From: Nocardioides thalensis
GTDB taxonomy: Bacteria > Actinomycetota > Actinomycetes > Propionibacteriales > Nocardioidaceae
Reading direction: 5' to 3'
Assembly (NCBI RefSeq): GCF_013410655.1
Contig: NZ_JACCFP010000001.1
Location: 310,001-374,000 of the forward strand
Length of the DNA stretch: 64,000 bases
In this document: positions 1-64,000 of the stretch, piece after piece
How the letters are laid out: each line of letters opens with the position of its first letter
How positions within the stretch are numbered: position 1 is the stretch's first letter
Position numbers and translations under genes: made by a program
The notes under the pieces: generated by a model
Seen by the model: the letters and a program-made list of their open reading frames with translations, nothing else
Databases searched by the model: none
What the model was told of the DNA's origin: nothing

Positions 1-939
1 GCCCACGCCGAAGAAGATCCAGAAAATCCGATCGAAGAAGTGCTCGACGACATCCTCGTCATCGTCACACGTGTGCTCAGTGCAGCCGAAGTGTTGGCGC
101 TGGACGTCACCGACAGCCTGCTCGGGCAGGAGGCCCTCGCAGAGGCTGCGGCTTCGGGCATGGACGTCTACTCGGTCCCACACTCGGTTTACGAGTACGA
201 CGGAGCCACGCTTGTTGCACCCACCGGAGCGGAAGTCCGAGCATTCGATGGGGAAAACGCCGCCGGTGAGACAGTTTCGACGCTCGCCGTAGTCGCAGCG
301 GAGGGAGCCGAGCCGACCGATCCCGGGCTCGCCGTACCGCCGAAGTCTGCCTTTGGGTATAACAACTCCGGCAACTGGCAATACACGACCGATGATTGGA
401 TTCGTAAAGGCTGGTGGAATATCACCACCGCCCGATGGCGCCCCAATACTTCCTCGGCGTGGAAGCGGTACACGCGGTTCACGAACAAGACAAACGGTGG
501 GTTGCTGGACACCAGCGGGAGTGGGTTCCGCCGCCTGTGGGCTGAGGTGGACCGCACTTCAAGCGGGAGCTACTCGGAGTTCGAGCCGCCAACTCCTGCC
601 TCTGGCATCGCTGGTGCCGCAGACACCACCACGACCATCGGATACAGCGCGGGGGTGTCAATCACTCTCGGCGCCCCGCCTATCGCGGTGTCAGGTTCCG
701 CCGACACGTCCTACACAGGAAGTGTCACATCCTCGACACAGTGGTGGCACCCAGTGAACCGTGCTGAAGTCGGGTCTGGCGGCGTGCAATGGTGCCATTA
801 CCCGAGTTCGGGATACCAACAGGCGAATAAGGTGATCGCGGGTCGGGTCAGCCTCAGCCGTGCCGACAATGCAACCGCGCCGGGATGGACCATCCTGCAC
901 GGAATGTCCGCCAGCAACAGCAATTGTCCGGACGTCTAG
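1..939 (+). CDS. Hypothetical surface/secreted-type protein, 5' end outside the window
   Basis: The reading frame is open from base 1, so the gene probably starts upstream. A GTG at 40 is an internal possibility. The readable part is 312 residues. The N-terminal third is acidic and helical, and the rest is rich in Ser, Thr, Gly, Trp and Tyr with few hydrophobic runs, like a beta-rich exported domain. There is a WQYTTDDW stretch and a run near residues 210-225 resembling a glycine-rich beta sheet. No known family is recognised. It overlaps the start of the downstream lipoprotein gene by 55 bases, which suggests co-transcription. Function is unknown. Confidence is for its being a real gene. Confidence 0.6.
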   Translation, partial: AHAEEDPENPIEEVLDDILVIVTRVLSAAEVLALDVTDSLLGQEALAEAAASGMDVYSVPHSVYEYDGATLVAPTGAEVRAFDGENAAGETVSTLAVVAAEGAEPTDPGLAVPPKSAFGYNNSGNWQYTTDDWIRKGWWNITTARWRPNTSSAWKRYTRFTNKTNGGLLDTSGSGFRRLWAEVDRTSSGSYSEFEPPTPASGIAGAADTTTTIGYSAGVSITLGAPPIAVSGSADTSYTGSVTSSTQWWHPVNRAEVGSGGVQWCHYPSSGYQQANKVIAGRVSLSRADNATAPGWTILHGMSASNSNCPDV

Positions 940-2399
940 ATCCTGCTAAGTGCCGCGGCGGCCTCCGGGTCGCCGCGGCGCTAGCGACCATGGTGGCTGC
1001 TCTGGTCGCGTGCAATGGGCGAGCAACTCCGGGTGACCCCCCAACCGAGGCCGCGTCTGTTGGGCAGTCGCCCGACGTCCTCAGCGCCTCGCTCAACGGC
1101 GTACCGGAGCTTTGTGGAGAGCCGCCGAAGCCCTCTCGCCGGGGCAAGCCGGCCCCGCCAGAAGGGCTTCCGGCGAACCGCTATCTGTTTTGCGCCGAAG
1201 TCGTGGCAACCACGGCGGATGGCGGCGAGCACCGCTGGAACATTCAAATACTCACCAATGAGCCCAGCCCAGATGTGCGCGAGAAGCGACTCGTCTTTGT
1301 ACACGCAGGGGGACCTGGCCTTGCGTCGACCGGTCGACTGGCAGCGGTGTTGCCCACTCTTGACTACAGCCAATCGGTGGCCGTCAGTTGGGATGGATCA
1401 ACATCGTCTTCTGAGCCCGGTGCGTGCGGACCCGCCTCCGCGGCGTACGGCGTTGACCGCAGCGACTGGGAAACGACCGCCAGCCAAGTCGCGGAGGAGT
1501 GCGGAGCCCGAGACGGCGAGGCGCCCTGGCTGGCGTCGGCCGGTTCCGCAGCCGAGGAACTCGAAGCGACCAGAATCGCCCTTGGCAAGGACCAAGTCGA
1601 TCTCCTCACCTACTCCTACGGAACAGCTGTCGCGCAGGCATATCTCGCGTTATACCCCGAGCGCGTTAGCCGCGCCGTTCTAGACGGCCCCATTGTTCTG
1701 GAGACACCTTGGGACCAGCGCATCGCGGCGATGCGCCGAGCCACGTCCCGTGCCTGGAACGAGATGGTCAGACGGTGCCTCACGCGAACCTGCCCTGCGC
1801 AGACCCGCCAGTTGCTCCGCGAGTCCGCAGGATACGCGCAGGTACGCGCACGGCTGCTCGAAGATCCGGTTTCTGTCGGAAGCGGGCAGCAAGACCTGAC
1901 CCCGACCATCGTGGACCAAGCCACGCTGATGGGATTGCGAACGGTTTCGACCCGGAAGGGACTGGTGCAAGGAATTCGTGAGGCACTCGCAGGAGACGGG
2001 ACAGATCTGTGGCAGTACGGGACGCGGCAGTACTTCGGACTGGACCGAGCGGTTTACCTCGACGCTCTGTGCCATGACCTGCGACACCCTGGTTCGATTG
2101 AGGCCTTCGCCGTCGACGGCGACCCACTGACAGCGAGCTTCGCAACAGATCTCGCTCCATGTGCCCTAGCACCCTTCATCGAGTTTGATACGGCTTCGAA
2201 CTCTCGAGCGCGCGTATTGGTGATGGCCTCCGACTTGGACCCTCTGACGCCATGGGAGCTGGTGCAACACGGCACTTGGTCCGCGAACACCAAGCTCTGC
2301 CACACGCATACTCCGGGACACACAGGTGGTCTGTTTCGCGGCCCGCGCCTGGCGGCAAAACGCATGCTCAGCGGCGACGCGTTCCGATGCCCGCCCTAG
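885..2399 (+). CDS. Alpha/beta hydrolase, tripeptidyl aminopeptidase-like, predicted lipoprotein
   Basis: 504 residues. After an N-terminal stretch of about 28 residues comes a hydrophobic segment ending in LVAC (residues 40-43), a plausible lipobox. No other in-frame start precedes the segment, so ATG 885 is used although it lies inside the preceding gene. The family's GGPG-type oxyanion region appears as HAGGPG. The nucleophile elbow is SYG within LLTYSYGTA, and the C-terminal TAP-like domain supplies the acid (SDLDPLTP) and the histidine (HTPGHTG). Actinobacterial enzymes of this type cleave short peptides or ester/amide substrates outside the membrane. The substrate cannot be told from sequence. 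It is followed by a sigma factor gene about 130 bases downstream. Confidence 0.85.
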   Translation: MDHPARNVRQQQQLSGRLDPAKCRGGLRVAAALATMVAALVACNGRATPGDPPTEAASVGQSPDVLSASLNGVPELCGEPPKPSRRGKPAPPEGLPANRYLFCAEVVATTADGGEHRWNIQILTNEPSPDVREKRLVFVHAGGPGLASTGRLAAVLPTLDYSQSVAVSWDGSTSSSEPGACGPASAAYGVDRSDWETTASQVAEECGARDGEAPWLASAGSAAEELEATRIALGKDQVDLLTYSYGTAVAQAYLALYPERVSRAVLDGPIVLETPWDQRIAAMRRATSRAWNEMVRRCLTRTCPAQTRQLLRESAGYAQVRARLLEDPVSVGSGQQDLTPTIVDQATLMGLRTVSTRKGLVQGIREALAGDGTDLWQYGTRQYFGLDRAVYLDALCHDLRHPGSIEAFAVDGDPLTASFATDLAPCALAPFIEFDTASNSRARVLVMASDLDPLTPWELVQHGTWSANTKLCHTHTPGHTGGLFRGPRLAAKRMLSGDAFRCPP

Positions 2400-2529
2400 A
2401 CGGGCAGGGCGACGGCGATGCAGTTCCTGGCGAGTTTGTGTCAACCGAAGTCGAGAGTTGGGAGTTCACCCACCAACTGGAGAACGACAGCGACCTACTC
2501 GTCGGTGTCCCGAGAGTCAGGGAGAGCCC

Positions 2530-3078
2530 GTGCGCACCAATGAAGCGGCCATTCGGATGACATCGCCGCTTGGTGCGCGCCGATCGCGGCCTGATGTACA
2601 GGAAGCGTTTGCTGAGCTCTTCAGTGGCAACTTCCAGTCACTGGTACGCCTCGCTGCGGTGATGGGCGCCGACGACCCGGAGAACGTGGCCCAAGAAGTC
2701 TTCGCTCGCCTGCTCCTCCGTCGAGACCTGCTCGCTGATCCCAATGCGGCGATCCGATACGCCCGCGCGATGGTCTGCAACATGTCGCGCAGCCGACTGC
2801 GTCACCTGCGCGTCGCACGCCGGGCGATGCCGCGACTCGTTCCCGAGTCGGCGCCGCCGGCTGATCACCTTCTGATGAGCGCAGACGCCAGTATGCGCGT
2901 GGTCGCGGCCGTGCAGGCCCTACCGGCGCGTCAACGGGAAGTGATCGTGCTTCGGTACTGGATGGGCTTACCGGAATCCGAGATCGCCCACACGTTGGGG
3001 ATTTCACCGGGATCGGTCAAAACGCACGCTGCCCGCGCCATGGCGGCACTTAAGAAGCAAGCGGAGGTCCTTCAATGA
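2530..3078 (+). CDS. ECF-type RNA polymerase sigma-70 family factor
   Basis: 182 residues from the GTG at 2530, chosen because AGGGAG lies 5 bases upstream. ATG 2557 is an alternative. Region 2 is visible around FQSLVRLAAVMGADDPENVAQEVFARLLLR. Region 4 is LPARQREVIVLRYWMGLPESEIAHTLGIS followed by PGSVKTHAARAMAAL, a helix-turn-helix of the SigE/ECF type. The stop overlaps the start of the next gene by ATGA, so the two are translationally coupled. That partner has the layout of a membrane anti-sigma factor, and the pair is probably a signal-responsive unit. The target promoters are unknown. Confidence 0.9.
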   Translation: MRTNEAAIRMTSPLGARRSRPDVQEAFAELFSGNFQSLVRLAAVMGADDPENVAQEVFARLLLRRDLLADPNAAIRYARAMVCNMSRSRLRHLRVARRAMPRLVPESAPPADHLLMSADASMRVVAAVQALPARQREVIVLRYWMGLPESEIAHTLGISPGSVKTHAARAMAALKKQAEVLQ

Positions 3079-4319
3079 AGAGTGAAGAACTGACTCGGAT
3101 CCTTGATGACTATGCCCACCGAGTCGAAGCAAGCCCCGCCGCACTCCAGGAAACGCTGGACCGCAGTCGGCAGCTGCGCCAGCGGCGTGGCTGGCTACGT
3201 GCGGCGGCAGTGGTTGCCGGTGTGGCGGTCGTCGGCCTGACCGCAACCATGGCCAATCGGCTCTCCTCAAGCGAGCTCTCCACCCCGGCCAGCGCACCGG
3301 ACAGGGTCGGGTCCTTCGCGATCGAAGTACTCCCGCCGGCGCCGCTCGGAGCACGCTCGAACCACGCTCAAACGACCTTGGGTGAGAGGTTGTTCGTGTG
3401 GGGAGGCGAAGCCCCTTCAGGCCCCGATGACGCTGGTGCGATGTCGGCAGGAGAACCGCTAGACGACGGCGCGATCTTCAATCCGGCAACCGGCGGGTGG
3501 CACGAGTTGCCGGCCAGTCCGCTGTCGGCGCGCTCCCACGCTGTGGCCGCGTGGACCGGTGAGCAGGTTTTGGTCATGGGTGGGCGCGCAGACGGCACGC
3601 CGCTCACGGACACTGCGGCATACGATCCGTCCACGGATGGGTGGACACGACTGTCTGCGGCACCGATCTGTCCGCAACTCGCTGCCGTGATCGCGGATGT
3701 CGTGATCGCAGCCGGCGCGTGTGGCCCGGAGCAGCCGCAGCTTGCCGCCTACGCTCCCCGCAGTGATCGCTGGACTGTCATCGAAAGTCGCGCAGTAGGC
3801 GACCCCACATCGATTGCGGTGGCCGGTTCGAGCGTGCTTGTCGGCGACGTGAATGGACGAGTCGTCGTGGTCGATGCGCAGTCGCTCGATGTTCGCGAGG
3901 TCTCCGGACCGTCGCATGAGCTGGAGTTCACGCTCGTGGGCGACGGGACACAGGCCTACGCCTTGTCCACACCATTGGACAGCGGAGCTGCGGAGCCGAT
4001 CCTGAGCCGATTTGATGGAGCGACGTGGCACGCGGTCGTCGATCAGACCCGCGAGGTTGGCTCTACCACGGGCCCCCGACCGACATTCGTTGGCTCGACG
4101 CTGGTGTACGCGACCGACCGGGGTGCGTGCGTTTGGAGTGCACAAGAGACCTCGGACTGCACGTCAGATGATTTGAACGCTTCGTTGGTGCGGAGCAATA
4201 CTCAGTTCGTCGCCACCGAGAGCGGAACCCGCGCCTACCTCTGGGGAGGACTGACCTTCGAGTCGGGCGGGGGATACGCGCTAGCCAGTCGAACTGGCGC
4301 AGTCCTCCAAATCGACTGA
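3075..4319 (+). CDS. Membrane-anchored kelch-repeat protein, possible anti-sigma factor
   Basis: 414 residues. The first about 39 residues are cytoplasmic and charged. A single membrane segment spans about residues 40-60 (LRAAAVVAGVAVVGL). The remainder is a predicted extracytoplasmic beta-propeller with kelch-like repeats, for example ARSHAVAAWTGEQVLVMGG and YDPSTDGWTRL. Its start overlaps the stop of the ECF sigma gene, the usual arrangement for sigma/anti-sigma pairs. The inferred role is to hold the sigma factor through the short N-terminal segment and sense a ligand through the propeller. No zinc anti-sigma HxxxCxxC motif is seen in the N-terminal segment, so the anti-sigma role rests on context. 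Confidence 0.75.
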   Translation: MKSEELTRILDDYAHRVEASPAALQETLDRSRQLRQRRGWLRAAAVVAGVAVVGLTATMANRLSSSELSTPASAPDRVGSFAIEVLPPAPLGARSNHAQTTLGERLFVWGGEAPSGPDDAGAMSAGEPLDDGAIFNPATGGWHELPASPLSARSHAVAAWTGEQVLVMGGRADGTPLTDTAAYDPSTDGWTRLSAAPICPQLAAVIADVVIAAGACGPEQPQLAAYAPRSDRWTVIESRAVGDPTSIAVAGSSVLVGDVNGRVVVVDAQSLDVREVSGPSHELEFTLVGDGTQAYALSTPLDSGAAEPILSRFDGATWHAVVDQTREVGSTTGPRPTFVGSTLVYATDRGACVWSAQETSDCTSDDLNASLVRSNTQFVATESGTRAYLWGGLTFESGGGYALASRTGAVLQID

Positions 4320-4531
4320 GCCAAGCGATGATCGGACCGCGGGCCCGGCACTGGTGTCTTGATCCGGCAGAGACGGGGGCGGCGCGCTACGTCCTAACCG
4401 TGATCCACGTGATCATGGCCCCGGACGATCTAGTGATCGAAGTGGCCTTCACCCTTAGCCCCGCGGATCCCACAGCCGACGGCCCCGCGAGGTGACGCAC
4501 CAGGGAACGGGTGTCCCGCACGGAGCCGACA

Positions 4532-4546
4532 TGACAAAAGTTGTCA
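4532..4546. promoter_or_regulatory. Palindrome TGACAA-N3-TTGTCA in the 4320-4628 intergenic gap
   Basis: The 309-base gap between the kelch gene and the phosphoesterase holds no convincing gene. It contains this perfect 6+3+6 palindrome, about 80 bases before the downstream start, and a TGATC-N5-GATCA palindrome at 4401-4415. Either could be a repressor site. The regulator is unknown. Confidence 0.35.
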
Positions 4547-4628
4547 AGCCGACGAGCCGCGGCAAGAAGACACTGGCGGCCGCGGCACTCACGTTACGGT
4601 GTCCTGACGCACGAACGCGGGGCGAGCC

Positions 4629-5660
4629 ATGAACCTTGACAGATTCAGCGTCGCAACTGTCAACCTGTACAACCTGAACCTTCCAGGCGTCGCTATGTAC
4701 CGGGACGTCGAGGGATGGAGTCCTGAGGAGTACGCCAAGAAGCTCGCGTGGTTGTCGCAACAACTGAAACGACTCGATGCAGACATCGTCGGGTTTCAGG
4801 AGCTCTGGCACCGCGACGCACTCGCTGAGGTAGTCGACGCGGCTGGGATGACACATTCCTATGACCTCCTCGCCGAGCCGGCGGACGGATCGGAGATCTG
4901 GTGCGGCGCTATCGTCCGGCGCGGTCTGATGGTTGGGGACCCGACCTGGACCGCCACATTCCCCGAGACGGTGAGGCTCGAATCGAGTGAGGACGCCAGC
5001 GACCCACAGGCGCCCGCGATTACGGTGCGGATCTCAGGATTCTCGCGTCCCGTGCTGTCGTTCGACGTCAGGTTGCGCGACGACGTCGACCTGACGCGCG
5101 TGTTCGTCGCTCACCTGAAGTCCAAACTCCCGACCGAGATCCGCCACGAGCCTTGGTACGAGGCGAATCCAGAACTCTTCAAACCACATGCAACGGCGCT
5201 GGGAGCCGGCATCGCTACGATTCGTCGGACAGCTGAGGCGGTCGCGCTGCGGAACATCCTGACGGACGTCATGAAGGACACGTCAACGCCGGTGCTAGTG
5301 CTCGGTGACCTCAATGACGGCCAGCACAGCAACACGATGAACATCCTGACCGCCCAGCCGCGGTATCTCCCGGGGTCCCATCTCGGTGGAGCGGACGTCG
5401 GGCTCTACACGGCGCAAACCCTCCAGGAGTACCGCGACACCCGGGACGTGTACTACACCCACGTGTTCCAGGATCTCCGTGAGTCCCTGGACCACATTCT
5501 GCTAAGCGAACAGTTCTACGATCATTCGACCGATCGTCTGTGGCTCTTCGACGGACTGGTGATCAACAACGACCACCTCAATTACGACGACCACAAGGCC
5601 TCCGGCACTGGTGATCACGGAATCGTCCAGGTTCACTTCAAGCACGCGCCGAGACGTTGA
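4629..5660 (+). CDS. Endonuclease/exonuclease/phosphatase family protein
   Basis: 343 residues, no signal peptide. The Mg-dependent EEP (DNase I-like) fold motifs are in order: an Asn in VNLYN near residue 14, the metal-binding Glu in VGFQELW (about residue 58), the catalytic GDLND (about residue 224), SLDHILL and the terminal GDHG. The family covers nucleases, inositol phosphatases and sphingomyelinase-like enzymes. Nothing here decides between them. It stands alone with about 300 bases of intergenic DNA upstream and a peptide/regulator pair downstream. Confidence 0.8.
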   Translation: MNLDRFSVATVNLYNLNLPGVAMYRDVEGWSPEEYAKKLAWLSQQLKRLDADIVGFQELWHRDALAEVVDAAGMTHSYDLLAEPADGSEIWCGAIVRRGLMVGDPTWTATFPETVRLESSEDASDPQAPAITVRISGFSRPVLSFDVRLRDDVDLTRVFVAHLKSKLPTEIRHEPWYEANPELFKPHATALGAGIATIRRTAEAVALRNILTDVMKDTSTPVLVLGDLNDGQHSNTMNILTAQPRYLPGSHLGGADVGLYTAQTLQEYRDTRDVYYTHVFQDLRESLDHILLSEQFYDHSTDRLWLFDGLVINNDHLNYDDHKASGTGDHGIVQVHFKHAPRR

Positions 5661-5836
5661 GGATGGAGCGCGAGTAGCCGACGTCTGGGTGTACGTACGC
5701 CAGGCGGTCGACGAGGCACCCGCAATGACCTTCACGGCGAGTCAGGCCCCGAGCCTGCGCGGCGGACCCCAGTGGAGAGCTTTCGCCGCTCTGGCACAAC
5801 TCGCTGACGCCAAGACGTGGTCATCACGCTGCGGCA

Positions 5837-5870
5837 GGGCGGTGGCGCGGAGTCGACGACGCCACCGCCC
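5837..5870 (-). terminator. GC-rich hairpin downstream of the small peptide gene
   Basis: Perfect 11-bp inverted repeat GGGCGGTGGCG / CGCCACCGCCC with a 12-base loop, starting 15 bases after the stop of the peptide gene on the minus strand. There is no T-run, as is common in high-GC actinobacteria. Its position supports the peptide gene being a discrete transcription unit. The rest of 5661-5836 shows nothing else. Confidence 0.7.
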
Positions 5871-5885
5871 TCGGGATAGCTCCGA

Positions 5886-6014
5886 TCAACAGCACCAGGA
5901 GCGATCGTTGGCCGAAGCGGACCCGAGGCTGGCCTCCGCCGTGAGCATCCCCCCGACGGTGAGAATTAGGGCCGCGAGCCCCGCTGCGATGCGTCGGACC
6001 GTCTGGTTCTTCAT
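5886..6014 (-). CDS. Small secreted peptide, candidate signalling pheromone precursor
   Basis: 42 residues, ATG at 6014, preceded by AAGGAG at 6021-6026 (spacing 6), the best ribosome binding site in the area. The peptide has a basic start (MKNQTVRR), a hydrophobic core (IAAGLAALILTVGGML) and a small-residue segment with AxA-type cleavage options (TAEA and GSASA). It ends in NDRSWCC. This is the layout of Phr/PapR-type export-processed signal peptides. It lies divergently beside the XRE-TPR regulator and is followed by a hairpin. The exact mature form and signalling role are inference. The two C-terminal cysteines could instead mark a disulfide or a modified peptide. Confidence 0.7.
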   Translation of the reverse strand: MKNQTVRRIAAGLAALILTVGGMLTAEASLGSASANDRSWCC

Positions 6015-6068
6015 CTATGTCTCCTTCGTCCGGAGCGCTCGACGAGTGCTCTCAGATGAAGTCAAGAA

Positions 6069-6221
6069 CCGGCAAGATCAGAATGGTCAGTACTTGCCAG
6101 AGATTGTGACACGTGAGGTCGGTGGGGAGACTGAGGCTGGTGACGTTCTTGCCGGTGAGCGCGTCGTGTGACTCGCGCCCGCTGTCCGGCGAGGCGAACC
6201 TCAGTTGCCGGATGCGGCAAG
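6069..6221. promoter_or_regulatory. Cluster of CTTGCCG half-sites in the divergent promoter region
   Basis: Five copies of one motif occur in 153 bases: CCGGCAAG at 6069-6076, CTTGCC at 6093-6098, CTTGCCGG at 6148-6155, and TTGCCG-GATG-CGGCAA at 6205-6220 (a perfect inverted repeat contributing two). The last ends 9 bases before the regulator's ATG. The distribution across the region shared by the peptide gene and the regulator suggests binding sites for that regulator. No clear -35/-10 pair was identified. Confidence 0.55.
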
Positions 6222-6229
6222 ATGTGTCC

Positions 6230-7618
6230 ATGGACGTCGACTTGGTGAATGCCCTTCTGGCGCTTGATTCCAAAGTTCTTGGCGAGCGGATCAAGGCAGC
6301 GCGGGCCGCCAAGGGACTCACTCAGCCGGATCTCGGCGGGTCCGATGCGTCAGTCGCCTACGTGTCCCGTATCGAAAAGGGCGAACGGCGTCCTGGTCCG
6401 GAGTTAGTCGATCTCTTTGCGCAGCGCCTCGGCGTGAACGTCGAACAACTCGTGCTCGGGGAAATCCCAGACCATGTTCGTGCGCTCGAGTTGCAGATCG
6501 ACTTGGCGGAGCTGGAGTTGGGCGGAGGTCAGGCCGATGTGTCTCACGAGCGGGTACTTGCGGTACTCGCAGACGTTTCGCTCGACCGGATCCCAGGGGG
6601 TCGCCTGAGGGCCCGCTACGTGTGCGCTGCAGCCGCAGAGGCGCTGGGGCTCCCGGAGGCCACTGACGAGTTCGCCTCGATCGTCGCAGAAGCAGAGCCA
6701 GGGCCGATCGCACTGAAGGCAGCGGTCGCTCTGAGCCGTGTATCCCGGGAACGGGGGGCACTGGACGAAGCTGTCTCTGCCGCGGAACGCGGGTTGGACA
6801 TCGCACGGAAAGCATCGCTAATAGACACGGAGCAGGCGGTCCGTCTAACCGTGACCTTGGCCGCTGCCCACTATGAGCGGGGGGACATCGATACCGCAGC
6901 CGCGGCCTGCGAAGAAGCGATCGAGCGCGCTGACAGACTCGACGCACCCGGCGCACGGGCGGCGGCGTACTGGAATACGAGCGTCATTGAGGCCGAGGCG
7001 GGCAATATCGAACGTGCCCTGCATCTGGCCAAGAAGGCGTTGAACCTCTTAGAGACCGCAGAGGGAACGCTGGACCTCGCGCGGCTGCGCACCCAGTTGA
7101 GCGCGATCATGCTGCGGGTTGATCCTCCGGATATCGACGACGCGCGCCGGCAACTCGAACAGGCCTCCAAGGAACTTGAGTGGAGTGGCGCCTCGCCTGC
7201 AGATCGCGCCCGAACCGACATCGTGCGCGCGCGGCTCTTATTCGTCAGCGGCGCACTCGTGGAAGCTCATGAGCTGGCGCAAGAAGCCGTCGGTCGCGTT
7301 GGGCCGGAACTGCCCCTGGCTCGCGGAGCCGGCTTGAGCCTGTTGGGGCAGATCGCCTGGAGTCTCGGCGACGACGACGGCGCCCGGCAGGCCTATCGCT
7401 CGGCGATCGCTGTACTCACGGGCTTCGGGAACGATCGCGAGGCCGCCCAGCTCTGGTTCGAGGTCGGGGCCCTCGCGGACGAGGCTGGGCTTCACGACGA
7501 AGCGAGGGATGCTTACAAACGGGCTGCCGCCTCCAGCGGGCTCGCTGTTCGAAACCCGATCGTACGAGGCGCTCGCCCGGTGCCGGCCAAGGCGTCGGGC
7601 GCTGGATCGTCAAGCTAA
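6230..7618 (+). CDS. XRE-family helix-turn-helix regulator with TPR repeats
   Basis: 462 residues from ATG 6230. An upstream in-frame start at 6113 would run through the operator cluster and adds no conserved sequence. The helix-turn-helix is at about residues 17-72 (LGERIKAARAAKGLTQPDLG, then YVSRIEKGERRPGPELVDLFAQRLGV). From about residue 110 to 445 the protein is built of helical tetratricopeptide-like repeats such as AAAYWNTSVIEAEAGNIERALHLAKKAL and ARQAYRSAIAVL. HTH plus TPR is the architecture of RRNPP peptide receptors (Rap, NprR, PlcR, PrgX). The divergent secreted-peptide gene makes a peptide-responsive role likely. The direct target is unknown. Nearby island genes are candidates. 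Confidence 0.85.
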   Translation: MDVDLVNALLALDSKVLGERIKAARAAKGLTQPDLGGSDASVAYVSRIEKGERRPGPELVDLFAQRLGVNVEQLVLGEIPDHVRALELQIDLAELELGGGQADVSHERVLAVLADVSLDRIPGGRLRARYVCAAAAEALGLPEATDEFASIVAEAEPGPIALKAAVALSRVSRERGALDEAVSAAERGLDIARKASLIDTEQAVRLTVTLAAAHYERGDIDTAAAACEEAIERADRLDAPGARAAAYWNTSVIEAEAGNIERALHLAKKALNLLETAEGTLDLARLRTQLSAIMLRVDPPDIDDARRQLEQASKELEWSGASPADRARTDIVRARLLFVSGALVEAHELAQEAVGRVGPELPLARGAGLSLLGQIAWSLGDDDGARQAYRSAIAVLTGFGNDREAAQLWFEVGALADEAGLHDEARDAYKRAAASSGLAVRNPIVRGARPVPAKASGAGSSS

Positions 7619-7786
7619 ACCCCGCGGGACACGTCAATAGGGCGATCAACGCCGCCGAACTAAGGGGCGACCCCGGTCGTCGACCAGGTGGCGACTGGAC
7701 CCTTGTGGATGGCAAGTTTCGTCAACTACGATGACGACATCAGTGGACTGCGAGAGCAATCCGGCCGCCCTGCGAAAGGTGGAGGC

Positions 7787-8032
7787 ATGGCACAGGAGGC
7801 GTCGAGAGACGTTGTACCGAACCCTGACGGGGGCTGGGACGTTCGCGCGCCAGGGGCCTCCCGCGCCAGCAGTCACCACGACACACAGGCGGAGGCTATT
7901 GCACGGGGCCGCGAGATCGTCCAGAACGCTGGCGGGGGAGAACTACGAATCCACGATCGTGACGGTCGAATCCGCGACAGCGACACGATCCCACCCGGGC
8001 ACGACCCGAACCCTCCGCGGGATCGGAAGTGA
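7787..8032 (+). CDS. DUF2188-family small protein
   Basis: 81 residues from ATG 7787, preceded by an AGGTGGAGG ribosome binding site. The longer in-frame start at 7688 has no such site and adds unconserved sequence. The core VVPNPDGGWDVRAPGASRASSHHDTQAEAI, then GGGELRIHDRDGRIRDSDT, is characteristic of DUF2188, a small family common in actinobacteria with no established function. It stands alone between the XRE-TPR gene and a membrane protein gene. Confidence 0.8.
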   Translation: MAQEASRDVVPNPDGGWDVRAPGASRASSHHDTQAEAIARGREIVQNAGGGELRIHDRDGRIRDSDTIPPGHDPNPPRDRK

Positions 8033-8137
8033 TCCGCTCTAGCGAGCGGTCCTGTTAGCGGCCCGCTCCCAGTTTGGCGATCCACACGGGTCGGACCACG
8101 CCGCACCCGAAGTGACGTCCATAAGGAGGACGACACC

Positions 8138-8965
8138 ATGCCGAGATACGCCACCACGGTGACCCGCACACCAACCGCAGCGCAGGGACCGCTCGCCAGT
8201 GGTGGCGTCGGTCCCCCGAACTCTGCCGCTGCAGCGGCTGGTGCTCATGCCCCGGCCCACGCTGGTCCGGTCACCTCGACCATCCAGGGCGTCGCGGAGG
8301 AGCCGCATGCCAGCGGGCTCTACATCTGGTGGGCTTATGGGCTGGTCGCCTTAGCCGTCGTTGCCGGGGTGATTATCGGCGAGACAGTCAACCCCGACCC
8401 TCCGGTGGCGGTCGCCGGCGTCAGCGCGTTCGCGGGCCTCTATATCGCCGCCCAGGCGATCGAGCGGGTCTTGGTGCCGTTCAGACCGTGGCTCGGCGAC
8501 CCCCTCGGTAAGATCGATACTCCGACCCCTGCCGCCGACGACGAGAACGCGCCCCAGGCAGAAGGCAGCGCGAAGCCGTCACCGAAGGCGAGGTTGCGTC
8601 TCGCCCGCGACCGGGCCTTTGGAGCCGCTACAACGCTCGCCGATAAGGCCGCGGCCGATCCGGAGCAAGAACCGGCTGCCAAGGAGGCTGCCTCTCTGGC
8701 GGCGCAAACCCAGGCAGCGGTTGCGCAGGAACGAGTCAACGCGAGCGTGGTCATGTGGGGTGTCGCATCCGCGATCGGGATCGTCGTATCCGCTTTCCTC
8801 GGGCTAGCGCTGCTGCAGTCCACAGGAATACGGGGAGCGCCGTACGCCCTGGACGTTGTCGTGACCGGGCTTGCGATCGGGGGCGGCACCAAGCCCCTGC
8901 ACGACCTCATCTCGCGTGTGGAGGCCGCGAAGGAAGCTAGGAGCGATCCCGATGAAGCGAAATGA
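8138..8965 (+). CDS. Hypothetical multi-pass membrane protein
   Basis: 275 residues with a strong ribosome binding site (AAGGAGG, spacing about 8). An Ala/Pro-rich N-terminal 60 residues is followed by two membrane segments (about 64-84 and 91-112), a charged Ala/Glu-rich soluble stretch (about 125-200), a third membrane segment (about 205-226) and a weaker fourth (about 232-250) ending in GGGTKPLHDLI. The GGGTKPLHDLI tail looks conserved-motif-like, but no family is recognised. The 259 bases after it (8966-9224) contain no convincing gene. Confidence 0.6.
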   Translation: MPRYATTVTRTPTAAQGPLASGGVGPPNSAAAAAGAHAPAHAGPVTSTIQGVAEEPHASGLYIWWAYGLVALAVVAGVIIGETVNPDPPVAVAGVSAFAGLYIAAQAIERVLVPFRPWLGDPLGKIDTPTPAADDENAPQAEGSAKPSPKARLRLARDRAFGAATTLADKAAADPEQEPAAKEAASLAAQTQAAVAQERVNASVVMWGVASAIGIVVSAFLGLALLQSTGIRGAPYALDVVVTGLAIGGGTKPLHDLISRVEAAKEARSDPDEAK

Positions 8966-9224
8966 CGGCAAAGCCCCTCCCGTCGTGTGAGCCCCGAAGT
9001 TTGTCCATACACTCCGCGGCATCAGCTGGCGCTCCTCCGCCTGATAACCGCGGAGTCGATCGCGTCATGAGGCCTGGGGGCAATGCCAGCGGGGAGCCAA
9101 GTCACGCAACCGAACGCTAATCCGACCGCCTCGGAAAGCCCGCTCGTGGGCCAACCTCGACGAGCACAATATGTTCGGCTCGCCGGACCCTGCCAAGCGA
9201 ATATTCTCGAACACGGAGGTGGCA

Positions 9225-10361
9225 ATGACAGATAGCACACCAGACGGAGAGCTTGGAGTGGAACGAAGTTGCTTCGTCATTAGTCCAATCGGAAGTCGAC
9301 TGGCCCCGATCGGTACGCCAGCCCGGGCGTCATACGAACAAAATATTCAAGTATGGGAACGCGTGATAGAGCCAGCTTGCGCACATTTTGGCCTGACGCC
9401 CCTCCGCTCGGACAAGATCTCCGAACCAGGTGAGATTACCGAGCAGATTTTCACCTTGCTCAGGGATTCAGACGTCGTCATCGCTGATCTCACAGATGGA
9501 AACGCGAACGTGATGTACGAACTCGGTCTACGTCACACTCGCGACAAAATTACTGTGCAGATCGGCGAGTATCAACGCCTTCCTTTCGACGTCAATACGA
9601 TTCGCACGCTGCAGTTCACCCGTACCGAGGCGGGCTTTATTGACGTCCGCGAGTCACTCATCGAATCTTTGCGCGCTGCATTGGCTGGCCGTTCCACCCC
9701 GGTGACTGCCACACGGGTCTGGACCGAAGGCGCGGTCATCACAAGCGCGGAAATCTCTGAAGTCGCCGCCCGGTCGTCCTCCCCCGATGACGATGCTGGG
9801 CACGACGAGCCCGGTTTTATCGATATCTTGGCCGAGGGCGAAGAGTCGGTCACTTCATTTGGCGAGCGCCTCGACGAGATTACCAGCCGCATCGCCGACA
9901 TAGCTAACGTGATCGATGAGTCTACGGCGGCGATCCACGAGTCAGACCAGCGTCAAGGCGGGTTTGCGGGCCGGCTCACGGTCGCTCGGCAGACCAACGA
10001 GAACCTCAAGCCGCCGGCCGAGGAACTTCAAAAACTGGCTATTGAGTTTCGCAAGGACGTCTCCACTGCGGACGCCGCCCTGAACTACATGCTGGACAGA
10101 ATGACTGAGGATACAGACGAACGCGCAGAAGGTGCAGAGTTCCTGCAGGTGTTGGCCGATCTAGGCGTCGTTGTAGCGGAGTCCGAGTCCAGTACCGCCG
10201 AGTTTGCCCAACATGCGCGAGGATTGGCGAACATCTCGCGAGTGCTGAAGGACTCGTCTCGGACGATGACTACCGCGATGAATGACATCCTGTGGGGCAT
10301 GGGAACGATGAAGGCCTGGGCGGAGCGGGCGCGCCGACTATTGGACGACGGCCGGGCGTGA
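9225..10361 (+). CDS. Nucleoside 2-deoxyribosyltransferase/TIR-fold protein with C-terminal helical domain
   Basis: 378 residues from ATG 9225, preceded by GGAGG. Residues about 12-145 carry the marks of the deoxyribosyltransferase/TIR-like fold: CFVISPIGS, then DVVIADLTDGNANVMYELGLRH with the family's AD(L/I)T and N..YELG.RH residues. The remainder (about 210-378) is acidic, helical and probably coiled-coil (EEVTSF, ERLDEITSRIADIANVI). Proteins with this N-domain serve as NAD- or nucleotide-degrading effectors in several anti-phage systems, but also have other roles. Base composition at the 5' end is far lower in G+C (31/60 in 9241-9300) than the eastern part of the window. It sits directly before a restriction-modification pair. 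A defence role is inference. Confidence 0.7.
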   Translation: MTDSTPDGELGVERSCFVISPIGSRLAPIGTPARASYEQNIQVWERVIEPACAHFGLTPLRSDKISEPGEITEQIFTLLRDSDVVIADLTDGNANVMYELGLRHTRDKITVQIGEYQRLPFDVNTIRTLQFTRTEAGFIDVRESLIESLRAALAGRSTPVTATRVWTEGAVITSAEISEVAARSSSPDDDAGHDEPGFIDILAEGEESVTSFGERLDEITSRIADIANVIDESTAAIHESDQRQGGFAGRLTVARQTNENLKPPAEELQKLAIEFRKDVSTADAALNYMLDRMTEDTDERAEGAEFLQVLADLGVVVAESESSTAEFAQHARGLANISRVLKDSSRTMTTAMNDILWGMGTMKAWAERARRLLDDGRA

Positions 10362-10491
10362 GCGGTCAGTCCATCCGTCGCGGCATCGGCTTCTAGGGCA
10401 ACCGAGTCACCAACGCACCCCCGCGGCCCCATCTAACGTGGGGCGCGCGCACGTGACCGGCGGTTTGCCGAGTCGACCTCTTGTAGATCAA

Positions 10492-10512
10492 GGCGCCGGC
10501 TCCGCCGGCGCC
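10492..10512. terminator. Hairpin between the TIR-fold gene and the methyltransferase gene
   Basis: GGCGCCGGC-TCC-GCCGGCGCC, a perfect 9-bp stem with a 3-base loop, flanked by AA and gCCTT. It lies 130 bases past the stop of the upstream gene and 120 bases before the methyltransferase start, so it can separate the two transcripts. The rest of 10362-10632 shows nothing else. Confidence 0.55.
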
Positions 10513-10632
10513 GCCTTGCGGGCGGCGCTGAAGCGCCGTCCTCGGCGGCCGGTGCACTCTTCCGTTGCCTTTCTCCACAGTCCCGCCGCGCCCACCTCGG
10601 GATTGTCGTTGCCGTGCGCGAGGATGTTCGAC

Positions 10633-12132
10633 ATGCGTCGCGACCTTCTCGATCTGGCTGAGTGTCATCGCAGGGCGGCTCTCGCGCGCCTAGACGCCAA
10701 GGATCAGGCGGCTCTCGGCCAGTTCTTCACACCGATGCGCGCTGCCGCGTTGATTGCATCGCTGCCCCGACTGCCCGAGGTAGGAGCGTTGCGAATCTTG
10801 GACCCGGGTGCCGGGTCGGGCATGCTTTCGGCGGCGATCGTCGCGCGAGTCCTCTCGGAAACGCCTGACGTCTCTGTTCACATCGTTGCAGTCGAAGCCG
10901 ACTTAGTGGTGCTGCCGCATCTGATCGAGACCCTGGAGGCCTGCAAGGCCGCCGGCCATGGTCGGGTGACCTATGAAGTTGTCGAGGCCGACTACATACA
11001 GGCATCAACTGGGCTCGATGCCGACGACCGGCTCGCCGGCTTCGACCTATGTATCCAGAACCCCCCGTATGCGAAGTTGGCTGCAAAGTCGCCGGCGCGC
11101 GCCGCGATCAAGGCCGCCGGCGTTGACTCCCCGAACCTGTACGCCGCCTTCTTGGCGCTCGCCACCGCGGCGCTGGCAGAGGGCGGGCAGCTGGTGGCGA
11201 TCACCCCGCGCTCGTTCGCGAACGGCCCCTACTTCGGAGCCTTCCGCCGGTACCTGCTCGACCAAGTGTCCCTAGACCGGGTTCACGTCTTCGAGTCGCG
11301 GTCGACCGTGTTCGCAGACACGGGGGTGTTGCAGGAGAACGTGATCTTCTCCGCCACCAAGCACGGCTCGCGCGAACGGGTGATGTTGTCCGTCAGCAAC
11401 GACCACCACGACGACGCCGCTCACCGCACGGTCCCGTACTCCGACGTCGTCAACCCAGAGGACGAACATCGGTTCATTCGGATCGCGGCGAACGACGCCG
11501 ACATTGCCATCGCCGAATTGATGCTCACTCTGCCCTGCACTCTTGCCGATCTCGGGGTAAAGGTTTCCACCGGCCCCGTCGTCGACTTCCGCAGCCGCCG
11601 TTGCCTGCACACCGAGGCTGTCGACGGCGGACTGCCGCTGATCTATCCCGGAAACGTCCGAGGCGGCCGGATCGAGTGGCCGCGAGAAATCCGCAAAGCG
11701 CAGTGGTATCTACCCGTCGACGCCGCGGATGAGAGGTGGCTGGTCCCGGAAGGTTGGTACACGGTCATCAAGCGGTTCTCTGCGAAGGAAGAGCGTCGCC
11801 GCATCGTCGCCGCCGTCTGGTCACCCGACGTGAAGCCGGGACCGTTGGCCTTGGAGAACCACCTCAACTATCTCCATCTGGGCGGGGTCGGGCTTGATCG
11901 AGAGCTCGCCTACGGGTTGTCGCTGTGGCTCAACTCGAGCTTGGTCGACCAGTTCTTCCGTACGTTCTCCGGACATACCCAAGTCAACGCGACAGACTTG
12001 CGGACCATGAGGTTCCCCCGCATCGACAGCCTGCGGGCTCTCGGCGCCGCCGGTCCGGATCACCTGCCCGAGCAGAACGAGATCGACGCGCTCGTCGATG
12101 CGGCGCTGACTGCCGCGGCCGCCGCCGCGTGA
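10633..12132 (+). CDS. DNA adenine-N6 methyltransferase, Eco57I/BsuBI-PstI type
   Basis: 499 residues from ATG 10633, chosen because GAGG lies 9 bases upstream and the family's start region (DLAECHRRAALARLDAKDQAALGQFFTP) follows at once. The longer frame to 10438 runs through the hairpin. S-adenosylmethionine motif I is LDPGAGSGMLSAAI and catalytic motif IV is IQNPPYAKL (N/D-PP-Y/F of N6-adenine enzymes). The C-terminal half is a target-recognition domain. The stop overlaps the next gene's GTG by GTGA, coupling it to the cognate endonuclease. It protects host DNA from that enzyme. Confidence 0.92.
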   Translation: MRRDLLDLAECHRRAALARLDAKDQAALGQFFTPMRAAALIASLPRLPEVGALRILDPGAGSGMLSAAIVARVLSETPDVSVHIVAVEADLVVLPHLIETLEACKAAGHGRVTYEVVEADYIQASTGLDADDRLAGFDLCIQNPPYAKLAAKSPARAAIKAAGVDSPNLYAAFLALATAALAEGGQLVAITPRSFANGPYFGAFRRYLLDQVSLDRVHVFESRSTVFADTGVLQENVIFSATKHGSRERVMLSVSNDHHDDAAHRTVPYSDVVNPEDEHRFIRIAANDADIAIAELMLTLPCTLADLGVKVSTGPVVDFRSRRCLHTEAVDGGLPLIYPGNVRGGRIEWPREIRKAQWYLPVDAADERWLVPEGWYTVIKRFSAKEERRRIVAAVWSPDVKPGPLALENHLNYLHLGGVGLDRELAYGLSLWLNSSLVDQFFRTFSGHTQVNATDLRTMRFPRIDSLRALGAAGPDHLPEQNEIDALVDAALTAAAAAA

Positions 12133-13064
12133 TCTCGACCAACGAGAGCCAGCAGATCCTTCGCGATCTGGGCTTCGACGACGAGCAGTGCAATGAGCGA
12201 TCAGCGCGTGTCCTGCTAGCACTCCTGCGCCTTGCGCCGCGCGACAGCTGGTCCGACGCGACCAATCCGATGCTTGGTACGCGGGCGATCATGGACTGGA
12301 TTCGGGATGAGCACGGTGTGGAGTACGCCGCGAACACTCGCGAGACCATCCGCCGGTTCACCCTCCACCATTTCGCCGATGCGCTGCTTGTGGTGCAGAA
12401 CGCTGACAACCCGGACCGACCGGTCAACTCGCCGAAATCGAACTACCAGATCACGAGCGAGGCGCTGGCTGTCATCCAGGCGTATGGCACTCCGGAGTAC
12501 AGGGATCTGTTGGCCGCGTACCTGCAGGCAGCGCCGGGCCTCAAAGAGCGGTACGCCGCTGCACGCGCGTTGAATCGGATTCCGGTCACTCTCCCGGATG
12601 GGAAACCATTCACCCTGTCACCGGGTGGCCAGAATGTACTCATCAAGCAGATGCTCGAAGAGTTCTGTCCTCAGTTCACCCCGGGCGGTGAGGTGCTCTA
12701 CGTCGGCGATGCCGATGACAAGTGGGCCCACTTTGAGCAGCAGCGGCTCGGGGCCCTGGGGGTCACGGTCAACCAGCACGGAAAGATGCCCGACCTAGTC
12801 GTTTACCTACCCGACCGCGACTGGCTGGTTCTCATGGAAGCAGCCTCGTCCCACGGGCCCGTCGATTCCAAGCGCCATGGAGAGCTCGCTGTCCTGTTCG
12901 AGGATGCAACGCCCGGCCTCGTCTACATCTCCTGCTTCCCAGACCGCCGCGAGATGCGCAAGTACCTCCACGTAATCGCGTGGGAGACCGACGTCTGGTG
13001 CGCCGAGGATCCCACCCACTTGATCCACTTCAACGGGGAACGCTTCCTCGGTCCCTACGACTAG
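12129..13064 (+). CDS. Type II restriction endonuclease, BsuBI/PstI family
   Basis: 311 residues, close to the family's usual length of about 315. The start is GTG 12129, overlapping the methyltransferase stop. The C-terminal catalytic domain has the family pattern VLYVGDADDKWAHFE, MPDLVVYLPDRDWLVLMEAA and SSHGPVDSKRH, with the PD...E.A.SHGP residues intact. The N-terminal half (RDEHGVEYAANTRETIRRFTLHHF, VNSPKSNYQI) matches the DNA-binding part of these enzymes. PstI and BsuBI cut CTGCAG. Whether this homologue shares that site cannot be told from sequence. The gene looks complete and probably active. Confidence 0.92.
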   Translation: MISTNESQQILRDLGFDDEQCNERSARVLLALLRLAPRDSWSDATNPMLGTRAIMDWIRDEHGVEYAANTRETIRRFTLHHFADALLVVQNADNPDRPVNSPKSNYQITSEALAVIQAYGTPEYRDLLAAYLQAAPGLKERYAAARALNRIPVTLPDGKPFTLSPGGQNVLIKQMLEEFCPQFTPGGEVLYVGDADDKWAHFEQQRLGALGVTVNQHGKMPDLVVYLPDRDWLVLMEAASSHGPVDSKRHGELAVLFEDATPGLVYISCFPDRREMRKYLHVIAWETDVWCAEDPTHLIHFNGERFLGPYD

Positions 13065-13090
13065 GTCAGCGGATTCGCTAGCCTCCGAGA

Positions 13091-13639
13091 GTGACCAAGC
13101 GCGCCACGTACCTCCTCGTGGTTGGGGAGAGAGCCGCCTTGGCATGGATCCTGCGCACGCAAAGGATGGCGTTTCCTCCAAGGCGCGGCCCTTCTCTCGG
13201 CCAGCTTCAAGTGGGCGACAACTTCCTGCTCATGACGACCCGAGGTTGCTACCACAGCCCCGATCGCGATCGCACCCGCGTCATCGGCGCCGCGACCATG
13301 TCCAGTCCAATCGCGCTGCTCGACGAGCCCATCACGATCGTCGGCCGGGAGTTTCCGCTCGCCTGTGACCTAGAGATCGCCTCCTTGGCTCCGTTTCGGG
13401 AGGGTGTCGAGATAAGCCTCCTAGTTGATCAGCTGGAGGTCTTTCCGCATAAGCATGCGTGGTCCGCGGCCTTGCGCCGCCCTGTCGTGCCCCTGCCAGA
13501 CGCGGACGCAATGCTGTTGTCTTCCAAGTTGGCCCAGATCGCTGAGCCCGCGGAGACACATCGAGACACCTATCTCGAGGGCATCAAGCCGATCCGGCGT
13601 TGGTTCAGACCCGGTAGCGGTCGGGAGCCAAGGCGGTAG
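13091..13639 (+). CDS. EVE/PUA-like domain protein (probable)
   Basis: 182 residues, GTG start 27 bases after the endonuclease stop, so probably in the same operon. The sequence follows an EVE/PUA pattern: YLLVVGERAALAWIL, LQVGDNFLLMTTRGC, RVIGAATMSSP, then FREGVEISLLVDQLEVF and HAWSAALRRPVVPL. EVE-like domains bind modified bases and are often found near restriction systems. No catalytic domain is visible. The assignment rests on pattern only and could be wrong. Its place after the R-M pair suggests an accessory or regulatory job. Confidence 0.5.
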   Translation: MTKRATYLLVVGERAALAWILRTQRMAFPPRRGPSLGQLQVGDNFLLMTTRGCYHSPDRDRTRVIGAATMSSPIALLDEPITIVGREFPLACDLEIASLAPFREGVEISLLVDQLEVFPHKHAWSAALRRPVVPLPDADAMLLSSKLAQIAEPAETHRDTYLEGIKPIRRWFRPGSGREPRR

Positions 13640-13711
13640 CCAACCGAGGCGAACTGATGCGAACCACGAAATGACGGCGGGTTTGATCGCCTGAGGGCGG
13701 GTTTGGTGCCG

Positions 13712-14353
13712 CTACCGTCGGGGTGTGAGCGCTGACGTGGTGAAGATCGCCGTCACTGCGGTCGCGTCTCTGCTCGTCGGGTTCGTGTTATTCCAGTTGC
13801 AGCGCGGTGGCCGGCGTCGGCGGCTGCGGGTGGAGATTCGCGAGGAACTGGAGCTGTTGAAGCTCGTCGATGAGGGCACCGAACCGCACAAACGGATCCG
13901 CGCGCACGTCGACGGGTTGCTGGAGAAGTACGCGGCGGAGCCGCAGGAGCGTGTCGCTGAGGCACCTGGGACGGCATGGGCGCCACTCGCGGCGGTCATC
14001 GCGCTCGTCGGTGCGGTGCTGTGGAGTGCCCTTCCGGACACGAGTTGGGTCGCGGTGGTGTCCGTTGTCGCTGCCATTACGGGCTCGTTCGGTGCGGCAT
14101 TCCTGGAGCGTCGGAACGCGAAGTGGCAAAAGTCCCGGGGCCTGCGCCGGTAGGCGGTGACGTGCCTGAACAGTTCGGCGGCGGCCTCGGCGGTGATGTC
14201 GAGCGCGGCGCCGATGACGGTCCAGGAGTCGCCCGCCTCGCGGGCTGCGGCGACGTCGGCCTCAACCTCGGCCTCGGTGATGGCCTTGTGAGTGGCGACT
14301 ATCCGACGGAATTGCACGGCCTCGCGGAAGTTGCCCGGGTCGATCGAATCCAT
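13712..14353 (-). CDS. Hypothetical protein with N-terminal HTH-like segment
   Basis: 213 residues if read to its stop, from ATG 14353. The first about 65 residues resemble small actinobacterial mobile-element proteins with a degenerate helix-turn-helix, notably AAAREAGDSWTVIGAALDIT, AEAAAELFRH. The remainder lies antisense to the membrane-protein gene and has little protein-like character. A frameshift or lost stop near 14150 is possible. The N-terminal part is the credible portion. Confidence 0.4.
   Translation of the reverse strand: MDSIDPGNFREAVQFRRIVATHKAITEAEVEADVAAAREAGDSWTVIGAALDITAEAAAELFRHVTAYRRRPRDFCHFAFRRSRNAAPNEPVMAATTDTTATQLVSGRALHSTAPTSAMTAASGAHAVPGASATRSCGSAAYFSSNPSTCARIRLCGSVPSSTSFNSSSSSRISTRSRRRRPPRCNWNNTNPTSRDATAVTAIFTTSALTPRR
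13725..14153 (+). CDS. Hypothetical small membrane protein
   Basis: 142 residues, GTG start. Three hydrophobic segments: about residues 7-24 (IAVTAVASLLVGFVLF), 86-101 (PLAAVIALVGAVLW) and 107-125 (WVAVVSVVAAITGSFG). A charged coiled region with RRRRLRVEIREELELLKLV lies between. No family is recognised. Its 3' half is antisense to a minus-strand frame that also has coding character, so one of the two may be spurious at its end. A duplicated GGCGGGTTTG lies just upstream (13676 and 13696). Confidence 0.5.
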   Translation: MSADVVKIAVTAVASLLVGFVLFQLQRGGRRRRLRVEIREELELLKLVDEGTEPHKRIRAHVDGLLEKYAAEPQERVAEAPGTAWAPLAAVIALVGAVLWSALPDTSWVAVVSVVAAITGSFGAAFLERRNAKWQKSRGLRR

Positions 14354-14502
14354 GAGCGTGTCGGTGTGGCTGTCGTGAAGCCACCGAGCCCCGACGTCCG
14401 TGCGCCCGGTCGGACGATCTCGGTGGCGTCGCCGATCACACGCCGCTGTCGGCCGCCTCGTTCTGGCCCACAGGGTAACGGCCGTGCGCGTAGCGTCAGC
14501 CC

Positions 14503-14814
14503 ATGACCCACATCGACACTCAGGCTCGTGCCTCCGCAGCTGGTCTGCTCCTCGACGCGATCGGCACATTCTCCCTAGCAGATGCGGGTACGCAAGCGGC
14601 CGACGACCGGATCGTGCTCGCGATGGGCACGCTCGGTCTCGACCTCGGAGCGTTCCCGGAGTTCCGGCCGGTCGTCGCGGCCGCGCTGGACCTGTTGACG
14701 CTGCTGCTGCAGCACCAGGCGGACCGCCGCGGTGTGTCGCTGCAGCAGGTCGCCAGGGTCGTCAAGACCGATCTGCTGCCAGCGATCTACCCGGACGTGC
14801 TGCCCGGGTCCTAG
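14503..14814 (+). CDS. Hypothetical protein, 103 residues
   Basis: A short, helical, Ala/Leu-rich protein with no signal peptide and no recognised motif. It has the composition of a soluble small protein (LDLLTLLLQHQADRRGVSLQQVARVV). The ribosome binding site is weak. It lies among orphan genes near the right end of the putative island. No function can be proposed. Confidence 0.4.
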   Translation: MTHIDTQARASAAGLLLDAIGTFSLADAGTQAADDRIVLAMGTLGLDLGAFPEFRPVVAAALDLLTLLLQHQADRRGVSLQQVARVVKTDLLPAIYPDVLPGS

Positions 14815-14873
14815 GCGGCGGTGGTTCGGTCCTGTGCTGACGCCCCGCGGCGTCGTGACTATGTCGTGTCGTC

Positions 14874-15599
14874 CTACGGCTCGGGGGCCTCGCTTGGGTC
14901 CACCTCGCCGCCGCCGCGTGGCTGCTGTGCGTCGGTGTCGATGGTCGTGAGCGCTGGCCAGAACCCAGGTGGGGGCTGGACTAACCGCCCGGGGCGGAGC
15001 AGGGTGAATCCGCGTGAGGGCCATGTCAGGTGCTCAGCGACTGGTCGGTGCTGGATGGCGACGGTGAAGAAATCCCCTGTCGTCTCCGGCATCCGACGGA
15101 CCTCGTTGTCGCGGTAGACCGCTGCCAGTGCGCGTCGAAGCTGCCACTGCCGCAACATAGAGAACAGCCGTCCGCGGATGGGTTGTTCGATTCGTTCCGC
15201 CACGGTCTCGCAGACCACGTCGCGATAGAGCACCAATGGTCGCGTGGGCACGCGCGAGGGGTGGCGCATCATGCTCGCGTAGGTTCCGCGGTGGGGATTG
15301 TCGCCGGGTTGCGGCTTGATGGCGTGCTCGGCCGCAATGAGCGCCTGGGTTGCTCGGTCGATGAGCTCCACGTAGATCCACGGGACGCCGCTTCGGAACA
15401 GCGCCATCCGGGATTCGAGCCGGGATCGCCACTTGGCGTCGTTGTCGAGTTTCGAGTCGAAGGGGAGGCCGCGGAATCGCTCGACGGCGACTAGAGCGTC
15501 ATCGCGCGCGGCGCGGTCGGTGGCTGCCTTGCCCGTCCATGCGGCGATCGCGCCGCCGATGACGACGCCGGCGAGGCTGTCGACCCATCCCCAATCCAC
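14874..15599 (-). CDS. Hypothetical protein with N-terminal membrane anchor
   Basis: 241 residues. A short hydrophobic segment lies at about residues 6-22 (VDSLAGVVIGGAIAAWTG). The rest is soluble and basic with several conserved-looking aromatic patches (SRMALFRSGVPWIYVELIDRA, RGRLFSMLRQWQLRRALAAVY). No family is recognised. It is the last gene before the tRNA-like junction. The 299 bases from 15600 to 15898 hold no convincing gene. Confidence 0.5.
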   Translation of the reverse strand: MDWGWVDSLAGVVIGGAIAAWTGKAATDRAARDDALVAVERFRGLPFDSKLDNDAKWRSRLESRMALFRSGVPWIYVELIDRATQALIAAEHAIKPQPGDNPHRGTYASMMRHPSRVPTRPLVLYRDVVCETVAERIEQPIRGRLFSMLRQWQLRRALAAVYRDNEVRRMPETTGDFFTVAIQHRPVAEHLTWPSRGFTLLRPGRLVQPPPGFWPALTTIDTDAQQPRGGGEVDPSEAPEP

Positions 15600-15898
15600 A
15601 AGGAGAGTGTCGCGGCTTTCATGCGGGTCCGTGCGGAAACACGGGAGCTCTCAAGTCCGCCCTCACGGCATCGACACGAAGGGGCCGAACGGGCAGTACT
15701 AGCCGTGCCGTGTGGTGATGAGATTCACGCTCAGCACCGGACACGACCGAATTGGGGCGCACCTGTCGATGTGCTGCGGATCATGAGGTCAAGCTCCAGT
15801 GGTCAATCGTGTAGAAGGCGTTAATCGTCGATCGGCCGGCCCGCGAGCGCGGTGGTTTCCCGTATGCGCCCCATAGAACGTCGGCACAGCTTCATGTG

Positions 15899-15978
15899 TG
15901 CAGGTCACAGCCTGCCGTCCGACGGACTGTAAATCAGCCGGCATTGCCTACAGTGGTTCGAATCCACTACCTGCCACC
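15899..15978 (+). other. Degenerate tRNA-Tyr-like sequence, probable island attachment site
   Basis: The 3' two-thirds matches a tRNA-Tyr: anticodon loop CTGTAAA (GTA anticodon), long variable region, perfect T-arm (AGTGG-TTCGAAT-CCACT) and 3' acceptor strand ACCTGCC followed by ACC. The 5' side is degraded. TGCAGGT pairs with ACCTGCC at only 6 of 7 positions. The D-arm region is about 4 bases short compared with a usual tRNA-Tyr, and the anticodon stem has two mismatches. A 3' tRNA copy beside accessory genes is the usual mark of integration into a tRNA gene. The intact tRNA and integrase would lie left of the window. Confidence 0.6.
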
Positions 15979-15985
15979 GGCGCCG

Positions 15986-16029
15986 GAAACGGCCCGTGAC
16001 CTGCGGAAACGTGGGGAACGGGCCGTTTC
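15986..16029. terminator. Strong hairpin after the tRNA-like sequence
   Basis: Perfect 12-bp inverted repeat GAAACGGCCCGT / ACGGGCCGTTTC with a 20-base loop, 8 bases past the tRNA-like 3' end. This is the position of a tRNA-gene terminator and suggests that the DNA to the right is the original chromosomal flank. Confidence 0.75.
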
Positions 16030-16188
16030 GCGTTGCGCGGTCGTCGCGACTGTTGCCGGCTGGCTGGGCACTCTGCGCCACCGACACGCCATGGATCCAG
16101 CCAGTCGTCGTCGATCGGTCTCGGCGGAACACGTCGAGGCCCGGCATCATGAAACACGAGCCGATCAGCCGTGACCTGAGGAGCACAC

Positions 16189-16929
16189 GTGTACCAGCGC
16201 TCGTACGTCGTCACCGGAGGTGCCGGTGGCGTGGGCCTCGCGATCGTTGACCGTCTGAGCCGGGACGGCGCTGTTGTGGTCCTCGACGTCGTGGCTGGAC
16301 GTCGAGATGAGAGTGACGCGGTGACTCACGTTGTGGGCGATGCACGAGACCCGGCGGTTGCTGCGATGGCTGCTGAGGCCGCCGAGTCCGCCGGGGCTCT
16401 CTGCGGCTGGGTCAACAACGCCGCAGTCTTCGAGGACGCAAGTCTCGCCGCTGACTCAGCGAACGCGGTCACGGATCTCATCACGGCAAATCTCGCGCTC
16501 GCCGTGACCGGCTCGCATGTTGCGGTCAACCACTACTTGCGGCGCGGTCGGGCAGGAGCGATCGTGAATGTCTCGTCACATCAGGCTCGCCGGCCAGTCC
16601 GTGGCGCGCTGCCGTACGCAACTGCCAAAGCCGCGATCGAAGGCCTGACGCGCGCCATCGCCGTTGACCACGGCCCCGACGGCATTCGCGCCAACGCGGT
16701 CGCTCTTGGGTCGATCCGAACCGACCGGTTCGAGGCGTACCGTGCGGCTCACCCCGAGGTCGACGCGGCAATGGCCGAGCTCCACCCATTGGGGCGAGCA
16801 GGCACGGTGGACGAGGCCGCGGACGCTGTGGCCTACCTGCTGTCGCCGGGAGCAAGCTTCATCAACGGCGCTGTACTGCCTGTCGACGGCGGCCGAGCGG
16901 TCAACGGGCTGGACCCAGAGGGGGCCTGA
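16189..16929 (+). CDS. SDR-family NAD(P)-dependent oxidoreductase
   Basis: 246 residues, GTG start with TGAGGAG 5-6 bases upstream. It is a classical short-chain dehydrogenase with nucleotide-binding TGGAGGVG near the N-terminus, D43-type acidic regions, WVNNAA, the catalytic Ser region VNVSSHQ, the YATAK active site (Tyr and Lys) and a C-terminal LLSPGASFINGAVLPVDGG. The substrate is unknown. The gene stands alone just right of the tRNA-like junction and is convergent with the broken phosphoesterase gene. Confidence 0.88.
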   Translation: MYQRSYVVTGGAGGVGLAIVDRLSRDGAVVVLDVVAGRRDESDAVTHVVGDARDPAVAAMAAEAAESAGALCGWVNNAAVFEDASLAADSANAVTDLITANLALAVTGSHVAVNHYLRRGRAGAIVNVSSHQARRPVRGALPYATAKAAIEGLTRAIAVDHGPDGIRANAVALGSIRTDRFEAYRAAHPEVDAAMAELHPLGRAGTVDEAADAVAYLLSPGASFINGAVLPVDGGRAVNGLDPEGA

Positions 16930-17471
16930 CATAGCGGAGCACCGAGCGACCAGCTGGCCTGCAGGTGTGCGTTACCAGGCTCGTACCGGTGCAGCTCGAT
17001 GCGCTCGGCGGTGCAGCGGGCCGGCAGCACGTCGGCCAGCTCGGCGCGGGGGGTCTCGAGCGTCACGTCGGAGCCGACGACGTCGAGCGTGAGGTGCGGA
17101 GGCACGTCGCCGTACCTACCTGCTTAGGGCACGCATTGAGGAAACGCGGCCCGTAGGAGCGCCGTGAGCCGCGAGAACGGAGCGGCTGGCTCAGGGAGTA
17201 GGTGGACGATGCCGCTGGGGGTGACATGGACCTTGCTGAGGTCGTAGTCGAAGGGCGCGAGTGAGCTCGCTGCTTCGGCAATTTGGGCGAGGTCGTCCGG
17301 AGTCGGCTCATCAATCCACGGCGACAGCAGCGTGACGTGGGCGTGCGTGAAGGCTGGGTCATCGGAGACCAGGTGGGGGTCATAGTGCTCCCAGCGCGAC
17401 CTGACGAAAGGGTCGAGCGGCGGCACGGGAACAGCGATGACGTTGTGGCCGCCACGAGGATTCACGCTCAT
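16833..17471 (-). pseudogene. 2H phosphoesterase (LigT/2'-5' RNA ligase-like), interrupted by an internal stop
   Basis: The first 115 residues from 17471 carry the first family motif (AHVTLLSPW) and end at a TAA at 17124-17126. Directly in the same frame the protein continues as AGRYGDVPPHLTLDVVG, supplying the second HxT motif (PHLTL). Together they make a full two-motif 2H phosphoesterase of the usual domain size. One nonsense codon therefore splits the gene with no frameshift. The original C-terminus probably lay near 16940, since the frame to 16833 runs antisense into the SDR gene. It is probably a pseudogene, unless the stop is a sequencing error. Confidence 0.65.
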
Positions 17472-17481
17472 GCGGAAACGC

Positions 17482-18294
17482 CTACCGCGAGGCTTTCCCC
17501 CTTGACTTCGTGGCGTCCGGGCGATGCTCCAGGCGCAGCGAGGAGGATCCGGAGGACGAGGTCGCCTGCATGCCCCGCCCCTGGCTCCGCATCGTTATCG
17601 TCGTTCGGTCCGCCCGGAAGAGGTCGTAGGAGTACTCCAACGGGTTGAGCTCGGCGTCGAAGGTCGTGCGCGTGATCGCGAGGAGCGGCGCACCGGAGGC
17701 CACTCCGAGGAAGGCGGCTTCCTCCTCGGTCGCGAGGACGACCTCGGCGACCTCCTCGGCCTCGGCGGGCACCGCCGAGTAATGGCTCTCCATGATCTCG
17801 TAGATCGATCCCCCCAGCGGCATCTCGAGCAGGCCCGGGAACCGCTCGACGGACAGCCAGGCGTGGTCGAGCGAGATCGGTCTGCCGTCGGCGAGGCGGA
17901 CCCGTTGGATGTCGAACACGAGGCTTCCCGGGGCTAACCCCAGGGCTCTCGCAGCGTCATCGAGGGCCGGGGTCATCCGGGCAGACACGACGGTCGTGCC
18001 CGCCGGATACCCCTGGCGGGCCAGATAGTCGGGCACGGCCTGCACCGCGCTGAGATCGTGCTCGACCTTGCTGCGAGCGACGAACGTCCCTCCGCCGCGA
18101 CCCTGCACCCGTTTGATGATCCCGGCTTCTTCGAGGGCCGCGAGAACGCCGCGTAGCGTGCCGCGACTGACGTTGTAGTCGGTGGCCAGCTGACGCTCGC
18201 TGCCGAGCCGGTCGCCCGGCCGAAGAGTGCCGGCGGCGATGTCCGCGAGGATGCGTCGCCGGAGCACCTCGCCAGCGCTGCTCCCCTCCCGCAT
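17482..18294 (-). CDS. GntR-family (HutC/UTRA) transcriptional regulator
   Basis: 270 residues. Winged helix-turn-helix at about residues 8-75 (EVLRRRILADIAAGTLRPGD, ERQLATDYNVSRGTLRGVLAALEEAGII, QGRGGGTFV). The UTRA ligand domain follows (about 95-240; FDIQRVRLADGRPISLDHAWL, GAPLLAITRTTFDAELNPLEYSYDLFRADR). It is the furthest-left gene of the microcompartment region, where RMM loci usually carry a GntR regulator. It probably binds the GGTTCAACC-type sites upstream of itself and in the permease/phospho-lyase divergent region. The effector is unknown, perhaps an amino alcohol or its phosphate. Confidence 0.9.
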   Translation of the reverse strand: MREGSSAGEVLRRRILADIAAGTLRPGDRLGSERQLATDYNVSRGTLRGVLAALEEAGIIKRVQGRGGGTFVARSKVEHDLSAVQAVPDYLARQGYPAGTTVVSARMTPALDDAARALGLAPGSLVFDIQRVRLADGRPISLDHAWLSVERFPGLLEMPLGGSIYEIMESHYSAVPAEAEEVAEVVLATEEEAAFLGVASGAPLLAITRTTFDAELNPLEYSYDLFRADRTTITMRSQGRGMQATSSSGSSSLRLEHRPDATKSRGKASR

Positions 18295-18312
18295 AAGCCC
18301 CTCCTGCGTTTC

Positions 18313-18338
18313 GGTTTGACCGTTTGCGACCCAACGGT
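18313..18338. promoter_or_regulatory. Operator-like sequence upstream of the GntR gene
   Basis: GGTTTGACC (18313-18321), one mismatch from the GGTTCAACC sites at 20.75-20.83 kb, overlaps a 6-bp inverted repeat ACCGTT-N8-AACGGT (18319-18338). The location, just upstream of the regulator's start, suits autoregulation. Confidence 0.45.
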
Positions 18339-18352
18339 ACAGCCCGCGTGGG

Positions 18353-19132
18353 TCATCCGAAGGAGGGTGACCGCTTCTCCAGGAAAGCGCGCACGCCCTC
18401 TCGGCCGTCGTCCGTCCCGGCCAGCCTGCGGATTGCTAGTGCCTCCCGTCGTAGGACGGACTCCACGTGCTCGGACGCGGTGCCGCGGATGACCGCCTTC
18501 GTCGCGCTGAGCGCTTCCGTGGAACCATCGAGCAGCGTCGCGACAATCCCCTCGACCGTGTCGGCCAACCTGTCCGCCGGAACCAGTTGGGCCACCAGGC
18601 CGGCGTCCAACGCCTCCTGCGCGGTGAGCTGCTGTCCCAGAAGAGCCAACCGAAGCACGGTGTGGAGGCCCAGCGAACGGGTCAGCAGAGTACTGCCGCC
18701 ATCGGGCGAGAGGCCCACCCTCGCGTAGGCGAGGCTGAAGCTGGCCGTCCTGGCCGCTAGGACGATGTCAGCGGCGCAAGCAAGCGGGAAGCCTGCGCCG
18801 GCCGCGTGGCCCTGGACTGCGCTGACGACGACGGCATCGGACTCCATCAGCTCGACCACCACTCTGTGCAGGTCGCTGGTCAGGTCGTCCATGAACGCAC
18901 CCGGTGCTGCTGCTGCGTGCAGCGCGGCGAGGTCCCCGCCGACCGAGAAGTAGCGTCCTCGGGCGGCGAGGACGATGACGCGCGCGGAGTCTGCATGAGC
19001 TCGGCGTACTGCTCCGAGGAGCTGCCGGCCGAGTGCCGCGCTGATCGGGTTGCCCCGATCCCCGTCGGACAGGGTGATGCGAGCGACCCCGTCGCTGGCG
19101 TGATAGTCGACCAGTTTCGTCACCGTGGTCAC
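18353..19132 (-). CDS. Enoyl-CoA hydratase/isomerase family protein
   Basis: 259 residues, usual crotonase length. The crotonase signature includes the oxyanion-hole segments GRYFSVGGDL and VQGHAAGAGFPLACAADIVLA, then FSLAYARVGLSPDGGSTLLTR and the C-terminal helical part. The Asp after SLAYARVGLSP is in the position used by PaaG-type isomerases. It overlaps the permease gene's stop by four bases (start 19132, permease stop at 19129), so the permease, hydratase and regulator form a leftward operon. A hydratase is not part of the core aminoacetone pathway. It may act on acyl-CoA downstream of propionyl-CoA. Confidence 0.88.
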   Translation of the reverse strand: MTTVTKLVDYHASDGVARITLSDGDRGNPISAALGRQLLGAVRRAHADSARVIVLAARGRYFSVGGDLAALHAAAAPGAFMDDLTSDLHRVVVELMESDAVVVSAVQGHAAGAGFPLACAADIVLAARTASFSLAYARVGLSPDGGSTLLTRSLGLHTVLRLALLGQQLTAQEALDAGLVAQLVPADRLADTVEGIVATLLDGSTEALSATKAVIRGTASEHVESVLRREALAIRRLAGTDDGREGVRAFLEKRSPSFG

Positions 19133-20703
19133 GCTCGCTCGTGAGAGTCATCGAGGACGATGCGTCCGATGACGTCGTAGCGCTCTGGTGCGATCGCTCG
19201 GGTGACGAGTGCGAACGCGACGCCTCCGATGCCGACGGCTCCGACGATCCACGGTGCGATCTTGAAGACCGGGTCGCTGGCGGCCGCGCCGGCGGCGAAG
19301 CTCGCATTCTGGATGAGTAGCCAGATGACGTATGCCATGCCCAGTGCGCCGAGTGCCGGGGCGACCCCGGTGCGGAACCAGTGGGCCGTCTCCGGGTGGC
19401 GATGATGGATGTGGAAGTACGCCACGCAAGCGATGGCAGCCAGGGTCTGAACCACGAGGATCGCGGTCGTACCCAGGATCGCCATGAGTGCGAACAGCTG
19501 TCCATAAGGATCGCGTTCTGTCGCGAAGAAGAACAGGACGATGACTGATGCGATGACACTCTGCACGAAACTGGCGATGTGCGGTGAAGCGTGCTTGCTG
19601 TGGCACCGTCCGACGGTGTCACGCATTCCCGGAATCAGGTCTTCTCGGCCGATGGCGTAGATGTAGCGACTCGCGCAGTTGTGGAAAGCCATGCCGCACG
19701 CAAATGCTCCAGTCACCAGGAGCGCCTCGAAGAGCACCACGGCCCAGCTTCCGAGGTTCTGCTCCGCGAGCCCGAAGAAGATCTCACCCGCGCTGGCGGT
19801 GTCCTGGGCCAAGGCGATCGACCGCTCGGGCCCGGTCCCCACCAGGCCTGCCCAGGAGACGAACACGTAGAAGGCGCCGATGCCCAGGACGCCTGCCATG
19901 GTCGCGCGGGGAATGATCCGCTTGGGGTCCTTGGACTCCTCGCCGTACATGGCGGCAGACTCGAAGCCGACCCACGACCAGAACGCGAAGAAGAGGCCGA
20001 TCCCTGCGGATCCGGCGACAGCGATGACCTCGCCGTTCCCTGCCGGGTCCGGGACCGTGCCGCTCAGGTCAGTGAACGCCCCCAGAGGATTCAGCGACTC
20101 GAGCGACCACCCCTCCGGGCCACCACCGCCCGTCACCACCGTGATCGCCACCGCCAGCAGCATCGCCACCTCGGTCACCAGGAAGACGCCCAGGACCTTG
20201 GCGGTGAGCGTGACGTCGAAGTAGGTCAATACCGCGTTGGCGAGCAACATCGCGGCCGAGAACCAGATCCATGAGGCGTCCAGACCGAGCCGTGCCTCGG
20301 CGAACTGGGCGGCGAAGAAGCCGAACATGCCCGCCAGCGATGCCTCGAAGACCACATAGGCCAGTGTCGTGAGCGCGCCGGCGCCCATGCCGACGACCCG
20401 GCCCAGGCCATGAGAGACGAACCCGTAGAAGGCGCCGGTGGCGGTGATGTGGCGGGCCATGGAGGAGTACCCGAGGGCGAACAGGGCCAGGACGATGGTC
20501 GCGGCGAGGAAGCCGGCGGGCGCGTGAATGCCGTTGCCGAAGCCGATCGCGATGGGCGCGTTGCCGACCATGGCGGCGATCGGTGCGGCCGTGGCAACGC
20601 TCATGAAGAGGACGCCGGTGAGGCCTACCGCGTTGGGTCGGAGGCGTTGGACAGATGGCGGAGCAGTTGCGGTGGCTTGCTGGGTCGGATCGTTCGTCAC
20701 CAT
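19129..20703 (-). CDS. APC-superfamily amino acid/amine permease
   Basis: 524 residues from ATG 20703, preceded by GGGAG. The in-frame ATG at 20733 is less likely. About 12 membrane segments are visible, beginning VGLTGVLFMSVATAAPIAAMVGN and including the FGFF, FFAFWSWVGFESAAMYGEES and IGREDLIPGM segments typical of the amino acid-polyamine-organocation family. The last segment is about GAVGIGGVAFALVTRAI. It is divergent from the microcompartment operon and shares its promoter region. It probably imports the amino alcohol or aminoketone substrate. Confidence 0.88.
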   Translation of the reverse strand: MVTNDPTQQATATAPPSVQRLRPNAVGLTGVLFMSVATAAPIAAMVGNAPIAIGFGNGIHAPAGFLAATIVLALFALGYSSMARHITATGAFYGFVSHGLGRVVGMGAGALTTLAYVVFEASLAGMFGFFAAQFAEARLGLDASWIWFSAAMLLANAVLTYFDVTLTAKVLGVFLVTEVAMLLAVAITVVTGGGGPEGWSLESLNPLGAFTDLSGTVPDPAGNGEVIAVAGSAGIGLFFAFWSWVGFESAAMYGEESKDPKRIIPRATMAGVLGIGAFYVFVSWAGLVGTGPERSIALAQDTASAGEIFFGLAEQNLGSWAVVLFEALLVTGAFACGMAFHNCASRYIYAIGREDLIPGMRDTVGRCHSKHASPHIASFVQSVIASVIVLFFFATERDPYGQLFALMAILGTTAILVVQTLAAIACVAYFHIHHRHPETAHWFRTGVAPALGALGMAYVIWLLIQNASFAAGAAASDPVFKIAPWIVGAVGIGGVAFALVTRAIAPERYDVIGRIVLDDSHERA

Positions 20704-20754
20704 GGAGAGCTCCCATGCTTGGGGATGGACCATTAGCCGGGGATCGTCGCACCC

Positions 20755-20838
20755 GGTTCAACCGTTGGCAAGCCTTAAGAGTGATCCGTAAAGCAAAATC
20801 GACCCAACCGTTGACAGATATGGTTCAACCAATACAGA
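20755..20838. promoter_or_regulatory. Divergent promoter of the microcompartment operon with repressor sites
   Basis: TTGACA (20811-20816) and TACAGA (20833-20838), 16 bases apart, form a good rightward promoter about 45 bases before the phospho-lyase start. GGTTCAACC occurs at 20755-20763 and again at 20822-20830, the second lying between the -35 and -10 boxes. CAACCGTTG(G/A)CA is also repeated at 20759-20770 and 20805-20816. Site placement fits repression by the GntR regulator. Confidence 0.6.
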
Positions 20839-20883
20839 GTTGCGCTATCGGCCCAGCAGGGTCCCTAGCGTGAGGGAAGAGCG

Positions 20884-22173
20884 ATGTACGACGACCCGCT
20901 GCTCAGGTTCGAGTCGAAGGCAGACTTCTACGAGAGGTCCGCCAGGTACTGGAACCCGGGCAAGACGAGCTTCTGGTCACGCCAGGGGATCGATCTCGCC
21001 ATCAACGAGCGCAGCGGCTACCTGATGTGGGACATGGACGGCCGCCGCTTCATCGACGTCCACCTGAACGGCGGTACGTACAGCTTCGGCCACCGCAACC
21101 CGGAGGTTGTCGAGGCCGTGTCGTCGGCGATGGAGAAGTACGACATCGGGAACCACCACTTCCCCTCCCTTGCCCGGACGGCGCTGGCCGAAGAGCTCGT
21201 CCGCTCTGCCCCGTCCGGCATCAGCAAGGTCGCCTACGCAGCAGGGGCAGGTGAGGCGATCGACATCGCGATCAAGAGCGCTCGCAACGCCACCATGAGA
21301 CGCAAGGTCGTGTCGATCATCAAGGCGTTCCACGGGCACACCGGCCTGGCCGTGGCGACCGGCGACGCCAGGTTCTCCGAGATGTTTCTGGCCGACCGAC
21401 CCGAGGAGTTCATCCAGGTCCCCTTCAACGACCTCGCTGCCATGGAGGCAGCTCTTCGACCCGGGGACGTTGCCGCGGTGCTGCTGGAGACGATTCCTGC
21501 CACCTACGGATTCCCTCTTCCCGAGCCGGCCTACCTGCCGGCCGTCAAGGAGCTGTGTGAGCGTCATGGCGCTCTCTACATCGCGGACGAGGTCCAGACC
21601 GGGCTGATGCGTACCGGGGAGCTCTGGGGCATCGAGAAGTACGGCGTCACGCCTGACATCCTCGTGACCGGGAAGGGCCTCTCCGGCGGGATCTATCCCA
21701 TCGCGGCGGCGCTCCTGAACGATCGTGCCGGTGCATGGCTCGACGAGGACGGATTCGGCCACATCTCCACTTTCGGCGGGTCCGAGCTCGGCTGCATCGC
21801 CGCCCTGAAGACCCTGGAGATCGCTCGGCGACCCCAGGTGCGATCGATGGTCCACTACATCGCGGACGCAATGGACAAGGGGTTGCGCCGGATCCAGGAC
21901 AGCTATCCCGACTGGCTCGTCGGGATCCGCCAGAACGGCGTCGTGATCGGCTTGGAGTTCAACCATCCCGAGGGGGCGCTCCACGTGATGCGAGAGCTCT
22001 ACGACGTCGGCGTCTGGGCAATCTTCAGCACGCTCGACCCACGCGTCCTGCAGCTCAAGCCTGGAGTGCTGATGTCTCCCGAGCTGGTCGAAGAGCTCCT
22101 GGACCGCAGCGAGATCGCCATCGGCAGGGCCGCGACGAACCGACACGGCTGGAAGGCGGTGAGCGCACGATGA
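20884..22173 (+). CDS. Class III PLP enzyme, probable 1-amino-2-propanol-phosphate phospho-lyase of the microcompartment
   Basis: 429 residues. Class III aminotransferase fold: FIDVHLNGGTYSFGHRNPEV at the start, AYAAGAGEAIDIAIKSAR, FHGHTGLAVATGD, the cofactor-binding IADEVQTG and the Schiff-base Lys in ILVTGKGLSGG. Some class III enzymes are amine-phosphate phospho-lyases rather than transaminases. In RMM loci the enzyme is thought to release propanal, ammonia and phosphate from the phosphorylated amino alcohol. First gene of the rightward operon, overlapping the aldehyde dehydrogenase gene by ATGA. Phospho-lyase versus aminotransferase is inferred from the kinase in the same operon. Confidence 0.85.
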   Translation: MYDDPLLRFESKADFYERSARYWNPGKTSFWSRQGIDLAINERSGYLMWDMDGRRFIDVHLNGGTYSFGHRNPEVVEAVSSAMEKYDIGNHHFPSLARTALAEELVRSAPSGISKVAYAAGAGEAIDIAIKSARNATMRRKVVSIIKAFHGHTGLAVATGDARFSEMFLADRPEEFIQVPFNDLAAMEAALRPGDVAAVLLETIPATYGFPLPEPAYLPAVKELCERHGALYIADEVQTGLMRTGELWGIEKYGVTPDILVTGKGLSGGIYPIAAALLNDRAGAWLDEDGFGHISTFGGSELGCIAALKTLEIARRPQVRSMVHYIADAMDKGLRRIQDSYPDWLVGIRQNGVVIGLEFNHPEGALHVMRELYDVGVWAIFSTLDPRVLQLKPGVLMSPELVEELLDRSEIAIGRAATNRHGWKAVSAR

Positions 22174-23741
22174 CGAGCACCCCGCGCCCCGTGATCGGTG
22201 CGGCGCACATCCTCGAACGCGCCCGCTGGGCCGCGCAGGCGTTCTCCGAGTACTCCGCCGAGGACGTCGAGCGGATCGTCGACGCCGTTGCGGACGTAGC
22301 CCACGAGCACGCCGAGGAGTACGCAGAATGGGCTGTTCGGGAAACCGGCTTCGGGGTCGCGGAGCACAAGACCCTCAAGAACAGGTCGATGGCACGCGCG
22401 CTGGCGGACGCCTATCGTGGCGCAGACTTCGCTTCTCCGCGGATCGACCAGACCAGCAAGATCGTGTCGATACCGAGACCGGCAGGTGTGGTCCTTGCCC
22501 TGACTCCTTCCACGAATCCGGTGTCGACCTTGTACTTCAAGGTCCTCCTGGCGTTGAAGACTCGGAACGCGATCGTGGTCAGTCCGCACCCGATGGCCAG
22601 AGAGTGCTGCTCCCACGCCGCGGCGACCCTGGCCGCGGCCGCGGAACAGGCGGGCGCGCCAAGCGGTGCCATCCAGTGGATCGAACGACCGACGATCCCG
22701 CTGGTCGAGGAACTGATGGCCAACCACGGCACCAATCTCATCCTGGCCACCGGAGGAACGGGCGTGGTGCGTTCGGCGTACAGCTCCGCCAACCCCGCCC
22801 TGGGCGTGGGCCCCGGCAATGTCCCGGTCCTCGTCGACGGATCCGCGGACCTACGCGAGGCCGCTCGGCACATCGTCGAGAGCAAGGCGTTCGACAACTC
22901 GGTCCTGTGCACCAACGAGTCGGTGCTCATCGCGGTCACAGCGGTCGCGGACCGACTGCGCCGCGAGCTCGAACGCGCCGGCGCTGCCGTTCTCACGCAG
23001 GCAGACACCGAGCTGCTGCGCTCCTCGATGTTCCCTAGCGGCCGGCTCGACCCGACCGTGATCGGCAAGGATGCCACCTGGATCGCCGCTCGCGCCGGCA
23101 TCAGGGTCGGTCCACGGACCAAGGTGCTCGTCGCGCCATTCGACGCAGCGGTTCCGGACGAGCCGCTGACTCACGAGAAGCTCTCGCCCGTCCTCGGCAT
23201 GATCACCGTCCCGGACTCGGCGGCCGGGATCCGGGTCGCCCAATCGGTCATCCGAGTCGCCGGCGCCGGGCACTCCGCGGCCATCCACAGCACCGACGCG
23301 GACACAGTCCTCCGGTTCTCGGCGGCAGTACCGGTTCTGCGTGTCTCGGTGAACGTCGGCAACAGCTTGGGTGGATCTGGGGGCCTCACGAACCTGGCGC
23401 CCACCATGACCATCGGAACCGGCTTCGTCGGCCGAAGCTCTCTCGGCGAGAACCTCCGGCCGGACCATCTCGTCGACTGGACCAGAATCGCCTATGCGGC
23501 TGATCCAGCTGCTGCGATGCCCGACTTCACCGGGCTCTCCCCGAGCTCGCAGCGCGCCGGCGCCACGCCGCCGTATCCGCGACCTTCGAACGGCGAACGG
23601 GACGTGCGCCCTCCCAAGGTCCTCGGGATGCACGAGCGCGTGGCGGACGCAGAGCGGCCGTCAGCTGCGAGCGAAGCCGTACTCCGCGAAGAGGTACGTC
23701 GGCTCGTGATGTCCGAACTCTCCAAATTCGTGAACGACTGA
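22170..23741 (+). CDS. CoA-acylating aldehyde dehydrogenase of the microcompartment (PduP-like)
   Basis: 523 residues from ATG 22170. Rossmann region GVVLALTPSTNPVSTLYFKV, NAD region LATGGTGVVRSAYSSANPALG and GVGPGNVPVLVD, and the catalytic Cys in AFDNSVLCTNES. The C-terminal end is GGSGGLTNLAPTMTIGTG followed by a linker and a final amphipathic helix (LREEVRRLVMSELSKFV). A terminal helix after a poorly conserved linker is the usual microcompartment encapsulation peptide. It converts propanal to propionyl-CoA inside the shell. Members usually run 460-500 residues, so the linker and helix account for the extra length. Confidence 0.88.
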   Translation: MTSTPRPVIGAAHILERARWAAQAFSEYSAEDVERIVDAVADVAHEHAEEYAEWAVRETGFGVAEHKTLKNRSMARALADAYRGADFASPRIDQTSKIVSIPRPAGVVLALTPSTNPVSTLYFKVLLALKTRNAIVVSPHPMARECCSHAAATLAAAAEQAGAPSGAIQWIERPTIPLVEELMANHGTNLILATGGTGVVRSAYSSANPALGVGPGNVPVLVDGSADLREAARHIVESKAFDNSVLCTNESVLIAVTAVADRLRRELERAGAAVLTQADTELLRSSMFPSGRLDPTVIGKDATWIAARAGIRVGPRTKVLVAPFDAAVPDEPLTHEKLSPVLGMITVPDSAAGIRVAQSVIRVAGAGHSAAIHSTDADTVLRFSAAVPVLRVSVNVGNSLGGSGGLTNLAPTMTIGTGFVGRSSLGENLRPDHLVDWTRIAYAADPAAAMPDFTGLSPSSQRAGATPPYPRPSNGERDVRPPKVLGMHERVADAERPSAASEAVLREEVRRLVMSELSKFVND

Positions 23742-23757
23742 AAGCGACCTGACCACC

Positions 23758-24360
23758 ATGGCCGAGCTTCGCTCATTCATCTTTCTTGACCGACTTCAGC
23801 CCCAGACCATGTGCTACCTCGGGACGTGGATCAAAGGCTCGCTGCCGCGGGCGTCCATGGCCGCCCAGATCATCGAGGTTGCACCGGGTATCGACATCGA
23901 GCCGCTCACCGACGCCGCCCTTCAGCATGCTGAGGTTCAAGCCGGCATCCTGGTCGTGGAGCGCCAGTTCGGCTACCTCGAGTTCCACGGAGAGACGAGC
24001 GCCGTCCAGTCCGCGGCAGAAGCGGTGCTGATGAAGCTTCGCGCCGACGCGGGCAGCGCACTTCGGCCGTCGATCCTTGCGAGCAAGATCATTTCGAGCA
24101 TCGACCAGCAGCACGCGTTCCTGATCAACCGCAACAAGATCGGTTCGATGGTCCTTCCTGGCGAGTCGTTGTTCGTCCTCGAGGTCCAGCCGGCGTCCTA
24201 CGCGATCGTGGCGGCCAATGAGGCCGAGAAGGCGGCCGACGTGAAAGTGATCGACTACCGGATGATCGGCGCCACCGGCCGGGTCTACCTCGCCGGACAG
24301 GAAGCCGACGTACGACAGGCCGCTGAGGCAGCCGAGACAGCTCTCGGCGGGTCGTCATGA
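23758..24360 (+). CDS. Microcompartment shell protein, tandem-domain (BMC-T)
   Basis: 200 residues, two fused BMC domains. The first (about 1-95) starts AELRSFIFLDRLQPQTMCYLGTW, and the second (about 105-200) holds ILASKIISSIDQQHAFLINRNKIGS and MIGATGRVYLAGQEADV. It is similar throughout to the second tandem protein at 25529 (IIEVAPGIDIEPLTDAALQHAEVQAGILVVERQFGYLE against the equivalent stretch there). BMC-T proteins form pseudo-hexameric tiles, often with gated pores for larger metabolites or cofactors. The stop overlaps the next gene's ATG. Confidence 0.88.
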   Translation: MAELRSFIFLDRLQPQTMCYLGTWIKGSLPRASMAAQIIEVAPGIDIEPLTDAALQHAEVQAGILVVERQFGYLEFHGETSAVQSAAEAVLMKLRADAGSALRPSILASKIISSIDQQHAFLINRNKIGSMVLPGESLFVLEVQPASYAIVAANEAEKAADVKVIDYRMIGATGRVYLAGQEADVRQAAEAAETALGGSS

Positions 24361-24872
24361 CCACGCCGCAGCCCGACCTCCAGCAGCTCATCGACGCCGC
24401 AGTCCGCCGTGTGCTTGCCGACCTTGTCAGCCCGGGCGTTGCAGGCGCTCTCAAGGACCGGCGAGGCGACGGCCTGCCCGGAAGTGGCCCCGGCCAGGGG
24501 TCCCCGACGCCCGACCTGACCACGGCGCCGGGCGAAAGGCGGCATCCGGCCGCACGTGTCAGCACGGTGCGGATTGCTGATGACAGGGATCTCGACGCCT
24601 TCGTCCGACACGTCCTCTCGCTGTTCGAGAACCCCAAGAACCGGATGGACCTGCGCTCCGGACGCCTTCGGTTCCAGCTCAAGAACGCGACTGGGTCAGG
24701 CGTCAGCGGACGGTTCCGCTCGATCGAGGCGGGAGCGGTGACGGAACGCCACGTTCAGGAGGCCGGAGCAGCCGTGGAAGGCATTCGCCTGGGCCCCCGT
24801 GCCGTCCTCACACCTCTTGCCCGCGAACGCGCGCGTGCCCTCGGAATCACGATCATCAAGGAGCGAGCATGA
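24357..24872 (+). CDS. Microcompartment-associated protein of unknown function
   Basis: 171 residues between two shell genes, overlapping both neighbours by ATGA. Three parts are visible: an N-terminal amphipathic helix (about 6-24, LQQLIDAAVRRVLADLV), resembling encapsulation peptides; a low-complexity Gly/Pro/Ser linker (about 28-70); and a conserved-looking C-terminal half with DLDAFVRHVLSLFENPKNRM, LRSGRLRFQL, an E-x-G-AVTERHVQEA segment and LGPRAVLTPLARERARALGI. The last motif resembles short segments seen in other microcompartment lumen proteins. It is probably a lumen adaptor or assembly factor, perhaps playing the PduM role. No enzyme motif is visible. Confidence 0.75.
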   Translation: MTTPQPDLQQLIDAAVRRVLADLVSPGVAGALKDRRGDGLPGSGPGQGSPTPDLTTAPGERRHPAARVSTVRIADDRDLDAFVRHVLSLFENPKNRMDLRSGRLRFQLKNATGSGVSGRFRSIEAGAVTERHVQEAGAAVEGIRLGPRAVLTPLARERARALGITIIKERA

Positions 24873-25207
24873 TCCGCGCCACTGTCATCGGAAGTGTGTG
24901 GTCCAGCCGGCACATCGACGGGCTTCCCCCGGGGGCGTTCCTCGAGGTGCAGCCTGAAGCCGGCACGCCCATCATCGCGTTCGACGTCCTCGGCAGCGGG
25001 ACGGGCGAGCAGGTGCTGGTCGCACAAGGGTCAGTTGCCGCCAGCTGGTTTCCCGGCGCACCGCCGCCGGTCGACGCCCTGGTCATCGGCGCCATCGACC
25101 CTGCGTCGCCGAGCACCCTGCCTGGTCAGTCCAAGAGCGCGGCCAAGAAGGCCGTCACCAAGACCCCCGCACGACGCGCGGGCACTCACCCACAGGAGAA
25201 GAAATGA
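24869..25207 (+). CDS. Microcompartment vertex protein, EutN/CcmL family (BMC-P)
   Basis: 112 residues. The first about 80 residues have the OB-fold pattern of pentameric vertex proteins: ATVIGSVWSSRHIDGLPPGAFLEV, AFDVLGSGTGEQVLVAQGSVAA, then PVDALVIGAIDP. A further about 30 residues are Lys/Ala/Thr/Arg-rich (KSAAKKAVTKTPARRA), a disordered basic tail that typical EutN/CcmL proteins of about 80-95 residues lack. Pentamers cap the icosahedral vertices. The gene overlaps the BMC-H gene by ATGA. Confidence 0.9.
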   Translation: MIRATVIGSVWSSRHIDGLPPGAFLEVQPEAGTPIIAFDVLGSGTGEQVLVAQGSVAASWFPGAPPPVDALVIGAIDPASPSTLPGQSKSAAKKAVTKTPARRAGTHPQEKK

Positions 25208-25485
25208 GCAGTACCGCCATCGGCATGATCGAGACCAAGGGATACGTCGCAGCACTCGCCGCAGCCGACGCCATGGTGAAGGCTGCCAACGTGCAGATCA
25301 TCGACCGGCAGGACGTCGGCGACGGCTTGGTGTCCGTGATCATCACAGGCGAGGTCGGGGCCGTGAAGGCCGCTACGGAGGCTGGCTCCGAAGCAGCCTC
25401 GCAGGTGGGAGAGCTGGTGAGCGTCCACGTCATTCCGCGTCCCCACGCCGAGCTCGCCAGCAAGTTCGAAGTCAACGTCCACTGA
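25204..25485 (+). CDS. Microcompartment shell hexamer protein (BMC-H)
   Basis: 93 residues, the standard length. It starts with the family signature AIGMIETKGYVAALAAADAMVKAANVQ and has the pore-side strand ITGEVGAVKAAT, ending with HVIPRPHAEL. BMC-H is usually the most abundant facet protein. A good ribosome binding site (GGAGAAGAA) precedes the ATG, which may allow extra translation of this product compared with its coupled neighbours. Confidence 0.93.
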   Translation: MSSTAIGMIETKGYVAALAAADAMVKAANVQIIDRQDVGDGLVSVIITGEVGAVKAATEAGSEAASQVGELVSVHVIPRPHAELASKFEVNVH

Positions 25486-25528
25486 GACAGCCGGGCGTCG
25501 AGTTCGGACCGAACACTGAGGAGGACCC

Positions 25529-26179
25529 ATGGCGGAGCCCAACGTCGCGCCTACGGAGCTGCGCGTGTACCTGTTGGTCGAGGATCTGAGGGAGCAGTTC
25601 GCCGCATACATGGGCACGCCCACGCGAGCGCGCGGTTATCCACCCTACGTAGGGGACCACGCCCTGATCATCGAGGTGGCGCCGGCACTCGCGATCGAGC
25701 GGGTCATCGACCTCGCGCTGCGAGCCGTGCCCTCGATCCAGCCAGGGATCCTCTTCGTGGAGCGGCAGTTCGGCGTCCTCGAGGTCCATGGCAGGGACCT
25801 TGGTGATGTGACCGCAGCAGGGGAGGCGATCCTGGCAGGCACGGGCGCCCGGGCACGGGACCAGCTGCGTCCGCGGATCCTCTACCACGACGTGATCGAC
25901 TCCATCACCGACCAGCACGCCGTGATCCTCAACCGCAACCGGCAGGGGTCGATGATCCTTCCCGGGGACTCGCTGCTGGTGTTCGAGATGACGCCCGCGC
26001 TGTTCGCTGCGGTGGCTGCCAACGAGGCCGAACGTGCAGCGCCAGGAGTGACGCTCGTCGACGTCCAGATGATCGGCGCTGCCGGCCGGCTCTACCTCGG
26101 TGGCCGTCACGACGACGTCACCACTGCGCGGGACCACATCATCAAGGTTCTCGAAGCGATCGACGGACGGGAACAGTAA
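25529..26179 (+). CDS. Microcompartment shell protein, tandem-domain (BMC-T), second copy
   Basis: 216 residues with its own GAGGAGG ribosome binding site, 43 bases after the BMC-H gene. Two BMC domains parallel those at 23758: LRVYLLVEDLREQFAAYMGT, GILFVERQFGVLEVHG, then DVIDSITDQHAVILNRNRQGS and MIGAAGRLYLGG. Compared with the first copy it has a longer N-terminus (MAEPNVAPTE) and an inserted TPTRARGYPPYVG where the first has WIKGSLPRASM. The two probably form different tile types or pores. The stop overlaps the kinase start (TAATG). Confidence 0.88.
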   Translation: MAEPNVAPTELRVYLLVEDLREQFAAYMGTPTRARGYPPYVGDHALIIEVAPALAIERVIDLALRAVPSIQPGILFVERQFGVLEVHGRDLGDVTAAGEAILAGTGARARDQLRPRILYHDVIDSITDQHAVILNRNRQGSMILPGDSLLVFEMTPALFAAVAANEAERAAPGVTLVDVQMIGAAGRLYLGGRHDDVTTARDHIIKVLEAIDGREQ

Positions 26180-27204
26180 TGGCGGCCAGATCGGGAGCTG
26201 ACGAGCCCAAAGAGCACGACGCCGCTGCAGCCGAGATGGAGGTGGCGCGCGCGATGACGGAGCTCTACGACCTCGGAGAGCGCCCGACCCTCCACGAGCT
26301 CAACCGTTCGGAGAACACCACCTACGTCGTGGGCACCAGCGGCGTCGACTCAGCGGCCGTGCTGAGGGTCCACCGCACCGGCTACCACGATGCCGTTGCC
26401 ATCGCCTCCGAGCTGGCCTGGCTCGATGCCCTCCGCGAGGAAGCCGGAGTCTCGACACCTCGCGCTCTGACCTCGCGCACCGGTGAGCGTGTCGTGACGG
26501 TCGTTGCCGGTGGTGTGGAGCGACACGGTGTGGTGTTCGAGCGACTGCCCGGACAACAGCCCCACGACACCGACCTGCGGCGCGAGGACTTCGTCAATCT
26601 GGGACAGATCACCGCCCGGCTCCACGTCCACGCTCGCGGATGGCGGCCGCCGCCGTGGTTCAAGCGGTTCGACTGGGGGTGGAGGCAGACGCTGGGCGCT
26701 GATCCGCGATGGGGCCGGTGGGAAGACGACCCCGAGCTGGGCCCCGCCGAGCTGGCGATGCTCGATCGAGGTGTCAACCTCGTCCGCAGTCGGCTCGCGG
26801 GATTCGGCGCGACTCCCGACCGGTGGGGGCTGGTGCACGCAGATCTCCGGCTCGCCAACCTTCTTGTCGACAACGAACAGATCAGTGTCATCGACTTCGA
26901 CGACTGCGGATACTCGTGGTTCCTGTACGACTTCGCGGCCGCTGTCACGTTCCTGGAGGCCGACCCACGGCTCCCGGAATGGCAGGACGCATGGCTGGCC
27001 GGCTATCGATCGGTCGCGCCGCTCGACGAGTCCCATGCCTCCCTGTTGCCCACGTTCCTCATGTTGCGGCGGCTCCTGGTCCTTGCCTGGCTCGGATCCC
27101 ACGCCCACTCGTCGGAGGCGAAGGAGCTCGCATCCGTGTATCGACCAGCCACCTACGAGCTCGCAGAGCGCTATCTCGCGTCCTCCGGCCGCTCGATCAC
27201 CTGA
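26179..27204 (+). CDS. APH-family kinase, probable 1-amino-2-propanol kinase
   Basis: 341 residues. Aminoglycoside phosphotransferase/choline kinase fold: an N-lobe with TYVVGTSGVDSAAVLRVHR, hinge GVVFERLPGQQ, catalytic loop LVHADLRLANLLV (HxDxxxxN) and metal-binding VIDFDDCGYSWFLYD. Known RMM loci encode an (S)-1-amino-2-propanol kinase of this family. The operon position supports the same job here: phosphorylating the amino alcohol before the class III lyase. There is no encapsulation helix at either end, so it may act in the cytosol. Confidence 0.85.
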   Translation: MAARSGADEPKEHDAAAAEMEVARAMTELYDLGERPTLHELNRSENTTYVVGTSGVDSAAVLRVHRTGYHDAVAIASELAWLDALREEAGVSTPRALTSRTGERVVTVVAGGVERHGVVFERLPGQQPHDTDLRREDFVNLGQITARLHVHARGWRPPPWFKRFDWGWRQTLGADPRWGRWEDDPELGPAELAMLDRGVNLVRSRLAGFGATPDRWGLVHADLRLANLLVDNEQISVIDFDDCGYSWFLYDFAAAVTFLEADPRLPEWQDAWLAGYRSVAPLDESHASLLPTFLMLRRLLVLAWLGSHAHSSEAKELASVYRPATYELAERYLASSGRSIT

Positions 27205-27240
27205 TCGCCACGGCGGTCGCCACCCTCGAGGAGATCCACA

Positions 27241-28032
27241 TTGTTCACCCCAATCACCGGAGCGTCGGTCGTCGTCACGGGGGCGAGTCGCGGCATCGGT
27301 CTCGGCATCGCACAGGTTTTCGCCGACGCCGGTGCCGACGTCATGCTGGTCGGTCGCAACGAGTCGGCGCTGGAGAGAGCCGCCGCTTCTCTCGAAGACT
27401 CAGCTGGAGCCGTCTCCGTCCTCGTCGCGGACGTCGCGGACCGGGAGGAGTGCGACCGAATCGCGTCCGCGGTCCAGCAACGGCACGGCGGACTCGACGT
27501 CCTGTGCGCCAACGCCGGGATCTTCCCGGAGGCCAGTCTTCGCGACATGACGGTGGAGGACCTGGACGCTGTCCTGAACACCAACGTGAAGGGCACCTTC
27601 TTCGTTGTTCAGGCGTGCCTCGACGCTCTGACAGCATCTGCCCTCGGCCGCGTCGTGGTCACCTCCTCGATCACCGGTCCCCTGACCGGATACCCGGGTT
27701 GGTCGCACTACGGGGCAAGCAAGGCGGCGCAACTGGGCTTCATTCGCTCGGCCGCGCTCGAGCTCGCGCCCGCCGGCATCACGATCAACGCCGTCATGCC
27801 GGGCAACGTACTCACCGAGGGCGTTGCCGAACTCGGCGAGGAGTACGTCGACGCCATGGCGGCGGCGATTCCCCAAGGCAAGATGGGCACCGTGGCGGAC
27901 ATCGGACACGCCGCGTTGTTCCTCGCCAGCAGGGAGGCCGGATTCATCACCGGTCAGACACTGGTGATCGACGGTGGCCAGACGCTTCCCGAGTCGTTCG
28001 AGGCCATCCTGACGTCCGGTCCGGTGTCCTAA
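27241..28032 (+). CDS. SDR-family dehydrogenase, probable aminoacetone reductase/amino-2-propanol dehydrogenase
   Basis: 263 residues. The start is TTG 27241, chosen because GAGGAG lies 7 bases upstream and the nucleotide-binding segment [15 protein letters not shown] follows 11 residues later. Other motifs are LCANAG, the catalytic Ser region [16 protein letters not shown] and [15 protein letters not shown]. It is the last gene of the microcompartment operon. In the described aminoacetone pathway an SDR interconverts aminoacetone and 1-amino-2-propanol. The assignment to this reaction is by context. Confidence 0.82.
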
Positions 28033-28114
28033 CGGCCAGGCATTGTCGCCGGACTGACCTTGCGGCCTTGGACGGGAACGCACCGACCGCTTGCGGGAGG
28101 AGGAAACCCGATCG

Positions 28115-28526
28115 TCACGCGGTAGCCTGCGCCACCGACCAGCTGTCCTCGTACAGGTGGTATCGGACGATGCGGCTGTCCCGAACGGTGATCCAAACCA
28201 CCATCGGGGACTCGATCCAGCGTCCGGTCGCGCACCTTGCTCCTGATCGAACCTCGCAGGACGACATCATCACCGTCCTCGACTCGCTGCTCGATGTGGA
28301 TGAAGTCAGGTTCCAGGTACTCATCGAGAGCACCGAAGAAGGCCTCGATGCCCGACCGGTCTCGCACGTCAGGAATCCACGGGACGTGGGGCGCGTGCGG
28401 GGCAAGGAAGTCGACAGAGTTCTCGTCGAAACACGCAGCCGCCCCCGACCTGTCCCCCTCCGACAAGCGGGCCAGGAGTCGATCCACCACGACCGATGCG
28501 GAATCGTTCACGACGGCGGAACTCAT
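28115..28526 (-). pseudogene. SnoaL-like (NTF2 fold) protein with a frameshift
   Basis: From ATG 28526 the frame encodes a typical SnoaL start (LLARLSEGDRSGAAACFDEN, then FFGALDEYLEPDFIHIEQRVEDGDDVVLRG) to about residue 95. The conserved C-terminal strand block is then in another frame: GRWIESPMVVWITVRDSRIV and RYHLYEDSWSVAQATA, ending at a stop at 28115-28117. Joining the two frames near 28255 restores a normal domain of about 135 residues. The unshifted frame continues as unrelated Arg/Pro-rich sequence to 28029 and overlaps the SDR gene. It is a broken gene or a sequencing error. Confidence 0.65.
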
Positions 28527-28718
28527 CGGAGCAGGCCCCTATTCCGTGGCGAATTCAATGCTGACCAGGCGCGCTCGACCGCCTTCTCGGTCCAGTCCTC
28601 TCCGAGTTCAGGCGACCGCACCGGCTCGAAGAGCCATCGCTGCCCTCTTGGGTCTCAGCAGGAGGCGGGCCGTTTCGTATCGCCCGGCCGGCCCGGAAAG
28701 GCCGCTCTGCGTGCGGGG

Positions 28719-29744
28719 CTAACGCGAGGAGTCCCTGACGATGAGCGTTGGCTGCATGGTTTCGTCCCGTGGTGGAGCGCCCGTCATCATGGCCGAGAGA
28801 GACAGCAGCGCGGCCCGGCCGAGCTCGAACGTCGGGTGGGCGACGGACGAGAGCGCCACCTCCAGCTCCGCTGCGACGGGTGTGTCGTTGTAGCCCACGA
28901 CGGCCAGATCCTTGCCGATGACTCGTCCGTGGGCCCGCGCGACACTCGATGCGCCGATGGCCGCGTAGTCATCAACCGCGAAGACGGCGTCGACGTCCGG
29001 GTCGTTCTGCAGGATCGTCTGCATTGCGTCTCGTCCGCTCGCGATGTCGAAACCAGAGTCGACGACGCGCTCGTCCGGGAGGTCCAGGCCCGTTGCGCGG
29101 ACGGAGGCAACGAACCCCGACACTCGGTCGACTGCAGTGCTGGCGTAGGGAGGGCCGCCGATGACAGCGAGTCTGCTTCGGCCCGAGGCGACAAGGTGCT
29201 CGGCGACCAGGCGCCCCCCGAGCACGTCGTCGCCCGTGACGGCCGAGTTGTCCGGCAGGCGCCGGTTGGCGAGGACGAAGGGTGTGTCGCCCCGCAGCAG
29301 TGACGTGGGGAGGGGGGTGTCGAGGCGGGCGTCGGCGACGATGAGGCCGTCGACCCGACGTCCCAACGCCGTCGCCACCCTCTCGGTTTGGTCCTCGGGA
29401 TCGTCGTGGCTGCTCATCGCGAACACCGCGAGGCCGGCTTTCCGTGCCTCGGACTCGATGCCCTCCACCAGGAGGGCGAGGACGCCGTCGGACAGTCGGG
29501 GAACGATCACGGCAACGAGACCGCTGCGCTGGGTTCGTAGCCCCGTGGCATGCGGGTCCGGCCGGTAGCCCACCAGGGCGGCGTGGGCGCGGATCCTGTC
29601 GGCCGTCTCCGGCGACGCTGCCCGCAGCGCCTCGTCCCTGCTGCCGTTCAGAACTCGCGAGACCGTCGACACGTCCACGCCGAGGGACGCGGCCATTGAC
29701 TTGAGCGTCGGTCGTGAGCGACGCCCCGGCGCTACGTCGCCCAT
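28719..29744 (-). CDS. LacI-family transcriptional regulator
   Basis: 341 residues from ATG 29744. The longer in-frame start at 30017 runs antisense through the nitrilase gene. Helix-turn-helix at about residues 14-40 (LKSMAASLGVDVSTVSRVLNGS) with the LacI hinge YRPDPHATGLRT, then a periplasmic-binding-type sensor domain (LVAVIVPRLSDGVLALLVEGIE, AVFAVDDYAAIGASSVARAHG, VVGYNDTPVAAEL). It diverges from the nitrilase operon and almost certainly represses it through the two palindromes between them. The effector is unknown, probably a nitrile, an amide or its product. The 192 bases before it (28527-28718) show nothing notable. Confidence 0.9.
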   Translation of the reverse strand: MGDVAPGRRSRPTLKSMAASLGVDVSTVSRVLNGSRDEALRAASPETADRIRAHAALVGYRPDPHATGLRTQRSGLVAVIVPRLSDGVLALLVEGIESEARKAGLAVFAMSSHDDPEDQTERVATALGRRVDGLIVADARLDTPLPTSLLRGDTPFVLANRRLPDNSAVTGDDVLGGRLVAEHLVASGRSRLAVIGGPPYASTAVDRVSGFVASVRATGLDLPDERVVDSGFDIASGRDAMQTILQNDPDVDAVFAVDDYAAIGASSVARAHGRVIGKDLAVVGYNDTPVAAELEVALSSVAHPTFELGRAALLSLSAMMTGAPPRDETMQPTLIVRDSSR

Positions 29745-29765
29745 GTCCGGGATCGCAGGTGGATC

Positions 29766-29823
29766 TTGACAGCGAGGCGCACGTCGCTGAGGATACACCC
29801 AATCGTTGGGGCCAAACGTTTGG
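29766..29823. promoter_or_regulatory. Nitrilase promoter with two LacI-type palindromes
   Basis: Two palindromes with a central CG lie side by side: CCCAATCGTTGGG (29798-29810) and CCAAACGTTTGG (29812-29823, perfect). Upstream is TTGACA (29766-29771) with a possible GGATAC box at 29791-29796 (spacing 19, long). The operators lie just downstream of the promoter and 25 bases before the nitrilase ATG, a repressing position. Confidence 0.6.
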
Positions 29824-29847
29824 GTTGGCCGGAGAGATGAGGATCCC

Positions 29848-30741
29848 ATGAGCACTTCGCAGACAGCGGTGGGGCCAGCGCGCGTGGCTGTCGTCCAGAT
29901 GGACGCGCAGGTCGGCGTAGCGAATCGGAAGGAGAACGAGTCGCGCGTCCTGCGCAAGATCGAGGAGGCTGCCGAGCAGGGTGCCGATGTCGTGGTGCTA
30001 CCGGAGCTGGTCACCACGGGCTACTCGTTCGGCACCCGCGCAGCGGCCTTCGCGCACGCCGAACCGGTGCCGGACGGGCCGACCGTGCATGCCTGGAGCG
30101 AGCTCGCCGCGAGCCTGGGTCTGCACATCGTCGGTGGCCTCGCCGAGAGGGACGGCGCGCGTCTGTTCGATACGGCGGTGCTGGTGGGACCGGATGGCTA
30201 CATCGGGCGCTACCGGAAGACCCATCTTTGGAACGCCGAGAAGCTGTGGTTCACCCCGGGGGACCTCGGCTACCCCGTCTTCGACACAGTTCTGGGACGG
30301 ATCGGACTGTTGATCTGCTGGGACATCTGGTTCCCGGAGGTGCCTCGGCTGCTGGCCGCCCAGGGTGCCGACCTGATCTGCAGCATCAACAACTGGGTCT
30401 GGACGCCCCCGCCGCTGTTCGACGGGGCCGGCCGGTGCATGGCCAGCTACCTCACCATGACCGCCGCCCACGTCAACAACGTCTTCATCGCTGCTTCCGA
30501 CCGGATCGGCTCCGAAGGTGACGCCAAGTTCCTCGGGTGCTCGCTGATCGCCGGCACCAACGGCTGGCCGGTCGGTGAAGTCGCGGACGCGACGAGCGAG
30601 ACCATGATCGTCGCCGACCTCGACCTGATGGAGTCGCGTTCGGCGCCCATCTGGAACAACCTCAACGACCTGGTTCGCGATCGCCGAACCGACCTGTACG
30701 ACGGCATGCTCGGATACGACGCGAAGCCGTGGCCGCGATGA
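29848..30741 (+). CDS. Carbon-nitrogen hydrolase (nitrilase superfamily)
   Basis: 297 residues from ATG 29848. The in-frame start at 29806 would lie inside the operators. The Glu-Lys-Cys triad is complete: Glu in VVLPELVTTGYS, Lys in GRYRKTHLWNAEKLW and Cys in IGLLICWDIWFPEVPR. It hydrolyses a nitrile, amide or carbamoyl group in the cytosol. The length suits an aliphatic amidase or carbamoylputrescine-type enzyme better than a long aromatic nitrilase. It overlaps the next gene by ATGA and leads a four-gene operon with a membrane protein, an amidase and an alpha/beta hydrolase. Confidence 0.88.
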   Translation: MSTSQTAVGPARVAVVQMDAQVGVANRKENESRVLRKIEEAAEQGADVVVLPELVTTGYSFGTRAAAFAHAEPVPDGPTVHAWSELAASLGLHIVGGLAERDGARLFDTAVLVGPDGYIGRYRKTHLWNAEKLWFTPGDLGYPVFDTVLGRIGLLICWDIWFPEVPRLLAAQGADLICSINNWVWTPPPLFDGAGRCMASYLTMTAAHVNNVFIAASDRIGSEGDAKFLGCSLIAGTNGWPVGEVADATSETMIVADLDLMESRSAPIWNNLNDLVRDRRTDLYDGMLGYDAKPWPR

Positions 30742-31964
30742 GTGGCCTCCGTCAACTGACCGCGAGCTCGCCGAGGAGACGATCGGCAACAGGACGGTGG
30801 CCTGGCAGAACGCCAGATCCCGCGGGAGAAGGGTGGGGTACCGCAGCGGCACTCATTGGGGCTCTCGCCGGCGTGATCGCCGGGGGCGTGCTTGTCGCTG
30901 GCCGGATCACGCCGGACCCCGACCTGCTGCCTGTCGCCCGCGACAGCATCAGTCGGTTCGCGGCCTGGGTCCTGGCCGCGACGACCGACGCGCAGTTTCA
31001 CTTGTCGGCGCTCGGAGGTGGCCTCATGGTGGCCGGCGCTCTGGTGGCCCATGAGCTCGGCCGGCGGAATCGGCGGGTGGCCGGGTTCCCGATCGCCTGC
31101 GGCACGGGCCGGCTGCCCACGGTGCTGCTCGCCTCGACGGCGAGCTTGGCCCTCGGGTCCGCGCTGTGGGGCTGGACCGCGGACGCCACTGGGGCCTGGC
31201 AACCGTTGTTCGTCTCCTTCGTCTCTGTGCCGGCCGCTGTGGTCCTGACGTACGGAGTGCGGCCGCGCGCGGTCGTCACGGGCGTGCTGGCCGGTGTTGT
31301 GCTCACCACGCCGATAGCGCTCCTCGTGCACTCCGTGCTGTGCATTCCTCTCGGCCTCCCCGGCGTCGTGTCTGCGACCACCGGAATGTGGGCGAGTGCC
31401 ATCATCACCTTCCTCGTCTCGGACAGGACCGGTTGGTTGCAGCGCGACCTGGGCAACCGGGTGCCCGGTCCAGACGCAGCTTCCATGGGGGCGGTGCAGT
31501 GGAGCGTGCGACGGACCCTTGCCGATTTCACGGAGCCGCAGTTCTACGGCAACGAGTGGGCGGGTGCGGGGATGATCCTCGGCCTTCTCGTTGCTGCGGC
31601 TGTCGACCCGGCTCTTGCCGTGTACGGGTCCGGCCTCTGGGCTCACGTGCTGCTCAGCCAGATCGCGACCGCGCTCCTGGCGACCACGATGTGGCGCTCG
31701 TCGTGGCGAGAGCACGGCTGGTATCCGACCTTCACTCCTCTGGTCTCGTTCGTCCCGGCGCTCGTCCTCGCCGAAGGCGGCTCAGTCCTTGCTGATGGCG
31801 TGGCAGTGGTCGTCGGGGCCACGGTCGTGCCCCCGCTGGCCTTCGCTCTGGGACGGCGCATGCCCGACGGCGTTCACCCGTTCGCCGGCTACGTGATGGC
31901 GATGACCATCTCGTGCGCGGCCCTCGTGCCTGTGCTGACTGCGCTGCCGATGGAGCGGGTGTGA
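30738..31964 (+). CDS. Multi-pass membrane protein, candidate transporter
   Basis: 408 residues from ATG 30738, overlapping the nitrilase stop. About 10-11 membrane segments are visible, starting with TAAALIGALAGVIAGGVLVAG and ending with YVMAMTISCAALVPVLTALP. A soluble loop in the middle contains DFTEPQFYGNEWAG, an unusual conserved-looking stretch. No transporter family is recognised. Being sandwiched between a nitrilase and an amidase with overlapping frames on both sides, it probably imports the amide/nitrile substrate or exports a product. Confidence 0.65.
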   Translation: MSGLRQLTASSPRRRSATGRWPGRTPDPAGEGWGTAAALIGALAGVIAGGVLVAGRITPDPDLLPVARDSISRFAAWVLAATTDAQFHLSALGGGLMVAGALVAHELGRRNRRVAGFPIACGTGRLPTVLLASTASLALGSALWGWTADATGAWQPLFVSFVSVPAAVVLTYGVRPRAVVTGVLAGVVLTTPIALLVHSVLCIPLGLPGVVSATTGMWASAIITFLVSDRTGWLQRDLGNRVPGPDAASMGAVQWSVRRTLADFTEPQFYGNEWAGAGMILGLLVAAAVDPALAVYGSGLWAHVLLSQIATALLATTMWRSSWREHGWYPTFTPLVSFVPALVLAEGGSVLADGVAVVVGATVVPPLAFALGRRMPDGVHPFAGYVMAMTISCAALVPVLTALPMERV

Positions 31965-33322
31965 CCGGTCGCGAAGGCGCGACCCCGCATGCGATCGGGG
32001 ACGGGCTCCATGCTGATGTCGCGACCACTCTCGCGAGGTACCGGCGCGGGGAGAACACGGTGCGGAGCGTGATCGAAGACGCGCTGAGTCGGGCAGAGAT
32101 GGCGACTGCCGACTTCAACGCCTTCGCTCACCTCGACGTCGACGGTGCGCTCAGTGCAGCTGACGCCCTCGATCGAGCGAAGGGGCGCCTGGTCGGGCCG
32201 CTGCATGGGATCCCCGTCGCGGTCAAGGACGTGATCGACGTTGCCGGTCTACCCGTCACCGGCGGGAGCCGGCATCTCGCCGATCGTCGACCCCGGACTG
32301 ACGCGACGAGTGTCGCGGCCCTGCGTCGCGCGGGCGCGGTCATCGTGGGAATCACTGTCACGCACGAGATGGCCTACGGACCCACCGGTGACCGCTCCGC
32401 ACACGGCGCCGTGCTGAACCCATGCGACCCCGCTCGCATCGCGGGAGGATCGAGTGCAGGCAGCGCGGTCGCGGTGGCCACCAGTGCCGTTCCGCTGTCG
32501 CTTGGGACGGACACCGGGGGGTCTGTCCGTATCCCCGGTGCACTCTCCGGCGTGCTCGGACTGAAGCCGACGTACGGAGCGATCTCGAATGCTGGTACGG
32601 TCCCGCTCTCCCCGTCGCTCGACCATGTCGGCCTGCACGCGTCGACCGTGGGTGACCTCCGAGTCGGGCTGGCGGTGCTCACCGGGCGTCCCGCCCCTGC
32701 GCACGTCGGGCCGCTGCGTGCAGCGTGGCTGGATTTCGGCGTCGATCCGATAGATCCGGAGTTGGCCGAGCGGGTTCGACGGCTTGCGCGCGCTGCGTTC
32801 GGCATCCTGGGCCCCGCGAGGATGGACCCCGAGCTCGCGGCGAGGATTCGGGAAGACTTCTCTGCAGTCCAGGGGGCCGAGGCACACGCCCAGCACGCCC
32901 ACCGGATCGCCACCCGGCCAGACCTCTTCGACCCGGAAGTCCTCGAGCGCCTCGAGGCGGCTGCGAAGGTCCCAGCCTGGAAGTACACGCGCGCGCTGGA
33001 CCGGCGCGACGAGCTGCGCCGCGCCGTCTTGCGCCAGTTCGGGACGGCGGACGTGCTCGTGACGCCGACGACCCCGATCTCGGCTCCCTTGCTCGACCAG
33101 CGCGAGATCGACATGGGAGGTACGCGTGCCGCCGTGCGCGACGTCCTCCTGTCCTTGACGCACCAGTGGAACCTGCTGGGCTTCCCTGCCCTGTCCGTCC
33201 CCATCAGTACTCCGCGCCTGCCTGCCGGCCTTCAGCTCATCGCGCCGCCAGGAGGAGAAGAGCGGCTTCTCGCTGCGGCCGACCGAATCCTCTCCACGCA
33301 GTACCGACAAAAACGAAAGTGA
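31961..33322 (+). CDS. Amidase (amidase-signature family)
   Basis: 453 residues from GTG 31961, overlapping the membrane gene's stop. The Ser-cisSer-Lys triad region is intact: Lys in HGIPVAVKDVIDVAG, then IAGGSSAGSAVAVATSAVPL, SLGTDTGGSVRIPGALSGVLGLKPTYG. It hydrolyses an amide bond in the cytosol and probably works in series with the nitrilase. It is the third gene of the LacI-controlled operon. The substrate is unknown. Confidence 0.9.
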   Translation: MTGREGATPHAIGDGLHADVATTLARYRRGENTVRSVIEDALSRAEMATADFNAFAHLDVDGALSAADALDRAKGRLVGPLHGIPVAVKDVIDVAGLPVTGGSRHLADRRPRTDATSVAALRRAGAVIVGITVTHEMAYGPTGDRSAHGAVLNPCDPARIAGGSSAGSAVAVATSAVPLSLGTDTGGSVRIPGALSGVLGLKPTYGAISNAGTVPLSPSLDHVGLHASTVGDLRVGLAVLTGRPAPAHVGPLRAAWLDFGVDPIDPELAERVRRLARAAFGILGPARMDPELAARIREDFSAVQGAEAHAQHAHRIATRPDLFDPEVLERLEAAAKVPAWKYTRALDRRDELRRAVLRQFGTADVLVTPTTPISAPLLDQREIDMGGTRAAVRDVLLSLTHQWNLLGFPALSVPISTPRLPAGLQLIAPPGGEERLLAAADRILSTQYRQKRK

Positions 33323-33327
33323 GAACG

Positions 33328-34149
33328 ATGACCCAGCACAACAGCCCGCCCGTGTCCGCGACGTTCCGCGAGGTGCGGCATCCCCACTCCTCCGGTGATC
33401 TCGCGGGCCTAGCCCGGAGCGGTGACGGGGTCCCGGTCGTCCTCCTCCACGGAGTCATGGCCGACGCTCACGCCTGGCGTCACGTCATGGAGGCAGTGGC
33501 ACCGGGACGACCGGCGGTGGTGCCCAACCGCCGTGGCCGGCGGCCCAGCGGCGACCTCCCCGACGGCTACGCCGTGGAGACCGAGGCGGAGGACCTCCTG
33601 GGCTGGCTCGCGCTACAGGAGGGGCCGGTCGATCTTGTCGGCCACAGCTACGGAGGCTTGATCGCGGTCGAGGCGGTACGCCGCGGAGCGGCCGTGCGGT
33701 CCTTGGTGCTCTACGAACCGGTCGCGCGCCCGTTCGCCGCTGACGCCCTGCCCAAGCTGGAGGAGGCGGTCGAGAACGGCGACCTCGATGCCGCCGTCGA
33801 GATCATCAACGTCGATGTCTCCGGATACAGCCGGGCGCACGTGGACACGCTGCGGGAGGACGCCGCCGTGTGGGCGAAGCTGCGGGCCCTGGCGGCGCCC
33901 GCCGGTGCCGAGCTCGCCGCGATCGAGGCGTTCGACTTCGTGCCCTCGGCGTATTCGTCGCTCGACGTGCCGACGTCGCTGATCGCCGGGGAGCTCAGCC
34001 GCCACCGCCCGCCGTACGGCCCGAGCGTCGACCGGTTCCGCGACGCGCTTCGGGTGGAAGACGTCACCGTGCTCGAGGACCACGACCACCTGGCCCACGT
34101 CACCGGTCCGCTCGCTCTCGCCGAGGCCATCAACGCGGTCATCCGGTGA
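33328..34149 (+). CDS. Alpha/beta hydrolase
   Basis: 273 residues from ATG 33328, five bases after the amidase stop. HG oxyanion region VVLLHGVMADAHAW, nucleophile elbow VDLVGHSYGGLIA (GHSYG), acid region around TSLIAGELSRHRPP and C-terminal His in LEDHDHLAHVTGP. No membrane segment is seen. Probably an ester or amide hydrolase finishing the degradation performed by the upstream enzymes. Convergent with the F420-reductase-like gene, 14 bases away. Confidence 0.85.
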   Translation: MTQHNSPPVSATFREVRHPHSSGDLAGLARSGDGVPVVLLHGVMADAHAWRHVMEAVAPGRPAVVPNRRGRRPSGDLPDGYAVETEAEDLLGWLALQEGPVDLVGHSYGGLIAVEAVRRGAAVRSLVLYEPVARPFAADALPKLEEAVENGDLDAAVEIINVDVSGYSRAHVDTLREDAAVWAKLRALAAPAGAELAAIEAFDFVPSAYSSLDVPTSLIAGELSRHRPPYGPSVDRFRDALRVEDVTVLEDHDHLAHVTGPLALAEAINAVIR

Positions 34150-34163
34150 TCGAGTCGCCGCCA

Positions 34164-34799
34164 TCAACCATCGGCCGACAGCAGGTTGAAGGCGGACCGG
34201 AGCGGCGTCTGCCCGCTGGCCAACGCTCGGATCATGATGATGGCCATGGCCTCGAGGTGCCGCGCCTGCGACAGGTCGCCGATGTCGAGGGGATCCCCGA
34301 GCAGCTCGATGAGCGGACGAGCCACCGACCTCGCCTCCTCACTGCCGCAGAACGGGACGCGCAACGGCGCGCCCCCGTACGTCGTCGGCGTGCGCCACAC
34401 GTCCGCGTGACACAGGTTGAACGCCTTGACGACCTTGCTGCCGACGGCCCGGAACTCCACCTCCTCGGCCAGGGACCTGCCGTCCCACCGGACCTGGGAG
34501 TAGTCGCCGAGGTGGACCGCATTGCCGCAGTCGATGACGGTCGTTCCGGCGAGCGTGCCCCGCGACGCGCCCGCGAGGTCGAGCGTCTCGCCGAGCCCTT
34601 CGCTCCGAACGGCCAGGAGTGCCACATCGGCGAAGGCCGCGACCTCAGCCAGGGTGCCGTGCTCGACTCCGAGGTCCGCGGAGAGCTGCTGCGCGCGTTC
34701 GGGTGTGCGGCCGCCGACCACCACGTCGTGGCCCGCACCGATCCAATGCGGTGCGATTGCCGAGGCCATCATTCCTGAACCGAGGATTCCGATCTTCAC
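34164..34799 (-). CDS. NADPH-dependent F420 reductase-like (ProC/TrkA-type Rossmann) oxidoreductase
   Basis: 211 residues from GTG 34799; the reading frame before it has no conserved sequence. Dinucleotide-binding GILGSGMMASAIAPHWIGAGHDVVVGGRTP at the N-terminus, then FADVALLAVRSEGL and VIDCGNAV. The C-terminal part has KVVKAFNLCHADVWRTP and the FCGSEEARSVARPLIELLGDP segment common to this family. Related proteins reduce F420 or other substrates with NADPH. The exact reaction is open. Divergent from an HxlR regulator with which it shares a long palindrome, so it is the likely regulated target. Confidence 0.82.
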   Translation of the reverse strand: MKIGILGSGMMASAIAPHWIGAGHDVVVGGRTPERAQQLSADLGVEHGTLAEVAAFADVALLAVRSEGLGETLDLAGASRGTLAGTTVIDCGNAVHLGDYSQVRWDGRSLAEEVEFRAVGSKVVKAFNLCHADVWRTPTTYGGAPLRVPFCGSEEARSVARPLIELLGDPLDIGDLSQARHLEAMAIIMIRALASGQTPLRSAFNLLSADG

Positions 34800-34819
34800 G
34801 ACGTCGACGTTAGGAACGG

Positions 34820-34843
34820 CGAGGGAACCGATCGGTTCCCTCG
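34820..34843. promoter_or_regulatory. 24-bp perfect palindrome between the F420-reductase-like and HxlR genes
   Basis: Half-site CGAGGGAACCGA followed directly by its exact reverse complement, centred between 34831 and 34832. It sits in the 87-base divergent gap, 20 bases from one start and 43 bases from the other. Probably the HxlR operator controlling both genes. Confidence 0.8.
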
Positions 34844-34886
34844 TCGATCCGCGCACGGCGCGTGACGCCGGGGCTAGCGTGGGCGC

Positions 34887-35216
34887 GTGGAGCACGACGT
34901 CTTCCTCGCCGACTGCCCGGCCCGCACGACGCTCGGCGTCATCGGCAACACGTGGACCGTGGTCGTCGTCGCCGCGCTCGGGGAGTCCGACATGAGGTAC
35001 GGCGAGCTGCAGACCAGGATCGGTGGCATCAGCAAGAAGATGCTGACCCAGACCCTGCGGCACCTGGTCGACTCGGGACTGGTGGCTCGATCGGCAGAGC
35101 CGCCCCGCCACTACTCGCTGACCGACCTGGGCCGGACCCTGCTGGAGCCGGTGGCCGCGTTGGTGCGGTGGGCAGAGGAGAACGCCGAGCGCCTGCTCGA
35201 TCCGGTCCCCGACTGA
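34887..35216 (+). CDS. HxlR-family transcriptional regulator
   Basis: 109 residues, GTG start. Typical HxlR winged helix: a Cys near the start (LADCPARTTLGVIGNTWTVVVVAAL), MRYGELQTRIGGISKKMLTQTLRHLVDSGLVAR, then PPRHYSLTDLGRTLLEPVAALVRWA. The Cys at residue 10 is in the position used for thiol or electrophile sensing by some members. It probably represses itself and the divergent reductase through the 24-bp palindrome. Its 3' end overlaps the convergent amidase gene by about 106 bases. Confidence 0.9.
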   Translation: MEHDVFLADCPARTTLGVIGNTWTVVVVAALGESDMRYGELQTRIGGISKKMLTQTLRHLVDSGLVARSAEPPRHYSLTDLGRTLLEPVAALVRWAEENAERLLDPVPD

Positions 35217-36364
35217 CGGAACCACCGCAGCGCAAGCTCCAACAGGTCACGGTCGCGTCCCGGAGCCGCGACCAGGCACAGGCCGCAGGGCAGGCCGCTC
35301 GTCGCCGTCAGCGGGACGGTCACGGCGGGCAGCCCGCCGATGCCGGCGACGCACGTCAGCGCGAGCGTCGCGTCGCGCACCCGCCGGAGGTCGGAGCCGA
35401 TCACCGGAGCGACGGTGGGCGCCGACGGCAGCACCAGGACACGATCGCCGACGAGCTCGCGGATCGTACGACGGGCGCGGTCGACGTTCGCCCGCGCCGA
35501 TCCGGCCGCGTCGTCGGTCACCGAGCGGGCGCGCTCGAACCGGGCGCGGACGTCCAGCCCCAATGTGTCCGTCCGGCCCTCGAGCCACGCGCCGTGCGCC
35601 CGCCACGCCTCCCAGGCCTGGAGCACGATGAACGCCTCGCGCCACTCCTCCAGGGGGAGTCGCCCGGGCGCGAGGGGCTGGTGGTCGAGGCCGGTTCGGA
35701 CCACGTGCGCCACCTCTGGGTCGGCGAGCTCGAAAAGCTGCGCAATTGAGACGAGGTCGTCCCGGCCGCCGGGCGACGCCGGCAGCAGCACCTCGCCCAC
35801 CCGCGCCAGCGTCGCTGCGTCCCGGGTCATCCACCCGACCGTGTCGAACGTCGGCGCCATCGGCAGCAGGCCGACCCGGGAGACCGCGTCATGAGTCGTC
35901 CGGATCCCGTACAGCCCCTGGTACGCCGCCGGCACCCGGATCGATCCGCCGGTGTCGGTGCCGAGCCCGACGCTCACCTCACCGAGCGCGACGGCGGCGG
36001 CCGGTCCCGAGGACGACCCGCCCGGGAGCCGGCCCGGCGCCGCCGGGTTCGGGGGAGTGCCGTAGTGGTCGTTGGCGCCGGCGAGGGAGTACGCGAACTC
36101 GTCGGTCTGCGCGATCCCGCGGACCGATGCTCCGGCGGCCAGCAGCATCGTCACCGTCCGGGCGTGCGAAGCGGCGGGACGTGCCGCGCGGAGGTAGGCC
36201 GGGTTCCCCGCGCCGACCGGCCACCCGGCGACGTCGTACAGGTCCTTGACCGCGACGGTCTCGCCGGCCAGCGGGCCGTCGGTTGCTCCCGCAACCAGCG
36301 GGTCGCCGCGCTCCCGCCACACCGTCGCGTCCGCCATGGCGTCAGCGAACCATCCGTGTGCCAT
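35111..36364 (-). CDS. Amidase (amidase-signature family), second copy
   Basis: 417 residues. Triad regions: Lys in ETVAVKDLYDVAGWPVGAGNP, LPGGSSSGPAAAVALGEVSVGLGTDTGGS and IRVPAAYQGLYGIRTTHDAVS. The C-terminal ALTCVAGIGGLPAVTVPLTA and GLPCGLCLVAAPGRDRDLLELALRWF are typical. The last about 35 residues lie antisense to the HxlR gene and are poorly conserved in character, so the original stop may have been lost. ATG 36364 overlaps the MerR stop, and ATG 36337 is an alternative start. It is probably co-transcribed with the MerR gene. Confidence 0.85.
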   Translation of the reverse strand: MAHGWFADAMADATVWRERGDPLVAGATDGPLAGETVAVKDLYDVAGWPVGAGNPAYLRAARPAASHARTVTMLLAAGASVRGIAQTDEFAYSLAGANDHYGTPPNPAAPGRLPGGSSSGPAAAVALGEVSVGLGTDTGGSIRVPAAYQGLYGIRTTHDAVSRVGLLPMAPTFDTVGWMTRDAATLARVGEVLLPASPGGRDDLVSIAQLFELADPEVAHVVRTGLDHQPLAPGRLPLEEWREAFIVLQAWEAWRAHGAWLEGRTDTLGLDVRARFERARSVTDDAAGSARANVDRARRTIRELVGDRVLVLPSAPTVAPVIGSDLRRVRDATLALTCVAGIGGLPAVTVPLTATSGLPCGLCLVAAPGRDRDLLELALRWFRQSGTGSSRRSAFSSAHRTNAATGSSRVRPRSVSE

Positions 36365-36731
36365 CCGTGTGCATCGACTCGTCGCGATCGGCGCCGGTCA
36401 CTCGCGCGACGATCTCGTCCAGCACCGACAGTGCTCGGTGCCGGTCGCGGATCTCGCGAAGGATCCGGCTGCGCTCGTCCAGCAGCGCCGCCACTGGTCG
36501 CGACGGGTCGGCACCGGACCGCTCCAGCGCCGGCACCAGCTCTGCGATCCGGCGACTGTGCAGGCCGGCGGCGTAGAGCTCCTGCACCAGCACGACGCGG
36601 TCTACGTCCGCCGCTCGGTAGCGCCGTTGACCACCGGGTCCCCGGTGGGGCCGGAGGATCTGGAGCTCCTCGTAGTAGCGCAGGGCGCGTACGGTCACGC
36701 CCGTCCGCGCGGCGAGCTCGCCGATCCTCAC
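36342..36731 (-). CDS. MerR-family transcriptional regulator
   Basis: 129 residues from GTG 36731, where the canonical start VRIGELAARTGVTVRALRYYEELQIL begins. The longer in-frame ATG at 36791 adds an unconserved Pro/Arg leader. The DNA-binding domain covers about 1-70 (QRRYRAADVDRVVLVQELYAAGL), followed by a short coiled-coil and a His/Asp-containing tail. No cysteine metal-binding set is visible, so a small-molecule effector is more likely than a metal. It overlaps the amidase gene by about 23 bases and probably controls it. Confidence 0.88.
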   Translation of the reverse strand: MRIGELAARTGVTVRALRYYEELQILRPHRGPGGQRRYRAADVDRVVLVQELYAAGLHSRRIAELVPALERSGADPSRPVAALLDERSRILREIRDRHRALSVLDEIVARVTGADRDESMHTDGTRMVR

Positions 36732-36833
36732 GGCTGGCAACCTGACTGCACGGTTGTAGCCTCGGCGACCCGGCGCGGCGGGCACAGGCACGAACGCGCC
36801 AGGCAGGGTCAGGTTCGCGCCGCGTCCGGTGAC

Positions 36834-37958
36834 CTACAGCTGCGCATCCAGCCACGCGAGCAGGTCCGCCGCGCCCAGGTCGAGCACCGATCCGTGGGTG
36901 GCGCCGTCGTACACGCGGAGGTCGACGGTCGAGCCGTTCGATCGCGACATCTCGACCATCTCCTGCGTGTCGCCGACGGGTACGACGTGGTCGGCCGTCC
37001 CCTGCATGACGAGCAGCGGTCCGTCCGCGCTGCGATGCCCGACCTCGGACTCGCGGAACCACGCCCGCAGTCGGTCAACGGCGGCCTGATCGACCGGCTC
37101 GAACTCCGACGCCGGCAGGGCCGCCTGCACGAACACCTGGGTGAGGTCGTCGAAGCAGAGGTCCAGCACCTCAGGAAGCAGAGCCCGGGCGCGCGGGCCG
37201 AGATAGTCGGCCCACCTCAGCTCGGGGTGCTGGGTCCAGATGCCCACGAGCATCATCGTGTAGAACTGCTGCTCCAGCGGGTGGGGCGACGCGATGGCGT
37301 CCACGTAGCGCGTCATGTTCGGGGCAGGAGCGAACGCCGCCGCCCCCGCGAACTGGAGCAGCCCGTCGTAGTCGTCGGCGATCTCGGCCGTCGCGACGGC
37401 CGCCTGGCCGCCCTGCGAGTGACCGGCGGCGACCCACGACGAGGAGACGTTGCCGAGCAGGGATCGTGCCGCTCGCACCGAGTCGACGGTCGCCCGGGCC
37501 TCCGACTCGGAGATCAGGTAGGGGTGCACCCCCGCCGTGCCGAGCCCCGGATAGTCGGTGGCGGCGACGACGTACCCAGCGGCGAGGATCTGGCTCAGGA
37601 GCCCGCCGTACGCCGCGCCCTTGATAGCGGACGGCGCGCAGCCGTCGTCGATGCCGGTCGTGCCGTGGTCCCACGCCACCACCGGCCAGCCGCCGGCCGG
37701 CGCCGGTCCGGGCGGCACCAGGACCAAGCCGCTCGAGGAGGTCGGACCGCCGTCCGGCGTCGTGGTGTAGTACTCGACGCGCCAGGCGAGCGTGCCGGGC
37801 GGATACGAGTCATCCGTCGGGAGCAGGTGCTGCTCCTTGAGCATCCCGGCCCAGACCGGGACCTCCGTGGTGCGCGGTCGCTGGACCGCCTCCCCGGCCC
37901 CCGGTGCCGCCCACCCGATCAGAGCCACCGCGACCAATACCGCCAGATATCTCCGCAT
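36834..37958 (-). CDS. Secreted lipase (secretory lipase family)
   Basis: 374 residues from ATG 37958, preceded by AAGGA. The in-frame start at 38030 lacks this. A signal peptide is clear: MRRYLAVLVAVALIGWAAPGAGEA with cleavage near residue 24. The family motifs are present: YGGLLSQILAAGYVVAATDYPGLG, the elbow AAGHSQGGQAAVATA (GHSQG), the acid in VMQGTADHVVPVGD and the His in YDGATHGSVLDLGAADLLAWL. It acts outside the cell on lipid or other ester substrates. Divergent from the PucR regulator. Confidence 0.88.
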   Translation of the reverse strand: MRRYLAVLVAVALIGWAAPGAGEAVQRPRTTEVPVWAGMLKEQHLLPTDDSYPPGTLAWRVEYYTTTPDGGPTSSSGLVLVPPGPAPAGGWPVVAWDHGTTGIDDGCAPSAIKGAAYGGLLSQILAAGYVVAATDYPGLGTAGVHPYLISESEARATVDSVRAARSLLGNVSSSWVAAGHSQGGQAAVATAEIADDYDGLLQFAGAAAFAPAPNMTRYVDAIASPHPLEQQFYTMMLVGIWTQHPELRWADYLGPRARALLPEVLDLCFDDLTQVFVQAALPASEFEPVDQAAVDRLRAWFRESEVGHRSADGPLLVMQGTADHVVPVGDTQEMVEMSRSNGSTVDLRVYDGATHGSVLDLGAADLLAWLDAQL

Positions 37959-38006
37959 CGATCCTTCACTCCTCCGCTCGAACCTGCGCCGTTCGACCAT
38001 GGAGAG

Positions 38007-38098
38007 CCCTGCCGCGCGGGGGAGGTGCAAGGACCGGCTGGAGGTAAAAGGTTCCCTTCGTCGGCGTGTCGACGGATGCTTTTACGCGCGCGGCAGGG
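38007..38098. promoter_or_regulatory. Paired inverted repeats between the lipase and PucR genes
   Basis: The 180-base divergent gap contains two inverted repeats. CCCTGCCGCGCG (38007-38018) is matched perfectly by CGCGCGGCAGGG (38087-38098), and inside that span GTAAAAG (38044-38050) is matched by CTTTTAC (38079-38085). The AT-containing inner pair stands out in very GC-rich DNA. Candidate operator for the PucR regulator or a structured leader. Confidence 0.45.
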
Positions 38099-38138
38099 TT
38101 CAGAATGCATGACAACGACGCTGTTCCGAGGAGACCAG

Positions 38139-39794
38139 GTGACGCCGGCAACCGACCGCCCGACGATCCGCCGGATCCTCGACGAGCTCGGCTCCACGCT
38201 GCTCAGGCACGTCTCGGGTGACGTCGATCGCGCGCCGGCGGTGGAGAACGTCCTTATCCACGCCGACGACGAGGAGGCGGTCGGGACGCAGGGCGCCGTC
38301 GTCCTCGGCGTCGGTCTCACCAGTCCGGGGGAGATCGCCACGCTGATCAACCAGCTCGCGGCCGCCGACGCAGGCGCGCTGATCGTCAGGGACCCGGTCC
38401 CGATGACGGCCGAGCTCGAGCGGGTGGTGGCCGAAGCCCCGGTGGTGCTGCTCTCCCTGGCGTCCGGGGCGTCCTGGGTCCAGCTCACGAGTCTCCTCCT
38501 GAGCCTGGCGTCGGCGCCGACCGAGGTCGACCAGGAGTCCGGCGCAGCGCCCGGCCTGCTGCTGGGAGACCTCTTCTCTGTCGCCAACGCGATCTCCGCC
38601 CTGGTCGACGCGCCGGTGACGATCGAGGACCGTGCGTCGCGGGTGCTCGCCTTCTCCGGTCGTCAGGACGAGGCCGACGAGTCCAGGCTGCAGACCATCC
38701 TCGGTCGCCAGGTGCCTGACGACTACGTGCGTGTCCTCGAGCAGCGCGGGGTGTTCCAGAGGCTGTACCGCGAGGACGCCCCGATCTATCTCCAACCGTT
38801 CGCCGACGGCCCGATCGACATCGCCCGGGTCGCCGTCGCGGTCCGGGCGGGTGACGAGTTCCTCGGCTCGATCTGGGCAGCGGTCGACGGCCCGTTGACG
38901 CCCGAGCGGGAGGCGGGCCTGCGGGACGCCGCGAAGATCGTCGCCCTGCACCTGCTCCGCCTGCGCGCTGGGTCCGACACGCGCCGGCGCCTCAACAGCG
39001 AGCTGATGGCTGCCGCCCTGACCGGTGGTCCCGCGGCGGCCGAGGCGCTCGATCGCCTCGGCCTGTCCGGTCGTCGGCTGGTGGTCATGGCGCTCGGCCA
39101 GACGCGGTCCGCCCACGACCCCGTGTCGAGCGTCGATCTCGCGCGGTCGACCGCGGAGCGTCAGTGGCTGCACGACGCGTTCGCCGTCCACGTGGGTGCG
39201 ACCCACCTCAAGGCCGCGACGGCGACCATCGGCACCACCAGCTACGCGATCCTCCCGCTGCTCGACAACGCCTCTGCCGCCGGGCTTCGCACGCTCGCGG
39301 CCACGTTCCTCGAGCGCACCGGCACCCGGATCCCCTGTCACGTCGTGATCACCCACGAGGCCACCAACGTGCTCGAGCTGAGGGGCGCCAGGGTCGAGGC
39401 CGACCGCGCACTGCGCGTGCTACGGGTGACGGGCCGCGCGCCGTGCGTCGCCCATGTCGCCGACGTCGAGAGCGACGCCCTGCTCCTCGACCTCGGCGAC
39501 CTCCACGCGGCGCGGGGGTCGCACCTGTCCGGGCCGGTCGAGCGGCTACGGCAGTACGACGAGAGCAACGGCAGCACCATGCTGGCCACCCTGGGCGCGT
39601 GGTTCGACAGCTTCGGCGACGTACGCCTCGCCGCCGAGGCCATCCACGTGCACCCCAACACGTTCCGCTACCGGCTGCGGCGCATCGCGGAGATCGGGCA
39701 GCTCGATCTCGACGACCCCAGCGAGCGACTGGCCGCGATGCTGCAGGTGCGTCTACTCCAGCTGACGGAGGACTCTCACGCCGAGAGTCGCTGA
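38139..39794 (+). CDS. PucR-family transcriptional regulator
   Basis: 551 residues from GTG 38139, chosen because GAGGAG lies 5 bases upstream. ATG 38109 is an alternative. N-terminal purine-catabolism-type domain (PTIRRILDELGS, AVVLGVGLTSPGEIATLINQLA, GALIVRD), a middle GAF-like region (FSVANAISALVDAPVTIED), and the C-terminal helix-turn-helix LATLGAWFDSFGDVRLAAEAIHVHPNTFRYRL, RRIAEIGQLDLDDP. PucR proteins usually activate catabolic genes for purines, amino acids or related nitrogen compounds. It faces the same way as the threonine dehydratase and aminopeptidase genes and probably controls the nitrogen-scavenging cluster. Confidence 0.88.
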   Translation: MTPATDRPTIRRILDELGSTLLRHVSGDVDRAPAVENVLIHADDEEAVGTQGAVVLGVGLTSPGEIATLINQLAAADAGALIVRDPVPMTAELERVVAEAPVVLLSLASGASWVQLTSLLLSLASAPTEVDQESGAAPGLLLGDLFSVANAISALVDAPVTIEDRASRVLAFSGRQDEADESRLQTILGRQVPDDYVRVLEQRGVFQRLYREDAPIYLQPFADGPIDIARVAVAVRAGDEFLGSIWAAVDGPLTPEREAGLRDAAKIVALHLLRLRAGSDTRRRLNSELMAAALTGGPAAAEALDRLGLSGRRLVVMALGQTRSAHDPVSSVDLARSTAERQWLHDAFAVHVGATHLKAATATIGTTSYAILPLLDNASAAGLRTLAATFLERTGTRIPCHVVITHEATNVLELRGARVEADRALRVLRVTGRAPCVAHVADVESDALLLDLGDLHAARGSHLSGPVERLRQYDESNGSTMLATLGAWFDSFGDVRLAAEAIHVHPNTFRYRLRRIAEIGQLDLDDPSERLAAMLQVRLLQLTEDSHAESR

Positions 39795-39882
39795 GGCGCT
39801 TCGGACGATCCGACCAAGGCGTCCGTCGTGGGTTGGACCCTCCGACGATCCGGATCGACTCCGACTGCGGTGGGATCGGGAT

Positions 39883-40878
39883 GTGCAATCCGAGCCTGCG
39901 GAGGTCACTGGTGCGGCGGCGACGTTGCCCACGCTGTCGGACGTCTTCCAAGCCGCGCGGACCCTCCGGGGGACGGCGGTCCGCACGCCCGTGCTGGAGT
40001 CGACCGAGCTGAACAACCGGTGGGGCTGTGAGCTGTTCTTCAAGGTCGAGGGTCTGCAGCGGACCGGGTCGTTCAAGTTCCGCGGGGCGTACAACCTGGT
40101 CTCCCGCCTGTCGCCGGAGCAGCTCACTGCGGGGCTGGTCACGTCGTCGTCCGGCAACCACGCCCAGGCCGTCGCGCTGGCCGCTCGGCTCGTCGGTACG
40201 ACGGCGACGATCCTCATGCCGCACGATGCGGCCGAGTCCAAGCGACGCGCGACCGAGCGCCTCGGCGCGGACGTCGTCGAGTTCGACAGGTATCACGACG
40301 ATCCCGACGAGGTCCTGGAGGACGTCGCCCGGCGCTCGGGCCGGACGATCGTCCATCCGTACGACGACCCGCGGATCGTGGCGGGAGCGGGAACCGTCGC
40401 CCGGGAGCTCCTCGAGGAGGTCGGACCGCTCGACGTGCTGATCGTGCCCGTCGGCGGTGGCGGACTGTTGGCGGGCACCGGGCTCGCGAGCTCGGACCAG
40501 CGCCCGATGCCGAGGATCATCGGCGTCGAGCCGGCGTCCTCGGACGACTGGGCACGATCGATGGCGGCCGGTTCGCGGGTCCGGGGCACGGTCCGTGAGG
40601 GCGTCGCGGACGGGCAGCAGCTGCCGATCCCCGGGGAGCTGACCTTCGCGATCGCGCAGTTCTACACCGACCAGGTGGTGGTCGTCTCTGACGACCAGAT
40701 CCGCCGGGCGGTGCGCACGTTGGTCGACGAGCTGCACGTGGTGGTGGAGCCGAGCGGTGCGAGTGCGTTCGCCGCGTTGCTGGCCGACCGGGTCGACGTG
40801 CGGGGCGGCCGGGTGGGCGTCGTGCTCAGCGGCGGCAACATCGATGTCGCCCGCCTGACGAACCTGCTGGGCCGCTGA
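39883..40878 (+). CDS. Threonine/serine dehydratase (PLP, fold II)
   Basis: 331 residues, GTG start. Lys Schiff-base region TGSFKFRGAYN, then SSGNHAQAVALAARL, the phosphate-binding VGGGGLLAGTG, and the C-terminal VVVEPSGASAFAALL with LSGGNID. No C-terminal ACT regulatory domain is present, so it is of the catabolic TdcB type rather than the feedback-inhibited IlvA type. The reaction is deamination of threonine or serine to a 2-oxoacid and ammonia via an enamine. It overlaps the aminopeptidase gene by one base (TGATG), and a RidA gene lies 14.6 kb away. Confidence 0.87.
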   Translation: MQSEPAEVTGAAATLPTLSDVFQAARTLRGTAVRTPVLESTELNNRWGCELFFKVEGLQRTGSFKFRGAYNLVSRLSPEQLTAGLVTSSSGNHAQAVALAARLVGTTATILMPHDAAESKRRATERLGADVVEFDRYHDDPDEVLEDVARRSGRTIVHPYDDPRIVAGAGTVARELLEEVGPLDVLIVPVGGGGLLAGTGLASSDQRPMPRIIGVEPASSDDWARSMAAGSRVRGTVREGVADGQQLPIPGELTFAIAQFYTDQVVVVSDDQIRRAVRTLVDELHVVVEPSGASAFAALLADRVDVRGGRVGVVLSGGNIDVARLTNLLGR

Positions 40879-42386
40879 TGAGCCCCCAGCCCGCCGCCCA
40901 CGACGTCGAGCTCGTCGTCGTCGACCGCGAGCAGGTCGTCGCGGAGGTCCCGTGTGACGTCCTCGTGGTCGGCGTGCAACCCGGCGAGGACCGCACGCCC
41001 GGACTGGACCCGCGTTCGGCCGATCTGCTCGGCGACGTCGTCGCCTTCATCGACGTCGTGGACCCCGAGACGGAGCCGGTCCACCTGGTTCCTCCCCCCG
41101 CGGGACTCGCGGCTCGCGCCCTCGCGCTCGTCCGTGTGCCGGATGACGCGCCACGGCTGGCAGGTCTCGCGGGTGCGGCAGCGTCGGCGATGCGAGGAGT
41201 GTCGGCGTTCGCGAACGTCGTCCTCGCGCTCCCCGCGACCACGCCGCAGGAGCTCGAGGCCGTGGTCCGAGGTGCTCTCCTCGGCGTCCACCGCCAGACC
41301 GGACGGCTTCCGGTGGTGGGTCCGGTGCCGACCGGCCGGACGGTGCACGTCCGGCACACCGTCGAGGAGTCGGCGACCGGGACCGCCGTGGAGCGCGCCC
41401 GCATCGTTGCCGACGCCGTCACCGGCGCCCGCGACCTCGTCGACCGCCCCCCGAACCTCCTCACCCCGCGGGACTTCGCGGCGGCGGCCGAGGTCGTCGG
41501 CGGGGCGCACGGCCTGACGGTGGAGGTCTGGGACGCGAGGCGCGTCCGCGGTGCCGGGCTCGGCGGCCTAGCGGGGGTCGGGCAGGGGTCCGGCAACCCT
41601 CCTCGCCTGGTGGTCGTGCGCCATCGGCCGCCCCGTCCTCGGGCCCACGTCGCGCTCGTCGGCAAGGGGGTGACGTTCGACTCGGGTGGGCTCAACCTCA
41701 AGCCGACGTCCGAGCTCGCCTCGATGAAGATCGACATGGCGGGCGCGGCAGCCGTCTTCCAGGCCTGCGTGGCTGCAGCCCGTCTCGAGCTCGACGTCGC
41801 CGTCACCGCCTGGCTGCCGCTCGCCGAGAACTCGGTGTCCGGGACCTCGATCCGACCCGGCGACGTCCTGACCCTGAGGGACGGGCGACGGGTGGAGGTG
41901 CGCAACACCGACCTCGAGGGCCGTCTGCTGCTCGCGGACGCTCTCACCCTCGCTCGGGAGGAGAAGCCGGACCTGATCGTCGACGTCGCGACACTGACGG
42001 ACGCCCAGGTCATGGCTCTGGGCACCCGTATCAGCGCGCTGATGTCCAACGACGACCCGCTACGGGCACTGCTCCTCGAGGCTGCGGCCGAGGCCGACGA
42101 GGGGCTCTGGCCGATGCCCCTTCCTATCCACCTGCGGCGGGCGCTCGCGTCGCAGGTCGCGGACATCGCCAACGAGGGCGAGCGATCGGCCACGATGCTG
42201 ACGGCGGGCATCTTCCTCCAGGAGTTCGCATCGCCCGCGTCGCAGCGCACGCGCTGGGCGCACCTCGACATCTGCGGGACTGCCTACAACCACGGCGCGC
42301 CGTACTCGGTCGTCCCGCAGGGTGCGACCGGCGTCCCGGTGCAGACGCTGATCAACTTCCTGCGCGCGGTCGCCCTCGACTCGTGA
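40878..42386 (+). CDS. Leucyl aminopeptidase-like M17 metallopeptidase
   Basis: 502 residues. The M17 metal and catalytic residues are in order: LVGKGVTFDSGGLNLKP, the MKIDMAGAAAVF region, and VRNTDLEGRLLLADALTLAREE (the usual motif is NTDAEGR, here with Leu for Ala). The N-terminal macro-like domain spans about residues 1-170. Cytosolic, removes N-terminal residues from imported peptides. Coupled to the dehydratase gene upstream, and convergent with the racemase operon. Confidence 0.9.
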   Translation: MSPQPAAHDVELVVVDREQVVAEVPCDVLVVGVQPGEDRTPGLDPRSADLLGDVVAFIDVVDPETEPVHLVPPPAGLAARALALVRVPDDAPRLAGLAGAAASAMRGVSAFANVVLALPATTPQELEAVVRGALLGVHRQTGRLPVVGPVPTGRTVHVRHTVEESATGTAVERARIVADAVTGARDLVDRPPNLLTPRDFAAAAEVVGGAHGLTVEVWDARRVRGAGLGGLAGVGQGSGNPPRLVVVRHRPPRPRAHVALVGKGVTFDSGGLNLKPTSELASMKIDMAGAAAVFQACVAAARLELDVAVTAWLPLAENSVSGTSIRPGDVLTLRDGRRVEVRNTDLEGRLLLADALTLAREEKPDLIVDVATLTDAQVMALGTRISALMSNDDPLRALLLEAAAEADEGLWPMPLPIHLRRALASQVADIANEGERSATMLTAGIFLQEFASPASQRTRWAHLDICGTAYNHGAPYSVVPQGATGVPVQTLINFLRAVALDS

Positions 42387-42397
42387 CCGCCGGCACC

Positions 42398-42414
42398 GCG
42401 GGCGTCATGCCCGC
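42398..42414. terminator. Short hairpin between convergent aminopeptidase and racemase genes
   Basis: GCGGGC-GTCAT-GCCCGC, a 6-bp stem with a 5-base loop, overlapping the racemase stop codon and 12 bases past the aminopeptidase stop. It could act as a bidirectional terminator. The stem is short. Confidence 0.35.
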
Positions 42415-43505
42415 AGCCAGATCGAGCGGCGCGTGAACCGCTCCAACGTCCCCGGCACGGGGCTGCGCCCGAACCCGGGACCCGCCGGCACGGACACGCG
42501 CCCGCCGACCATCTCCACCGGCTCCGTGATGTCGACGGCGTAGAACCGGTCAGAGCCGGAGATGTCGCCCGGGAGGGTGAACCCGGGCAGCGACGCGAGG
42601 GCGATGTTCGCCGCCCGCCCGATGCCGGTCTCGAGCATGCCGCCGCACCACACGGGTACGCCGGCCTCGAGGCACGCGTCGTGGATGCGGCGTGCCTCGA
42701 GGTACCCGCCGACCCGGCCGGGCTTGATGTTCACGATCGAGCACGCCCCCAGCTCGACGGCGTCCAGCGCGGTCTGCAACGAGGTGATCGACTCGTCGAG
42801 GCAGATCGGCGTCGCGACGCTACGAGCGAGCTCGGCGTGACCGACGACGTCCTCCTCGTCGAACGGCTGCTCCAGCAGCAGCAGGCCGAACTCGTCGAGA
42901 CCCCGGAGGTGCGCGATGTGCTCCCGGCCATAGGCCGCGTTGCCGTCGACCTGGAGCGGCTGGTCGGGGAACGCGGCGCGAACCGCTCGAACCGGCTCGA
43001 CGTCCCAACCCGGCTCGATCTTGAGCTTGATCCGTGCATATCCCTGGTCCAGGTAGGCCGCCACGGCCGTCACGAGCTCGTCGATGCTGTCCATGATCCC
43101 GACGGAGACGCCGCTGGCGACCTCGCTGCGGCTCGCTCCGAGGTAGTCGGCGAACGACGTGTCTGCCGCGCGCAGCTCGGCGTCGAGCACCGCCATCTCC
43201 AGGGCGGCCTTCGCCATCCGGTGGCCGCGCACCGGACGGAGGAGCGCGGCCACGTCTGCGGCCGACGGATCCCGTCCGGTCAGCCGCGGGAAGAGGTGGT
43301 GCTCGATCACGTGCGCGGCGCCGTCGGTGTGCTCGGCCGAGTACACCGGCTCGGCCAACGCCACGCACTCGCCCCACCCGTCGGCCTCGTCGCCCACCAC
43401 GTGCAGGAGAAGTGCCTCTCGGTGCGTCTGGATCCCGAAGGACGTCCGGAACGGGGCGACCAGCGGGAGGGAGAGCCATCGGAGCTCCAATGCCTCGATC
43501 CTCAT
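42405..43505 (-). CDS. N-acylamino acid racemase/o-succinylbenzoate synthase (enolase superfamily)
   Basis: 366 residues from ATG 43505. Enolase-superfamily barrel: catalytic YARIKLKIEPG (KxK), metal ligands in LQVDGNAAYG, LLLLEQPFDEEDVVGH and ICLDESI, then SIVNIKPGRVGGYLEARRIHD supplying the second catalytic Lys. MenC and N-succinylamino acid racemase share this sequence family. No other menaquinone gene is nearby. The adjacent GNAT and M20 genes match the D-to-L amino acid conversion pathway described for Geobacillus, so racemase is the better call. Last gene of a seven-gene leftward operon. Confidence 0.85.
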   Translation of the reverse strand: MRIEALELRWLSLPLVAPFRTSFGIQTHREALLLHVVGDEADGWGECVALAEPVYSAEHTDGAAHVIEHHLFPRLTGRDPSAADVAALLRPVRGHRMAKAALEMAVLDAELRAADTSFADYLGASRSEVASGVSVGIMDSIDELVTAVAAYLDQGYARIKLKIEPGWDVEPVRAVRAAFPDQPLQVDGNAAYGREHIAHLRGLDEFGLLLLEQPFDEEDVVGHAELARSVATPICLDESITSLQTALDAVELGACSIVNIKPGRVGGYLEARRIHDACLEAGVPVWCGGMLETGIGRAANIALASLPGFTLPGDISGSDRFYAVDITEPVEMVGGRVSVPAGPGFGRSPVPGTLERFTRRSIWLRA

Positions 43506-44389
43506 CGGACCGCGTCCACGACGTATCCCTCGACGGTGCTGAACGTGGCGACCTCGGCGCCGTCGTCGAGCAGGCCTCCGAGCGCCTTTCGCAGCGCCCG
43601 CCGCCATCGGTCGGCGAGGTCCGGCGCCGACCGCCGGATCCGCTCGATGTCGTCCGGGACCTGGATCGCGTACCTGGTCACCGCTCCCTCTGCGCGTACG
43701 CCGGCCCGGTCTCCCTCGATCCACTCCGGCTCGTCGTCCTGCCCGATGGCCAGGAGCTGACGGGCAGGCGAGCCCGAGCCACCGGGCGGGTCCTCGTAGA
43801 TCTCCCAGCGCAGCAGCACCCGGTCGCTCGCCGTGTCGGCGTTGATCCCGTCGTCCATCGGCCCGTAGAAGTCCGGGAGGTAGCGCACCGGTCGGCCGCC
43901 GAGCTTGGCGACGTTGAAGTAGGCGTTGCGACGCACCAGCGGGTCGAACGTCCACTCGATCCGACGGAACCCGCTGCGCATCGCCCAGTCACGCTGGTGC
44001 AGCTTCATCGTGAACCCCACGTTGCGGCCCTGCGCTGCGCCGCGCACGCCGGCGATGTGGCTGTGGAGCGACGGCACGTCGGACCGGGCGGCGAAGCCGA
44101 CGCAGCCGCCCACGATCGCATCGCCGAGATAGGCGCCCACCACGTAGTTGCCTGACGAGGACAGAGCGCGAAGCACCTCACGACTGATCATCGAGTCACC
44201 TCGTCGCGGGCCCCAGATCTCGGTGAACAGCTCCTCGAGCTGGCGAAGCTCGTCGATCGTCTCGAGGGGCCGGACGCTCACTCCCGCCTGCTCCTGGGCC
44301 CGCAGCCAGGTCGTCCTGGCGTGCTCTCGCCGGGCAGCGTCGTCAGCGGCTCGCGGCACGTGGGAGCTGCCGGTCTCCGTCGGGCTCAT
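43502..44389 (-). CDS. GNAT-family acyltransferase (COG3375-type), probable amino acid N-acyltransferase
   Basis: 295 residues from ATG 44389, overlapping both neighbours. N-terminal GNAT features: LRQLEELFTEIWG, GNYVVGAYLGDAIVGGCVGFA, then the acyl-CoA binding VRGAAQGRNVGFTMKLHQRDWAMRSGF. This is followed by EWTFDPLVRRNAYFNVAKLGG and VRYLPDFYGPMDDGIN, both characteristic of this subgroup. In the known pathway such an enzyme puts a succinyl or other acyl group on a D-amino acid so that the racemase can act. Its place between the racemase and the M20 hydrolase supports that role. Confidence 0.82.
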   Translation of the reverse strand: MSPTETGSSHVPRAADDAARREHARTTWLRAQEQAGVSVRPLETIDELRQLEELFTEIWGPRRGDSMISREVLRALSSSGNYVVGAYLGDAIVGGCVGFAARSDVPSLHSHIAGVRGAAQGRNVGFTMKLHQRDWAMRSGFRRIEWTFDPLVRRNAYFNVAKLGGRPVRYLPDFYGPMDDGINADTASDRVLLRWEIYEDPPGGSGSPARQLLAIGQDDEPEWIEGDRAGVRAEGAVTRYAIQVPDDIERIRRSAPDLADRWRRALRKALGGLLDDGAEVATFSTVEGYVVDAVR

Positions 44390-45522
44390 CAGCCGCCCGC
44401 CTGAACCGGGATCGCATGCAGGAGCGCGGCGAGGAGTGCGGTGCGCGGCGCGAGCTCGTCGACCACGACGTACTCGTCGGTGGTGTGCGGCCCCGCCCCG
44501 ACGGCACCGAGGCCGTCGAGGGTGGGAGTGCCCACGCCGGCCGCCAGGTTCCCGTCGGATCCTCCGCCCACCGCGGCTCCCGACACAGAGAGGCCGAGTG
44601 CGGTCGCCTCGGCCTCCGCCAGCCGGAAGAGGCAGGCCGACGCCGCGTCCTCGAGCGGCGGGCGGTTCGGCCCGCCCACGACCCTCAGCTCCGCTTCGCG
44701 GTCCTGGGGTCGCAAGGCGTTGATCGACTGGTGCACTCTCTCTTGCTCCTTCCGGGTACGGCACCGGACGTCCACGCGCAGCGATGCCTGGTCCGGGACG
44801 GTGTTGGCGCTGGTTCCGCTGCGCAGGACCGTGGGTGTCACGGTGGTGCCTTCGCCCGGATCGGCCAGGCCGGCCACGACTCCGACCTGATGCGCGATCT
44901 CGGTCGTCGCGTTCACCCCGCGCTCCGGGTCCAGGCCCGCATGGGCAGCCCGACCGGTGACCGCGATCTCGTACATCGACACGCCTTTCCGAGCGATCTT
45001 GAGCGAGCCGTCGTCGGCGGCGGCCTCGAGGACGAGGCAGGCTGCGCTGGCTCGCGCCTCGTCCTCGACCAGCGCGCGAGAGGTCGGGGAGCCGATCTCC
45101 TCGTCACCGGTGACGAGCAGGGTCACCCCGACGTCGGGGTCGGTTAGGGCGAGCGCGTGGAGCGCCATCACCAACCCCGCTTTCATGTCGAGGCAGCCGG
45201 GGCCGCGGACGACCCCTGCCTCCACGGAGTACGGCCGGCGCTCGATCGTGCCCACCGGGAAGACGGTGTCGTGGTGGCCGAGCACCAAGATCCCGCGGCC
45301 AGGGCGTCCCCGGCGCCATCTGAGGTGGGCGCAGCCGTCGATCGTCAGGATCTCCGGATCGGACCCGAGCAACCGGCGACCGACGTCGGCGATCACGCGC
45401 GCGCTGTGCGCGACGGCGTGGTGGTCGGCCGACGGCGACTCCGCCGCTACGAGCAGCGCCAGATCGTCGAGCATCGCCGGCAGCCGGGTCGCGAACCCGG
45501 ACACGCCGGCACGTGCGCTCAC
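44389..45522 (-). CDS. M20-family peptidase/N-acyl-amino acid amidohydrolase
   Basis: 377 residues from GTG 45522, overlapping the ABC ATPase stop. M20 metal and catalytic residues: ILVLGHHDTVFPVG, GPGCLDMKAGLVMALHAL, VTGDEEIGSPTSR and CLVLEAA, with a dimerisation domain in between (VSMYEIAVTGRAAHAGLDPE) and GTPTLDGLGAVGAGPHTTDEYV at the C-terminus. Closest in pattern to carboxypeptidase G2-type enzymes. In this operon it probably removes the N-acyl group from the L-amino acid after racemisation. A general dipeptidase is the alternative. Confidence 0.87.
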   Translation of the reverse strand: MSARAGVSGFATRLPAMLDDLALLVAAESPSADHHAVAHSARVIADVGRRLLGSDPEILTIDGCAHLRWRRGRPGRGILVLGHHDTVFPVGTIERRPYSVEAGVVRGPGCLDMKAGLVMALHALALTDPDVGVTLLVTGDEEIGSPTSRALVEDEARASAACLVLEAAADDGSLKIARKGVSMYEIAVTGRAAHAGLDPERGVNATTEIAHQVGVVAGLADPGEGTTVTPTVLRSGTSANTVPDQASLRVDVRCRTRKEQERVHQSINALRPQDREAELRVVGGPNRPPLEDAASACLFRLAEAEATALGLSVSGAAVGGGSDGNLAAGVGTPTLDGLGAVGAGPHTTDEYVVVDELAPRTALLAALLHAIPVQAGG

Positions 45523-46295
45523 TGGCGGTCCCCGTTCGACGCCGGGCGGGAGCCGCCCAGGACCGGAACCGCGTCGATCAAGCTCCGCGTGTAGGGATCC
45601 TGTGGCGCCGAGAGCACGTCCTGGGTCGCGCCGCGCTCGACCAGCCTTCCCTCGTGCATGACAGCGAGGTCCTCCGCGAGGAACCTGACGATCGCCAGGT
45701 TGTGGGAGATCACGACGAGCGTGAAGCCGAGCTCGCGCTGCTTGGCGCGGACCAGGTTCAGCACCGATCCCTGGACGGAGACGTCGAGGGCCGACGTGAT
45801 CTCGTCGGCGATCAGCACCTCCGGGTCGGCAGCGAGTGCGCGGGCGATCGCGATGCGCTGGCACTGCCCGCCCGACAGCCCGCCCGGACGCGCCGACGCT
45901 GTCCTCGGGTCCAGCCCGACGGCCTCCAGCCACTCGGACACGGCCGTTCGGACGGCTGCTCCGCTCCGACCCCCAGCCCGAACGCCCTCGGCGATCGCGT
46001 CGCCGACCGCCATCCTCGGGTTCAGGGAGCCGTACGGATCCTGGAACACCGTCTGGACAGGGTGTCGGCGGAGCTGTCGGCCGGCCGCACGGCGGCCGAT
46101 GCTCACGCGTCCTCCTGCGGTCGGGACGATCCCGGCCACGGCACCGGCCAGGCTGGTCTTCCCGGAGCCGGACTCGCCGACGATCCCCAGCGTGCCACCG
46201 GCGGCGACGGCGAACGACACGCGGTCCACCGCGATCCGCTCGTGGCGACCGGATCGGTACTTCACGGTCAGGTCCTCGACCTCCAGTCGGCTCAT
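45519..46295 (-). CDS. Peptide ABC transporter ATP-binding protein (DppF-like)
   Basis: 258 residues from ATG 46295. Walker A GIVGESGSGKTSL, Q-loop QTVFQDPYGSLNP, signature LSGGQCQRIAIARAL, Walker B VLIADEITSALD and switch His in VVISHNLAI. This is the OppF/DppF-type second ATPase, without the C-terminal Cys-rich oligopeptide extension that the fused partner carries. The start overlaps the fused permease-ATPase gene by four bases. Confidence 0.92.
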   Translation of the reverse strand: MSRLEVEDLTVKYRSGRHERIAVDRVSFAVAAGGTLGIVGESGSGKTSLAGAVAGIVPTAGGRVSIGRRAAGRQLRRHPVQTVFQDPYGSLNPRMAVGDAIAEGVRAGGRSGAAVRTAVSEWLEAVGLDPRTASARPGGLSGGQCQRIAIARALAADPEVLIADEITSALDVSVQGSVLNLVRAKQRELGFTLVVISHNLAIVRFLAEDLAVMHEGRLVERGATQDVLSAPQDPYTRSLIDAVPVLGGSRPASNGDRQ

Positions 46296-48187
46296 TCCGC
46301 TCGACCGCCCGTCGGGGTCATGGCCTCGTGGCACGCACGTGTCGCGAGCTCGCGGACCGGGTTCCAGCACGCGAGCCGGTGCCCATCGTTGTGGTCCAGC
46401 AGCGGGGGCGCCTCGGTGTGGCACCGGTGCTCGGCACGGTCGCACCGCGGAGCGAACGGACAGCCGGGGAGTGCGTCTGCCGACGCCGGCGGTCGTCCCT
46501 CGATCGTCACCAGGTCGCGACCGACGTCGGTGTGCAGGTCGGGCACGGCGCGGAGCAGTGCCGCGGTGTAGGGATGCGCCGGGTCGTGCAGCGTCCCGAC
46601 CGGCAGGTCCTCCATCACGCGTCCGCCGTACATCACGACGACTCGGGTCGCGATCGTCGACACGACCGCGAGGTCGTGGCTGATCAGGAGAAGCGTCGCG
46701 CCTGCCGCGGCTCGCACCTCCTCCAGCATGGTGAGCACGTGCTTCTGCAGCCGTACGTCGAGTGCGGTCGTCGGCTCGTCGGCGATGACGACCTTCGGGT
46801 CGGTGGCGATCCCGATCGCGATCACGGCCCGCTGCCGCATGCCCCCGGACAGCTCGTGCGGGCGTTGGCGTGCGCGGACGGCGGGAGCGGGCATCCGCAC
46901 CCGCTCGAGCAGGGCGACCGTCGCGTCGGGGGCCCGGCGGGTGCCGTCACGGTCCCGGATGCCCTCGACGACCTGGTCGCCGATCCGCATCGTCGGGTTG
47001 AGCGCGGTCAGCGGGTTCTGGAAGACGACGCCGAGGCGCTCCGCGAGCCAGTCCCGTCGCGCCCGAGGGCCGAGGTCGCGCAACGTCCGTCCGTCCACGG
47101 CGAGGTCCCGGGCCTGGACCGTGGCCGCCGGCGGGAGCAGGTCTGCGACCGCCATCGCGGTCACCGACTTTCCCGACCCGGACTCGCCGACGATGCCCAC
47201 CACCTCGCCGTCGCCGACCGAAAGGCTGAGCCCGCGAACGGCGGTGTGCTCCCCGAACGCGACCGTGAGATCGTCGATGACCAAGGCGGCTCCGGACGCG
47301 GCCGGCTCGCGCTCCGGCGGCGGGGCCGCCGCCGTCCGCCTCCGGCGCGACCGGGGGCCGTCGTCGCGGATCCCAGCGGCTCGCGCCCCCCACTCTCCGA
47401 CCAGGCTGAACACGATCCCGGCCAGTACCACCGCGACCCCGGGCCCGAGGGCGGCCGCCGGGTTCACGTAGATCTCGGCCAGGCCTTCGTTCAGGAGTCG
47501 CCCCCAGTCGTAGCTCGGCGCTTGGACACCGAAACCGAGGTAGGACAGACCGGCGAACGCGAGCAGCATCGACCCGGTGGTCGACGCTGTCGTGATCAAC
47601 AGCGGCTCAGCGATGTTGGGGACGATGTGACGGCGGATGACGGCCACCCGGCCTACGCCGAGCGCCCGGGCCGCGGTCACGTAGTTCGACGCGGCGACCG
47701 CCGCGGTCATCGTGTAGGTCAGGCGAGCGCAGTTCGGCACCATCGCGACGCCGAGCGCGATCACCGCGCCGGTCGGCCCGACCCCGACGATCACCGCCAG
47801 GAAGATGGCGACCAGCAGGCCGGGGAAGGAGACCGCTAGGTCGATCGCCCCGATCGCGATCCGGCCGAGGCGTCGCCCGAGCAGGAACGGGAGGCACCCC
47901 AGCAGGACGCCGCCGATGGTGCCGAGTGCCGTCGCGGCCAGGGCGAGTAGCACGGAGAGGCGGGCCGCGACGAGCACCCGAGCCAACACGTCGCGACCGA
48001 GCGCGTCGGTGCCCAGCCAGTGGTCGGCGCTCGGGCCCTGGTGCATGGCGTCCACGGCGACCCGGTCGGCGCGGGCCGCTAGTACCTCAGGTGCGACGAC
48101 TACCACGAGGGCCAGGAGACCGAGGCCCAGGACGGACGCCAGGCCCAGAGGTGTCCGCAAGGCGGAGGTACGTCGGGACTCACCCAT
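46292..48187 (-). CDS. Fused peptide ABC permease and ATP-binding protein (DppC-DppD fusion)
   Basis: 631 residues in one frame. Residues about 1-285 are a DppC-type permease with five to six membrane segments and the EAA-type loop (ALGVGRVAVIRRHIVPNIAEPLL). A basic linker (RSRRRRTAAAPPP) leads to an ATPase at about 310-600 with Walker A GIVGESGSGKSVTAMA, Q-loop VVFQNPLTALNP, signature LSGGMRQRAVIAIGIA, Walker B VVIADEPTTALD and LLLISHDLAV. It ends with the Cys-containing oligopeptide-type tail CPFAPRCDRAEHRC. Such fusions occur in some actinobacteria. Fixed 1:1 stoichiometry of membrane and motor halves is implied. Confidence 0.92.
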   Translation of the reverse strand: MGESRRTSALRTPLGLASVLGLGLLALVVVVAPEVLAARADRVAVDAMHQGPSADHWLGTDALGRDVLARVLVAARLSVLLALAATALGTIGGVLLGCLPFLLGRRLGRIAIGAIDLAVSFPGLLVAIFLAVIVGVGPTGAVIALGVAMVPNCARLTYTMTAAVAASNYVTAARALGVGRVAVIRRHIVPNIAEPLLITTASTTGSMLLAFAGLSYLGFGVQAPSYDWGRLLNEGLAEIYVNPAAALGPGVAVVLAGIVFSLVGEWGARAAGIRDDGPRSRRRRTAAAPPPEREPAASGAALVIDDLTVAFGEHTAVRGLSLSVGDGEVVGIVGESGSGKSVTAMAVADLLPPAATVQARDLAVDGRTLRDLGPRARRDWLAERLGVVFQNPLTALNPTMRIGDQVVEGIRDRDGTRRAPDATVALLERVRMPAPAVRARQRPHELSGGMRQRAVIAIGIATDPKVVIADEPTTALDVRLQKHVLTMLEEVRAAAGATLLLISHDLAVVSTIATRVVVMYGGRVMEDLPVGTLHDPAHPYTAALLRAVPDLHTDVGRDLVTIEGRPPASADALPGCPFAPRCDRAEHRCHTEAPPLLDHNDGHRLACWNPVRELATRACHEAMTPTGGRAE

Positions 48188-48189
48188 GG

Positions 48190-49188
48190 TCAGCCGTCCC
48201 GCAGGGTGGTCCGGGGGTCGACGATCGAGATGACCAGGTCGACGGTGAGGTTGATCAGCAGCACGCCCGTCCCGAAGACGAGCGCGAGACCCTGCACGAG
48301 CGGGTAGTCCCGGTCGAGCACCGAACGGGTGAGCGAGCTGCCGAGCCCCGGCCAGGCGAACAGCGTCTCCACCAGCACGGTCCCCGCGAGCAGACCGGAC
48401 AGGATGAGCCCCGAGAGGGTGAGCGTGGGGGTGACCACGCTCGGCAGGACGTGGCGGAGGAACACTCGGCGACCCGGCAGCCGTTTCCCGCGCGCGGTGC
48501 GGACGAAGTCCTGCTGCAGGACCCGGACGGTCTCCGCCCGAACGATCCGGAGCATCAGGCCGATCGGCCCGGCCGCCAGTGCGATCACGGGAAGCACGTA
48601 GCTGTCGGGCCCGCCGCGGCCCGCCACCGGCAGCACCGGAACGGCGATGGCGAAGACGTAGACGAGGGCCACCCCGAGCAGGAAGTCGGGCACCGCGCTC
48701 AGGGCGCTCGTCGTGCCGCTGAACGCCAGCTCCGACGCCGGACGCCACCGACGCCACGTCGCCTGTCCGGCCGCCATCCCGCCGGGAACCGCCACCACGA
48801 CCACCAGGAGGAACGCCACCGCCGCCAGCGTCACCGTGGCGGGGAGGCGGTCCCCGATCACGGTGCCGACCGGGAGGCCGGTGACCTGGGAGCTGCCCAG
48901 GTCACCTCGGACGAGCCCACCCAGGTAGATCGCGAACTGCTCGTGGAGCGGTTCGTCGAGGTGGAGCTCGGCCCGCTTGTGCTCCACCAGCTCCGCCGAC
49001 GCCGTGGCTCCCAGCGCCGCCCGCGCGGGGTCGCCGGGCACGAGGTGGATCATCCAGAACGTGGCGGTGACGAGCAGCGCGATCGACAGCGCGAACCGCG
49101 CGAGCCGCCGTGCCGCGAAGCCGACCCAGGGGTTGCCGCCCCGGCGCGTCGTCCCGGGGTCGGCAGCGCTCGTCGTCGCGATCGCCAT
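48190..49188 (-). CDS. Peptide ABC transporter permease (DppB-like)
   Basis: 332 residues from ATG 49188. N-terminal cytoplasmic 25 residues, then a first membrane segment (FALSIALLVTATFWMIHLVPGDPA) with the DppB hallmark motif PGDP. Further segments follow, with the inner-loop motif VRTARGKRLPGRRVFLRHVLPSVV. Six membrane segments in all. The stop lies two bases before the fused gene's start, within the seven-gene operon. Confidence 0.92.
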   Translation of the reverse strand: MAIATTSAADPGTTRRGGNPWVGFAARRLARFALSIALLVTATFWMIHLVPGDPARAALGATASAELVEHKRAELHLDEPLHEQFAIYLGGLVRGDLGSSQVTGLPVGTVIGDRLPATVTLAAVAFLLVVVVAVPGGMAAGQATWRRWRPASELAFSGTTSALSAVPDFLLGVALVYVFAIAVPVLPVAGRGGPDSYVLPVIALAAGPIGLMLRIVRAETVRVLQQDFVRTARGKRLPGRRVFLRHVLPSVVTPTLTLSGLILSGLLAGTVLVETLFAWPGLGSSLTRSVLDRDYPLVQGLALVFGTGVLLINLTVDLVISIVDPRTTLRDG

Positions 49189-49190
49189 GC

Positions 49191-50771
49191 TCAGCCGGAG
49201 TGCCGCAGCGAGAGCGGGTCGATCCCGTAGGCCGTCTCCCGGAACTCGACGCCCCGGCCCCACACCGGAACGGTCAGGTTGGCGTAGGGAACCACGTCGA
49301 GGTTCTCTACCAGCGCGGCTTCCGCCTCGATCCACAGGTCACAGCCGCTCGACCCCGGCATCGCGGAGGCCTCGGCTGCGAGCCGCTCGTACTCCTTGTT
49401 GTCGAGGTGCGCGAAGTTCGTGCCATCGGCCGGCGCCGGACCGGAGAGGAAAGGCACCAGCTGGCTGGGGAACTGCACCTGCAGCGAGTTGGACGTCACG
49501 TCCCACGCGCCCGTCGAGAAGAGGATCTCGCTCAACGAGGAGCTGTCCTTCGCGACCGAGTCCACGCGGACGCCGAGCTCCTCCCAACGAGCGGCGGTCA
49601 GCTCGGCCGCATTGGCGAGCGGCTTGTCGGTGCCGTGCACGAACGTCACCTCCAGCAGCTGGCCGTCCTTCGTCCACCCGTCCGGGCCCTCCTGCCACCC
49701 GCCGTCGACCAGGGCGGCTCGCGCCGCGTCGAGGCCGGAGTCCGGAAGGTTGCCGGTCACCGTGTCACCGGAGCAGGCCGTCGGCTCGAGGGTGACCATG
49801 CCGGTCGACGGCACGGCGTTGCCGTCGGTCACGACGTCGGCGAGCTCCTCGAGATCGAGCGCTGCGACCAGAGCGGTCCGGACACTCAGGTCGGAGGTCG
49901 GGCGGCCGTCCTCTTCGTTGAAGAAGAACTCCCCGGCGACGTTCTGGAGGTCCTCGTGCGGCAGGTCCTGGCCGGCCAGTCGTGCGCGGTCGGGGCCGTA
50001 GACGGTCGCGATGTTCACCTCACCGCTGATCAGGAGGTTGGCCGCGGTGGACTCGTCCGGGACCACCTTGAACGTCACGGCGCTGGGGGTGCCGTCGGCC
50101 GAGGTCGAGGCGCCGTCCGGCCCCCAGGTGTAGTCCTCGCGCACGGTGTAGGTGTAGTGGTCGTCGACGACCGACTCGGTGAGGACGAACGGACCAGTGC
50201 CGTGCGTCTCGCGCTCCAGGGCGCTGCGGTCGTCGAGGCCGGACTGGCAAACGATCGGGACCTGCGCGATCCCGTTGAGCAGGAAGGGGAAGGGCTCCGC
50301 CGTCTCGACGACGACGGTGCCGTCCTCGTCCGACGCGGTGACCTCGGCCCCGGACGGCATGTACAGGCCGTTGAGCGGCGACCCGTTCTCGGGATCGGCG
50401 ACGAATGACAGGTTCTCGGCGACCAGGCTGGGCGTGATCTTCGACCCGTCCGCGCAGGTTGCCTGGTCGCCGAGCTCGAAGGTCACCGAGGTGCCGTCCT
50501 CGGTCCAGGCGCTCGCGAGTGCGGGGACGACGTTGCCCTCCTCGTCCACGTGCACCAGTGAGTCGTACGCGAAGGCGACCAGCTGCCCGGCCGCCGACGT
50601 GACGGCCTTGTGGGGGTCGAGGCTCCCGGGGTCCGACGAGACGACGACGGTGACGGGTCCGCCCGGTCCGCTGGGTCCGTTCCCTCCTGGGTCCGCGTCC
50701 CCTGCGCTGCACGCAGCAAGGACGCAGCTCAGGGCGACGGTGGCGGCGGGGATGGTGACACGCTGGCTCAT
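49191..50771 (-). CDS. Peptide ABC transporter substrate-binding lipoprotein (SBP family 5)
   Basis: 526 residues. Lipoprotein signal MSQRVTIPAATVALSCVLAACS with lipobox LAAC (Cys 21). Family 5 pattern: SDPGSLDPHKAVTSAAGQLVAFAYDSLV near the start, then the usual SVTFELGDQATCADGSKITPSLVAENL and long C-terminal lobe. First gene of the operon, so it is likely made in excess of the other components. The ligand is unknown. The downstream D-amino acid enzymes suggest D-residue-containing peptides or D-amino acid derivatives. Confidence 0.9.
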   Translation of the reverse strand: MSQRVTIPAATVALSCVLAACSAGDADPGGNGPSGPGGPVTVVVSSDPGSLDPHKAVTSAAGQLVAFAYDSLVHVDEEGNVVPALASAWTEDGTSVTFELGDQATCADGSKITPSLVAENLSFVADPENGSPLNGLYMPSGAEVTASDEDGTVVVETAEPFPFLLNGIAQVPIVCQSGLDDRSALERETHGTGPFVLTESVVDDHYTYTVREDYTWGPDGASTSADGTPSAVTFKVVPDESTAANLLISGEVNIATVYGPDRARLAGQDLPHEDLQNVAGEFFFNEEDGRPTSDLSVRTALVAALDLEELADVVTDGNAVPSTGMVTLEPTACSGDTVTGNLPDSGLDAARAALVDGGWQEGPDGWTKDGQLLEVTFVHGTDKPLANAAELTAARWEELGVRVDSVAKDSSSLSEILFSTGAWDVTSNSLQVQFPSQLVPFLSGPAPADGTNFAHLDNKEYERLAAEASAMPGSSGCDLWIEAEAALVENLDVVPYANLTVPVWGRGVEFRETAYGIDPLSLRHSG

Positions 50772-50883
50772 GGTTCCTCCGGTTCAGCGATTTCGACCAT
50801 CGTGTTCCTGCCCGGATCGGACCGTCTTTGGCAGATCGTCCAACGCGGCCTGGGATCAACGGTGGAGTCGGACAAGGGCCGAC

Positions 50884-51975
50884 GTGCTGCGCTCGGGCAT
50901 CGTCGTGGTCGTGCACTCTTCCGCCGGAACGAACCTCGACCTGCACCTCAACCCGTCGGCGTCCGAACGCCCGCCGACGGTCCTCGCCCAGGATCCCGCG
51001 GCCTTCCACCGCGGCCTTCCCGGATACCGCGCCACCTCCCTGCGGAGCCTGCCCGGCATCGCGGCGTCGCTCGGCGTCGGCGAGGTGTGGGCGAAGATCG
51101 AGGACGACCGCTGGGGTCTGCCGGCGTTCAAGGTGCTCGGTGCATCCTGGGCCGTTCACCGCCTGCTGGAGGAACGCGGGGGAGACGCGCAGCTCGCCGC
51201 CCTGGTCTCGGCCACGGACGGCAACCACGGCCGCGCGGTCGCCAGGGTCGCGCGCGACCGCGGCCTGGCGGCCCGGATCTACGTTCCGGACGGCACCTCG
51301 GAGCGCCGGATCAACGACATCAGGGGCGAGGGTGCGTCCGTGCTGGAGGTGGACGGGACGTACGACGACGCCGTTGTCCGGGCCGCCGCCTCCATCGGCC
51401 CCGCCGACCTGCTGGTCGCCGACACCTCCGACGACCCGGAGGACGATGTCTCGCCGTTGATCGTGGAGGGCTACTCGACGATCTTCACCGAGGTGGCCGA
51501 GCAGCACCCTCGATCTTTCGACACCGTCGTGGTCGGCATCGGCGTCGGCTCGCTCGCGGCCGCGACCGTGCGGTTCGCAAGGTCGATGCAGCGCGAGCGG
51601 GCGGGGACGCCCGCGGTTCTCGGTGTGGAACCGGTCGACGCCGCCTGCGTCCTCACGTCGCTGCGCGCGGGTCGGCGTACGGCCGTGCCCGGCCCGCACC
51701 GCTCCATCATGGCCGGCCTCAACTGTGGGGAGCCGTCGGCCCCGACCTGGCCGGAGCTGAGCGAGGGTCTCAACGCGGTCTGCGCGGTCGACGACGCCGA
51801 CGCGCGGGAGGCGGTGAGGGTGTTGCGGGCGGAGGGAATCGAGATCGGCTTCACCGGGGCGGCTCCGGTCGCCGGGCTGCTGCGGCTGCGTCGGGCCGGG
51901 AGGCTCGAGGCGGTCGTGCGGAATCCAGGGTCCGCCTCGGTGCTGGTCGTGCTGACCGAGGGGCCCACCGACTGA
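50884..51975 (+). CDS. Diaminopropionate ammonia-lyase-like PLP enzyme
   Basis: 363 residues from GTG 50884, chosen because AAGGG lies 5 bases upstream. GTG 50905 or 50911 are alternatives. The family hallmark WGLPAFKVLGASWAV contains the Schiff-base Lys. SATDGNHGRAVARVAR and the phosphate-binding VVVGIGVGSLAAATVRF follow, with MAGLNCGEPS further on. Diaminopropionate ammonia-lyase degrades D- and L-2,3-diaminopropionate (and D-serine in some cases) to pyruvate and ammonia via aminoacrylate. It diverges from the peptide/D-amino acid operon. The 112-base gap between them shows no clear operator. Confidence 0.85.
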   Translation: MLRSGIVVVVHSSAGTNLDLHLNPSASERPPTVLAQDPAAFHRGLPGYRATSLRSLPGIAASLGVGEVWAKIEDDRWGLPAFKVLGASWAVHRLLEERGGDAQLAALVSATDGNHGRAVARVARDRGLAARIYVPDGTSERRINDIRGEGASVLEVDGTYDDAVVRAAASIGPADLLVADTSDDPEDDVSPLIVEGYSTIFTEVAEQHPRSFDTVVVGIGVGSLAAATVRFARSMQRERAGTPAVLGVEPVDAACVLTSLRAGRRTAVPGPHRSIMAGLNCGEPSAPTWPELSEGLNAVCAVDDADAREAVRVLRAEGIEIGFTGAAPVAGLLRLRRAGRLEAVVRNPGSASVLVVLTEGPTD

Positions 51976-51981
51976 GCTCCC

Positions 51982-54900
51982 TCACCTCCGCGGTGCGGCA
52001 CGCAGGCCCTCGTGGAGGTATGTCGTCCCCTCCCGCTCGAGGAACGAGACCGACTGCCAGAGCTCGGTGCCCGGCACCTGGAACACGAACCGGGCCGGAT
52101 CGTCCGTGCGACGGACGTCGAGACGCCGGACGCGGTCGATCCCCAGCAGGTCCGCGAACTCGGCACGGAGCGCGACCTCGAGCCGGAGACCGTCGTCGGT
52201 CGGGTCGACCTCGATGGTCTGCAGGTGGCGGACGTAGCTGCCCGCCCAGCGGTCTCGATCGTCAGGGGCCTGCGGGTGGTCCGCAGGGGCGGAGAACGTC
52301 GGGATCTCGATGTCCGCCAGCTCGCCGAGCGCCTCGCTGAACAGCTCGCGGTACAGCTCGTAGGCGTTGCCGCCGTTGGTGAGGAGGACGACGGCGACGC
52401 CGGCGTCGGGCACGAGGCGCAGGAACGCGGTCTGCCCGATCGAGCCACCGTCGTGCCCGATCACCATCCGTCCGCTCCAGTCCTTGACCATCCAGCCGAG
52501 CCCCCAGGCGTCGGCGCCGAAGTGCGGCGCCGGGACGTGGGTGACTGGTTTGCGCATCTCGGCGACCGTCCCCGTTGCGACCAGCCGGTGCTCTCCGTGC
52601 TGCCCCTCCTCGAGATGGAGCCGCGCGAACTCCAGCACGTCGGCGGCCGACGCCCAGACCGCGCCCGCGGGCGCGCCGGACCAGGGCAGGTACCAGGTGT
52701 CGGTCGGTCGCAGGTCGGGACGACGCCCGAGGTGGCCGACGGCAACGCGACCCAGCAGGGCGTCCTGCGGGAGGGTCCCGGTGTCGTCGAGTCCGAGCGG
52801 GGCGACGAGTCGTTCGTCGATGAGTCGGTCCCAGGTGGTGCCCGTGACCCGCTCCAGCACCCGCCCGGCGAGGGAGTAGCCGGAGTTGCAGTAGGAGAAC
52901 AGGGTGCTGACAGGAGACGTGGGAGGGACGGTCGGCAGGACGTCGGCGACGTATCGAGCCAGGGCCTCGTCGCCGCGGCCGGTGTCGGTGAACACGTCGC
53001 CGTCGAGGCCGCTGGTGTGGCTCAGCAGGTGTCTCATCGTCACGTGCGCGGTGTGGTCGGCCGAGCCCAGGTCGAGGTCCGGGAGGTAGGAGACGACGGG
53101 CTGGTCGAGTTCGAGGACACCCTCGTCGGCCAGCATCGCGGCGAGCGTCGCCGTCCACACCTTGGTGATCGACCCGATCTGGAACCGCGCGTCGGGCGTG
53201 ACCGCGACGCCGGTCCGCGTGCTGAGCACGCCGTGCGCGGCCACGACCGGCTCGGCGCGCCCGTCGGAACGCAGGTCAAGGACGCCGAAGGCGGCTCCGG
53301 GGACGCCGTGGCGGTCGGCCAGGAGGGAGAGTCGCTGCTGCCACCGGGACCGCCGGCGGCGTGCGTCCGGCCCCGATCCGGGCGTCGCTGGCGCGCCGAA
53401 GCGGGTGACCCAATCATGGATCCGCCGGTTGAAGTCGGCGCGATGGGAAGGGTGGCCCGTGACGATGAAGGCGTGGCTCGCGCCTGGATAGAGCACGAGC
53501 TCCGCCGGCGTCCTGTTCTCGCGCAGCGCTGTGAACCACTGCTCCGCCTGGCCGACCGGGCACCGGTCGTCCGCCTCTCCGTGCAGGACGAGGGTCGGGG
53601 TGGTCACGCGGTCGACGAGGTCGATCGGGCTCGCGGCGGTGCCGCTGCGCACGGCGGCCAGCCCTCCGAACTCCTCGGTGGCGTAGTAGTGGCCCATGTC
53701 TGAGGTGCCCGCGAAGCTGCGGAGGTCGCAGATCCCACCTCCGACGACCGCCGCAGCGAACCTGTCGGTGCGCGCCGTCAGGTGGCAGACCGCGAACCCG
53801 CCGTAGCTGTAGCCGGTGACCGCCACCCGCGCGGGGTCGGCGAGACCCTCGGCGACGAGCTGGTCGATCGGGTCGAGGAAGTCCGCCTCGTCGGCGTATC
53901 CCCAGCGTCCGAGGGCACCTCGAAGGAAGTCGTCGTCGCTCCCGTCGCTGCCTCGCGGATTGACGAGCAGGACGAGCCATCCCTCCGATGCCAGGACCTG
54001 GTGGTAGAGGTGCACTCCGTCCAGCGCGCTGCTCCACGAGTCGTGCGGCCCACCGTGCACGTCGAGGAGCAGGGGACGGGGGCCCACGGCGTCCTGCGCC
54101 CTGATCAGGACGCCGCCGACCTCGGTGCCGTCGTGCGTGACGAAGGTTCGTTCCTCCGGCTCGATCCACGTGACTCCGGGCAGGGCGACCGCCGAGTGGT
54201 CGGTGAGGACCCGGATGTCGCCGGTGGCATCGACGATCGCGACCTCGCCCAGGCTGTGGCGCGACGCCACGACGACCGCGGCCACGTCGCCGCCGTTGGT
54301 CGACAGGCCCGACACCACGGACCCCTCGTCCATCGGCACCGCCACCGAGCGCGGTCGGTCGAGGTCATCGATCCGGAACAGCCGCGTGTGGCCCCGGTCC
54401 CGGGCGCAGAACAACAGCGCGCCGTCCGCGGTGAATCCGGGGCGGCCGCCCGGATAGGCGGGCTCTCCTCCGGGCATCACCATCCGGTCCAGGTCTGCGG
54501 TCAGCACGTCGACCTTCCCGGTGTCGAGGGCGATCCGGAGGAGGTCCATGTTGTGCGGTCCGGGCCGAGAGCTGCCGACGACGACGAGGGACGAGCCGTC
54601 CGGGCTCCACCCGGCGAAGTCGACGGCACCGGCGAGGTCGGTCACCTGATCAGGTGTGCCGATCGGCCCGGACGCCGCTGCGTCCACCACGCAGACCTGG
54701 GTCGAGCCGGTCAGGTCGGCGTCGTCGCCCACGCCGGCCGTGATCGCCAGGCGGGTGCCGTCAGGCGACCAGGTGGGAGCTGCAGCGTCCCAGTCACCGG
54801 CGGTCACGCGGTGCACCTCGCCGGATGTCACGTCGACGAGGTGGACGTGGCGGCGGGTCCCCCGGGTGAGCCCTCGACCGTCGGCACGGAAGCTCCGTCG

Positions 54901-55335
54901 GGAGGCGACGACAGGTGCTCGGGGATCGAGGACGTCGGCGTCGTCCGTACCAGCCGGCGCGGGCGCGGTGAGGGCCAGCCGCACCCCGTCGGGGCTCCAC
55001 GCGAGGCCGGTCGCGCCGGCCGGGAGCGTCGCGACCTCCCGCGGGTCGGCCGATCCTGGAGCGACGACCAGCACCAGGGTCCGCTCCCCGTCGTCGCGGA
55101 GGAAGGCCAGCGACCCGGCCGGCGACCACGCCGGGCCAGAGTCCGTGTGGCCCGCGGTGAGCCGTCGGCGCGACCCCGTTCCAACGTCGACCTGCCACAC
55201 CTCTCCTCGATCGACGTCCTCGCCCCGGTCGACGGTGCTCAGCACGTAAGCGACCAGACGTCCGTCCGGAGAGAGCGCGGGGTCCGACGGCACCGCGATG
55301 TCGAAGAGGTCGTCGAGGGCGACGGGACGGCTCAT
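51982..55335 (-). CDS. Fusion of S9 prolyl-oligopeptidase-type peptidase and serine beta-lactamase/S12 domain
   Basis: 1117 residues in one frame. Residues about 1-400 form a WD40-like beta-propeller (repeated PAWSPDG-type units). Residues about 400-650 are an S9 catalytic domain with nucleophile VTGYSYGGFAVCHL, acid LHGEADDRCPVGQ and His in YPGASHAF. After a basic linker (ARRRRSRWQQRL), residues about 680-1000 are a class C beta-lactamase/DD-peptidase-like domain with RFQIGSITKVWTATLAAML (SxxK), FSYCNSGYSL (YxN) and HDGGSIGQTAFL, followed by an about 90-residue tail. No signal peptide, so cytosolic. The S12 family includes D-aminopeptidases, so the pair could process mixed L/D peptides. It is convergent with the diaminopropionate lyase gene. 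Confidence 0.88.
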   Translation of the reverse strand: MSRPVALDDLFDIAVPSDPALSPDGRLVAYVLSTVDRGEDVDRGEVWQVDVGTGSRRRLTAGHTDSGPAWSPAGSLAFLRDDGERTLVLVVAPGSADPREVATLPAGATGLAWSPDGVRLALTAPAPAGTDDADVLDPRAPVVASRRSFRADGRGLTRGTRRHVHLVDVTSGEVHRVTAGDWDAAAPTWSPDGTRLAITAGVGDDADLTGSTQVCVVDAAASGPIGTPDQVTDLAGAVDFAGWSPDGSSLVVVGSSRPGPHNMDLLRIALDTGKVDVLTADLDRMVMPGGEPAYPGGRPGFTADGALLFCARDRGHTRLFRIDDLDRPRSVAVPMDEGSVVSGLSTNGGDVAAVVVASRHSLGEVAIVDATGDIRVLTDHSAVALPGVTWIEPEERTFVTHDGTEVGGVLIRAQDAVGPRPLLLDVHGGPHDSWSSALDGVHLYHQVLASEGWLVLLVNPRGSDGSDDDFLRGALGRWGYADEADFLDPIDQLVAEGLADPARVAVTGYSYGGFAVCHLTARTDRFAAAVVGGGICDLRSFAGTSDMGHYYATEEFGGLAAVRSGTAASPIDLVDRVTTPTLVLHGEADDRCPVGQAEQWFTALRENRTPAELVLYPGASHAFIVTGHPSHRADFNRRIHDWVTRFGAPATPGSGPDARRRRSRWQQRLSLLADRHGVPGAAFGVLDLRSDGRAEPVVAAHGVLSTRTGVAVTPDARFQIGSITKVWTATLAAMLADEGVLELDQPVVSYLPDLDLGSADHTAHVTMRHLLSHTSGLDGDVFTDTGRGDEALARYVADVLPTVPPTSPVSTLFSYCNSGYSLAGRVLERVTGTTWDRLIDERLVAPLGLDDTGTLPQDALLGRVAVGHLGRRPDLRPTDTWYLPWSGAPAGAVWASAADVLEFARLHLEEGQHGEHRLVATGTVAEMRKPVTHVPAPHFGADAWGLGWMVKDWSGRMVIGHDGGSIGQTAFLRLVPDAGVAVVLLTNGGNAYELYRELFSEALGELADIEIPTFSAPADHPQAPDDRDRWAGSYVRHLQTIEVDPTDDGLRLEVALRAEFADLLGIDRVRRLDVRRTDDPARFVFQVPGTELWQSVSFLEREGTTYLHEGLRAAPRR

Positions 55336-55453
55336 GTCGCGACCCTCTCAAAGACCCGGGACAGGGGGGTCGTCGAATCGGACAACGCCACCGATCCGCG
55401 TTCGTCGCCCGGGACGACGGCGCGGGTGCCGCGGCCGGTTAGCGTCCCGGTGC

Positions 55454-55825
55454 ATGCCTGACCCCTCGCCGCCGTACTCGATGTCCCGGCGCGCGGGCCA
55501 CCTGCTCTTCGTGTCCGGCCAGCTCGGCCGCGACGCTGACGGTCGGTTCGCTGACGGCTTGGTAGCCCAGACCCGCGCCGCGATCGGCAACCTGGCCCGG
55601 GAGCTCGAACGCGCGGGTGCGAGCGTCGCGGACGTGGTGAAGGTCCAGGTGTTCCTCGACGACATCGCGGACTGGTCGGACTTCAACGAGGAGTACCTCC
55701 GCTGGTTCAGCGACCCGCTCCCGGCGCGGTCGGCGATCGGCGCCGGCCTCCCGGCGCCGGCGCTGGTCGAGATCGAGGCGGTGGCGGTCCTGGCCGATCA
55801 CGCGGCGCCCGGGGTCGAGGGGTAG
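55454..55825 (+). CDS. RidA-family enamine/imine deaminase
   Basis: 123 residues. Typical Rid/YjgF fold: SRRAGHLLFVSGQLGRDADGR, TRAAIGNLARELERAGASVADVVKVQVFLDD, FNEEYLRWFSDPLPARSAIGAGLPAPALVEIEAVAV. The Arg in LPARSAI is the catalytic residue that binds the substrate carboxylate. It hydrolyses reactive 2-aminoacrylate released by PLP lyases such as the dehydratase and diaminopropionate lyase in this window. The start ATG 55454 has only a weak ribosome binding site. Confidence 0.9.
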   Translation: MPDPSPPYSMSRRAGHLLFVSGQLGRDADGRFADGLVAQTRAAIGNLARELERAGASVADVVKVQVFLDDIADWSDFNEEYLRWFSDPLPARSAIGAGLPAPALVEIEAVAVLADHAAPGVEG

Positions 55826-55831
55826 GGCGCA

Positions 55832-56578
55832 GTGGGCGCCGGACTCGCCGGGCGGACGGCGCGACCGTCGCCGGGCGTGGCATCGCGGGAGCCGCGGCGC
55901 CTGCTCGTCCTCGTCCACGAGGGTATGTCCGTCTCCGACGTCGTTCCCGCGGCGGCGGGCCCCGGACCGGGCCACGCGACGGTGGGCGGACACCCACGGA
56001 GACTGAAGACCTGTGCCACGCAGGGCGGCCCGGTCTCGACAGCAGATGGCCTCCGCATCCTCCCGGACGGGCCGCTCGAGGAGGTCGCCGAGGCAGAGAC
56101 TGTCCTGGTCCCGCGTTGGCGTGCCGGCCACCGGCCTCCGGAGGAACTGCTCCAGGATCTCGAGCGAGCGCGCGCTGGGGGTGTGCACCTGGTGTCGGTG
56201 GGATCGGGTCTCGATCTCCTCCGGCCTGCTGGGCGTCGTGCTGGCCACGGGCCAGGCACTGCGCTTCTGCAGGTCCTGGCACACGTCCTCGACGAGGCGG
56301 CGGACAGCCCGCCGTCCGTGCGTGCGCTCGCGGCAGCCGTCGGCGTCTCACCTCGGACGCTGACCAGACGGTTCGCCGACGAGCTGGGGGTCAGCCCGGG
56401 CCAGTGGCTCCTCGACCGCCGACTGGACCGCGCGTGCGCGCTCCTCGTCCAGACCGACCTACCCGTCGACGCGATCGCCAGGAGGGTGGGCTACGCGTCC
56501 GCGGCAGGTCTGCGGCGCCACTTCTGGAGACGGTGGCGGACCTCGCCGGGCCACTACCGTGCGCTCCGGCGCGGATAG
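55832..56578 (+). CDS. AraC/GlxA-type regulator with shortened sensor domain
   Basis: 248 residues, GTG start seven bases after the RidA stop. The C-terminal double helix-turn-helix is intact: VRALAAAVGVSPRTLTRRFADELGVSPGQWLLDRR, LDRACALLVQTDLPVDAIARRVGYASAAGLRRHFWR. The N-terminal part resembles a DJ-1/PfpI domain up to VHLVSVGSGLDLL but then jumps directly to the helix-turn-helix. About 80 residues that follow this point in the related GlxA protein at 63321 are absent, and the elbow Cys is missing. Probably functional as a DNA-binding protein but with an altered or lost sensor. Confidence 0.75.
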   Translation: MGAGLAGRTARPSPGVASREPRRLLVLVHEGMSVSDVVPAAAGPGPGHATVGGHPRRLKTCATQGGPVSTADGLRILPDGPLEEVAEAETVLVPRWRAGHRPPEELLQDLERARAGGVHLVSVGSGLDLLRPAGRRAGHGPGTALLQVLAHVLDEAADSPPSVRALAAAVGVSPRTLTRRFADELGVSPGQWLLDRRLDRACALLVQTDLPVDAIARRVGYASAAGLRRHFWRRWRTSPGHYRALRRG

Positions 56579-56594
56579 GGCGACGCGCCCCGGC

Positions 56595-57620
56595 TCAGGC
56601 TCCGCGCCTCGAGGCCAGCACCTGCTCGGCCATGGCCATCGCGACCTCCGGCGGCGGCCGGTCCTCGCGGCCCGCGATCTCCCAGATCTCCTCGAGCGTC
56701 CGCCCGATGCGGCGTACGCGGCGCCGAGCCTCGGTCGCCGGCAGACCGCTGGCCTCCGCACCGAGGAAGATGATCCCTCCGGCGTTCGCGCAGAAGTCCG
56801 GAGCGTAGAGGATCCCGCGTCCGTGCAGCTCCTCACCGTGACGCGGATCCGCCAGGACGTTGTTCGCCGCGCCGACCACGGCGCGGGCGTCGAGCCTCGC
56901 CAGCGAGTCGTCGTCGACCACGCCTCCCAGTGCGCAGGGCGCGTAGACGTCGCAGGCCACGGTCAGGGCATCCTCGACCGGCACGACCGCCACGGGCAAG
57001 GAGCCGGCCACCGCCGCGACGGCCCGGTCATCGACGTCGGCGACCACGACCTCGGCGCCGGACGAGACCAGCTGCCTGACCAGTGACGCGCCCACGTGTC
57101 CGACGCCTTGGACGACGACGCGTCGCCCTCGCAGCTCGGGGGAGCCGTCCAGGTGACGGACCGCCGCGAGGATCCCCGCGTGCACGCCGAGTGCGGTGTA
57201 CGGCGACGGGTCGTCACCCGTGCAGGACGCGATCGCGCCGGCGGCCTCCATCGCTCGCAGGTCGTCCTGCGTCGTGCCGCTGTCGACGCCGGGCACGTAG
57301 CGGCCGTCGAGCGCTCGCACGGCATCGGCGAACGCTCGGAGCAAGTCGGGTGTCTTCCCTTCGGGGCTGCCGATGATCACGGACTTGCCCCCACCGTGGT
57401 CGCCCCTCGCCAGAGCGAACTTGTAGGTCATCCCCTTAGCCAGGCGCAGCACGTCGTCCAATGCGTCGGCCGTGCTGGGGTATGCCCGCATCCGGACGCC
57501 CCCGAGCGCGGGACCAAGGGTCGTGTCGTGGATCGCGATGATCGCGTCCAGCCCCGTCGCCGGATCCGCGACGCGCACCACCTGCTCGTATCCGTCCGCA
57601 TCGATCTCCGTGATCCGCAT
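56595..57620 (-). CDS. Leucine/valine/phenylalanine dehydrogenase (Glu/Leu/Phe/Val dehydrogenase family)
   Basis: 341 residues. N-terminal substrate domain with LGPALGGVRMRAYPSTADALDDVLRLA, catalytic KGMTYKFALARGDHGGGKSVI (two Lys) and YVPGVDSGTTQDDLRAM. NAD domain: RRVVVQGVGHVGASLVRQLVSSGAEVVVADVD. The length fits leucine or valine dehydrogenase rather than the longer glutamate dehydrogenase. It oxidatively deaminates branched-chain L-amino acids, consistent with the peptide and amino acid catabolic theme. Two bases downstream of the SnoaL-like gene's stop is not its start (57620), so the two leftward genes are probably co-transcribed. Confidence 0.88.
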   Translation of the reverse strand: MRITEIDADGYEQVVRVADPATGLDAIIAIHDTTLGPALGGVRMRAYPSTADALDDVLRLAKGMTYKFALARGDHGGGKSVIIGSPEGKTPDLLRAFADAVRALDGRYVPGVDSGTTQDDLRAMEAAGAIASCTGDDPSPYTALGVHAGILAAVRHLDGSPELRGRRVVVQGVGHVGASLVRQLVSSGAEVVVADVDDRAVAAVAGSLPVAVVPVEDALTVACDVYAPCALGGVVDDDSLARLDARAVVGAANNVLADPRHGEELHGRGILYAPDFCANAGGIIFLGAEASGLPATEARRRVRRIGRTLEEIWEIAGREDRPPPEVAMAMAEQVLASRRGA

Positions 57621-57621
57621 G

Positions 57622-58011
57622 TCACACCCCGGCAGTGAGGAAGTAGGTGGTGCGCTGACCGATCAGGTCGTCGTGGAACACGAAGAAGTCCGCGAACCGG
57701 ATGTCGAGCGCATCACCCGACTTCGACGTCCCCTGGAAGGTTCCGAGTGCTGCCGCAGTGCGACCGTCCACCAGGATCCGTTCGACCCGATGACGGCCCG
57801 ACGCGATCACCCGGTCGTGCGCGTAGAAGCGTCGCAGGTCCGCGGCGCCCTGCAGCGGGGGATATCCACCGCGGTCGTAACGGGCGTCCTCGGCGAAGCA
57901 CTCGAGGACCCCCTCGATGTCGCCGGCGTCGACGGCGCGGTAGTAGCTGCGGACGAGGTCACCCGGGTTGGTCACGACAGCAGCGTGCGTTTCGGCCGGG
58001 CCGGCCGTCAT
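57622..58011 (-). CDS. SnoaL-like (NTF2-fold) protein
   Basis: 129 residues from ATG 58011. The in-frame start at 58194 adds an Arg/Pro leader without a binding site and overlaps the next gene. NTF2-like pattern: DLVRSYYRAVDAGDIEGVLECFAEDARYDRGGYPPLQGAADLRRFY, RVIASGRHRVERILVDGRTAAALGTFQG, FADFFVFHDDLIGQRTTYFL. The family covers small-molecule isomerases, hydrolases and binding proteins. No function can be assigned. It directly precedes the leucine dehydrogenase-like gene on the same strand. Confidence 0.82.
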   Translation of the reverse strand: MTAGPAETHAAVVTNPGDLVRSYYRAVDAGDIEGVLECFAEDARYDRGGYPPLQGAADLRRFYAHDRVIASGRHRVERILVDGRTAAALGTFQGTSKSGDALDIRFADFFVFHDDLIGQRTTYFLTAGV

Positions 58012-58090
58012 TGGCCCTCCGCACCAACTCGCGGCGTCGGGTTGATGCGCGGCGACCACGGACGCTGTCCGGGGAGCAGCCCGACCGCAA

Positions 58091-59164
58091 CTACCTCTGC
58101 GCCGGATGGTGGAAGCCGCCGTCGACCGGGCCGGATTCGAGACGAGTGGGCGTCGGAGGCTCGAACGCGTCGCGACCGTGGAGGTTGCCGACATCCTCGA
58201 CGCCCCGCTGGATCTTCAGCGCACCCTCCGCAACCGCGGTGTCCCAGCGCAGGCGCGTGCCGTCGACGACGTTGTCGACGACGCTCTCCACGGCGCTCGC
58301 GTAGTCGGTGGCGCTCCGCACCGGCACCTCCTGGAGCCTGGCGTCCGCCTGCGGGATCGAGTCCTTGACGAGTCCGAGCAGCGGGCTGGAGGCGGCGATC
58401 GCGGCCAGTGCGACGCCGGGAATGGGGATCGCCAGCGATCCGACAACTCCGGTGGCGGTCGCCGCGAGCAGGAAGAACCGGATCCGGCTCTCGGCGCCTC
58501 GCTCCTCCTCGACCCTCTTCCTGAGCTGTTGGTCGAGGTCGCTGCGGACGTGCGTCAGGCCCTCGAGCAGCGCCAGCTGACCGAGGTCGATCACGGCCTT
58601 CGCGTTGGCGAGAGCGATCCGCAGCGACTCGGCGAGCCAGCCCTGGTTGTCGGTCGCCCGCCGGGCGTCGCCGATGAATGTGTCGAACGCGTGCTTCGCC
58701 TCTCCCTGCCAGTCGCCGAGCTCGACCGCGACCCGTTCGAACACGCTCGGGATGTGCCGGACGAGGTGCTCAGCCGGTTGCTCGAGCTCGGAGACGGCGA
58801 GCTCGAGCAACCGGGACTGCGGGTCGACGATGAACGAGAGCGCCGCGCGCGCCGAGTCGATCAGGTCCTCGGCCCATCCCTCCGCCTGGCGCCGAGCCTC
58901 CGCGATCTCCGCCTTCCACCGGTCTGCCTGGCTACCCGGGAGGATCCCGTAGACCGAGACCTCGAACGGATAGCGCCGACCGACCTGGAAGTCGTACCCG
59001 AGGACGTCCTCCGCGAGGTCAAAGGGACCGGCTGGGTGGTTGTTGGCGACGTAGAACCGCTCGCGCATGTCCACCACGGCCTCGATGTGCGCGAGGTCGG
59101 CGAGGTCGGCCTGGAGCACATCGAGGGTCTCGGTGAGAGCGCCGCGATCGAACTGTCGAGTCAC
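58091..59164 (-). CDS. WXG-like/type VII secretion-associated-type protein with membrane hairpin
   Basis: 357 residues. Long helical N-terminal half with ELGDWQGEAKHAFDTFIGDARRA (W-x-G at residues 152-154), the turn typical of WXG100/LXG-type proteins. A hydrophobic segment follows at about 229-258 (FFLLAATATGVVGSLAIPIPGVALAAIAA), then a helical region and a disordered C-terminus. It follows the small 59609 protein by 10 bases in the same operon. The role is unknown. No ESX core genes (EccC, EccB, mycosin) are in the window. Confidence 0.65.
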   Translation of the reverse strand: MTRQFDRGALTETLDVLQADLADLAHIEAVVDMRERFYVANNHPAGPFDLAEDVLGYDFQVGRRYPFEVSVYGILPGSQADRWKAEIAEARRQAEGWAEDLIDSARAALSFIVDPQSRLLELAVSELEQPAEHLVRHIPSVFERVAVELGDWQGEAKHAFDTFIGDARRATDNQGWLAESLRIALANAKAVIDLGQLALLEGLTHVRSDLDQQLRKRVEEERGAESRIRFFLLAATATGVVGSLAIPIPGVALAAIAASSPLLGLVKDSIPQADARLQEVPVRSATDYASAVESVVDNVVDGTRLRWDTAVAEGALKIQRGVEDVGNLHGRDAFEPPTPTRLESGPVDGGFHHPAQR

Positions 59165-59174
59165 GGTGAGCCTT

Positions 59175-59609
59175 TCAGATGTACTGGACCGTGCCGCGGC
59201 CGGTCGGCGGATCGCCCGGCCGCGGCAGCGAGTCGCCCGTGCTGGTCGGGCGCAACGGGAACGGATGCGTCCGCTGGAGGCGCTCGTAGTCCGCGCGGGC
59301 CTGCTCGTCGGTGGCGATGAAGTGGTTGGCGAGGTCGATCAGCGCCTCCCCCGTCGCGGCCATCGGACGCATCGACCTGAGGAGGTGGGCCTGGAGGTCA
59401 GAGCAGTGGTCCAGCACCTCGCGCAGCGCGGGTGGGTCGCCGGCCGCCCCGCTCACCGCCCTGATCCACTCCGTGGCGCGGTGCACGCTCAGCACCGAGT
59501 CCGCAAGCCTGTCGGCGATCGCGGGGAACCAGTGTCCTCCGACCTTCGCGAGCTCGTAGACCTTGGCGCCGAACGTCCCGTCATCTACGTTGCCTTCCGC
59601 GCCGGTCAC
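59175..59609 (-). CDS. Small helical Esp/WXG-like protein
   Basis: 144 residues from GTG 59609, overlapping the aminotransferase stop by GTGA. Helical N-terminal part (FGAKVYELAKVGGHWFPAIADRLADSVLSV), a short loop, and a helical end EALIDLANHFIATDEQARADYERLQR. This last pattern, a helix ending in T-D-x-x-A-x-x-D-Y, recurs in actinobacterial EspC/WXG-type proteins. A disordered Pro/Gly/Thr-rich tail follows. Probably a partner of the 58091 protein, perhaps a complex as in paired WXG proteins. The assignment is by pattern only. Confidence 0.55.
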   Translation of the reverse strand: MTGAEGNVDDGTFGAKVYELAKVGGHWFPAIADRLADSVLSVHRATEWIRAVSGAAGDPPALREVLDHCSDLQAHLLRSMRPMAATGEALIDLANHFIATDEQARADYERLQRTHPFPLRPTSTGDSLPRPGDPPTGRGTVQYI

Positions 59610-60838
59610 GCCGCCTCCTCGGCAAGCCCGCCGACCGCGTCGGCGACCCGGGCGATCTCGGCCTCGGTGTTGTAGTAGTGCGGCGAGAGACGCAGGCACC
59701 AGTCGACGTCCTTGTCGCCGAAGTCGTACTGCGCGAACTCCCGGAAGCTGAGGGCCGAGTTGATCGCGTGCGCGTCGAGCCGCTGCTTGAACGGTTGCGC
59801 CTGCCAGCCGTTGATCGTGAACGTCACGATCCCGGCGAGCTCGCGACCCTTCTCCAGCACGGTGACGCCGGGGATGTCGGCGAGCGCGGACCTCAGCGTC
59901 CGGGCGAGCGCGGGGGTCCGGCGGGCGATGACGTCGATGCCCACGTCGCTGGCGTAGCGGGCCGCCTCGGCGCAACCGAGCAGGCTCGCGTAGGGGAACT
60001 CCCAGTCCTCGAAGCGGGCGGCGGTGGCGACCGGCGTGTACGCCGCCGCGCTGGTCCAGCGGGCGCCGTACATGTCGATGAAGAGGGGTTCGGCGGGCGT
60101 CGAGAGAACGCGGTCGGAGACGTAGAGGAACCCGGTGCCGCGCGGGCCGCGGAGGAACTTGCGACAGGTGCCGGTCAGGTAGTCGCACCCGATCGCGTCG
60201 ACGTCGACGACGAGCTCACCGACCGACTGGCAGGCGTCGACGAGGTAGGTGAGGTCGAGCTCCCGGCAGACCTGGCCGATCGCCTCCACGGGTTGCACCA
60301 GCCCCGAGTTCGTCGGGACGTGCGTCACGGCGACCAGGCGCGGCCTGAGTCGGCGGGCGAGCGCCGTCAGCGCCTCGACGTCCACACCGCCCTCGGGGGA
60401 GTCGGGTGCGTGGACGATCTCGACCCCGAACCGCTTGCGCAGCGAGAGGAAGGCGATCTGGTTGGAGATGAAGTCGTTGCGGGTGGTGAGGATGACGTCG
60501 CCCGCGCGGAAGTCGATCGCGGACAGAGCGGTCGCGTACGCGTGCGTCGCGCTGCTGGCGAAGGCGATGTTCTCCGGGCGACACCCCAGCAGCCTCGCCA
60601 TCTCCGTGTAGAACCCGCCGACCGCGTCGGCACGCAGCGCGGAGGCCTCGTAGCCGCCGATCTCCGCCTCCAGCTCGAGGTGCGCCTGGACCGCGGCCAG
60701 CACCGGTGCCGGCAGGAGGCCGCAACCGGCGTTGTTGAAGTGGATCCGTCCCGCTGTCCCCGGGGTGTCGTCACGGAGGGCCGTCAGGTCGAGAATCGAT
60801 TCCGTGTCGCTGAGGATATCGCTATCGTTGATTTTCAC
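59606..60838 (-). CDS. Class V PLP aminotransferase/cysteine desulfurase-like enzyme
   Basis: 410 residues. Fold type I class V pattern: IHFNNAGCGLLPAPVLAAV, IAFASSATHAYATAL, GDVILTTRNDFISNQIAFL, AVTHVPTNSGLVQPVEAI, YLVDACQSVGELVVDV, then the Schiff-base Lys in CDYLTGTCRKFLRGPRGTGFL. Related proteins include isopenicillin N epimerase-like and selenocysteine lyase-like enzymes. The catalytic Cys of desulfurases is not obvious. It is divergent from a MocR regulator, and its first codons contain half of that regulator's probable operator. It leads an operon with the two WXG-like genes. Confidence 0.87.
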   Translation of the reverse strand: MKINDSDILSDTESILDLTALRDDTPGTAGRIHFNNAGCGLLPAPVLAAVQAHLELEAEIGGYEASALRADAVGGFYTEMARLLGCRPENIAFASSATHAYATALSAIDFRAGDVILTTRNDFISNQIAFLSLRKRFGVEIVHAPDSPEGGVDVEALTALARRLRPRLVAVTHVPTNSGLVQPVEAIGQVCRELDLTYLVDACQSVGELVVDVDAIGCDYLTGTCRKFLRGPRGTGFLYVSDRVLSTPAEPLFIDMYGARWTSAAAYTPVATAARFEDWEFPYASLLGCAEAARYASDVGIDVIARRTPALARTLRSALADIPGVTVLEKGRELAGIVTFTINGWQAQPFKQRLDAHAINSALSFREFAQYDFGDKDVDWCLRLSPHYYNTEAEIARVADAVGGLAEEAA

Positions 60839-60851
60839 GACCTACGATAGC
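60821..60851. promoter_or_regulatory. Inverted repeat GCTATCGT / ACGATAGC spanning the divergent start region
   Basis: Perfect 8-bp half-sites (60821-60828 and 60844-60851) 15 bases apart. The left half lies inside the first codons of the class V enzyme gene, and the right half lies 30 bases before the MocR ATG. Probably the MocR operator, allowing repression of both genes. Confidence 0.65.
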
Positions 60852-60880
60852 ACCTCGCTCGCCCTGGAAAGGAACGGTCC

Positions 60881-62284
60881 ATGCCGGAAGCCACGTCGGC
60901 CCCGGATCGGGTGCGCACCGAGCTGCTGCGCCTGATCGAGGAGCGGAGGCCAGGGGACCGGCTGCCGTCCACGCGCGAGCTCGTCGAACGGCTCCGGGTC
61001 AGCCCGGTCACGCTCGGCAAGGCGTTGTCGCGGCTGGCGGCGGAGGGCCGCGTGGTGACCCAGACGGGCAGCGGGACGTTCGTGACGGGGGATGCCGGTC
61101 GGCGCCCGGCGCCTCGGCTGGACACCGACTGGCAGAGCGTCGTCCTGGGCGACAGTCCTCTCGACGCCGACGTCACCGAGCGGCTGAGCGGGCCACCGGC
61201 GGCCGGCCGGTTCGTGCTGGACGGGGGCTACCTGCACGACTCCCTGCAGCCGACGGCCGCGCTGACCGCGGCCCTCGGGCGGGCGTCGCGCCGACCGGAC
61301 GCGTGGGGGCGGGCTCCAGCGGCAGGGTTGCCCGCGCTGCGGGAGCTGTTCGCGGCCGACAGCGGCGCGGACATCCACGCCGACGACGTGCTCGTCACCG
61401 CGGGAGGGCAGAACGCCCTGTCGTTGGTGTTCCGGGCGGTGGGCCGGCCCGGAGACGCCGTGCTCGTCGAGTCGCCGACCTACCCGGGCGCACTCGCCGC
61501 GATCCGCGCCGCGGGCCTCCGCCCGGTGCCGGTGCCGACGGATGTGGCCGGTCTCCGCGCCGACCTGCTCGAGGAGAGCTTCGCCCGCTCGGGAGCACGA
61601 CTCGTCTACTGCCAGCCCACCCATCAGAACCCCACGGGCGCCACCATGTCCGCCGAGCGCCGGGCCGGGCTCGTCGCGGCCGCGGGCGCCCACGGCGCGT
61701 TCGTGGTGGAGGACGACTTCGCGCGCCACCTCGGCCACGACGACACGCGACGCTCGCCCCTGATCGACGACGACCCGAACGGTTGCGTGATCCAGGTGAC
61801 GTCGCTGACCAAGCCGGTCGCCCCGAGCCTCCGCATCGGCGCGATCGTCGCGCGCGGCCCGGTCATGCGCCGCCTCCAGGCCGCGCGGCGCGCCGTCGAC
61901 TTCTTCATCAGCCTGCCGCTGCAGGAAGCGGCCGTCGACCTTCTCGTGTCGCCGGGCTGGCAGCGCCACCGCCGCCGGCTCGCGAAGGCGCTGGACGAGC
62001 GGCGCACCACGGTGCTCCGTGCACTGGCCACGCATCGGCCCGAGTGGGTCGTCCCGTCCCCGCCGCGCGGCGGGCTCCACGTCTGGGTCCGCCTGCCCGA
62101 GCGTGCCGATCCCGCCCGCGTCGCCGGTGCCGCGGCGACCGTGGGGGTGTCGGTGGCCGGCGGCGACCGGTTCTTCCCGGCCGAGCCGGCCGGGCCGTTC
62201 CTGCGGCTCGCACTCGGTGCGGCGCCCGATCTCGGAGCGCTCGAGGAGGGCGTGCGCCTGCTGGCGTCGGCAACGCCCGGGTGA
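60881..62284 (+). CDS. MocR-type (GntR-aminotransferase) transcriptional regulator
   Basis: 467 residues. N-terminal GntR helix-turn-helix (about 5-70): ELLRLIEERRPGDRLPSTRELVERLRVSPVTL, LAAEGRVVTQTGSGTFV. The C-terminal fold type I PLP domain has GLPALRELFA, VLVTAGGQNALSLVFRAV, DAVLVESPTYPGALAAIRAAGL, YCQPTHQNPTG and the Lys in QVTSLTKPVAPSLRIG. MocR proteins use PLP as effector cofactor and usually control an adjacent PLP-metabolism or amino acid gene. Here the divergent class V enzyme is the obvious target. Confidence 0.9.
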   Translation: MPEATSAPDRVRTELLRLIEERRPGDRLPSTRELVERLRVSPVTLGKALSRLAAEGRVVTQTGSGTFVTGDAGRRPAPRLDTDWQSVVLGDSPLDADVTERLSGPPAAGRFVLDGGYLHDSLQPTAALTAALGRASRRPDAWGRAPAAGLPALRELFAADSGADIHADDVLVTAGGQNALSLVFRAVGRPGDAVLVESPTYPGALAAIRAAGLRPVPVPTDVAGLRADLLEESFARSGARLVYCQPTHQNPTGATMSAERRAGLVAAAGAHGAFVVEDDFARHLGHDDTRRSPLIDDDPNGCVIQVTSLTKPVAPSLRIGAIVARGPVMRRLQAARRAVDFFISLPLQEAAVDLLVSPGWQRHRRRLAKALDERRTTVLRALATHRPEWVVPSPPRGGLHVWVRLPERADPARVAGAAATVGVSVAGGDRFFPAEPAGPFLRLALGAAPDLGALEEGVRLLASATPG

Positions 62285-62327
62285 CCGCGACCCGCCCGGT
62301 CCGTGCGACCCGTGGCCGACGACCGGC

Positions 62328-63248
62328 TCAGGTCGGCGGCGGCAGCTTCGACATCTCGAGCAGCACGTCGTCGAGCTGCGACGGCTCCAGCCCGAACGTC
62401 TCGCGGGTGATCGTGGAGTCGAAGACGAGCGGCTTCTCGTCGAGGTACAGCATCTCGACCAGCTCGGCGAGGATCGGGTCGTCCGCGCCCGCCGCGACGA
62501 GCTCGTCCCGGGTCATCCCGGTGACGGTGGGTCTCGGAGAGCCGGTCAGCTCGGTCAGTCGCTCCGCGACCTCGCGCACACTCAGCACGGCGACGTTGGG
62601 CACGTGCCACGCGCGGCCCCACGACCTGTCGTCGAACGCAGCCGCCACCAACAGGCGGGCCACGTCCTGCGTGGCGGTCCACGCGTGCGGTACGTCGACG
62701 GGCGCCGGGTAGGTGGCGGGTTCGCCTGCCAGGACCTGCTGGGTGACGGTGAAGTTGAACACCGACGCCGCAGCGGGGCCCAGGTAGTCGGCCGCGCGCA
62801 CCTCGGTCACCCGCACCCGCCCGGCCTCGTGGGCGGCGAGCGCATCCAGCCACATCGCGGCGCGCACCCGGCCCTTGACGGTCGTCGGCCGCATGGGCAG
62901 GTCCTCGGTCATCGGATCGACGTCGCCGTACCCGTAGCCGTTGCCGAGCATCACGAGGTCCGCGCCCGCCGCCTCTGCCGCGCCCAGCATCGAGACGGCC
63001 AGTGGTGGCCACAGCTCCGGCCACTGGTGATAGGCCGGCATCGCGCAGTTGAAGATCACGCTGGTGCCGGCTGCCAGCTCCTTCAGCCGATCGGCGTCGC
63101 TCGCGTCGGCCCGGACCAGCTCGATCGCGGGGTGGCGGGGGCCGGTGCCGCGACGGGTGACCAGGCGAACCTTGTGACCGGACCCAGCGAGCAGGAGGGC
63201 GGTGGCGGAGCCGGTCGCGCCGGCGCCGACGATCAACGTGGAAGTCAT
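62328..63248 (-). CDS. NAD-dependent epimerase/dehydratase family protein
   Basis: 306 residues from ATG 63248. Extended SDR-type Rossmann fold: STLIVGAGATGSATALLLAGSGHKVRLVTRR, VRADASDADRLKELAAGTSVIFNC, LVMLGNGYGYGD. The usual YxxxK is not clear; MRPTTVKGRVRAAMW occupies the region. The C-terminal part includes HAWTATQDVARLLVAAA and WGRAWHVPNVAVLSVREVAERL, typical of atypical/extended SDRs. The substrate is unknown. Divergent from the GlxA regulator, which may control it. Confidence 0.82.
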   Translation of the reverse strand: MTSTLIVGAGATGSATALLLAGSGHKVRLVTRRGTGPRHPAIELVRADASDADRLKELAAGTSVIFNCAMPAYHQWPELWPPLAVSMLGAAEAAGADLVMLGNGYGYGDVDPMTEDLPMRPTTVKGRVRAAMWLDALAAHEAGRVRVTEVRAADYLGPAAASVFNFTVTQQVLAGEPATYPAPVDVPHAWTATQDVARLLVAAAFDDRSWGRAWHVPNVAVLSVREVAERLTELTGSPRPTVTGMTRDELVAAGADDPILAELVEMLYLDEKPLVFDSTITRETFGLEPSQLDDVLLEMSKLPPPT

Positions 63249-63320
63249 GCGAGCGATCGTGGTGGTTCGGGGCGCGGTGGGATAGTGGCCTGAACGCCAC
63301 ACTTCCGGAGGTTCTGGCCA

Positions 63321-64000
63321 ATGCGTCGGGTAGCAGTCGTCGCCGTACCGCCTGTCATCCCGTTCGACCTCGCGATCCCCGAGCTGATCTTCGGCTCGGC
63401 CCTCGTCGACGACGCGCCCTGCTACGAGGTGCGGACGTGTACGGCGGAGCCGGGCGTGATCGAGGCGAAGGGGTCGATGCAGCTCGTGGTGGCGTCGGGG
63501 CTGGAGGTCATCGCCGACGCGGACACCGTCATCGTGACCGGGACCGGTGATCGCGTGGCGCCGGACCCCCGCGTCCTCGCCGCGTTGACCGAGGCCGCGG
63601 ACCGGGGAGCGCGGATCGCGTCGATCTGCACGGGCGCGTTCGTGCTGGCCGCCGCCGGGCTCCTCGACGGGCGGCGGGCGACGACGTTCTGGGTCCAGTC
63701 CGGGGCGCTCGCGGCCCGGTACCCCGAGGTCGACGTGCAGCCCGACGTCCTGTTCGTGGAGGACGGCCCGGTGTTCACGTCGGCCGGCGCGGCGGCGGGC
63801 ATCGACCTGTGCCTGCACCTGGTGCGCAAGGACTTCGGCGCCGCGGTGGCGAACGCCGCTGCCCGGCTGGCGGTCGTCGCGCCGGTCAGGCACGGCGGGC
63901 AGGCGCAGTTCATCGAGGCGCCGCTCCCGCGCGAGAGCGGTACGTCGCTGAGCGCCACCCGTGCGTGGGCGCTCGAGCGGCTCGAGGCGGTGCTGACCCT
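63321..64000 (+). CDS. GlxA-family transcriptional regulator, 3' end outside the window
   Basis: 226 residues are readable from ATG 63321 (GGAGG upstream) and the frame is open at the window end. DJ-1/PfpI-type sensor domain: VAVVAVPPVIPFDLAIPELIF, DTVIVTGTGD, ASICTGAFVLAAAGLLDGRRATTFW and VFTSAGAAAGIDLCLHLVR with the elbow Cys present. The HGGQAQFIEAPLP linker leads to the start of the AraC-type helix-turn-helix (TRAWALERLEAVL), cut off here. GlxA regulators often control an adjacent oxidoreductase, here the divergent epimerase-like gene. Confidence 0.88.
   Translation, partial: MRRVAVVAVPPVIPFDLAIPELIFGSALVDDAPCYEVRTCTAEPGVIEAKGSMQLVVASGLEVIADADTVIVTGTGDRVAPDPRVLAALTEAADRGARIASICTGAFVLAAAGLLDGRRATTFWVQSGALAARYPEVDVQPDVLFVEDGPVFTSAGAAAGIDLCLHLVRKDFGAAVANAAARLAVVAPVRHGGQAQFIEAPLPRESGTSLSATRAWALERLEAVLT

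Follow-up and report, generated by a model that had tools for sequence, protein, structure and literature searches.

Does this locus encode a peptide signal together with its receptor? In the window analysed here (the whole 64-kb stretch G000:C1:310001-374000 of the host genome G000, complete, 4.57 Mb), a short ORF with an export-like leader lies beside the gene of an XRE-TPR regulator, and an earlier note on this DNA had proposed the two as a candidate pheromone/receptor pair. In the available text of a survey of RRNPP systems, which covers Firmicutes and viruses (PMC10075063), such systems are recognized by a propeptide of 10-100 aa, a Sec signal, a receptor of ∼250-500 aa, TPRs and direct neighbour genes; actinobacterial signals are described there as typically small molecules. 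Four of these five features were found here (propeptide of 42 aa, receptor of 462 aa, TPRs, adjacency), and for the fifth, a Sec signal by SignalP, the leader fits by rule of thumb. The pair is read here, at a probability of roughly 0.75, as an autoregulated RRNPP-like pheromone whose terminus is almost always Cys-Cys, together with its cytoplasmic receptor.

The peptide gene and the regulator gene

The peptide ORF (5886-6014, minus strand) translates to MKNQTVRRIAAGLAALILTVGGMLTAEASLGSASANDRSWCC and is preceded by a strong Shine-Dalgarno sequence (GAAGGAGA), which confirms the 42-residue product and ribosome binding site described earlier. Its leader has a charged n-region, a hydrophobic core and A-S-A before N, and was export-signal-like by a rule-based score, as the earlier note had also claimed; a hydropathy/charge rule and the AXA motif, both rules of thumb, fit a Sec signal. 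Cleavage is likely at SASA/NDRSWCC, and the C-terminus is SWCC. No family was matched in a Pfam scan of the peptide. Among the 32 signal-like small ORFs of the window, this is the only one with CC within the last four residues. The peptide is under purifying selection: the non-synonymous/synonymous ratio among similar family members was ∼0.2-0.3, a rough value because the compared peptide pairs are not independent, and most single-base differences between similar peptides, scaled by the number of sites, leave the residue unchanged (the ratio is ∼0.32 for the leader and 0.22 for positions −9 to −4).

The hairpin that follows the peptide gene (arms 5836-5847 and 5860-5871) has a perfect stem, as claimed, of 12 bp rather than 11 bp. 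It reaches 13 bp in the fold and has no U-tract. The energy was −36.7 kcal/mol (z −2.3), and 4 of 200 shuffles were equally good.

The two genes are divergent in the window and 215 nt apart. The mechanical ORF of the regulator starts at GTG 6113, and homologues align from about ATG 6230. An HTH (∼residues 14-76) is followed by helical repeats (∼80-436), and Pfam matches were to the XRE domain (HTH_31, HTH_3) and to TPRs (TPR_MalT 1.2e-15, TPR_12 7.1e-14). The AlphaFold2 model is an all-helical HTH-TPR superhelix (pLDDT 93.8). No match above cut-off was obtained in an NCBIfam scan of the regulator and nine peptides. In a PDB profile search the best natural protein was PlcR (E 7.6e-13, residues 14-239). 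HTH and TPR domains are both common, and similar scores are obtained with TPR folds of other proteins; the regulator may share descent with known RRNPP receptors. Fold alignment with Rap and NprR gave Z 24-25; unrelated TPR proteins tied with the same Z, and therefore the fold does not single out RRNPP proteins. The HTH-TPR protein of RRNPP architecture described in the earlier note thus stands as an XRE-HTH plus TPR protein by Pfam and model, with a fold that is not RRNPP-specific.

Table 1. Features of the window and of the element that carries the pair (window positions; operator-like repeats with motif scores)
Feature	Position	Strand	Details
Candidate pheromone precursor gene	5886..6014	minus	42 codons, 42 aa; Sec-type leader
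Terminator-like hairpin of peptide gene	5836..5871	minus	12-bp perfect stem
XRE-TPR regulator, proposed cytoplasmic peptide receptor	6230..7618	plus	ATG 6230, 462 aa
Operator-like repeat TTGCC-N5-TTGAC, 42-68 nt before peptide start	6056..6082	minus	15.1; 12.8 leave-clade-out
Second operator-like repeat, facing regulator gene	6077..6103	plus	13.9; 13.7 leave-clade-out
Operator-like repeat upstream of EEP-family hydrolase gene	4524..4550	plus	19.4; 20.1 leave-clade-out
Endonuclease/exonuclease/phosphatase-family (EEP) protein, possible target	4629..5660	plus	PF03372 6.1e-11; repeat upstream
Operator-like repeat, 56-82 nt before probable DUF2188 start (7788)	7706..7732	minus	18.6; 17.9 leave-clade-out
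DUF2188 protein, possible target	7788..8032	plus	PF09954 2.6e-26; probable ATG 7788 with GGTGGAGG
Weaker operator-like repeat inside 885-2399 hydrolase ORF	1343..1369	plus	13.9; 13.3 leave-clade-out
Right attachment repeat, right border of element	15925..16000	plus	73/76 identical to G000:283057-283132
AICE-like (pSAM2-like) element in tRNA-Tyr	-26943 to 16000 (G000:283057-326000)		42.9 kb

Conservation of the pair in the family

Regulator homologues were collected at E ≤ 1e-15 from 100 of the 294 genomes of the family (138 places), and four Nocardioides records and one Marmoricola record were also obtained. The first 119 of the 138 places and the five Nocardioides/Marmoricola loci gave 111 non-nested loci. 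The remaining 19, weaker places gave 15 further stretches, for a total of 126 loci, which include closely related species and some paralogues.

The 111 loci contained 264 signal-like small ORFs, of which 104 had a Cys-Cys end; the next commonest ending was found 6 times. At least one signal-like ORF ending in Cys-Cys was present at 91 of the 111 loci, and at three more the Cys-Cys lies one residue from the end (L037 ..LCCR, L074 ..WCCL, L110 ..WCCG). Five of the 15 further stretches had an ORF ending in Cys-Cys and six had one with R, RR, K or H after the Cys-Cys (L260, L261, L264, L267, L268, L269). In total, 96 of the 126 regulator loci have the exact Cys-Cys end and 9 have Cys-Cys within the last four residues (105 loci), and at 21 no Cys-Cys ORF was found. 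The earlier note had named lack of conservation of the small ORF as the outcome that would speak against a pair; the opposite was observed, and the Cys-Cys end of the small ORFs beside homologous regulators is near-invariant. The control consisted of twenty 20-kb stretches at round coordinates, hand-picked from genomes possessing the regulator, and in these 400 kb none of 95 signal-like small ORFs had CC in the last four residues.

The reverse search was performed with a profile of 47 peptides against the 294 genomes. At E 0.05 matches were found in 289 genomes and were largely leader-only. Among the matches listed that reach the C-terminus (model position 42), 84 of 87 had a regulator no more than 4.5 kb away; the remaining three were from one genome (G262) in which the regulator match stops at a contig end. 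Met1 and the two cysteines are the only invariant residues of the 47 aligned peptides, all of which were chosen to end in CC, and Trp is at position −3 in 70 of 119 distinct CC-ended peptides. The CC-ended ORFs listed at regulator loci are 37-75 aa long, and at one locus (L085) the peptide is 1.6 kb from the regulator. The divergent arrangement noted earlier holds for the window and is the exception elsewhere, 78 of the 83 pairs placed on a tree being convergent.

The six precursors with basic residue(s) or His after the Cys-Cys show that not every precursor terminates in Cys-Cys itself. Here, as at two loci outside the family (L196, L197), the extra residues could possibly be removed in a second trimming step.

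Tandem peptide genes (2-3 copies) were observed at nine loci (L048, L051, L055, L056, L067, L084, L091, L092, L104), and the copies belonging to one receptor have the same or nearly the same tail. Tandem regulator arrays were observed at L133, L134, L135, L117 and L259, as if receptors had duplicated, and some of these matches are without the HTH part.

ORFs of at least 90 aa in the flanks of the 111 loci were clustered. The largest neighbour cluster covered 27 of the 111 loci and no target gene was common to all; synteny or a wrong reading frame may account for many members of these clusters. With no cluster above this size, no single maturation or export gene of 90 aa or more in the flanks travels along with the pair.

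Distribution outside the family

A 71-row regulator alignment was searched in genomes of the class at a threshold of 1e-30. Matches were found in 96 of 394 genomes, and 87 of these genomes do not belong to the family; within the order, 7 genomes from a different family matched as well. The 42 outside-family loci examined represent 40 distinct loci (L185 and L187 repeat L170 and L168). A CC-ended signal-like ORF was present at 22, a near-terminal Cys-Cys at 2, and 16 were without; the resulting 24/40 is not a prevalence, because 38 genomes were chosen from the best matches and by hand. In the small genomes of L196 and L197 (family f29) WCC lies 2 and 5 residues from the end. The loci without a signal-like CC ORF were L167, L168, L169, L170, L186, L189, L191, L192, L195 and L198-L204, of which L167 and L189 are truncated where their contigs stop; for the three f22 regulators (L198-L200) the ligands may be of another kind. 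The paired peptide of Nonomuraea gerenzanensis ends in ..TGDAGCC, and on a plasmid of Streptomyces sp. ADI95-16 an annotated hypothetical protein beside the regulator (WP_123083198.1) ends in ..DIPLCC.

Viral contigs were searched with back-translated patterns of the regulator alignment and no relative was found. Among phages, one unannotated faecal clone with a partial regulator was found; no short ORF with CC near its end was present in the stretch of it that was searched.

Operator-like repeats

A motif, CTTGMC-N4-TTTGMC (core TTGMC-N5-TTGMC), was shared by the 200 nt preceding 120 peptide genes. At scores >13, 149 matches were found in 600 kb of regulator loci and none in the 400 kb control. 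Peptide genes are preceded by 93 of them and regulator genes by 39, while 1 falls within a regulator gene and 16 lie elsewhere; the 93 are partly so by construction, because the PWM was trained on peptide-upstream regions, and the regulator-upstream ones are not. In 19 wider loci (338 kb) there were 35 matches, mostly at peptide or regulator genes, and 4 of the 19 loci had none.

For a leave-clade-out PWM the window's own clade was dropped from training and 98 kb around the pair were scanned. Scores >11 were obtained only at window positions −251, 1343, 4524/4528, 6056, 6077 and 7706, all within 8 kb; the 400 kb control gave 3 matches >11 and none >13. The repeat at −251 precedes a secreted-protein ORF (about −83 to 939), and the one at 1343 may be a chance match. 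Judged from the repeats before neighbouring genes, the regulon of the system on this element is probably small and local. That the regulator binds the repeats, and in which direction it would then regulate, we infer from sequence.

Exact TTGMCNNNNNTTGMC sites numbered 5 in the host genome, as did those of a reversed control pattern. Four of the 5 lay within 11.4 kb around the pair, and the site at G000:306375 is inside a VirB4-like ORF and not among the PWM matches. The operator reading is based on the PWM result rather than on this exact-pattern search.

The integrative element

The earlier note placed the pair on a probable integrated island, and an AICE-like element with attachment repeats was found in a tRNA-Tyr gene (Table 1). 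Window positions 15925-16000 repeat the 3′ end of the intact tRNA-Tyr at G000:283027-283110. The GC content of the element is 65.5%, against 70.8% and 70.6% in the flanks. AICEs such as pSAM2 carry an integrase by a tRNA, attachment repeats, a Rep protein and an FtsK/TraB-type translocase. The element has an integrase beside the tRNA (PF00589 5e-6, 26.8 bits, just under the 27.1 cut-off), a Rep protein (RepSA, PF20199 1.2e-87) and an FtsK/TraB-type translocase (PF01580 5.6e-10). It also encodes a VirB4-like ATPase and an M23 peptidase, and by its predicted gene content is an AICE with extra transfer-like genes. The differences from a pSAM2-type AICE are the peptide-receptor pair, a BsuBI/PstI-type restriction system and the VirB4-like ATPase.

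Other genes were observed on the element. The ORF at G000:290425 is Nudix hydrolase-like by eye; Pif of pSAM2 is a Nudix protein. A Type II restriction-modification pair (window 10438-13064) comprises an Eco57I-type methylase and a BsuBI/PstI-type endonuclease and is adjoined by a TIR-effector match (window 9171-10361; PADLOC, 1.2e-9). A predicted secreted protein of 2392 aa (G000:291693-298871) has DUF6443 and a sub-cut-off SpvB match.

The second pair of the host is chromosomal (G000:2164819, L126) and convergent, with the peptide tail ..ARPIWCC. When 15 wider regulator loci were compared, the regulator alone resembled genes of the window's element. The same was true of two of the closest regulators (G279, G226), which lie between tRNA genes, neighbours compatible with older mobility. 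The element may have captured a chromosomal system.

Co-variation of regulator and peptide

Co-variation was assessed for 83 pairs, or 73 after dropping TPR domains >90% identical. Distances of the four residues before Cys-Cys followed TPR distances with r 0.56. The partial correlation given the HTH was 0.45, a value reached in 0 of 2000 permutations; that of tail with HTH given the TPR domain was −0.12, the HTH being shorter and noisier than the TPR part in this comparison. The peptide leader also tracked the TPR domain (r 0.52; partial on HTH 0.20, not reached in any of 2000 permutations), and shared ancestry therefore accounts for some of the co-variation.

When the regulator was divided into blocks of similar size and each block was judged given all the others, tail partials were highest at residues 151-372 (0.18-0.20), followed by 373-446 (0.08), the HTH (−0.05) and 77-150 (−0.21); leader partials were −0.12 to 0.18 without the focus on 151-372 seen for the tail. 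Given overall distance, the top 18-residue windows were 203-220 (0.29) and 239-256 (0.28), which in the model are two adjacent helices (201-217 and 240-256) in a region that includes the nearly invariant Tyr247-Trp248-Asn249. Receptor position 215, which ranked first among the 445 columns compared, holds an aromatic residue in 50 of the 56 pairs whose peptide has Trp at −3 and in 2 of 27 others. On the tree the peptide state changed ∼9 times and the state at position 215 ∼7 times. The region around position 215 may form a pocket for Trp(−3). The receptor of the second host pair (L126) has Gly at position 215 and is an exception to the aromatic rule.

The conserved pairing, and the co-variation of the C-terminal residues with the TPR domain, support the pheromone/receptor pair first proposed from the window. 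The same results bear on three other explanations. The peptide could be an effector (antimicrobial, wall-active or RiPP-type), with the XRE-TPR protein as a dedicated regulator that senses something else. The repeats before peptide genes suggest regulation without showing sensing, the tandem peptide copies would also raise dose, and TPR proteins serve RiPP systems too (the regulator has a weak FxSxx_TPR match, 8.7e-7, far under its cut-off). Against an effector, variation just ahead of the Cys-Cys goes with the TPR domain rather more than with the HTH, the neighbour clusters are limited as described above and the exported part is often <15 residues (by eye); we regard this explanation as unlikely.

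Still less probable is a redox or metal sensor in which, outside the cell, Cys-Cys would bind metal or form a vicinal disulfide, a state that the regulator would read. Such a role would agree with Cys-Cys being, besides Met1, the sole invariant feature of the aligned peptides (selected for the CC end), but receptor variation tracks the variable residues before Cys-Cys, as in pherotypes. A toxin-antitoxin-like pair, with a small membrane peptide toxin under an XRE antitoxin, is suggested by a short hydrophobic peptide adjoining an XRE protein and by the mobile location of the window's copy, and is highly improbable given the AXA-type cleavage motif, the soluble tail with its conserved end, the tandem peptide genes, the large TPR domain co-varying with the tail, and the mostly convergent layout with separate promoters.

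Comparison with known systems

PlcR-PapR of the Bacillus cereus group resembles the window pair in having a receptor with an XRE-HTH and TPRs next to a short precursor with an export-like leader; PapR is exported by Sec and its active part is at the C-terminus, as is proposed here. The differences are the phylum, the receptor length (∼450-460 aa here, 293 in the PlcR entry), the Cys-Cys end, the mostly convergent genes and the repeat, which is TTGMC-N5-TTGMC here and the PlcR box, another sequence, there. For NprR-NprX and Rap-Phr, the TPR superhelix (∼80-439) aligns over 342-346 residues in the best rows, with ∼9-11% identity. NprR shares the HTH and long TPR array with the window regulator, for which a phosphatase role is not known. 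Rap-Phr on ICEBs1 is a precedent for such a system on a mobile element. To our knowledge, described RRNPP members are not known to end in Cys-Cys, to be convergent by default or to occur in this phylum. Tandem copies of a secreted propeptide are common to the actinobacterial loci and to the RRNPPA propeptides of Bacillota, which are described as tandemly duplicated (PMC11343458); here, by comparison, each copy is a gene of its own, and the tails within an array are identical or almost so. No such peptide-receptor system in Actinomycetota was found in the literature searched, which was mainly open-access journal papers.

Proposed mechanism and significance

In the pheromone reading, the precursor would leave the cell through Sec, and signal peptidase would release its tail, which for the window's peptide is probably NDRSWCC and may be shortened again. 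This short peptide with its Cys-Cys end would be re-imported via an oligopeptide permease and bind in the TPR superhelix of the XRE regulator. Binding would alter the action of the regulator at TTGMC-N5-TTGMC operators, which are expected before the peptide gene, often before the regulator gene and, on the window's element, before neighbouring genes too. Opp-type proteins are encoded in the host genome (four SBP_bac_5 matches); we know of no importer or protease linked to the pair. Export, import, receptor binding and any role in the biology of the element are steps that we infer. The earlier note suggested that the system could sense island density in neighbouring cells; this stays a conjecture, given that the 15 wider regulator loci share only the regulator with the element and that the host chromosome carries a second pair.

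A more far-reaching possibility is put forward tentatively: an actinomycete pheromone class in which the Cys-Cys thiol or disulfide and the free carboxylate are recognized, an aromatic pocket receives the Trp, and AICEs sense neighbours that are carriers. If this were true, AICEs would have taken over the system as a means of recognizing cells nearby in which the element is already present. The cysteines could serve in recognition of the C-terminus, in a disulfide or in metal binding.

With a family of such linked genes in Nocardioides and other actinomycetes, peptide signalling in these soil bacteria would become directly testable. The pair offers a signature (signal peptide and terminal Cys-Cys beside an XRE-TPR gene), a candidate operator and specific receptor residues, and its recurrence suggests that peptides serve as signals in a group whose signalling is otherwise attributed mainly to small molecules.
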